A stretch of DNA of 24,934 nt. It comes from a virus. Shown in pieces: positions 1-24,934 of this stretch (within the stretch, counting starts at the first letter, position 1; each line of letters opens with the position of its first letter). A program made the translations under genes and the position numbers. Location: the IMG/VR virus record IMGVR_UViG_3300048121_000496, positions 1-24,934 of that record. One strand, written 5' to 3'. The notes under the pieces are model-generated. The model was not told the DNA's origin. It saw only the letters and a program-made list of their open reading frames with translations, and did not search any database.

Positions 1-1
1 T

Positions 2-406
2 ATTGACAAATATGTCGAACAGTACAAACCGATTCGTAAAGCACCTAAACCTAGAACACCTACTCAGTTAGTTAAGAAATTACCTTATCTTAAACAACAT
101 GAGAAATATCATTCAATAGAACCCGAAGAGATTATACGTGCAACACACTTGTTCACTTATAATATTGCAAGTAAGAAGTTTACCAAGTTCGAAACATGGG
201 GTGGACTATCTGTTAAAGGTTCACGTATTATAGATTACGATTCATGTCAAGAAAAGACCTTGACAGATTTGAAGTTGCTTGATAGAATATATAAAGGTGG
301 TAATATAATTGCAAAGAACTTTATAGACGAGATACCTCGTTCTAAACTAAAAGACGGAAACGATTTATTAACCAAGAATACATTATTGATAAAAGTGATT
401 AAATGA
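2..406 (+). CDS. Conserved T4-like phage protein, 5' end outside window
   Basis: The frame is open from the first bases of the window to the TAA at 404-406, so the gene begins upstream and only its last 134 residues are visible. A TTG at 149 is an internal codon, not a convincing start, because the coding sense continues without a break through a basic, Pro-rich linker (KAPKPRTPTQ). The C-terminal part alternates short strands and turns with a motif GGLSVKGSRI and ends in LLIKVIK. From memory, a similar small protein sits just before RNase H in marine T4-like phages, usually without an assigned function. It overlaps the RNase H start by four bases (ATGA), so the two are translationally coupled. 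Function unknown; no catalytic motif seen. Confidence 0.7.
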   Translation: MDKYVEQYKPIRKAPKPRTPTQLVKKLPYLKQHEKYHSIEPEEIIRATHLFTYNIASKKFTKFETWGGLSVKGSRIIDYDSCQEKTLTDLKLLDRIYKGGNIIAKNFIDEIPRSKLKDGNDLLTKNTLLIKVIK

Positions 407-1239
407 TATTATTAGATTTTACTCAGACCATAATTGCTGGTCTGATGGTTCAACTCAAGTTGAATGGTGGTGAGTTAGACGAGAACAAACTTCGTCCTAT
501 GATTCTTAACTCAATTAGAAATTACCAAAAGAGATATGCACCCGAGTATGGAGAGATTGTTCTTTGTACGGACGCTGCAAATCCATGGAGACGAGAGTTC
601 TATCCTCAGTACAAAGCAAACAGAAAGAAACTCAGAGACAATGACGATAAGGATTGGGGTGTAATCTTTAATACACTTCAAGTTATCAAAGACGAACTCA
701 GAGATAACTTTCCGTATCGTTATATGTACGTAGAAAGATGTGAGGCAGACGATATCATTGCAGTGTTAGTTAAACATGCAAAAGAACCAGTCCTCGTTGT
801 GAGTGGTGATAAAGACTTCCAACAATTACATGCATATGATGATGTAAAACAATACAGTCCTAATCTTAATAAGTTTATTGATTGTGAAGACCCTTCCCTA
901 TTTCTAAAAGAACATATTCTTACTGGAGATAAGTCAGATGGGATTCCTAATATCCTATCCAGTGATGATTGTATGGTAGAAGGTATCAGACAAACACCAT
1001 TACGTAAACCAATCAAAGATAAGTATCTCAGAATCACGATTGAAAAGGACGATAAATACTATAGGAACTATTTAAGAAATCAAACACTTATTGATTTTGA
1101 TTTCATTCCCGAAGACGTGGAAGATAGCATTTTAAGTGAATTTGAAAACACTGCACCAGTAAAAGGTAAAGTGTTTGACTACCTAAGAACTCATAGGTTA
1201 AATGAGTTGTTAGATAACATAGGAGATTTTTCGTTATGA
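403..1239 (+). CDS. rnh: T4 RNase H-like 5'-3' exonuclease (FEN-1 family)
   Basis: This 278-residue protein matches T4 RNase H along its length. The enzyme removes RNA primers from lagging-strand fragments and acts behind the replisome with gp32. Metal-binding acidic residues of the FEN/5'-nuclease fold are visible in order: D5 (LLDFTQ), D57 (LCTDAANPWRREF), E114 and D116-D117 (CEADDIIAVL), D136 and D138 (SGDKDFQQLH), D176 and D179 (LTGDKSDGIP). The tail LIDFDFIP is also shared with T4 rnh. T4 RNase H is 305 residues; the N-terminus here is shorter and begins almost directly at the first catalytic Asp. The ATG overlaps the preceding stop, and the gene overlaps the next start by four bases. 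All catalytic positions appear intact. Confidence 0.93.
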   Translation: MILLDFTQTIIAGLMVQLKLNGGELDENKLRPMILNSIRNYQKRYAPEYGEIVLCTDAANPWRREFYPQYKANRKKLRDNDDKDWGVIFNTLQVIKDELRDNFPYRYMYVERCEADDIIAVLVKHAKEPVLVVSGDKDFQQLHAYDDVKQYSPNLNKFIDCEDPSLFLKEHILTGDKSDGIPNILSSDDCMVEGIRQTPLRKPIKDKYLRITIEKDDKYYRNYLRNQTLIDFDFIPEDVEDSILSEFENTAPVKGKVFDYLRTHRLNELLDNIGDFSL

Positions 1240-1754
1240 CGGAAACAACAAAAAAAGGAAGGGGTAGACCAAAGGGTGCTCCTAACAAACCAAAATTAGA
1301 ACTCATTACAGAGAGAGTTGAATTACCTAAAGACGCAGATGCATATGAGATATTATGTCAAGCAGAAATAGTTGCACAAGAGAGTGAAGACTTAGCAGCT
1401 CAAGGTCTTAGAGTTTTCTCAGAAAGGAATGGTGCAGTAAAACAAATCATTCAGTGGGTGTTTGATGATAATATCAATTCAACACTTCCTAAAGGGAAGA
1501 CACCTTACAACAGAGACGAAGCACCTGCTTCAGACCTTGCACAAACTTCTTTAAGATTTGAGTTCAGACAGTTTAAATACTTTGTAACAGAAGAGGTTCC
1601 ACAAACTCGTAGAGAGACAATGTGGATTCAACTGTTAGAAGGGATACCTGCTAAAGAAGCAGAGTTAATGGAATTAGTAAAAGACGGAACATGGCCTTTT
1701 AAATACATCACTAAAGATGTTGCACAAAAAGCCTTTCCCGAAGCTATTAAATAA
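1236..1754 (+). CDS. AT-hook-bearing conserved phage protein
   Basis: This 172-residue protein opens with a basic Gly/Arg/Pro stretch, GRGRPKG at residues 8-14, the core of an AT-hook that binds the minor groove of AT-rich DNA. The rest is mixed helical and acidic with a C-terminal motif EGIPAKEAELM...PFKYITKDV. From memory, this C-terminal pattern is shared by an uncharacterised family in T4-like marine phages (possibly DUF6433). In T4 the gene next to rnh is dsbA, a small double-strand DNA-binding protein. The AT-hook and position suggest an analogous DNA-binding role, but this is inference and no sequence similarity to DsbA was seen. The start ATG overlaps the RNase H stop by four bases. 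About 100 bases of leader-like sequence follow before the next gene. Confidence 0.75.
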   Translation: MTETTKKGRGRPKGAPNKPKLELITERVELPKDADAYEILCQAEIVAQESEDLAAQGLRVFSERNGAVKQIIQWVFDDNINSTLPKGKTPYNRDEAPASDLAQTSLRFEFRQFKYFVTEEVPQTRRETMWIQLLEGIPAKEAELMELVKDGTWPFKYITKDVAQKAFPEAIK

Positions 1755-1761
1755 ATAAATA
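1750..1761 (+). promoter_or_regulatory. Candidate T4-type late promoter (-10-like ATAAATA)
   Basis: AATAAATA occurs twice, overlapping, at 1750-1757 and 1754-1761, directly after the stop at 1752-1754 and about 100 bases before the next start. T4 late promoters consist only of a -10 element TATAAATA, and marine T4-like phages use NATAAATA-like variants. In so AT-rich a genome this match can arise by chance, so support is moderate. Confidence 0.35.
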
Positions 1762-1795
1762 TTAGTGTCCTCAGAGACTATACATAAAAATAAAG

Positions 1796-1852
1796 GAAGT
1801 TTCAGTTTAACTTCTATGTGTAACTTTCTAGTCGAGTAGGACTCCATGGAGT
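1796..1852 (+). promoter_or_regulatory. Leader hairpins before the acidic coiled-coil gene, one able to mask its RBS
   Basis: GAAGTT (1796-1801) pairs with AACTTC (1809-1814) around a seven-base loop. Further on, ACTC (1841-1844) can pair either with GAGT at 1834-1837 or with GAGT at 1849-1852. The second pairing covers the ribosome-binding GGAG (1848-1851) seven bases before the ATG at 1859. The two pairings exclude each other. Stems of four base pairs are weak, so a role in translation control is only a hypothesis. Confidence 0.3.
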
Positions 1853-1858
1853 ATTGGA

Positions 1859-3448
1859 ATGACAAGTGAACCAACAAATTTTGCCTCAGAGCAGGCACCA
1901 ACCCAACCGACTGAATTAGAAAGAGTACAACAACGTATTGCTAATTACAAGATTGGTATTAACCCTAATTCTGCACAAGCAGTTTCTACCCTATTACAGT
2001 TGCACTTAAAGAGTGGACTTATTAAATTAGAAGAACTAGAAACAGTAGTTGCAGTTAGAGACGAAATCCAAAAAGGTCTAACCGACTATAACATGTCAGT
2101 TGAGACTGCACAAAGACAACTCAATGAGTTAATAGAAGCAGATAGAGTTGCAAAACAACAACTAATCGAAGAAGAGAAAGCACAACTCACTGATAAGATA
2201 CGAGACCAACGTAAACAAAGAAAAGACGCAGAACTCAAAGTTGCACAACTAGAAGCAATACTTGCGTCTCATGGTATTCAAATGGACTTGAACAACGATG
2301 GAGTTATCGGAGTCAAAGAAGGTTCATTAAACCAAGATGGATTCGTAGAGTTATCTGCAGAGGAAGCTGCCACACTTGCTCAACAACATGGAGTTACAAT
2401 TCCCGAAACTAAAATACAGAAGGGAACTATTGACGAGACACCTAAGAAGACTTCTAAAGCATTTGCAATGGCAAGACTTCTTAATCCCGAGGAATCAACA
2501 GAAGAAACAGTTCAAGACGAACCTTCATACATTCCACAATCAGAAACAACATATACCAATCCAGTTGCAACTCCACAAGAAGAGTTCGAACAAAAGATTG
2601 CAGACACCAAACAAGCATTCGAAGAGTGGGAAGACCAAACTGAAACAGAAGTTGAAGACGAAGAAATGGTATTCGGTAATGAGTCTACTGAAGATGACGG
2701 ATTTGATTTACCAGTAGAAGAAGGATATGATGCAAATGGTTCACCAGTATCAGAGTTCCCTACTGAGACTACAATTGAAATAGAAGTTCCCGAAGATGCA
2801 AATAACAATATCGAAGACTTCTATGCAGAGGTTGACAAAGCAGTTGACGAAATGGTTCAAGATGATATCGATGAAAAACAATTCAACGAGTCATTCGAAG
2901 AACATACAGAAGTTTCTAGAAGGGAGAGAGTATTACTTGACCCATTAGAAGCAAGTCAAAGAAGTGACGAACTAAAAATTGCAGAAGAGGATACTAAGAC
3001 AGAACCTACTTATGCAAAACCAAGTTCAGTTCCTATTACTTCAACCAACATGCCTAGACAGACGTTGAAGAGTGGTGATAGTATAGAAGCAGAAGTTCAA
3101 GAAGAAAAGAAAATAAACACCTATGACTCTGAAGAGGAAATGTTAGAAGCAGTTCAACAAAAGATTGACACTGCAATTGAACAGGAACAAGAAGAAGAGT
3201 TTGAAGAGTTAGTTATCCCTAGTGCAGACGAACTTAAGGGAATGACCAAATCTAAAATTAAAGAAGTTGCAGAGAGTTTAAACTTTGAAGTCTCAACGAC
3301 TGATACTAAAGATACAATGATTGAAAGTATTGCAACTCAAACAGAAAGTCTAATCGAGTCTTTACAAGAATCTGATGAATTTGTCAGTGCAACTGAAACA
3401 GTTAAGGGAGAAGAAGATGATGATAGACGAGATGGTGGTTACTTCTAG
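1859..3448 (+). CDS. Large acidic coiled-coil protein with Ca-loop-like and SAP-like segments
   Basis: This 529-residue protein is dominated by Glu/Asp. Residues 60-140 are heptad-like and probably form a coiled coil (IEADRVAKQQLIEEEKAQL and following). Residues 143-154 (DLNNDGVIGVKE) and 157-169 (LNQDGFVELSAEE) resemble consecutive EF-hand or dockerin calcium loops. The middle, about residues 190-440, is low-complexity and acidic and likely disordered. Residues 461-493 (LKGMTKSKIKEVAESLNFEV and on) resemble a SAP/HeH or Rho-N helix pair, folds that often bind nucleic acid. The protein ends in a short acidic and Arg-rich tail. GGAG at 1848 gives a good ribosome site. No whole-protein family is recognised; a scaffold or adaptor role would fit the architecture but is not shown. 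Confidence 0.75.
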   Translation: MTSEPTNFASEQAPTQPTELERVQQRIANYKIGINPNSAQAVSTLLQLHLKSGLIKLEELETVVAVRDEIQKGLTDYNMSVETAQRQLNELIEADRVAKQQLIEEEKAQLTDKIRDQRKQRKDAELKVAQLEAILASHGIQMDLNNDGVIGVKEGSLNQDGFVELSAEEAATLAQQHGVTIPETKIQKGTIDETPKKTSKAFAMARLLNPEESTEETVQDEPSYIPQSETTYTNPVATPQEEFEQKIADTKQAFEEWEDQTETEVEDEEMVFGNESTEDDGFDLPVEEGYDANGSPVSEFPTETTIEIEVPEDANNNIEDFYAEVDKAVDEMVQDDIDEKQFNESFEEHTEVSRRERVLLDPLEASQRSDELKIAEEDTKTEPTYAKPSSVPITSTNMPRQTLKSGDSIEAEVQEEKKINTYDSEEEMLEAVQQKIDTAIEQEQEEEFEELVIPSADELKGMTKSKIKEVAESLNFEVSTTDTKDTMIESIATQTESLIESLQESDEFVSATETVKGEEDDDRRDGGYF

Positions 3449-3833
3449 AGATTCAGAAGTCAAACATATCCACCCAGTAAGTCCAAGATATCAACAAGAA
3501 TTAAATTATGAGGGAGTTCGTTTAGAAGTCCCTTATGATTATGCAATGAAGAGTGGTCTACTCTTTATAGAAAATGCATATGTATATCAAGAAGACGAAA
3601 CCTATCTTATCTCATGTCTACCCTTAGACAAAGAAACCAAACCATTCTTAACACCTACATACTATTATAAGGTTGACGGGTGTCCAGTGAGTGAACAGTT
3701 AGACGACTTAACTTGTTCAGTATTCATTGTAATCCCCGAACCAATATTTAATGTAGGAGATAAAATTCGTTATGAATACCAAAGTGAAAAAGATACAGGA
3801 ACAGAAAGACACCTCAAGTGTAGTCTCAGTTAA
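3417..3833 (+). CDS. Unknown 138-aa protein
   Basis: The ATG at 3417 is preferred because AAGGGAG lies at 3404-3410, six bases upstream. An earlier in-frame ATG at 3375 would add 14 residues inside the preceding gene and has no such site. The gene overlaps the end of the acidic coiled-coil gene by 32 bases in another frame. The product has alternating hydrophobic strands (LLFIENAYVY, YLISCLPL, CSVFIVIPEPIF) and looks like a compact beta-rich domain, with no membrane segment or recognisable catalytic motif. It is followed after three bases by the radical SAM gene, which suggests co-transcription. Function unknown. Confidence 0.6.
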   Translation: MMIDEMVVTSRDSEVKHIHPVSPRYQQELNYEGVRLEVPYDYAMKSGLLFIENAYVYQEDETYLISCLPLDKETKPFLTPTYYYKVDGCPVSEQLDDLTCSVFIVIPEPIFNVGDKIRYEYQSEKDTGTERHLKCSLS

Positions 3834-3836
3834 ACC

Positions 3837-4766
3837 ATGGAACAAAGAAATATCCCAGTTACAGCAGTTGACCAATTCGATTTTCTTGAACATAGGAGAG
3901 AACAGGAGAAGAAACACTTTAATCAAATAAGGGGTAATAGTCCCTTAGATTCTATTCTTACTGTAGAGATAAACACAACAGAACTTTGTAATAGAACTTG
4001 TGTATTTTGTCCAAGACATGACCCAAAGGTTTTCCCAAATAGAAACTTACACTTAACAGTTAAAGGTGCAGAAACTATTGCAGAAGAACTTGCAGACAAT
4101 CAGTTCTCGGGTAAGATATCCTTTAGTGGATTTGGAGAGAACTTACTTAACCCCGACTTTATACAAATCGTAAAGACATTTAAATTCAATCTTCCGACTG
4201 CAACAATAGAGTGCAACACTAACGGAGATAAGTTAACTGTAGATTATGTGACTAACTTATTTCGAGGTGGACTTGACCAACTGTATATAAATCTCTATGA
4301 CGGGATAGAGCAAATGGAACACTTCGACACTATGATGGCTGAAGCACGTATAAGAGAAGACATGTATAAGTTCAGAATGCATTGGGGTGATTTCGAAAAA
4401 CACGGATTGATTTTAAATAATAGAAGTGGTGTTGTAGATTGGGTTGGTGTTGAAGACGACACTATAGAAAACCTAAAAGGTAAACCATGTCACTACCCCT
4501 TCTATAAAATGTTTGTTGATTGGAACGGAGACGTATTGTTCTGTTCTAACGATTGGGGAAGAGAACATGTCGTAGGTAATCTATTGACTATGTCTTTACA
4601 TGACGTATGGTTCTCTAAACCTATGACAAAGATTAGGAAACGTTTAATGAAGGGAGACAGAAGTAAGTCCCCTTGTAATAAGTGTAGTGTAGATGGTTCA
4701 CTATTTGGAAAACCATCGTTTGATATAGTGAAGGAATATTATGAGAGTAGCAATAACAGGAAGTAG
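3837..4766 (+). CDS. Radical SAM enzyme with SPASM-like C-terminal cluster motif
   Basis: This 309-residue protein carries the canonical radical SAM [4Fe-4S] motif C51-x3-C55-x2-C58 (CNRTCVFC), which binds S-adenosylmethionine and generates the 5'-deoxyadenosyl radical. SGFGENLLNPDF at about residues 96-107 corresponds to the 'GGE' SAM-binding element seen as GGEPLLHPD in relatives. C218, C236 and the C280-x2-C283 pair lie in the SPASM position, where further iron-sulfur clusters bind. The 26-base overlap with the following dehydrogenase gene points to coupled synthesis and perhaps a shared substrate. The known chemistry of the family covers peptide, sugar and cofactor modification; the substrate cannot be read from sequence. 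No precursor peptide gene is evident next to it. All key cysteines are present. Confidence 0.88.
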   Translation: MEQRNIPVTAVDQFDFLEHRREQEKKHFNQIRGNSPLDSILTVEINTTELCNRTCVFCPRHDPKVFPNRNLHLTVKGAETIAEELADNQFSGKISFSGFGENLLNPDFIQIVKTFKFNLPTATIECNTNGDKLTVDYVTNLFRGGLDQLYINLYDGIEQMEHFDTMMAEARIREDMYKFRMHWGDFEKHGLILNNRSGVVDWVGVEDDTIENLKGKPCHYPFYKMFVDWNGDVLFCSNDWGREHVVGNLLTMSLHDVWFSKPMTKIRKRLMKGDRSKSPCNKCSVDGSLFGKPSFDIVKEYYESSNNRK

Positions 4767-5322
4767 TGGTCTTGCAAAGATTATAAAAGATACACTTGAA
4801 GCAACACCTTTCAGAGGACAGACAATTGATGTGACTTCGATTCGTTGTGAAGACATTACAATGAACGGAGAGAATTGTTGGATATACAATGGTCATAGAC
4901 CTTGTGATGTTCTAATCAATCTTGCACACCAAGACCAAGCAAAGATTCTAGGTATTACTCATAGAGCATGGCAAGGTGAGAAAACAAAATACATAATCAA
5001 TATCTCTAGTCGTGCAAGTCAACCAAACATATCAAAAGGTTATGAGTATGCAAGTGAGAAAGCACAACTCAACCACCTTGCAAATAATCTAACTTACAAC
5101 TCAGATAAAAGATATAAAATGACCACACTTAATCTTGGTCTTCTTAATGACGAAAGTTTACCTAGTGTTAAACACCAAGACGTTGCTGGATTGATTCATA
5201 AACTCATAACTTCATATCCCGATTATGAGATTGCGGACATTACACTTCAGGCACATGCAAACTACCAGTCAGTTCAGAGTGATAAAGAAACACTCAGAGA
5301 CATGGAAAGATTTACTAAATAA
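4741..5322 (+). CDS. Short-chain dehydrogenase/reductase-like NAD(P)-binding protein
   Basis: This 193-residue protein starts with a Rossmann nucleotide-binding motif, TGSSGLAK at residues 6-13, equivalent to TGxxxGIG. It later shows the SDR catalytic set: Ser89/Ser90 (INISSRA), Tyr103 and Lys107 (Y-A-S-E-K). LINLAH at residues 58-63 corresponds to the NNAG-type strand. The length is below the usual 250 residues and the substrate-binding C-terminus is short, so it may be a minimal SDR. AAGGA at 4731-4735 precedes the ATG by five bases, inside the 3' end of the radical SAM gene. The pairing suggests a two-step modification in which a radical SAM product is oxidised or reduced. The substrate is unknown. 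Confidence 0.8.
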   Translation: MRVAITGSSGLAKIIKDTLEATPFRGQTIDVTSIRCEDITMNGENCWIYNGHRPCDVLINLAHQDQAKILGITHRAWQGEKTKYIINISSRASQPNISKGYEYASEKAQLNHLANNLTYNSDKRYKMTTLNLGLLNDESLPSVKHQDVAGLIHKLITSYPDYEIADITLQAHANYQSVQSDKETLRDMERFTK

Positions 5323-5326
5323 TACT

Positions 5327-5575
5327 ATGAGTATAGAATATAACGATTTCGGTTTTACTGCAATGGACGCAGAGGAACTTGCCTCTGTCGATACCAAAAT
5401 TGTAGAGAAGACCACAACTGCTACAGAGGTCATCAAAGACCTTGACAATTTTATCAGACCACTCCTTGAAAATCTTGCAAAGGATTCTGATAAGGATTAT
5501 ATCTACTGGCCCAATCGGGTTGAGATAATTCAAAAGAAACTACTTGAATTGAACGACATACAAAAAAACTTATAA
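5327..5575 (+). CDS. Small conserved phage protein (82 aa)
   Basis: The ATG at 5327 follows the SDR stop by four bases; an upstream in-frame start at 5225 would lie inside the SDR gene and is unlikely. The 82 residues form an acidic, largely helical protein with the segment YIYWPNRVEIIQKKLLEL near the C-terminus. From memory, small proteins with this WPNR-type ending recur in T4-like marine phages without assigned function. It ends just before the first strong promoter of the window, so it closes the plus-strand transcription unit that begins upstream of the radical SAM gene. Confidence 0.65.
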   Translation: MSIEYNDFGFTAMDAEELASVDTKIVEKTTTATEVIKDLDNFIRPLLENLAKDSDKDYIYWPNRVEIIQKKLLELNDIQKNL

Positions 5576-5581
5576 AACCCC

Positions 5582-5611
5582 TTGACTTTGACTTCTACTT
5601 TTTAGTATACT
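5582..5611 (+). promoter_or_regulatory. Sigma70-type promoter, copy 1
   Basis: TTGACT (5582-5587), an 18-base spacer and TATACT (5606-5611) form a near-consensus bacterial promoter. It lies in the gap after the 82-residue gene and 30 bases before the GTG start at 5641. A second promoter at 6262-6291 matches it at 33 of 40 positions, including the flank TAGAGTA after the -10, so this is a repeated phage promoter, probably early and read by unmodified host polymerase. Confidence 0.8.
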
Positions 5612-5640
5612 AGTAGAGTAATATAATTAAGGAGAATAAA

Positions 5641-5790
5641 GTGGAAATTACAAAAGAAGATTTACTAAGTTTTGCACACGACCAAGCCGTAGAAGAACAA
5701 GAGGCAAAAGAACGTGCAGAGAAAAACGAATGTGTATGTGGTACTGTAAATTGTACGACTGAATACGCATGTGTTTCAAGTGGGTACTAG
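5641..5790 (+). CDS. Cys-rich 49-aa protein with GTG start
   Basis: The GTG at 5641 is preceded six bases upstream by AAGGAG (5629-5634), and a strong promoter lies directly before it, which makes this a convincing small gene. The first 33 residues are charged and helical. The last 16 contain C-V-C-x4-C-x5-C, a spacing that could hold a zinc ion or a disulfide. No family is recognised. Its position as first gene after a host-type promoter is typical of small early proteins that act on the host, but that role is inference. Confidence 0.65.
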   Translation: MEITKEDLLSFAHDQAVEEQEAKERAEKNECVCGTVNCTTEYACVSSGY

Positions 5791-5791
5791 A

Positions 5792-6058
5792 ATGAACTCA
5801 ATATACGACAGGTACGAAGACAAGATAGTTCGTATGGGTAGGAATCTAATTACCCTTGCAGAGACCAATAAGTTATTTCCCGACAATGATGAGTTGTGGA
5901 ACGCAGCTGTAACTGCTGGAAACAAGTTAGTAACAGTTGGAATGACTTACACTAGGTTTAAAGATTTTTCGGATTTAAATGATTTGGAAACAGAAGCAGT
6001 TTATACTTACTTAGACGAGTATGGTATTGAACACCCTTCTATTCCAATAGAGTTTTAA
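5792..6058 (+). CDS. Unknown 88-aa protein
   Basis: The ATG at 5792 begins one base after the previous stop; an in-frame GTG at 5771 would overlap the Cys-rich gene and is less likely. The product is helical and moderately acidic (YDRYEDKIVRMGRNLI, LETEAVYTYLDEYGIEHPS) with no membrane segment or metal motif. It belongs to the cluster driven by the promoter at 5582. The ribosome site is poor, suggesting translation coupled to the upstream gene. Function unknown. Confidence 0.6.
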   Translation: MNSIYDRYEDKIVRMGRNLITLAETNKLFPDNDELWNAAVTAGNKLVTVGMTYTRFKDFSDLNDLETEAVYTYLDEYGIEHPSIPIEF

Positions 6059-6061
6059 TAG

Positions 6062-6158
6062 GGGTCGAAAGACTCGGGTATGGGACAGGGAATCGAATCA
6101 TCACCAAGTCCACAAGCATATATTATGACATGCGTGAAAACAGAATTCCCATCCCACC
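6062..6158 (+). ncRNA. Candidate structured RNA between two small genes
   Basis: This stretch is about 47% GC in an otherwise AT-rich genome and folds convincingly by eye. A hairpin GGGTC (6062-6066)-GAAA-GACTC (6071-6075) has a GNRA-type tetraloop. A long-range stem pairs GG..TGGGA (6077-6085, with a TA bulge) with TCCCACC (6152-6158), and GGGAAT (6088-6093) with ATTCCC (6145-6150). An inner hairpin pairs CAC-AA-GCAT (6111-6119) with ATGCGTG (6130-6136). A 35-codon frame (6080-6187) crosses it but lacks a ribosome site. It could be a small RNA or a cis-regulatory leader for the peptide at 6177. Confidence 0.45.
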
Positions 6159-6176
6159 AATTTATAGGGAGAACAT

Positions 6177-6257
6177 ATGAAAGATGACAGAATGATGTGG
6201 TTCGGGTTTTTAGGACTCGTTCTTACATGTGCATACGTTGTATTATTTCTTAATTAA
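6177..6257 (+). CDS. 26-aa single-helix membrane peptide
   Basis: GGGAG at 6168-6172 stands five bases before the ATG, a good ribosome site. The peptide begins with a charged stretch (MKDDRM) followed by a continuous hydrophobic helix (WFGFLGLVLTCAYVVLFL) ending at Asn. This is the build of a one-pass inner-membrane peptide. It stands between the candidate structured RNA and the second copy of the promoter. Short membrane peptides of this type are common among phage early genes. Function unknown; reality of the gene rests on the ribosome site and the clean helix. Confidence 0.5.
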   Translation: MKDDRMMWFGFLGLVLTCAYVVLFLN

Positions 6258-6261
6258 AAGC

Positions 6262-6291
6262 TTGACTATGGGTGCCACTTTTTGGTATACT
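6262..6291 (+). promoter_or_regulatory. Sigma70-type promoter, copy 2
   Basis: TTGACT (6262-6267), an 18-base spacer and TATACT (6286-6291) repeat the promoter at 5582-5611 without gaps over 40 bases. The conserved positions include ACTTTTT in the spacer and TAGAGTA after the -10. The next start, at 6320, has AAAGGAG just upstream. It likely drives the run of small genes up to the lysin. Confidence 0.8.
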
Positions 6292-6319
6292 AATAGAGTA
6301 GAAGATTAAAGGAGAAAAT

Positions 6320-6691
6320 ATGAAATTATCTAAACTAGTAAACGAAGTAAACCAAGAACAAGAATTGTTGCAATTATGTGATAAACTTGTTGCAGACTTA
6401 CTTGAGGAACACTTAAAACAATACCCAACTCTTACAGAGTATTCTTATGAGTATAAAGTGTCTCGTAAATATATCAAAATTATTTCAAACAGTGGAAACC
6501 AACGTTCAGTTTGGGGTTTCATAAATCGTTTTGAATGGACAAAAGGAATGACAGGAATTACCTTCATGCCAGGCGACGTGTTAATGTCTGCTGGTTGGGC
6601 AACACCTGCGTTAAATCAACCAAGGGGAAACCTTTTCGATGGATACCAAATCATGGGTATGAGAAAATACGGCCCCGACTATTTAAGATAA
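6320..6691 (+). CDS. Unknown 123-aa protein behind early-type promoter
   Basis: The ATG has an excellent AAAGGAG site and follows the second promoter copy by 28 bases. The N-terminal half is helical and acidic (VNEVNQEQELLQLCDKLVADL). The C-terminal half is rich in Gly, Trp and Met (WGFINR, GMTGITFMPGDVLMSAGWATPALNQPRGNLFDGYQIMGMRKYGP). No membrane segment or known catalytic motif is visible. It is the first gene of its unit, ten bases before the next one. Function not recognised. Confidence 0.75.
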   Translation: MKLSKLVNEVNQEQELLQLCDKLVADLLEEHLKQYPTLTEYSYEYKVSRKYIKIISNSGNQRSVWGFINRFEWTKGMTGITFMPGDVLMSAGWATPALNQPRGNLFDGYQIMGMRKYGPDYLR

Positions 6692-6700
6692 GGAGAAGAT

Positions 6701-6955
6701 ATGTTAAATGCTAAACTAATAAAAGAATTGAAATCCCTCGATTCTCTTGCAGACTTAAATGCTGTAAGTTCTTTGGTGGGTGAACTTAAAACCCTACTTG
6801 GTAAAAATACCATAAGTGTTGGTTCTAAAGTTTACGTGGTTCAAAAGACCAAGAAAACTCTTGGGACTGTTGTTAAAGTTAAAATCAAAAGGGCAACTGT
6901 TGACCTTCCTCAAGGAAGATACTCGGTTCCTCTTGGAATGTTGGAGGCAGCGTAA
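6701..6955 (+). CDS. Small protein with KOW/SH3-like C-terminal half
   Basis: The 84 residues comprise a helical N-terminus and, from about residue 36, a stretch with alternating strands (TISVGSKVYVVQ, LGTVVKVKIKRATVDL, GRYSVPLGMLEAA). The pattern of a Gly-rich turn, a valine-rich strand and a final PxxxL resembles KOW or SH3-type barrels seen in small phage proteins, which often touch RNA or other proteins. AAGGAG lies seven bases before the ATG. The stop overlaps the next start by one base (TAATG). Fold suggestion is moderate; function unknown. Confidence 0.65.
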   Translation: MLNAKLIKELKSLDSLADLNAVSSLVGELKTLLGKNTISVGSKVYVVQKTKKTLGTVVKVKIKRATVDLPQGRYSVPLGMLEAA

Positions 6956-7311
6956 TGTCGAATATAATTGAATACGAAGTGTCTGAAAGTGGGAAGAGTG
7001 GTTCTTCCCTCCAAGGATACGTCAATACGACCTATGATAAACTCATAGGTCTCTTAGGTAAACCTACTTACATGGACGCAGACCCATATGCAAAAGTTAA
7101 TTGTGAATGGTGTTTGACTATTAAAGTCCAAGACGAAGATGACCCCGAAGATTGGGATTATGAATTTGCTTCCATTTATAATTGGAAGGACGGCAGAGTT
7201 CCGTTAGAGACATACAGTTGGCATGTCGGTGGTTTCAAATATGATATCGAAGACCTAGTTGCAAAAATATTAGATGGAGATATCGAACCAGTATATTCTG
7301 AGGTTGCTTAA
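6955..7311 (+). CDS. Conserved phage protein of the 'YDKLIGLLGKPTY' type (118 aa)
   Basis: The protein shows the order TYDKLIGLLGKPTY, then VNCEWCLTIKV, then ASIYNWKDG and WHVGGFKYDIEDLVAKIL. From memory, this order recurs in many small proteins of marine and other phages, where a helix, strand (W-x-L-x-I), strand (A-x-I-Y-x-W/Y) and W-H-x-G-G turn form one small domain. No enzyme activity is assigned that I recall. It shares one base with each neighbour, so it is part of a translationally coupled string ending in the lysin gene. No unusual features. Confidence 0.7.
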   Translation: MSNIIEYEVSESGKSGSSLQGYVNTTYDKLIGLLGKPTYMDADPYAKVNCEWCLTIKVQDEDDPEDWDYEFASIYNWKDGRVPLETYSWHVGGFKYDIEDLVAKILDGDIEPVYSEVA

Positions 7312-7847
7312 TGAACGAAGAATTAAAATTTAAAGGTAGTGTTGCATTCAAATCTTTCCTAACTGGAATGGGATTTGGTGCATTACTCATGTTCATTTTA
7401 CTGAGTGCTCAGAAGGTAAGTGCCTTTGACGAGAATGGTGAGGCAGTTTGTCTTGCAAAAAACATTTACTTTGAAGCAGGTAATCAACCACTTGCAGGCA
7501 AAGTTGCAGTTGCACATGTAGTGTTCAATAGAATGGAACATAGTTCTTACCCACAAGATATTTGTGGTGTAGTGTATCAGGCAAGGTGGAGAGAAAACTG
7601 GAAAGGAGAACAAGTTCCTATCAGACACCAGTGTCAGTTTAGTTGGTTTTGTGATGGTAAGTCAGACGAACCTCTAGACACTGATACGTTCTTTGAGTCG
7701 TACAACATTGCACAAGACATAATCATGGGTAAGTATCCCGACATTACAGAAGGTGCAACTCATTATCATTCAGTCATGGTGGAACCATATTGGGCAGAAA
7801 CACTTAACGAAACTGTTCAGATACAACACCATATATTTTACAAATAA
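7311..7847 (+). CDS. SleB-type cell-wall hydrolase (endolysin) with signal sequence
   Basis: This 178-residue protein combines an N-terminal hydrophobic segment (residues about 14-34, FLTGMGFGALLMFILLSAQ) ending in VSA-F, a plausible signal-peptidase site, with a Hydrolase_2/SleB catalytic domain. The hallmark NIYFEAGNQPLAGKVAVAHVVFNR lies at residues 51-74, read in two parts, with Glu55 as the probable catalytic acid; such enzymes cut glycan strands of peptidoglycan. ATHYH and the C-terminal HHIFYK match the end of the family fold. The size is normal for a phage lysin. A Sec signal would allow export without a holin, or act as a signal-anchor. The next gene encodes a small membrane protein, consistent with a lysis cassette. 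Confidence 0.88.
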   Translation: MNEELKFKGSVAFKSFLTGMGFGALLMFILLSAQKVSAFDENGEAVCLAKNIYFEAGNQPLAGKVAVAHVVFNRMEHSSYPQDICGVVYQARWRENWKGEQVPIRHQCQFSWFCDGKSDEPLDTDTFFESYNIAQDIIMGKYPDITEGATHYHSVMVEPYWAETLNETVQIQHHIFYK

Positions 7848-7849
7848 TT

Positions 7850-8017
7850 ATGTTAGAGATTATAGGATTATTAACTTGCATTTACTTGGGGATTAAAATC
7901 TTCCCTAGTGTTGTAAAGTTTACAGTGAAGGTTGCAGTTGCAATATTGTTAATTATATTTGGGATTATGGTATACACATATTTCTATCCCCCAATGATAC
8001 AGATTTTAATAGCATGA
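7850..8017 (+). CDS. 55-aa two-helix membrane protein, holin candidate
   Basis: The ATG at 7850 begins two bases after the lysin stop. The 55 residues hold two hydrophobic stretches, about residues 4-21 (IIGLLTCIYLGIKIFPSV) and 25-43 (VKVAVAILLIIFGIMVYTY), separated by a short basic turn, and a hydrophobic tail. Two helices, tiny size and a place right after a cell-wall hydrolase are what is expected of a class II-type holin or a membrane regulator of lysis. No sequence family is recognised, so the holin role is inferred from context. The stop overlaps the next start (ATGA). Confidence 0.6.
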   Translation: MLEIIGLLTCIYLGIKIFPSVVKFTVKVAVAILLIIFGIMVYTYFYPPMIQILIA

Positions 8018-8235
8018 GAAAAGAAGAATTAGTTATACTGTTTTCTAAACTTCATAAAGAAGATAGAGATGGAAAGATTGAAGCAGTTGTTCATGATGTG
8101 AATGGTGGTACTTTCACTACAGATAGTATCAGATTAGATATGGACGGCGGAAGACTTATCATATGTCAAATCAATAGTCCATGTTATGAATCAAACAAAA
8201 AGAATTGGAAACAAGAATTGGAGTTTATAAAATGA
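8014..8235 (+). CDS. Unknown 73-aa protein
   Basis: A small mixed alpha/beta protein: an N-terminal helix with acid and basic residues (RKEELVILFSKLHKEDRDG) followed by strands (IEAVVHDVNGGTF, SIRLDMDGGRLIICQI). Both ends overlap the neighbours by four bases (ATGA), which indicates coupled translation. It lies between the holin candidate and the zinc-ribbon protein. No family, metal site or membrane segment was recognised. Confidence 0.65.
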   Translation: MRKEELVILFSKLHKEDRDGKIEAVVHDVNGGTFTTDSIRLDMDGGRLIICQINSPCYESNKKNWKQELEFIK

Positions 8236-8396
8236 ATGACCAGTGTATAAATTGTGGAAAAGAAACCTCGGTTGCAGAGGACACCCACGTAGAAAAAAGG
8301 AAAAATTATGTTATCGGTGCGGGACAACTTTGTCGAGTATGTCATGACACAATTTACAAGGAGAAGGAGAATGAGAGAGTTCTTGAAGAATACTGA
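8232..8396 (+). CDS. 54-aa zinc-ribbon-like protein
   Basis: The ATG at 8232 overlaps the previous stop (ATGA); an in-frame TTG at 8205 lies inside the preceding gene and is less likely. The product has two Cys-x2-Cys knuckles, C5-x2-C8 (CINC) and CRVC about 25 residues later, a standard four-cysteine zinc-binding arrangement. A charged helix follows (DTIYKEKENERVLEEY). Such tiny ribbons in phages often bind nucleic acid or host polymerase, but nothing shows the partner here. The end overlaps the next gene by 26 bases in another frame. Confidence 0.65.
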   Translation: MNDQCINCGKETSVAEDTHVEKRKNYVIGAGQLCRVCHDTIYKEKENERVLEEY

Positions 8397-8619
8397 ATAC
8401 CTCAACAATGGTGTTCGTCATGTCTATGGATTTGAGAATGGATATGGTGCAAGTGTAATCAAACACGATTACAGTTATGGTGGTCGTGATGGTTTATGGG
8501 AATTAGCGGTTCTCAATGGAGAAGAGTTGTGTTATACTAGTAGTATAACTGAAGATGTTATTGGACACCTCACATGGGAGAGGGTCGAAGGATATCTCAA
8601 GGAGATTAAACAACTATGA
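8371..8619 (+). CDS. Conserved small phage protein (82 aa), 'NGVRHVYGFENGYGASV' type
   Basis: The ATG at 8371 has GGAGAAGGAG directly upstream (8360-8369), a far better start than the in-frame ATG at 8308, which falls within the zinc-ribbon gene. The motif order NGVRHVYGFENGYGASVI, then SYGGRDGLWELAVL, then ITEDVIGHLT is one I recall in several small phage proteins of unknown function. It is probably a single beta-rich domain. It overlaps the following gene by four bases. A perfect inverted repeat lies inside the coding sequence at 8531-8549. Confidence 0.7.
   Translation: MREFLKNTEYLNNGVRHVYGFENGYGASVIKHDYSYGGRDGLWELAVLNGEELCYTSSITEDVIGHLTWERVEGYLKEIKQL
8531..8549. repeat. Perfect 9-bp inverted repeat inside a coding sequence
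   Basis: GTTATACTA and TAGTATAAC are exact reverse complements separated by a single G. The centre carries TATACTAGTAG, the same eleven bases found at the -10 of the promoter at 5606. It encodes residues around CYTSSI of the 82-residue protein, so it may be chance or an operator-like site. Confidence 0.5.
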
Positions 8620-9152
8620 ATTTATTTTACTTACACGAAGACCCACAAGAATGTGCAACACTTCATTGTGATAAACACGTAGTCAAAATGATTATTGAGT
8701 ATGCACAACTAATGTGTACTGCACATAGAATGTTGGACGGCGAAGAATACGAAGGGAGAACAAAACTCAATCGTAAGATTCGTAGGTGGAGACACCCTAA
8801 TGAAACAATGGAACAAACACTATACAAAGCAAGTCATATCAATCACCCTACTACACAATGGGTCAGAGAAAGTGCAGACCATTATCAACACTTACTTGCA
8901 CTATGGAGACAACTATCTTTTGAATACACCTTTCGTTATAAAAGAGTTCACGAAACATTCAGAAAACTACATGTATTATTATTAGAACTTCCAACTAACA
9001 TACCTAAGAATGGTTTCAGAGAACCACCTCAGTGTATGCCTGAAGACGTGAAGTCAGAAAGTGTTGTCGAAGCATACCATAAATACTATGCAGTCTACAA
9101 GAAAGATTTTGCAAGGTGGACTGAAAGACCTATTCCGAGTTTTATGTCATGA
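8616..9152 (+). CDS. Conserved phage protein with DKHVVKM motif (178 aa)
   Basis: The N-terminus MNLFYLHEDPQECATLHCDKHVVKM, given here in one short motif plus flank, shows a His/Cys-rich cluster (H7, C13, H17, C18, H21). It is followed by helices with conserved-looking His and Trp residues (AHRML, HPTTQWVRES, HYQHLLALW). From memory this N-terminal pattern is widespread in tailed phages and annotated only as hypothetical. The clustered His, Cys and Asp suggest metal binding or an enzyme, but no reaction is known to me. Overlaps with both neighbours are four bases. It might belong to a DNA repair or nucleotide group; this is not established. Confidence 0.65.
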   Translation: MNLFYLHEDPQECATLHCDKHVVKMIIEYAQLMCTAHRMLDGEEYEGRTKLNRKIRRWRHPNETMEQTLYKASHINHPTTQWVRESADHYQHLLALWRQLSFEYTFRYKRVHETFRKLHVLLLELPTNIPKNGFREPPQCMPEDVKSESVVEAYHKYYAVYKKDFARWTERPIPSFMS

Positions 9153-9328
9153 GAGTATTAGTTGAAAATTATGGTGATATCAGAATCTTTTACGAGAGAC
9201 CTTTTGGTTATAGAAGATATGTTATCGAATGGGACAATGGAACAACTTCATTTCTCAGTGGTCTATGGTACAAAGAACAACAAGTGAAAGAAATGGTTGA
9301 GAAAGTAATTCAATCAAGAGATATATAA
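9149..9328 (+). CDS. Unknown 59-aa protein
   Basis: The ATG at 9149 overlaps the previous stop (ATGA) and the TAA at 9326-9328 overlaps the next ATG, so the frame is fixed in a coupled string. The product has strands (VLVENYGDIRIFYER, RRYVIEWDNGTTSFL) and a terminal charged helix, like a small beta-hairpin plus helix protein. It has no Cys, membrane segment or known motif. It was accepted because both boundaries interlock exactly with neighbouring genes. Confidence 0.6.
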   Translation: MRVLVENYGDIRIFYERPFGYRRYVIEWDNGTTSFLSGLWYKEQQVKEMVEKVIQSRDI

Positions 9329-9636
9329 TGCCTACCTATGAATTCCTAAACAAAGAGACTGGTGATATTAAAGAATACATAATGTCTTATAAAGACTTAG
9401 ATAAGTTCAAAGAAAACAACCCACACTTATTACAACAAATAACTGCACCTAACTTTGTGGGTGGAACAGGCGACAGAGTTAAACCCGATAGTGGATTCCA
9501 AGAAGTAATGTCTAAGATTGCTTCGAACAATATCGACACACCATTAGGTGAAAGGTATCACCGAAAGTCTGCAAAAGAAGTAAAGACTAGAGATACAATC
9601 CAAAAACATATTGACATACAGTCAAGAAAGAAGTAA
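9328..9636 (+). CDS. Conserved phage protein, MPTYEF family, cysteine-less FmdB-like N-terminus
   Basis: The 102 residues begin MPTYEFLNKETGDIKEYIMS, resembling the strand-turn start of FmdB-type zinc ribbons (MPTYEYxC), but the metal cysteines are absent. The remainder, with NNPHLLQQITAP, GDRVKPDSGFQEVMSKIA and a basic C-terminus (RYHRKSAKEV), follows a pattern I recall in marine T4-like phages, often placed near replication genes. Its function is unknown. It overlaps the upstream stop by one base and ends eight bases before the nuclease gene. Confidence 0.65.
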   Translation: MPTYEFLNKETGDIKEYIMSYKDLDKFKENNPHLLQQITAPNFVGGTGDRVKPDSGFQEVMSKIASNNIDTPLGERYHRKSAKEVKTRDTIQKHIDIQSRKK

Positions 9637-9644
9637 AATAAGAT

Positions 9645-10328
9645 ATGACACAATTAAAAACTACCCTACTAGATATCTATGACTTAGAAAGTCTAGATTT
9701 AAAAACAACAAACAAAGACGGAAAAAGATATTACACGGATACAGATGAAAGTTTTTACTATCCAAGTGTCACTAGTGTAACTGGTCTACTATCACGAGAC
9801 CATATCAAACTGTGGAGAAAACGTGTAGGTGAAGAGACTGCAAATAAGATTACTGCACAAGCAACTAAACGTGGAACCAACTTCCATAATCTAGTGGAAG
9901 ACTATCTCAGAAAAGATAAAGAGTACATAGAGTTTGATAACGTATTACAAGAAGGAATGTTCAAAGCAATGCAACCAGTATTAGACGAGATTATACCGAT
10001 TGCAATTGAGGCACCTCTATATTCAAACGTATTACAAATGGCTGGACGTGTTGATTGTGTTGGTATCTTTGACGACCAGTTAAGTATTATAGATTTTAAA
10101 ACCAGTGCAAAGTATAAAGAAGAGTACATGGCAAAACCATGGTATATTCAAATGACTGCATATGCAATTATGGTAGAAGAACTTACGGGGCAGGCAATCG
10201 AAGAGATTACTGCATTAGTAGCAGTGGAAGGACACAATGCCTTTCAGATATTTTGTGCAAATCCAATGGATTACGTAGACGAATTGAATGACCTCAGAGT
10301 AAGATATAGAAATGTTTATGGAGTATAA
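9645..10328 (+). CDS. PD-(D/E)XK superfamily nuclease
   Basis: This 227-residue protein has the RecB/Cas4-like nuclease motifs in order: YPSVTSVTGLL at residues 39-49, GTNFHNLVEDYL with His81, Glu122 (EAPLYS), Asp137 (GRVDCVG), the core D150-F-K152 (SIIDFKTS) and the Q169-x3-Y173 motif (QMTAYA). These place it in the PD-(D/E)XK exonuclease group that cuts DNA with two metal ions. In T4-like marine phages such single-domain nucleases stand among replication and recombination genes, probably trimming ends or degrading host DNA. All catalytic positions are present. Which substrate it prefers cannot be told from sequence. Confidence 0.85.
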   Translation: MTQLKTTLLDIYDLESLDLKTTNKDGKRYYTDTDESFYYPSVTSVTGLLSRDHIKLWRKRVGEETANKITAQATKRGTNFHNLVEDYLRKDKEYIEFDNVLQEGMFKAMQPVLDEIIPIAIEAPLYSNVLQMAGRVDCVGIFDDQLSIIDFKTSAKYKEEYMAKPWYIQMTAYAIMVEELTGQAIEEITALVAVEGHNAFQIFCANPMDYVDELNDLRVRYRNVYGV

Positions 10329-10330
10329 CA

Positions 10331-10636
10331 ATGAGTGAAGTAAAAGAGTTTAATTTAGAAGGAGATTTCAATTGGAATAAGATAATCTCTAAAGGTGATG
10401 AGTGGGTTGAGTCTCAAGCATACGATAGTGCATATGACACACTATTAGAGTATCTTGGAATTGACAGTGAGGAAGATATAACAGAAGAAGTGTTAGACAA
10501 AGCAGACCATCTTATCGAATATCTAACAACTGATTATGCAAAAGGTGGTCTCGGTGTTCACGACACTAGTCCAACTTACTATGCATACTATAGTATCGTT
10601 AGAGACTGGAATGATAACTTTCATTATGGAGATTAA
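10331..10636 (+). CDS. Unknown acidic 101-aa protein
   Basis: This small, strongly acidic protein is rich in Tyr, Trp and Asp (FNWNKIISKGDEW, TLLEYLGIDSEEDITEEVLD, PTYYAYYSIVRDWNDNF). It looks helical, with no membrane part or metal site. It starts two bases after the nuclease stop and ends two bases before the next acidic gene, so the three appear to be co-transcribed. Highly acidic small phage proteins can mimic DNA, but there is no specific evidence for that here. Confidence 0.65.
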   Translation: MSEVKEFNLEGDFNWNKIISKGDEWVESQAYDSAYDTLLEYLGIDSEEDITEEVLDKADHLIEYLTTDYAKGGLGVHDTSPTYYAYYSIVRDWNDNFHYGD

Positions 10637-10638
10637 CA

Positions 10639-11094
10639 ATGGAAATTGAAGTCGGAAAGGAATATACGATATATCCTAAATTCAAAAAATCGTATACAGA
10701 ACGTGAAGTGTTTAAGAACAATGACAACGAAGATAAAGTAGTTATCGAATGTCTTTGGAGAAGTGGTTCTTATATCATTAAGGTAACTAACGAAGAAGAA
10801 AAGGAAACCTTAGAAGCTTATATGTCAGAAGACGCAACTGGTGATATGGAACCATGTGAATTCGAAGAGAATGAATTCATAGAATCCTTTGACGAGTGTG
10901 GACGTGATTATTATATCCACCTTGCAGAAGGGAGTGAAGTAGACGAAGACGAAATGCAAGAACAACTCGAAGAAGAAGGACACGATTGGTTATGGGAAAA
11001 CAACTATGACTCATGGGATTGTGAACACTTCTTTGGTTTACCATTACAGGTAGATGAGGTTGACCCCGAAAACAGATACAACACAAGGTTTTAA
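10639..11094 (+). CDS. Unknown highly acidic 151-aa protein
   Basis: The product is dominated by Glu and Asp, especially about residues 50-75 and 90-115 (EVDEDEMQEQLEEEGHDW), and ends with an aromatic segment (WLWENNYDSWDCEHFFGLPL). The N-terminal part has strands (KEYTIYPKF, KVVIECLWRSGSYIIKV). There is no known motif. Together with the preceding acidic gene it lies directly before gp33, the late transcription co-activator. An anionic surface that competes for DNA-binding proteins is possible but unproven. It stops one base before the gp33 start. Confidence 0.65.
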   Translation: MEIEVGKEYTIYPKFKKSYTEREVFKNNDNEDKVVIECLWRSGSYIIKVTNEEEKETLEAYMSEDATGDMEPCEFEENEFIESFDECGRDYYIHLAEGSEVDEDEMQEQLEEEGHDWLWENNYDSWDCEHFFGLPLQVDEVDPENRYNTRF

Positions 11095-11095
11095 T

Positions 11096-11338
11096 ATGAT
11101 TACACGTAAAGAGTTTTCAGAACAAGTAGAAAAGTTATTAGTCAGAGGAAGGGGTGCAGATATCATGTCTGCAATCGTTAAGGTTTGTGAGTTAAACAAC
11201 GTTGAACCCGAGTCTGCAAAAAGGTTACTATCTCAACCTTTAAAAGAGAAACTAGAGGCAGAAGCAGCTAGTCTTAACTTAATTAACCGAGGTAATAATT
11301 CAAAAGGAACTATAACCAGTTTCTTTTCTAAATCATAG
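11096..11338 (+). CDS. 33: gp33-like late transcription co-activator
   Basis: The ATG at 11096 is preferred over an in-frame ATG at 11054 that lies inside the preceding gene. The 80-residue product resembles the short gp33 of marine T4-like phages: ITRKEFSEQVEKLL, AIVKVCELNNVEPESAKRLL and LKEKLEAEAASLNLI are in the expected order, and the gene sits just before gp59 and gp32 as in T4. In T4, gp33 bridges RNA polymerase and the gp45 sliding clamp to activate late promoters. The last residues, K70-G-T-I73-T-S-F76-F77, fit the clamp-binding pattern x-x-x-I-x-x-F-F. T4 gp33 is 112 residues, so this is a shorter form. Assignment rests on pattern and synteny. Confidence 0.7.
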   Translation: MITRKEFSEQVEKLLVRGRGADIMSAIVKVCELNNVEPESAKRLLSQPLKEKLEAEAASLNLINRGNNSKGTITSFFSKS

Positions 11339-11346
11339 GAGTAATT

Positions 11347-11634
11347 ATGAAAAAAGGTGATATAGTAGCAGTCGTTGCTACAAGTGGTGAGTATGTTGGT
11401 GAGTTGGTTTCTAGTAAACCAGTGACACTTGCAAACCCCAAAATGATTGTTAACACACCCGAAGGAGGAATGGGTTTCTCTAAAGGTGTTGCAGTGACAG
11501 GTGAAATAAATCCAACTGAAATGATATTCGGTTCATACGTTTTTATTTCCAAGTGTAATGACCAAGTGTCAGAAGCACATAGAACTGCAGTAAGTGGTAT
11601 CGAAGTTCCAGCAGAGAAAAAGATAATCACTTAA
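11347..11634 (+). CDS. Small Lsm/SH3-like protein between gp33 and gp59
   Basis: The 95 residues look like a small beta barrel: KKGDIVAVVATSGEYVGELV, then VTLANPKMIVNTPEGG, then FGSYVFISKC. This order (strand, Gly turn, strand, then a loop listing contents 'LANPKM') recalls Lsm/Hfq-type folds seen in small phage proteins, which bind RNA or form rings. GGAG lies six bases before the ATG. It interrupts the T4 order 33-59 and overlaps the gp59 start by one base. The fold is a guess from pattern; function unknown. Confidence 0.6.
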   Translation: MKKGDIVAVVATSGEYVGELVSSKPVTLANPKMIVNTPEGGMGFSKGVAVTGEINPTEMIFGSYVFISKCNDQVSEAHRTAVSGIEVPAEKKIIT

Positions 11635-12224
11635 TGACAAGTCGTGAAGGATATGATGCATACACTCTTTATCTTGGAATAAAGTTACACTTTCATTCTA
11701 AGGACTATGACTTTGTAAAGTACAATGGTAAAGTAAAGAGTGATATCAATTCATTTCTGAAACGAAAGGACAAATACCACTTTGGTAAATTGTTCAAAAC
11801 CCACAAACAAGAATTGCAAGATTTCTATATTGCAAACTTGTCTCTAAAGGACTCATGGGCTGGAGACTTACTTGATAACGAGTGTGTTAAAGTCTATAAG
11901 GAATGGAAGAGAAGAAATCAGAAACTATCTTATCTATTTGAAACGGAAGTATCTGATTTATTACGTAAGAAGAATATCAATCAAGTGTTAGAAGTGAAGA
12001 ACGGACAACACCCTATATTACTCAAAGAGTTTTTAGGTAAGAAGATATCCCTCGAGACGATGTGTATCTTAGATGAAATCATTAGTTTTACTAAGGATTG
12101 GGAACGACTCATTTCGGAAAATTTGGTCTACCCCGATGTACAGAATAGGATAAACAAGTACAAAAGTTTTGTATCTGTAGATATCGAGAAGTACAAAAAG
12201 GTGTTGGTTGAATTATGCTTATAG
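11634..12224 (+). CDS. 59: gp59-like helicase loader
   Basis: This 196-residue, basic and helical protein matches T4 gp59 (217 residues). It has an N-terminal YDAYTLYLGIKLHFHSKDYDFVKYN corresponding to the T4 opening in both spacing and residues, then KRKDKYHFGKLF, then DSWAGDLLDNE, and a C-terminal domain with ISLETMCILDEI. T4 gp59 loads the gp41 helicase on gp32-coated forks. Its position directly upstream of gp32 is as in T4. It starts on the stop of the Lsm-like gene (TAATG). Nothing is missing at the scale visible here. Confidence 0.88.
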   Translation: MTSREGYDAYTLYLGIKLHFHSKDYDFVKYNGKVKSDINSFLKRKDKYHFGKLFKTHKQELQDFYIANLSLKDSWAGDLLDNECVKVYKEWKRRNQKLSYLFETEVSDLLRKKNINQVLEVKNGQHPILLKEFLGKKISLETMCILDEIISFTKDWERLISENLVYPDVQNRINKYKSFVSVDIEKYKKVLVELCL

Positions 12225-12278
12225 AAGCGTTTCAAAGGACATACACTAGTATGTATAAAAAGTTAAAGTCTAAGAATA

Positions 12279-12286
12279 CATAAATA
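12279..12286 (+). promoter_or_regulatory. Candidate late-type promoter upstream of gp32
   Basis: CATAAATA resembles the -10 of T4-type late promoters and lies in the gap between gp59 and gp32. The same eight bases occur in the divergent region at 22786-22793. A start about a dozen bases downstream would give gp32 a leader of roughly 115 bases holding the hairpin at 12343-12366. TATAAT at 12333-12338 is another possible -10 but lacks a good -35. Confidence 0.35.
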
Positions 12287-12342
12287 CAAAGTATATTTTA
12301 AAAACCCTCTAGTAGGATTAGTAGAAATATACTATAATAGGA

Positions 12343-12366
12343 GTATAGGAACTAAGGTTTCTATAC
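12343..12366 (+). promoter_or_regulatory. 32: Ten-base-pair hairpin in the gp32 leader
   Basis: GTATAGGAAC (12343-12352) pairs with GTTTCTATAC (12357-12366) around the loop TAAG; only one pair is a G-T wobble. A second copy of CTATAC at 12378-12383 could compete for GTATAG and give an alternative fold. No T-run follows, so it is not a terminator. T4 gp32 controls its own translation through a folded 5' leader, and this may be an analogous element. The ribosome site AGGAG lies further down, close to the ATG at 12408. Confidence 0.55.
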
Positions 12367-12407
12367 ATGATAAAATGCTATACGATGCAATACAATAGGA
12401 GAATACA

Positions 12408-13307
12408 ATGTCAACATCATTAGATAAATTAAGAGCTGCAATGGAAACAGCTTCCCCAACAGGCGGAGAAAAAAAATCCTACTCAGACGACACTATGTGG
12501 AAACCCGAACTAGATAAAACTGGTAATGGTTATGCCGTGGTTCGTTTCTTACCTACCCCCGAAGGAGAAGAGATGCCTTGGGTATCATACTTCGACCACG
12601 GGTTCCAAGGGCCAGGTGGTTGGTATATTGAGAAGTCTTTAACGACTCTTAATAAACAAGACCCTGTCTCTGAATATAATTCTCAGTTGTGGAATACTGG
12701 AATTGAAGCAAACAAAGAGATTGCAAGGAAACAGAAGAGAAGACTTCACTATGTTTCTAATGTCTATGTTGTTTCAGACCCAAAGAATCCCGACAACGAA
12801 GGGAAAGTTTTCAAATACAGATTTGGTAAAAAAATCTTTGAACAACTCAAAGAGGCAATCAGTCCTGCGTTTGAAGACGAAAATGCAATCAATCCTTTTG
12901 ATTTAAGAGGAGAAGGTGCTAACTTCAAAATCAAAATAAGAAAAGTAGACGGATACTGGAACTATGACAAGTCAGAGTTTGAATCACCTGCTCCACTTTT
13001 TGATGACGAAGATAAGTTAAATGAGATAAATAACTCTACTTATTCTTTGAACGAAGTGATTGCACCTAGTGAGTTCAAGTCTTATGACGAACTAAAAGAG
13101 AAACTCGATAGAGTTCTCGGACTCACTGGTAGTGTATCAACTGCTACAGCTGAATCAGTTGCAGAAGACCAAGAGGAAGTGCCTTGGGCAAATGTAAACA
13201 CTGAATCTGTTGCAGAGGAACCTGTAATCGCATCAGCAGAGGCTTCACCACAAGTGGAAGAAGACGACGCGATGGATTACTTTAAGAAATTAGCTTCTGA
13301 CAGTTAA
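12408..13307 (+). CDS. 32: gp32-like single-stranded DNA-binding protein lacking the zinc site
   Basis: This 299-residue protein aligns with T4 gp32: WKPELDKTGNGYAVVRFLP (residues 31-49), DHGF, GGWYIEKS (70-77), NEGKVFKYRFGKKIF (130-144), GEGANFKIKIRKVDGYWNYDKSEF (168-191, in two parts) and FKSYDELKEKLDRVLG. It coats single-stranded DNA and organises replication, recombination and repair. The T4 zinc ligands are His64, Cys77, Cys87 and Cys90. Here His64 remains, but the segment where C77-C90 would lie reads SLTTLNKQDPVSEYN, and the whole protein has no cysteine. The C-terminus is acidic with a final DDAMDYFKKLASDS, the tail that recruits partner proteins. It directly follows gp59 as in T4. 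Confidence 0.92.
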   Translation: MSTSLDKLRAAMETASPTGGEKKSYSDDTMWKPELDKTGNGYAVVRFLPTPEGEEMPWVSYFDHGFQGPGGWYIEKSLTTLNKQDPVSEYNSQLWNTGIEANKEIARKQKRRLHYVSNVYVVSDPKNPDNEGKVFKYRFGKKIFEQLKEAISPAFEDENAINPFDLRGEGANFKIKIRKVDGYWNYDKSEFESPAPLFDDEDKLNEINNSTYSLNEVIAPSEFKSYDELKEKLDRVLGLTGSVSTATAESVAEDQEEVPWANVNTESVAEEPVIASAEASPQVEEDDAMDYFKKLASDS

Positions 13308-13485
13308 TTTCTATATTGGGGTACTCGTTTAATTCATTATGAGAAATTTGACAAAGACGAGTACAACACTAAGGTCGTGGAAAAGGGGATACTTAGTAAG
13401 GGAAAGGTCAATAGCATAAGCGGATTGGTCGGTGAAGAACGGGTTGCTGTAAGGCGTGGGGTGACTTCACACTTTTAGGATTATT
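13308..13485 (+). other. GC-rich 178-base gap: structured RNA or start-less reading frame
   Basis: The part 13371-13470 is 50% GC against a much lower surrounding level. Three perfect stems are visible: GTACTCGT (13321-13328) with ACGAGTAC (13357-13364), ACTAAG (13368-13373) with CTTAGT (13392-13397), and GTGAAG (13432-13437) with CTTCAC (13465-13470). The same stretch is open for 56 codons in frame with, and directly after, the gp32 stop, ending at TAG 13476-13478. That translation looks protein-like (YEKFDKDEYN, KVVEKGILSKGKVNSISGL) but has no ATG and no ribosome site; the only GTG is at 13377. It may be a non-coding RNA, a leader of the methyltransferase, or a broken or read-through extension. 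Confidence 0.4.
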
Positions 13486-14373
13486 ATGAAAAGTGAATAT
13501 TATAAAAACATTCTACCATGGAATGAAAACGAAAGGGTTATTGACCAGTTTGGTTGGAACCCTCAGTCGGTTATAACACCAACTAAATCATCTAAGAACA
13601 ATTGGGACGATGCATACTTAACTGCATACGAAGAAAAGAGAGGAGTTTGTCCTCGTCTTCCTAATGGTTTAATGATGTCAGAGTTTCATGCTGGTTTATG
13701 TGAGAACATTGTTCAATACTGGTCTATGGTTGGTGATACAATCGTTGACCCTTTTGCTGGAAGAATGACACGTGCATTTGTGTCTGCTTCATTAGGAAGA
13801 GATTATGTTGGTTATGACGTATCTTCTGAAACAGTAAGTAAAGTCAGAGAGGAAATGGGAAGACATTCCTTTGACGGATACTACGATATTGTAGAGAGTG
13901 ACGGGTGTGAAATGTCTCATACAGATGATGAGAGTGCAAACCTAGTTATGACTTGTCCACCTTATGGTGATATCGAAAGATACGAAAGTGCAGAAGGTCA
14001 ATTATCCGACCTACGAAAGTATGAAGACTTTAGTGAAAGGATACAAGTTTGTGGAAACAACATAGAGAGAGTTTTAAAACCAGGCGGATTTTGTGTTTGG
14101 GTATGTGGTGATTGGAGAAAGGACGGAAAGTATATTCCATTTCATTCAGACACTATAAATATGTTCATTAAGTCGGGTCTCAAATTACATGATATAATTG
14201 TAATGAAGAACGATACTATATTTGCAGCCTTACAAGCAGGTAAGTGTGCAAGTAAAAGATACACTGCAAAGGTTCATGAATTTGTCCTAGTGTTTCGTAA
14301 AGAAGGAGAACTAGAATATAGTTCAGATAAAATTAAAAACAGAGAGGAATCCTTAGAACAGTTTTTCAAATAA
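13486..14373 (+). CDS. DNA methyltransferase (N6-adenine or N4-cytosine type)
   Basis: This 295-residue protein shows the two hallmark motifs of amino-methyltransferases: D88-PFAG (VDPFAGRMTRAF, the SAM-binding motif I region) and TCPPYGD at residues 156-162 (motif IV, catalytic S/D/N-PP-Y/W). DYVGYDVSSETV at 107-118 fits motif II with an acidic residue that contacts SAM, and RVLKPGGFCVWVCGDWR follows as a typical later strand. Here motif I precedes motif IV. It probably modifies phage DNA to avoid restriction or mark it, but no recognition domain or paired restriction enzyme is visible. TTAGGA upstream gives a modest ribosome site. rpsU follows after one base. Confidence 0.85.
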   Translation: MKSEYYKNILPWNENERVIDQFGWNPQSVITPTKSSKNNWDDAYLTAYEEKRGVCPRLPNGLMMSEFHAGLCENIVQYWSMVGDTIVDPFAGRMTRAFVSASLGRDYVGYDVSSETVSKVREEMGRHSFDGYYDIVESDGCEMSHTDDESANLVMTCPPYGDIERYESAEGQLSDLRKYEDFSERIQVCGNNIERVLKPGGFCVWVCGDWRKDGKYIPFHSDTINMFIKSGLKLHDIIVMKNDTIFAALQAGKCASKRYTAKVHEFVLVFRKEGELEYSSDKIKNREESLEQFFK

Positions 14374-14374
14374 T

Positions 14375-14623
14375 ATGACAGCAGTAACACCAAGAGTAAA
14401 TCCAAAGACGAAACAAGAAGAGCCGTTTGATAGAATGTTAAGACGATTCAAAAAGAATTGTGAACGTAAAGGTATCGTACAAGAGTGTAGAGATAGGAAG
14501 TATTACGAGAAACCAAATACTAAAAGGAATCAAAAGAACCAAGAAATAAAACGTAGAAGGAAGTTGGACGCAAAACGTGCTAACCAACCAAGAAGACACC
14601 CCTTCTATGGTGTATTAAGATGA
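14375..14623 (+). CDS. rpsU: Phage-encoded ribosomal protein bS21
   Basis: The 82-residue basic protein matches bacterial S21 over its central part: EEPFDRMLRRFKKNCERKG (residues 15-33) against the E. coli EPFDVALRRFKRSCEKAG, then IVQECRDRKYYEKPNTKRNQK, given here as the RRxxYEKPxTxR pattern. It has the usual Arg/Lys-rich helical tail. bS21 binds the small subunit near the anti-Shine-Dalgarno region and helps initiation. Viruses with bS21 have been described, including marine phages, and the protein is thought to replace the host copy and favour phage mRNA. The N-terminus is about ten residues longer than in E. coli. It starts one base after the methyltransferase stop. Confidence 0.88.
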   Translation: MTAVTPRVNPKTKQEEPFDRMLRRFKKNCERKGIVQECRDRKYYEKPNTKRNQKNQEIKRRRKLDAKRANQPRRHPFYGVLR

Positions 14624-14739
14624 GAACAAAAAGAGAAAAGAGAATTATTAAACAATTTATTATCTCTGCATTGATAGGGATACTAGGTGTAATAGCTGCA
14701 ATATACATTTATTGGAACTATCAACCACCACTACTGTAA
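14620..14739 (+). CDS. 39-aa one-helix membrane peptide
   Basis: The ATG at 14620 overlaps the rpsU stop (ATGA). The peptide has a basic start (MRTKREKRIIKQ) followed by one hydrophobic helix (FIISALIGILGVIAAIYIYW) and a short polar end with PPLL. By the positive-inside rule the N-terminus would be in the cytoplasm. It is likely a real gene because of the overlap and the clean topology. Function unknown; one-helix peptides of this size occur among phage lysis regulators and host-takeover proteins. Confidence 0.6.
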   Translation: MRTKREKRIIKQFIISALIGILGVIAAIYIYWNYQPPLL

Positions 14740-14745
14740 TGAATT

Positions 14746-14946
14746 ATGACACAATGGCACGGAGGAAAGGGTTCCAAAAGACGGAACTCAAACGAAGAAC
14801 TTTACTCAGATAACTGGGAGAAAATCTTTGGCAAGAAAAAACCTGTAGTCAAGGCACATAAGAAAACACCTACCCATGGACTTACTCAAGTTCATAAAGA
14901 TAAGACGAAGGTAATCCCTCGTAAAGAAAAGTATAAGACTATTTAA
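14746..14946 (+). CDS. Conserved basic phage protein, MTQWHGGKGS family
   Basis: The 66 residues begin MTQWHGGKGSKRR and continue with NWEKIFGKKKP, a start I recall in many T4-like and other phage genomes as a hypothetical protein (MTxWHGGKGSxxR...DNWDRIFG). The C-terminal half is Lys/His-rich. The family has no assigned role that I know; its basic composition would suit nucleic-acid or ribosome binding, and here it follows the bS21 gene. Its stop overlaps the stop of the opposite-strand tape-measure gene by four bases, with no terminator hairpin between the converging units. Confidence 0.7.
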   Translation: MTQWHGGKGSKRRNSNEELYSDNWEKIFGKKKPVVKAHKKTPTHGLTQVHKDKTKVIPRKEKYKTI

Positions 14947-17411
14947 AAAGTTCCGTCTTGGATTGGATTCAGTCTACCTTGACTATATTCATCATTGAAG
15001 ACTTTTGGTGCATTTACTGATACGTAAGAAGTTCCGTTATTGACATTGTTAGTGTTATTCTGTAATAATGCATTACCACCACCATCACTTCCATACGTTC
15101 CACTTGCAGAGAATGACCTTTGTTCTTTAATAGATTGACCAGTCATAGGTTCACCTGCTAATTCGATTTGTTCTTTACTATACAAGCCTGGATACTGAGC
15201 ATTCCTTTCAATCATTTTAAGTTGTAGTTTACTGTAACGATTTCTTTCTGCCTTCAGTTCCATTTCTATCTGATACATTTCTTGAGACATTGCACTATCC
15301 GAAGCAGGGCCGTCCATTCCTTCTTGACCATCATAATAGTTTTCTCTTAACTCTCTACCAACTTCTTTACCACCTTCATAGTGGATTCTATACTTACCCT
15401 CGAGTTTAGTCATTCTATCGACAGACTCGTCCATTTGTTCTTGGACTCTTTCTTCTTGAGAAGTTCCCATTAGTTTACCAGCAAACTGGGTCATTTTTTC
15501 CCACCAAGTTAACTCTTTAGGAACACCTTGGTCTAGTCTTATCATTGCCTCTGTAAGAACGTCTACACTTTCTGCAAACTTCCTAAGACCTTTCGGGTCA
15601 AGGTTATTGAACATTTTGATTACGTCTAGAGAACCACCTAAGTGTTTAAATGCCTCTCCAAGTTGGACAATAGGTTCCATGTCCACACCTTCAAGACCTT
15701 TTGCAAACTCAGTGACCTTTTCCATTGGAGATTTTGCACCAAACAGTTTACCGATACCATCTAGTAAACTCGATAGAAGGTTACCACCACTCATTGCAAC
15801 TAAACCAACACCAATTGCAGCTAATCCAGCACCAACTGCGATTAGATTCAATCCGTCAACATGACTTAGTTCAACAATACTTGGAACAAAGGTTCCCATA
15901 GCTTCTGAAGCTATTTTAGCTGCATATGCAAATGGTAGAAGTGCCGCACCTAATAATCCGATAGCAAGTGCCCCAAGTGCAATCATTGGAAGGAACATAC
16001 CCATTACTGCGGCAGCAACTCCGAGTGCAATGATACCAGTTGCTAATACACCGATAGTTCCCATTCCCACATCTTTCATTAAGTTAAGACCGAATGCAAG
16101 AGGAATAAGTGCAGCTCCTAGTGCAAGGATACCGACTGAACCCATTAACATTGACTTACTTGCTTTACCGATTAGTTTGGATACTAATGCTAAACCAGTA
16201 AGTGCAAGAAGACCTTTACCCATTGTGATAAAGTCTAATCCAATAAATTGTTTTAATCCTATTGCAAGAAGTCCGACTGTTCCTGCCATAACACCCATTG
16301 TTAAGGCACCTCTTAAGACTTTCTTATCTCCAAATTTCTTTACTGCATTTGCAATTGATTTGAGGAATCCACCAGTCTTAGATTTACCACCACCTGCTAA
16401 TGCACCAGTGTCGGCAACTTTCTCTTTAACTTTATCTCCAGCACTTGAGACTGCATCTTTCATTGCAGTTGCTTTTTCTTTTGAATCTCCTAGGGAATTT
16501 GAAACACTTTTCTTGGAGAACATACCCTTCATTCCACTGAAGAATCCTCCAACCTTATCTTTCATTCCTTTGAAACCACCACCAAGTGTTTCACCAATAC
16601 TACCCATTACGTCACTGATAGCATTTACTTTCTTAGTGACTGTATCTGCAAAACCAAGTATATCAATACCAGTTAATTCGTTAATACCACCACTAAACTT
16701 TTCTAGTTTATCACTTTTGGTTGCTTCTTCTAAACCTTTTTTGTATGCGTCTGTTGTTTCAGAAAGTGCCTCAGTTCTTTCTTCTAAGATTTTTCTTTCG
16801 GCTGCAATTTCTCTATCGAAGGCAGCCGTCATTTTATCTGCTTTGTCTTCTCTATCTCTTTGTAAATCTTCTATAAGTTTGGTGTTTGCCTCTAAGGCTG
16901 CACCTTGTAATCCAATTGACTTGGAACGTGCTTCTTCAATCTCTCTATCTAACGTTGCAAGAACGTTATTGTTTGCCATTGACTTTTCTAGTCTTGCTTG
17001 TTTCCCGTCTTCAAGTGCTTGTAGCTTGTCTTGGGTTTCATTGAATTCTAGTTGTGCCTGTCTCATGCCTTCAAAGTCGAAGACCTCAGTCACACCAGCA
17101 ACTTCTGATGAGAAGTTCTTTTCTAATTGTTTTAATTCTTTGGGGTCAAGTGCTTCGGCACCCTCGGACATATATTTGTCTACAAGACCAGTGAGGTTTT
17201 TTAATTTCTTAGTTGCTAAAGCACCCGTAAAGGTATCCCTACTAGACTCTCTAAAGTCTGCAGTTATCTTTGCAACTTGGGGAGAAACTTCCTCTAAGTC
17301 TGAAATGATTTTTTGAAAACCAGGCTTCAGTTTAGAATTAACGTCTTTAATTTCGTTTGCTAAGTCTTCCCGTTGTTCTCGTATACTTTTGCTTCCGTCA
17401 TCGGTTGCCAT
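14943..17411 (-). CDS. Tape-measure-type tail protein (822 aa)
   Basis: The N-terminal 270 residues are helical and coiled-coil-like (REQREDLANEIKDVNSKL, LATLDREIEEARSK, RKILEERTEALSETT). Residues of about 360-510 are a run of strongly hydrophobic, Gly/Ala-rich helices (VLRGALTMGVMAGTVGLLAIG, read as several segments, then ALGALAIGLLGAALLPFAY). The C-terminus is polar with Asn-rich repeats (NNTNNVNNGTSYVS). This build, the large size and a position after a chaperone-like gene are those of tail length tape measures, which set tail length and enter the host membrane. At about 0.15 nm per residue it would suit a tail of roughly 120 nm. Sequence similarity to T4 gp29 was not recognised. AGGA stands about ten bases before the ATG. 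Confidence 0.72.
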   Translation of the reverse strand: MATDDGSKSIREQREDLANEIKDVNSKLKPGFQKIISDLEEVSPQVAKITADFRESSRDTFTGALATKKLKNLTGLVDKYMSEGAEALDPKELKQLEKNFSSEVAGVTEVFDFEGMRQAQLEFNETQDKLQALEDGKQARLEKSMANNNVLATLDREIEEARSKSIGLQGAALEANTKLIEDLQRDREDKADKMTAAFDREIAAERKILEERTEALSETTDAYKKGLEEATKSDKLEKFSGGINELTGIDILGFADTVTKKVNAISDVMGSIGETLGGGFKGMKDKVGGFFSGMKGMFSKKSVSNSLGDSKEKATAMKDAVSSAGDKVKEKVADTGALAGGGKSKTGGFLKSIANAVKKFGDKKVLRGALTMGVMAGTVGLLAIGLKQFIGLDFITMGKGLLALTGLALVSKLIGKASKSMLMGSVGILALGAALIPLAFGLNLMKDVGMGTIGVLATGIIALGVAAAVMGMFLPMIALGALAIGLLGAALLPFAYAAKIASEAMGTFVPSIVELSHVDGLNLIAVGAGLAAIGVGLVAMSGGNLLSSLLDGIGKLFGAKSPMEKVTEFAKGLEGVDMEPIVQLGEAFKHLGGSLDVIKMFNNLDPKGLRKFAESVDVLTEAMIRLDQGVPKELTWWEKMTQFAGKLMGTSQEERVQEQMDESVDRMTKLEGKYRIHYEGGKEVGRELRENYYDGQEGMDGPASDSAMSQEMYQIEMELKAERNRYSKLQLKMIERNAQYPGLYSKEQIELAGEPMTGQSIKEQRSFSASGTYGSDGGGNALLQNNTNNVNNGTSYVSVNAPKVFNDEYSQGRLNPIQDGTF

Positions 17412-17421
17412 ATGTTATGTC

Positions 17422-17808
17422 CTATTTTCCACCAAATGCTTTACCAGCTTCACTGATACCAAATGCACCAAGTGTAACTACTACGAATGACGTGTAGATT
17501 GTATCTGAGATAACTAAGTCTTGTCCTGCGAATGCAGTGACTAAGTCACAAATACCGAATACAGTCATTAAAGCAAATGATATAAATCCTATGATTGATT
17601 TTTCGTTTATATCATTATCGTCTAAGAATAAATCCATGAATTTTCTTTTAGGTGGTGCAAGTTGTGACCTAGCTTTCTTAGCCTCGTCTTGCATTTCCTT
17701 AATTTTATCTTCCTGTTCATCTAACTGGTCAATAAGTTTCATGTACTTATCAAGGGAGATTTCTACTTCATTGGTAGTGTTGTTCTCCTTTATAATTGTG
17801 TCTGCCAT
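17422..17808 (-). CDS. Small two-helix membrane protein before the tape measure
   Basis: The 128 residues have a charged coiled-coil N-terminus (KYMKLIDQLDEQEDKIKEMQ), a linker with KRKFMDLFLDDND, and two hydrophobic segments (SIIGFISFALMTVFGICDLV and SFVVVTLGAFGISEAGKAF). AAGG about eight bases upstream supports the ATG. Two helices close to the C-terminus suit a holin or an inner-membrane tail factor; its place between a chaperone-like frame and the tape measure favours a tail-related role, for example at the host membrane. No family recognised. Confidence 0.65.
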   Translation of the reverse strand: MADTIIKENNTTNEVEISLDKYMKLIDQLDEQEDKIKEMQDEAKKARSQLAPPKRKFMDLFLDDNDINEKSIIGFISFALMTVFGICDLVTAFAGQDLVISDTIYTSFVVVTLGAFGISEAGKAFGGK

Positions 17809-17832
17809 AATTGTACCTTCTATGATTTATCA

Positions 17833-18033
17833 TTATTTTCTTCGCATTTTTGCTTGTTCAGCATCATGCTTGGATTTTTCTTCTTCAAGATGTTGCATGA
17901 GAAGTCTTATGTAAATCTCTCTTTCCCAAGGTATCATATTATCTAACTCAGTTAACGAATACTTATGATGTTGCATTAACTGAAAGTTAGTGTTATAATG
18001 ATTGAACACACTTTCATGAGAAAGAGCTATTAA
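17833..18033 (-). CDS. Out-of-frame 66-codon extension of gp26, tail-chaperone-like
   Basis: Past the gp26 stop, the -1 frame stays open from within the T-run to TAA at 17833-17835, giving 66 residues. The product has LTELDNMIPWEREIYIRLLM and a charged helical end (LEEEKSKHDAEQAKMRRK). It has no good start: the first ATG in frame is at residue 20, without a ribosome site. The segment with PWEREIY followed by a helix resembles the second ('T') part of tail assembly chaperones. If made by -1 frameshifting, the fusion is gp26 to Phe-Phe followed by Leu-Ile-Ala-Leu. Independent translation from an internal start cannot be excluded. Confidence 0.7.
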   Translation of the reverse strand, partial: LIALSHESVFNHYNTNFQLMQHHKYSLTELDNMIPWEREIYIRLLMQHLEEEKSKHDAEQAKMRRK

Positions 18034-18039
18034 AAAAAA
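18011..18039 (-). promoter_or_regulatory. Candidate -1 programmed frameshift signal at the gp26 end
   Basis: On the minus strand a run of eight T's (18039-18032) gives the slippery heptamer T-TTT-TTT immediately before the gp26 stop TAA. Both tRNAs can re-pair exactly after a one-base slip back. Seven bases later, CTTTC (18024-18020) pairs with GAAAG (18015-18011) around TCAT. The slip site, the spacer and the stem match classical -1 frameshift signals; the stem is short (five pairs). Confidence 0.6.
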
Positions 18040-18734
18040 TTCTGTATTCCTTCTAGCTTCGTCTTGTTCTCTTCACCACAACCAGCACACGTCCATTCAA
18101 TTGTATGAGTAAGTTTTGGTAATCCGTCATACCAACCACCTAACAATTCCAATTGAGGGAACGTTAATGAATCTACAAATTCGTTTCGTTCTTCACGAGT
18201 TAAATCTGCACCTTCATATACTTGTTCTTCATCAAATATATTAACAATAGATTGTTTAATTAGTTCTACCGCCTGATTCTGTTCGTCAAGTTCTGCAATG
18301 TCCTCAACGTGACTTACAGTTGGTACACTAAGTGTCAAACCTACCTTATCAGTAATCATAACTGTTTCATCTTCAGGAACTTCACCTTCTGCACGAATGT
18401 CGTCTAAGTTTAGAGTCAGGTCTGCTGTCTCTGAACATGTAGTGTTTCCACAAGGGAACATCAACTTTGAAGTTTCCCCCACCGACACTTTACGGACTTG
18501 AATGAATAACCATTCCATGTCTGTAGTTGGTAAGTCCTCAATAACGATACTGTCATTGGTTACTGCCTGCAATAATTTTTTAACGGATTGCATAGTCCGT
18601 TTTGCATCGTCACCTTCTTTTGCCTGAACTAATATGTTCTGTTCCTTTACCAAGAATGGTCTGTATTCTACCTCAAAACCACTAACTGGGAGAACTGTAA
18701 CATAAGTTGGTGTCGCCTGTATAGGTAATGCCAT
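18030..18734 (-). CDS. 26: gp26-like baseplate hub/tail assembly protein
   Basis: This 234-residue protein resembles the T4 gp26 baseplate family: FEVEYRPFLVKEQNILVQA (residues 19-37), a helical stretch, TDMEWLFIQVRKVSVGETSKL, then a C-terminal part with LTLNLDDI and LPKLTHTIEWTCAGCGEENK. Four cysteines in two groups (FPCGNTTC and TCAGC) look like a zinc ribbon. T4 gp26 is 208 residues and takes part in making the central hub of the baseplate. GAGG lies about ten bases before the ATG. The gene ends in Phe-Phe-stop on a run of eight T's, where a -1 shift would append a further 66 residues. Confidence 0.78.
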   Translation of the reverse strand: MALPIQATPTYVTVLPVSGFEVEYRPFLVKEQNILVQAKEGDDAKRTMQSVKKLLQAVTNDSIVIEDLPTTDMEWLFIQVRKVSVGETSKLMFPCGNTTCSETADLTLNLDDIRAEGEVPEDETVMITDKVGLTLSVPTVSHVEDIAELDEQNQAVELIKQSIVNIFDEEQVYEGADLTREERNEFVDSLTFPQLELLGGWYDGLPKLTHTIEWTCAGCGEENKTKLEGIQNFF

Positions 18735-18757
18735 TATATTATCCTCACTTTTTTAAT

Positions 18758-19552
18758 TTAATCATCTCCCCCGAATAGACCACCATAATTTCTATTGATG
18801 TTTCTACCTCGAGTGAGCTGCGTATCTACTGTACTTAGTTTAGTCAGGTATTCACCTGCCTTTGGACTAAATCGTGATGCAACCTTAAGTGTATCTAATG
18901 TTGCGTCCAGTAAACCCCTTCCCTTATTTATACTCCCACCAGCACCATTATTTTTTGGTTCGACTTTACGGGGTTCGTCCTTATTGGGTGGGTAGTCTAC
19001 TAAGAAGTCTTTGTAACTAAATGTTGCTTCAAACTTCATAATTTCTGTATCTGTATTTGATAATGCTTGTTCTGAATAACTAACTGGGTAACAATCAAAG
19101 AATCTGTATTGTAGAGCAGGTGAACCACCCAGTCTTAATTGATTTATCATAATTTCACCAGTGTATTCGTCTATGTATCTCATAACTGGTTTTCTCATTG
19201 TTCCCATTTCTCTACTATCTGCAGAGACATCAGGATATCCTTCATAGATATCTCTTAACCACATATCGATTAGGAACCTATCGTAGAAACTACTATCACA
19301 TAAAAAGGTTAGTGCTATAGTGTCTCCATAATCAATAGTTCCATCGGGGATTTCTCTACTACCCGACCAACCAGTATCTTCAGTATTTGTATTCATTGCA
19401 ATGCCTGGCAAGTTTGCACTTACACAACGATAGTAGTGTCCGTCTTTAGTGTTGAAGTAATCGTCATTAAGTATTAGAACTTCGAATCGGTTTGCTCTTG
19501 CACCTGCGTCAAAGTATGATAAGAATTGTGATATGTCTGTCTTTGATTTCAT
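18758..19552 (-). CDS. gp54-like baseplate / tail-tube initiator protein
   Basis: The 264 residues have the layout of T4 tail-tube-fold proteins: an N-terminal FLSYFDAGARANRFEVLIL, a loop, strands (CVSANLPGIAM, DTIALTFLCDS), then QYRFFDCYPVSYSEQALS and DTEIMKFEATFSYKDFLVD. The last strand pair corresponds to the region of T4 gp54 reading PISVSAPELSY...TTFDVTFAYR. The C-terminus is helical (LLDATLDTLKVASRFSPKAG). gp54 seeds the tail tube on the baseplate; gp19 (the tube itself) shares the fold and is the main alternative. T4 gp54 is 320 residues. The ATG overlaps the upstream stop by four bases. The call is by pattern only. Confidence 0.55.
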   Translation of the reverse strand: MKSKTDISQFLSYFDAGARANRFEVLILNDDYFNTKDGHYYRCVSANLPGIAMNTNTEDTGWSGSREIPDGTIDYGDTIALTFLCDSSFYDRFLIDMWLRDIYEGYPDVSADSREMGTMRKPVMRYIDEYTGEIMINQLRLGGSPALQYRFFDCYPVSYSEQALSNTDTEIMKFEATFSYKDFLVDYPPNKDEPRKVEPKNNGAGGSINKGRGLLDATLDTLKVASRFSPKAGEYLTKLSTVDTQLTRGRNINRNYGGLFGGDD

Positions 19553-20121
19553 GTAAATTTCCTTCTACTTTCTGAATAAACTGTATTTGCGTTGACTGTA
19601 AACTTCTGCATAGGCAACATTGCAACTAGTTCCCAATATCGTGAAGGAACTAAACTAAATTGACTTCTGATTTGACCATAAAGGTATTCTTTTAAACAAG
19701 GTCTAAAGTATTTCAATCGAGATACAGACCTTAACAATTCATATGTCAATCTAAATCTTGTTGACTCGTCCATATTTGTGTTGTTTAGATACTCAAACAT
19801 CTCGTTTAACAGTATCATTCTGTGACGAGGTGCAACGTAATGTAAGTTAAGACCTAAGAATCCAGTCGGGTACTTTCTAATAGGAACCACTAAAGGGAAC
19901 TTATCAAAGTATGGTAACTTGTCTTGCCATTTTGCATCATAATAATACATATACATCTTACCTAGTTCTAATTGAGTGACGATTTCACCCTCTCTTAGTG
20001 CTTGGTCTTGTCTTATTCTAATGTCTCTTACATTATTTCTAAACCAATCTAAACTTGTAAGACTCCTACGTTTTAATTCTTCAGGAGTTTCATTTTCAAG
20101 TTTTTCAAATAGACTAGTCAT
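19549..20121 (-). CDS. Conserved T4-like virion-region protein (190 aa)
   Basis: The product is basic and helical with a central segment LGKMYMYYYDAKWQDKLPYFDKFPL followed by GFLGLNLHYVAPRHRMILL, given in parts, then FRLTYELL and FRPCLKEYLYGQIRSQFSLV. I recall proteins with this YYDAK...LPYYDxFPLV...GLNLHYLP pattern in many marine T4-like phages, next to tail and head-completion genes, but not a firm name. Its place between gp4 and the tail genes suggests a virion or assembly role. CATAAATA lies only seven bases before the ATG on this strand, so a late transcript from it would be almost leaderless; no ribosome site is seen. Confidence 0.65.
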   Translation of the reverse strand: MTSLFEKLENETPEELKRRSLTSLDWFRNNVRDIRIRQDQALREGEIVTQLELGKMYMYYYDAKWQDKLPYFDKFPLVVPIRKYPTGFLGLNLHYVAPRHRMILLNEMFEYLNNTNMDESTRFRLTYELLRSVSRLKYFRPCLKEYLYGQIRSQFSLVPSRYWELVAMLPMQKFTVNANTVYSESRRKFT

Positions 20122-20139
20122 TGTCTATTATTTATGCTT

Positions 20140-21024
20140 TTAGAAACTTTTTATTGCTGTAAATGTTGGACATTCCCATTCTTTTTCTTCAAAGGGAATT
20201 TGCATGATATAGTCTAAGTCTGATTCAACGAATGTTTTATTGTCTTTCATGTGTATCTCTAAACAATTACTATTGTCTTCAAAGACATCTTCAACAAGTG
20301 TATCACCAAACAGACGTGGTTTTCTGAAATTAAATAGTTCTGATTGAATACGATATGCAGTTAAGTAATACATAGGTCTATTCTCATCAACATGCCATTC
20401 TAGTATTGGTTTCTTTGCAAAGCCTGGTGTCCCTTCTGCAAAATCTCTAGTGTCTACCCATTGTGCTTTATCAACTCTAGTAAAGATACTTGACCATGTT
20501 TCATAATCTAATATCTCTCTATCAAACATTTCGTTTTGACAATCCCAAAATATGATTGGTTGGTCTACCATTTTTGCAAGATACATTGCATATTGTCTAC
20601 AAGAGCCTGGGTGAAAGAACACTGTTAAGTCAGGTTTCATAACTCCTTGTGGATATGAATACCAACCATTCTTTTTCCATTCGTCTATAAGGAATCTACA
20701 TTTACTTGCATGAAAGAAACCATTGTCTTCTTGATTCTCCATTCTTTTATTGTAGAGTTTTGCTGGTTGAAGTGCCTTCTGAATTGTTTCGTCAAACCAA
20801 TCGTTATTACTTTTCCCGTCTGATAATAACCACGGGTCATTCTTACTATACTTACAAAGTGATTTAACATAGTTTCTTGCACCCATTTTTACACCTTGCA
20901 TGATTGACGGAAACTTTAATAAGTCTCCAAAGGTCATTAGTTTGGGTTTTGATTCTTCACGAATCTCATTGAATAGTGATTCTACTTTATCAAAATCTTC
21001 TTGTTCTTTCAAGTGTATCAACAT
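20140..21024 (-). CDS. Unknown 294-aa protein
   Basis: The protein has an alternating pattern with two notable segments: FHPGSCRQYAMYLAKMVDQPIIFWDCQNEMF, shown here in halves, which looks like a nucleotide- or sugar-binding loop, helix and strand, and WSSIFTRVDKAQWVDTRDFAEGTPG. The motif HPGSCR may be a phosphate- or ligand-binding loop. It has no signal sequence and no membrane segment. It lies next to kdsB, overlapping it by seven bases, and upstream of tail genes. A link to the sugar module, or a structural role, are both possible. No family recognised. Confidence 0.7.
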   Translation of the reverse strand: MLIHLKEQEDFDKVESLFNEIREESKPKLMTFGDLLKFPSIMQGVKMGARNYVKSLCKYSKNDPWLLSDGKSNNDWFDETIQKALQPAKLYNKRMENQEDNGFFHASKCRFLIDEWKKNGWYSYPQGVMKPDLTVFFHPGSCRQYAMYLAKMVDQPIIFWDCQNEMFDREILDYETWSSIFTRVDKAQWVDTRDFAEGTPGFAKKPILEWHVDENRPMYYLTAYRIQSELFNFRKPRLFGDTLVEDVFEDNSNCLEIHMKDNKTFVESDLDYIMQIPFEEKEWECPTFTAIKSF

Positions 21025-21776
21025 AATTTTTTCCTTAATATTTCTTCAACTCGTTTCAAGTCGTCAGGTGTGTCTACCGAATAACCCTCGTCTTCCACTT
21101 CAACCATTTTAACTTTAAATCCATTCTCTACAAATCTTAACATTTCTACTGATTCACTTTTCTCCAATTCACGGACTGGAAGGTGTGGAAACATTTCTAA
21201 GAACTCTCTATTGAATGCATATAACCCTAATTGTTGCTTGACAATGGACTCTTCTTTCTGATAATATGGTATACTAAGACGTGAGTAGTATAATGCATTA
21301 TTATATGAATCAGTCACAACCTTCACCACATTGTTATCATGTCTTTTTTCTGAATAGAAATTTAACTCAACATATGCATTAGAGACACAACCCAGTACAT
21401 GTTCTTCAATTAGTTTATCAATTGCATCAGGATTGATAAGTGGTTCGTCTCCTTGTATGTTTACGAAGATATCTCCTTCAATATCTTTGATTCCATATGC
21501 ACACCTATCTGTTCCAGTTAGTATATTTTCATTGTCAACGATGTGACAGTTCATGCGCATGCGCTCGCAGTAGTCGTAAATATCGACATTATCTGTTAAC
21601 ACTATAACACTTGAAAGTAATTTTGACTGTACTGCTTGTGAGTACACCCGTTGAATCATGGGAATTCCTAAAATAGGTTCTAATGGTTTACCCATAAACC
21701 TAGTGGAATGATATCTTGCTGGGATTAGACCAACAATTTTTTTATTGCTTTGATTGATTGTATCTTCAGACTGCAC
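21018..21776 (-). CDS. kdsB: CMP-KDO synthetase (3-deoxy-manno-octulosonate cytidylyltransferase)
   Basis: The 252-residue enzyme matches KdsB from end to end (E. coli 248). It has LIPARYHSTRFMGKPL (residues 17-32) for CTP binding, LTGTDR at 86-91, VNIQGDEPLI at 105-114 with the metal-binding Asp, then QLGLYAF, EKSESVEMLRFVENG and SVDTPDDL. It activates KDO as CMP-KDO, the donor used in inner-core lipopolysaccharide; NeuA-type CMP-sialate synthetase is the less likely alternative. The start is GTG at 21776 with GGAG seven bases upstream, inside the HAD gene, which gives about nine extra residues at the N-terminus. Embedded in the tail operon, it may alter host surface or decorate phage parts. 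Confidence 0.9.
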   Translation of the reverse strand: MQSEDTINQSNKKIVGLIPARYHSTRFMGKPLEPILGIPMIQRVYSQAVQSKLLSSVIVLTDNVDIYDYCERMRMNCHIVDNENILTGTDRCAYGIKDIEGDIFVNIQGDEPLINPDAIDKLIEEHVLGCVSNAYVELNFYSEKRHDNNVVKVVTDSYNNALYYSRLSIPYYQKEESIVKQQLGLYAFNREFLEMFPHLPVRELEKSESVEMLRFVENGFKVKMVEVEDEGYSVDTPDDLKRVEEILRKKLC

Positions 21777-22348
21777 TCAAAATCTCCATAACCATATTCT
21801 GCATGTATAAAATCTACACCTGCTCTATTTGCACAATGATAATCTGATTCCATATCACCTACATAGAATGTTTCATGTGGGTCTACATTACAGTGTGCAA
21901 TTGTATTTAGTAGTTGGTCAGGAGCTGGTTTCCCTCTCAACCCTTGTTTCGGTGAACAGACATAATCAAATTCAGGAAATTTCTTTCCTTCTAAGATAAG
22001 ACTTGCAATTACTTTCCTAACTCTCTTCATATCTTTGGAAGTACAGATTGCAATCTTAAATCCATTCCTTTTTAACCAATCTAGTGTGTCTATCGTACCT
22101 TCATATATGGTAACTTCGTCAAGACACATAGAACTTGCCTCGTCATAGGTCTCTTTGATTGCACGTTGATTGTCTATTATACCACATGCAGTGAGAATGT
22201 CAGGAAATGGTTTACCGATATGACTTGCATATTCTTCAAAAGGCACTTCAACACTATGTTTGTCTCTTACAATGTCCCAACTCAGGTTCATATTTCGTAT
22301 TGAATCAATTAAAACCCCGTCTAAATCGAATGCAATTAGTTTTTTCAT
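21725..22348 (-). CDS. HAD-family phosphatase, phosphoglycolate-phosphatase-like
   Basis: The 207 residues contain all four HAD motifs: D8-L-D10 (FDLDGVLIDS), ICTSKD (motif II), RGKPAPDQ (motif III lysine) and YVGDMESDY (motif IV acids). A helical cap sits between motifs I and II, as in phosphoglycolate phosphatase and beta-phosphoglucomutase-type enzymes, and unlike the capless KdsC. It overlaps kdsB by 52 bases and gp4 by four bases (ATGA), a tightly coupled group. The substrate is unknown; a sugar phosphate feeding the CMP-KDO step is a plausible guess from the context. All catalytic residues are present. Confidence 0.85.
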   Translation of the reverse strand: MKKLIAFDLDGVLIDSIRNMNLSWDIVRDKHSVEVPFEEYASHIGKPFPDILTACGIIDNQRAIKETYDEASSMCLDEVTIYEGTIDTLDWLKRNGFKIAICTSKDMKRVRKVIASLILEGKKFPEFDYVCSPKQGLRGKPAPDQLLNTIAHCNVDPHETFYVGDMESDYHCANRAGVDFIHAEYGYGDFECSLKIQSIKAIKKLLV

Positions 22349-22788
22349 TTGACTAAGTGGTCTTCTGTAAGAATTCTGAATCCATATTTCCTATCGTGAC
22401 AGAATTCATTAGCTGCTTTGAACTTTGCTTGGTTAACAACGTAAGTTGCAACCTCTTTTAGGTATCTTTGAGTCCTTCTTTTGGGTTCTTTGGGTGGTGA
22501 TAACTGTTTTTTGGGTTTTACTTCTATGATTTCCCGTATAACTTGTCCTTTTGCATTGACATACTTGATATAAAAGTCAGGAAAGTACCTATGAACACGT
22601 TTGTCTATTGGACTTCTGTATGGTATAATGATTTCTTCACTTCCCCATTCGATTATGCTAGGGTTATTATCACAATAGACCATGAATCTTCTTTCCCAAA
22701 GTGAACGATAGATAATTTTGGTGGGGTCACCCTTATATTTTTTATAGTTCTTTGGTTTAAACTTGCCAGAATAACTTTTTCTAGACAT
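22345..22788 (-). CDS. 4: gp4-like head completion protein (nuclease fold)
   Basis: Read from the ATG at 22788 the product is 147 residues; a GTG at 22797 would add three. It begins MSRKSYSGKFKPKNYKKYKGDP and continues IYRSLWERRFMVYCDNNPSIIEWGSEEIIIPY, which parallels T4 gp4 (about 150 residues) closely. HRYFPDFYIKY and IIEVKPKKQ carry the PD-x(n)-E-x-K nuclease-like residues. gp4 finishes the packaged head before tail joining. The ATG is preferred because T4 gp4 also starts at MSRK. The gene leads the minus-strand unit and diverges from gp48. Confidence 0.9.
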   Translation of the reverse strand: MSRKSYSGKFKPKNYKKYKGDPTKIIYRSLWERRFMVYCDNNPSIIEWGSEEIIIPYRSPIDKRVHRYFPDFYIKYVNAKGQVIREIIEVKPKKQLSPPKEPKRRTQRYLKEVATYVVNQAKFKAANEFCHDRKYGFRILTEDHLVK

Positions 22789-22824
22789 AAATAACACTAG
22801 TAATCATAATTTTAAGTATTTAGG
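22786..22824. promoter_or_regulatory. Divergent late-promoter-like pair between gp4 and gp48
   Basis: CATAAATA (22786-22793, plus strand) lies 42 bases before the gp48 ATG at 22835, and CTAAATAC (complement of 22816-22823, minus strand) lies about 28 bases before the gp4 ATG at 22788. Both contain the TAAATA core of T4 late promoters, which need no -35 element. The plus-strand element overlaps the gp4 start codon, so the two units share a promoter region of under 50 bases. Confidence 0.5.
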
Positions 22825-22834
22825 TTCAGAATCA

Positions 22835-24052
22835 ATGGCATCAATCAATAAACTATTAGACAAAGTAAACCAAGCGTCCAGTGCTGTCAAATCTTTAAAA
22901 GGAATCCAGTCAAAACTCGAAGGTAAATCATATAAAGGAACATATGATAAAGACATGCTTGCAAGTGAAAAGGCAAAATCAGAAAATCTTTTAAATGAAA
23001 GACGTGCCTCGTTGCAAAAAAACCAAGATGCATCAAACGTTGCAAGACAAGCTGCGAGAGAAGTACCTTTAACCATAACTAGAGACTTACAATATCCTAT
23101 AGAGTCACTTGACTCTTATATTGTATTTACGACAAGACCAAGAAAGAGAAGAGAAGGTAAGGGAGTTGGAATGTTTGGTGGAGGTGGTGGTAGTGATAAT
23201 GGAAAGAACCTATTATCAAATGAAAGTGTTGCAGTTGCATTATACGTGCCTGCAGAATTAGATTTCAGTCAAGACGTTAAATGGAGTACCATAGCAGTTG
23301 GTGCAAATATTAGAAATGCCGCTGGTATTGCAGACGGAACTGCACAATTCGGTAGTGCATTCGAAGAAATGGTTCAAAGTGGATTAACCAAACTTGCAGA
23401 TAGTGTCACGGGTGGAGTATCTAACTTCATGTATGGTAAGGCAAAGAACCCTATGGAAGAACAAATGTTTGAGGGTGTGGATTTTAGAAGTCATAGTTTT
23501 GATTATGAATTCTATCCTAAAAACCAAGACGAAGCAAGAGCAGTTGAAGATATCATATGGACATTTAAGACTGCAATGTTACCCGACACTTATGGAGCTG
23601 CTGAAAAAGAAGGAGCTGCAGAATCCTATTTCAATTATCCAAATCTTTTTGACATAACATACGAAGGTCTTATTGCAGAACACTATGATGATTTCTTACC
23701 ATGTGTTCTAACTGGTGTGGACGTTGCTCATTCAACTAAGATGTTTGAAGACGGATATCCAGTATCTACAACTATGGGTTTGAAATTTACAGAAATCAAA
23801 ATTGTTACTCAAGAGACATTCCAACAAATATCTAAATCATCACGTGCTGTTAATATTGGGTCAGGTAATGAATCATTATTGGGAACTAATGCTGGTAAGA
23901 ACTTTGAGAAGAATCAAGAACAGAAAGAGAAAGTTTCAAAAAGGACAAAGAGAAAAGAACGTAGACAGAAGAGAAGAGCTGCGAGAAGGAAACGTTGGAG
24001 AGATTGGTGGAATGGTGATGATGGAAAGACTTCAAGCAGGAGTGGTAGATAA
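22835..24052 (+). CDS. 48: gp48-like baseplate tail-tube cap protein
   Basis: The 405 residues match the gp48 layout: helical N-terminus, PIESLDSYIVFTTRPR, a Gly-rich insert (MFGGGGGSDNGK), helices with Gly/Ala (AAGIADGTAQFGSAF), then SHSFDYEFYPKNQDEARAVE and FLPCVLTGVDVAHSTKMF, and VSTTMGLKFTEIKIVTQETF. gp48 sits on the baseplate hub and begins the tail tube. T4 gp48 is 364 residues. The C-terminal 35 residues form an unusual very basic tail (RTKRKERRQKRRAARRKRW). AGG lies ten bases before the ATG. The stop shares one base with the gp53 start. Confidence 0.78.
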   Translation: MASINKLLDKVNQASSAVKSLKGIQSKLEGKSYKGTYDKDMLASEKAKSENLLNERRASLQKNQDASNVARQAAREVPLTITRDLQYPIESLDSYIVFTTRPRKRREGKGVGMFGGGGGSDNGKNLLSNESVAVALYVPAELDFSQDVKWSTIAVGANIRNAAGIADGTAQFGSAFEEMVQSGLTKLADSVTGGVSNFMYGKAKNPMEEQMFEGVDFRSHSFDYEFYPKNQDEARAVEDIIWTFKTAMLPDTYGAAEKEGAAESYFNYPNLFDITYEGLIAEHYDDFLPCVLTGVDVAHSTKMFEDGYPVSTTMGLKFTEIKIVTQETFQQISKSSRAVNIGSGNESLLGTNAGKNFEKNQEQKEKVSKRTKRKERRQKRRAARRKRWRDWWNGDDGKTSSRSGR

Positions 24053-24774
24053 TGGCAACTAAATTTTTTAAAAACTTTCCCGAGATTCAATACACTTTAG
24101 ATAGTGGTAAAGTTATTACCATAAAAGATTTCTTTAGGAAATCTAAGGTAGACCAATCTGCAGTTAACAGTATTATAGAATACGACTTCTTTGAATTACA
24201 AGAAGGAGATAGACCTGATGTAGTTGCAACTAATTTATATGGTGACAGTGATTTACACTGGACATTCTTTTTAGTAAACGACTTCAATAACTATTACGAC
24301 TGGTGGAAAGATAATGAAACTTTTGAGAATTACATTGATACACATTATGGTGGATATTACGTAACGACATATAACAAATCAGATATCGTAAGTGCAACCA
24401 GTAAGTTTCTTTTAGGTGAAACAGTTTCATGTTTAAGAGGTGGTAAAACAATAAGTGCAAAGGTAACGAGTGTAGAACCTAACTTTTCAAGAATAGGAAC
24501 TGAGGGTGATAGGTTTGAAGCAAACGAAGTTATAACTGGTTCTATCAGTAATCATTCATGTACTGTAAAAAATGGTATCAACATGGAAGACGGAGCTGCT
24601 TATTACCATGATTCAGACGGAAACAAATCCAATACCTTTACAAATGGTATGTATGAAAAAACAATTTATGATAATGAATGGGAACTAAACGAAGTTAAAA
24701 GAAACATAAAGGTTATAAAACCTGAATTCATAAAAAGGGTAGTTGCAGAATTTGGTAAAGTAATGTCATCATGA
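24052..24774 (+). CDS. 53: gp53-like baseplate wedge protein
   Basis: The 240-residue protein begins FFKNFPEIQYTLDSGKVITIKDFFRK and continues VNSIIEYDFFELQEGDRPD, then YGDSDLHWTFFLVND, a pattern typical of gp53 (YP-x-I-x-Y ... G-x-RP-E/D ... YG-x-x-xHW). gp53 links wedges into the hexagonal baseplate. It is longer than T4 gp53 (196) because of an added middle domain (residues about 110-185) with strands such as GETVSCLRGGKTISAKVTSV, before the C-terminal gp53 end (DNEWELNEVKRNIKVIKPEF). The next gene overlaps by four bases. Confidence 0.85.
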   Translation: MATKFFKNFPEIQYTLDSGKVITIKDFFRKSKVDQSAVNSIIEYDFFELQEGDRPDVVATNLYGDSDLHWTFFLVNDFNNYYDWWKDNETFENYIDTHYGGYYVTTYNKSDIVSATSKFLLGETVSCLRGGKTISAKVTSVEPNFSRIGTEGDRFEANEVITGSISNHSCTVKNGINMEDGAAYYHDSDGNKSNTFTNGMYEKTIYDNEWELNEVKRNIKVIKPEFIKRVVAEFGKVMSS

Positions 24775-24934
24775 GTGGAAACTTTAAAGCAGGTGAGTTT
24801 TCAATTGAATCATTATCGATTGTAAACCAAGAAAGTGAATCAATCGATGTAACCGATTTGACTTTGACTATAGAACTCTTTGAGTCTATCTATAATAAGT
24901 TTTGCACGGGTAACATAATTCTCTTAGACGGACT
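24771..24934 (+). CDS. Probable gp27-like baseplate hub protein, truncated by window end
   Basis: The ATG overlaps the gp53 stop (ATGA), and the frame runs to the end of the window. The visible 54 residues start MSGNFKAGEFSIESLSIVNQ and continue VTDLTLTIELFESIYNKFCTGNIILLDG. The last stretch recalls the first strand pair of T4 gp27 (LAATITTLTMRDSLYG...MLQFYDS) in layout. gp27 is the trimeric hub that holds the cell-puncturing spike. Only a short piece is present, so the call is tentative; another baseplate protein is possible. Confidence 0.5.
   Translation, partial: MSGNFKAGEFSIESLSIVNQESESIDVTDLTLTIELFESIYNKFCTGNIILLDG

Follow-up and report, generated by a model that had tools for sequence, protein, structure and literature searches.

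A -1 frameshift signal conserved among T4-type phages probably joins gp26 to a gp51-type domain in a divergent marine clade

The sequence analyzed here (the window) is IMG/VR virus record IMGVR_UViG_3300048121_000496, which is 24,934 nucleotides long and is itself a fragment of a virus. On its minus strand lies gp26, the gene for a 234-residue protein (18033..18734, with stop codon TAA at 18030-18032) that in profile searches matches the Pfam family PF12322, T4_baseplate (E-value 6.7e-50, above the curated cut-off), and PHROG 150 (1.6e-51). PF12322 is matched once in the whole record. The 3' end of the gene reads CTA GAA GGA ATA CAG AAT TTT TTT TAA, with eight consecutive T's at 18039-18032. 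The first seven make up a heptamer, U_UUU_UUU (18033..18039), that is in the gp26 reading frame, and the stop codon starts with the eighth. In the -1 frame, 66 open codons stretch from 18033 to 17836 and are followed by a stop at 17835-17833. A fusion of the two frames is predicted to have 300 residues, with N-F-F-L-I-A at the junction. The extension (17833..18033, minus strand) matches PHROG 634, "baseplate hub assembly catalyst" (gp51), with an E-value of 7.5e-24, and by profile search also matches the C-terminal end of PHROG 150. Both the run of eight T's ending gp26 at its stop and the 66 further codons had been pointed out in the initial annotation, and both are as described there.

Next on the minus strand is a gene for a 128-residue protein (17422..17808) that had been called a small membrane protein and in which we find two transmembrane-like segments; it is present in the same place in 22 relatives. 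This one small gene separates gp26 and its extension from the gene for an 822-residue protein with five hydrophobic segments (14943..17411, minus strand), which has homologues in the same place at 19 loci. The phiM12 protein in the corresponding place has a tape measure match in PHROGs (1.8e-5). The 822-residue protein itself had no significant match to a Pfam or PHROGs family and no match in the phage records of the collection searched with tblastn, and comparison with a Melnitz-2 protein did not support its identity as a tape measure. Judging by place, length and hydrophobic segments only, it is likely to be the tape measure protein. Antisense to its gene runs an open frame of 428 codons (16030-17316, plus strand), likely an effect of codon composition.

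We compared the locus with relatives drawn from IMG/VR by a gp26 search (26 loci), a profile of the extension (80 loci) and a profile of gp26 (80 loci), together with isolate phages of Synechococcus, Prochlorococcus, Pelagibacter, Methylophilales, Rhizobium, Sinorhizobium, Stenotrophomonas, Aeromonas, Vibrio and Salmonella, and thinned the loci to 113 lineages sharing less than 80% identity. The gp26 proteins are 76-82% identical within the window's clade and 26-36% identical to relatives outside it. All 22 contigs of the clade (L001-L022) have the same T-run, phase and open frame. The gp51-type extension is in the -1 phase at 196 of the 198 loci having both parts; the two exceptions are Aeromonas phage 25, where it is in phase 0, and T4, where the parts are on different strands, and in both of these phages the short (gp26) and long (gp51) forms are separate genes. 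An in-frame U_UUU_UUN and the -1 frame are retained together in 111 of the 113 lineages. The comparison that the initial annotation had proposed thus comes out in its favor, the relatives with a second frame in phase 0 being confined to T4-type phages with a separate in-frame long gene. Because the 22 clade contigs and 111 of 113 lineages keep heptamer and frame, the arrangement in the window is, on sequence grounds, more than chance.

The heptamer is UUUUUUC in 98 of these 111 lineages, UUUUUUU in seven, UUUUUUA in five and UUUUUUG in one, and the gp26 stop lies 3 nt past it in 101. The codon preceding the heptamer has T at its wobble base in every one of the 111 (background 32-80%), and TTT is likewise always the first phenylalanine codon of the slip site (background 68%). 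The naive P values for these two observations, 10^-23 and 10^-18, are overstated because the lineages are related; the same invariance is seen when a 40% identity cut reduces the set to 13 lineages. The -1 extension is present and the heptamer absent in Kuttervirus SenASZ3 (Salmonella; L038 3742) and Vibrio phage D504 (L036 3664). Phage D504 has TAATGG at the junction between gp26 and the extension, which suggests reinitiation in place of frameshifting in that phage.

The extension had been described as having no start of its own, and this is nearly the case: numbering from 0, codon 8 is a GTG and codon 19 the first ATG. Neither has a Shine-Dalgarno sequence, with duplex energies of +0.4 and +1.6 kcal/mol versus -7.8 kcal/mol at the start of gp26. 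Among the relatives, the first ATG of the extension has no Shine-Dalgarno advantage (mean -0.90 kcal/mol, versus -1.24 kcal/mol at random sites), and the mean at the gp26 start is -2.84 kcal/mol. A ribosome site belonging to the extension, which the initial annotation had weighed as contrary evidence, is therefore not what we see at these ATGs. In 43 lineages the extension runs for at least 14 codons without an ATG, and there the dN/dS of the stretch before the ATG is 0.27 in the -1 frame versus 1.49 and 1.36 in the other two. As this stretch is selected in the -1 frame and the first ATG lacks a Shine-Dalgarno sequence, the usual annotation of gp51 from an inner methionine evidently omits selected coding sequence, and in many public records a probable fusion protein is split into gp26 and gp51. 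In 52 of the 111 lineages, among them the cyanophage-type loci L090, L143 and L153 but not the window's clade, an ATG follows close on the gp26 stop, three codons into the extension; in lineages with that ATG, reinitiation could add a free gp51-type protein.

The slip site is flanked by two further elements. A Shine-Dalgarno-like run (18048..18053, minus strand) lies 8 nt upstream of the heptamer, and reads GAAGGA in the window, not GAGGG as in most relatives. Some 8-10 nt upstream of the heptamer, a conserved glycine is preceded by a glutamate codon, GAG in 74 lineages and GAA in 12, compared with a background GAG share of 31%, and it is GAG at this position that gives GAGGG. With the identity cut at 60% the bias persists (23:6, P 1e-7), and it weakens where few lineages are left (8:4 at a 50% cut and 3:2 at 40%). 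On the other side is a stem-loop, CTTTC-TCAT-GAAAG with an outer C-G pair (18009..18026, minus strand), whose inner stem pairs 18024-18020 with 18015-18011 around the loop TCAT. The CTTTC/GAAAG hairpin reported earlier is thus real, and its seven-base spacer holds when counted from the eight T's, the stem being 8 nt past the heptamer. In the window this stem-loop is weak, at -5.4 kcal/mol and z -0.86 versus synonymous shuffles. Across the family, the 39 nt past the slip codons exceed their synonymous re-codings in folding stability (mean z -2.56, t -12.8, n=111), compared with z of -0.6 to +0.1 for control stretches (the next two and five within gp26). The stems occupy several registers and carry compensatory changes. 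In the class to which the window belongs (with L010, L076, L112 and L117), 94.3% of cells pair and three of seven pairs show double-sided change; for the largest cyanophage class the paired share is 94.5%, and double-change cells number 8 versus 1.7 expected. Both sets of counts lean towards the chosen register because the classes were picked for sharing one.

This selection at the nucleotide level indicates what probably sets the slip family-wide: the Shine-Dalgarno-like run, the heptamer and, in most clades, a stem-loop just downstream. With slightly better than even confidence, we propose that these make up a complete three-part signal like that of dnaX, in which the stem-loop was re-registered between marine clades while the protein stayed alignable. 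A stem-loop rebuilt in different registers under an alignable protein would mean that selection holds the ratio of long to short form and not any one RNA structure.

We are strongly confident that gp26 undergoes programmed -1 frameshifting and is expressed as predicted forms of 234 and 300 residues. The frames, the signals and the selection can be read from the sequences themselves, and from them we infer the occurrence of frameshifting, its rate and the chaperone role. Our model takes gp26 as the gene from which this T4-type phage makes its tail assembly chaperone. The majority of ribosomes would read AAT-TTT-TTT-TAA and stop, releasing the short form (TAC-N, comparable to lambda gpG), while a minority would move back by one base on U_UUU_UUU and continue for 66 codons into a long form (TAC-NC, comparable to lambda gpGT) with the gp51-type domain at its end. 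If the two act as in lambda, the short form may coat the tape measure protein, and tail tube subunits may be brought by the long form. The initial annotation had arrived at short and long forms of a tail chaperone by a -1 shift, and the run, phase and frame in the relatives support that reading.

Phage T4 appears to reach the same end by other means. Both T4 gp26 and T4 gp51 match PF12322 (8.8e-64 and 3.9e-52, respectively). Along PHROG 150, T4 gp26 covers positions 14-235 and T4 gp51 positions 13-280, and gp51 adds a match to PHROG 634; because of these differences we read T4 gp51 as an in-frame long form and T4 gp26 as the short form. T4 gp26 would then correspond to the short form in the window and T4 gp51 to the short form plus extension in a single frame, although T4 has a separate gene for each form, on opposite strands, and the window one gene with a change of frame. 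In our tree, whose deep forks are poorly resolved, T4 gp26 pairs with Aeromonas gp26 and T4 gp51 with Aeromonas gp51, a single duplication being one possible reading. To obtain one and the same short/long pair, the relatives seem to rely on recoding and T4 on two genes. In Leiman et al. (2010) both T4 proteins appear among the hub assembly chaperones, with gp51 described as essential and of unknown function (PMC3004832).

We considered other explanations for the change of frame. A site within eight T's is where a homopolymer sequencing or assembly error, or a lesion in a broken gene, might be looked for, but the same arrangement is found in the 22 clade contigs and in isolate genomes, and most relatives have six T's followed by C and no long run. 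With the arrangement kept in relatives we reject both the error and the pseudogene reading, whose probability is negligible. T-runs of the length seen in the window can be slippery for some RNA polymerases, and transcripts with extra or missing U's would then encode the fusion. The 98 of 111 lineages with only six T's before a C have too short a run for this, however, and a Shine-Dalgarno-like run and an RNA stem-loop would act on ribosomes. As most lineages have six T's and then C, we reject transcriptional slippage as the mechanism of the family and think it extremely unlikely as the source of the fusion, although it may add to the product in the clades with eight T's only. It is also very unlikely, in our estimation, that gp51 is a separate small protein made from an internal ATG or GTG or by termination and reinitiation, with the T-run incidental. 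Public records such as that of Syn1 do annotate gp51 from the inner methionine, and the D504 junction and the ATG three codons into the extension in so many lineages fit such a start, but the extension ATGs have no Shine-Dalgarno sequence, selection on the protein in the -1 frame begins upstream of the annotated start, and T4 gp51 is an in-frame fusion. A separate gp51 would also leave the invariant U_UUU_UUN and the stem-loop unexplained.

What the frameshifted product does is a further question, as the Pfam and PHROGs family names, and older T4 genetics that placed gp26 in the hub (PMC3004832), would make gp26 a structural subunit of the baseplate hub and the extended form a minor hub variant. 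Against this, T4 gp51 is absent from the particle and gp26 is given as a chaperone (PMC3004832), the gene order places gp26 before a long protein with tape-measure features, and the modeled fold of gp26 is like that of the HK97 chaperone. An AlphaFold model of gp26 (pLDDT 85.7) resembles, over residues 1-95, 3fgx (Z 7.8), the HK97 tail assembly chaperone 2ob9 (Z 7.5) and YqbN 3klu (Z 6.8), all below the safe level of the tool. Sequence searches of gp26 against solved structures gave no match. Because a Foldseek search with the model gave no significant E-values, we take the likeness to the HK97 chaperone as support, not proof. The structural hub role seems unlikely to us, and by homology and position it is highly probable that the gp26 product is the chaperone of the tape measure.

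In the lambda G/GT and HK97-type systems, as in the frameshifted chaperone proposed here, the -1 slip comes shortly before the short gene ends, with a tape measure gene (here a probable one) downstream, and the model of the short form suggests a fold like that of the HK97 chaperone. As in lambda G/GT-type pairs, the second reading frame is in the -1 phase, abuts or overlaps the first and has no functional start, and a conserved in-frame heptamer lies near the end of the short gene. The lambda heptamer is G_GGA_AAG, unlike the U_UUU_UUN of this family; we found no sequence similarity to the lambda or HK97 proteins, and the window has an extra gene between chaperone and probable tape measure. 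The signal in Escherichia coli dnaX consists of a Shine-Dalgarno-like run about 10 nt ahead of the heptamer, the heptamer itself and a stem-loop behind it. That layout is common to both, although the dnaX heptamer is A_AAA_AAG and its products are polymerase subunits, not two tail proteins.

Vladimirov, Gautam and Davidson (Virology 2022, 566:9-15) reportedly identified the tail assembly chaperone genes of T4-like phages; frameshifting is said, in their abstract, to be kept in several T4-like groups, with T4 using genes 26 and 51. The initial annotation, which knew of no such description for gp26, was thus right about the window yet mistaken about novelty: to judge from what is relayed of that work, a frameshifted chaperone in T4-like phages has been known since 2022. 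In a review, Atkins et al. (2016) had called G-T frameshifting widely conserved in long-tailed phages "except T4" (PMC5009743). The PRFect paper cites Vladimirov et al. for one short and one fused long gene in T4-like phages (PMC10885494), and the phage Adele paper cites them for poly-T slip sites in T4-like TAC-N genes (PMC12846349). As represented by these citing papers, the T4-like TAC-N/TAC-NC system shares with the window gp26 and a gp51 domain, short and long forms and a poly-T slip site, but the window is from a divergent marine clade, to which the frameshifted tail chaperone is here extended. Apart from Vladimirov et al., known to us through the papers citing it, we found no description of the Shine-Dalgarno-like run and re-registered stem-loop; within that limit, the marine clade and the three-part signal are what is new.

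Some other genes in the window deserve mention. A radical SAM protein with a SPASM domain (PF04055, PF13186) is encoded at 3837-4766 on the plus strand. At 21018-22348 on the minus strand, upstream of the block of gp2, tail tube and gp26 genes, the gene for a cytidylyltransferase (PF02348) overlaps that for a HAD phosphatase (PF13419), and the two are possibly a sugar-activation pair. A 150-residue protein (22345-22797, minus strand) matches the TnsA-like endonuclease N-terminal domain (PF08722, 1e-22) and may be the gp4 head completion protein, which in relatives is encoded in this region.
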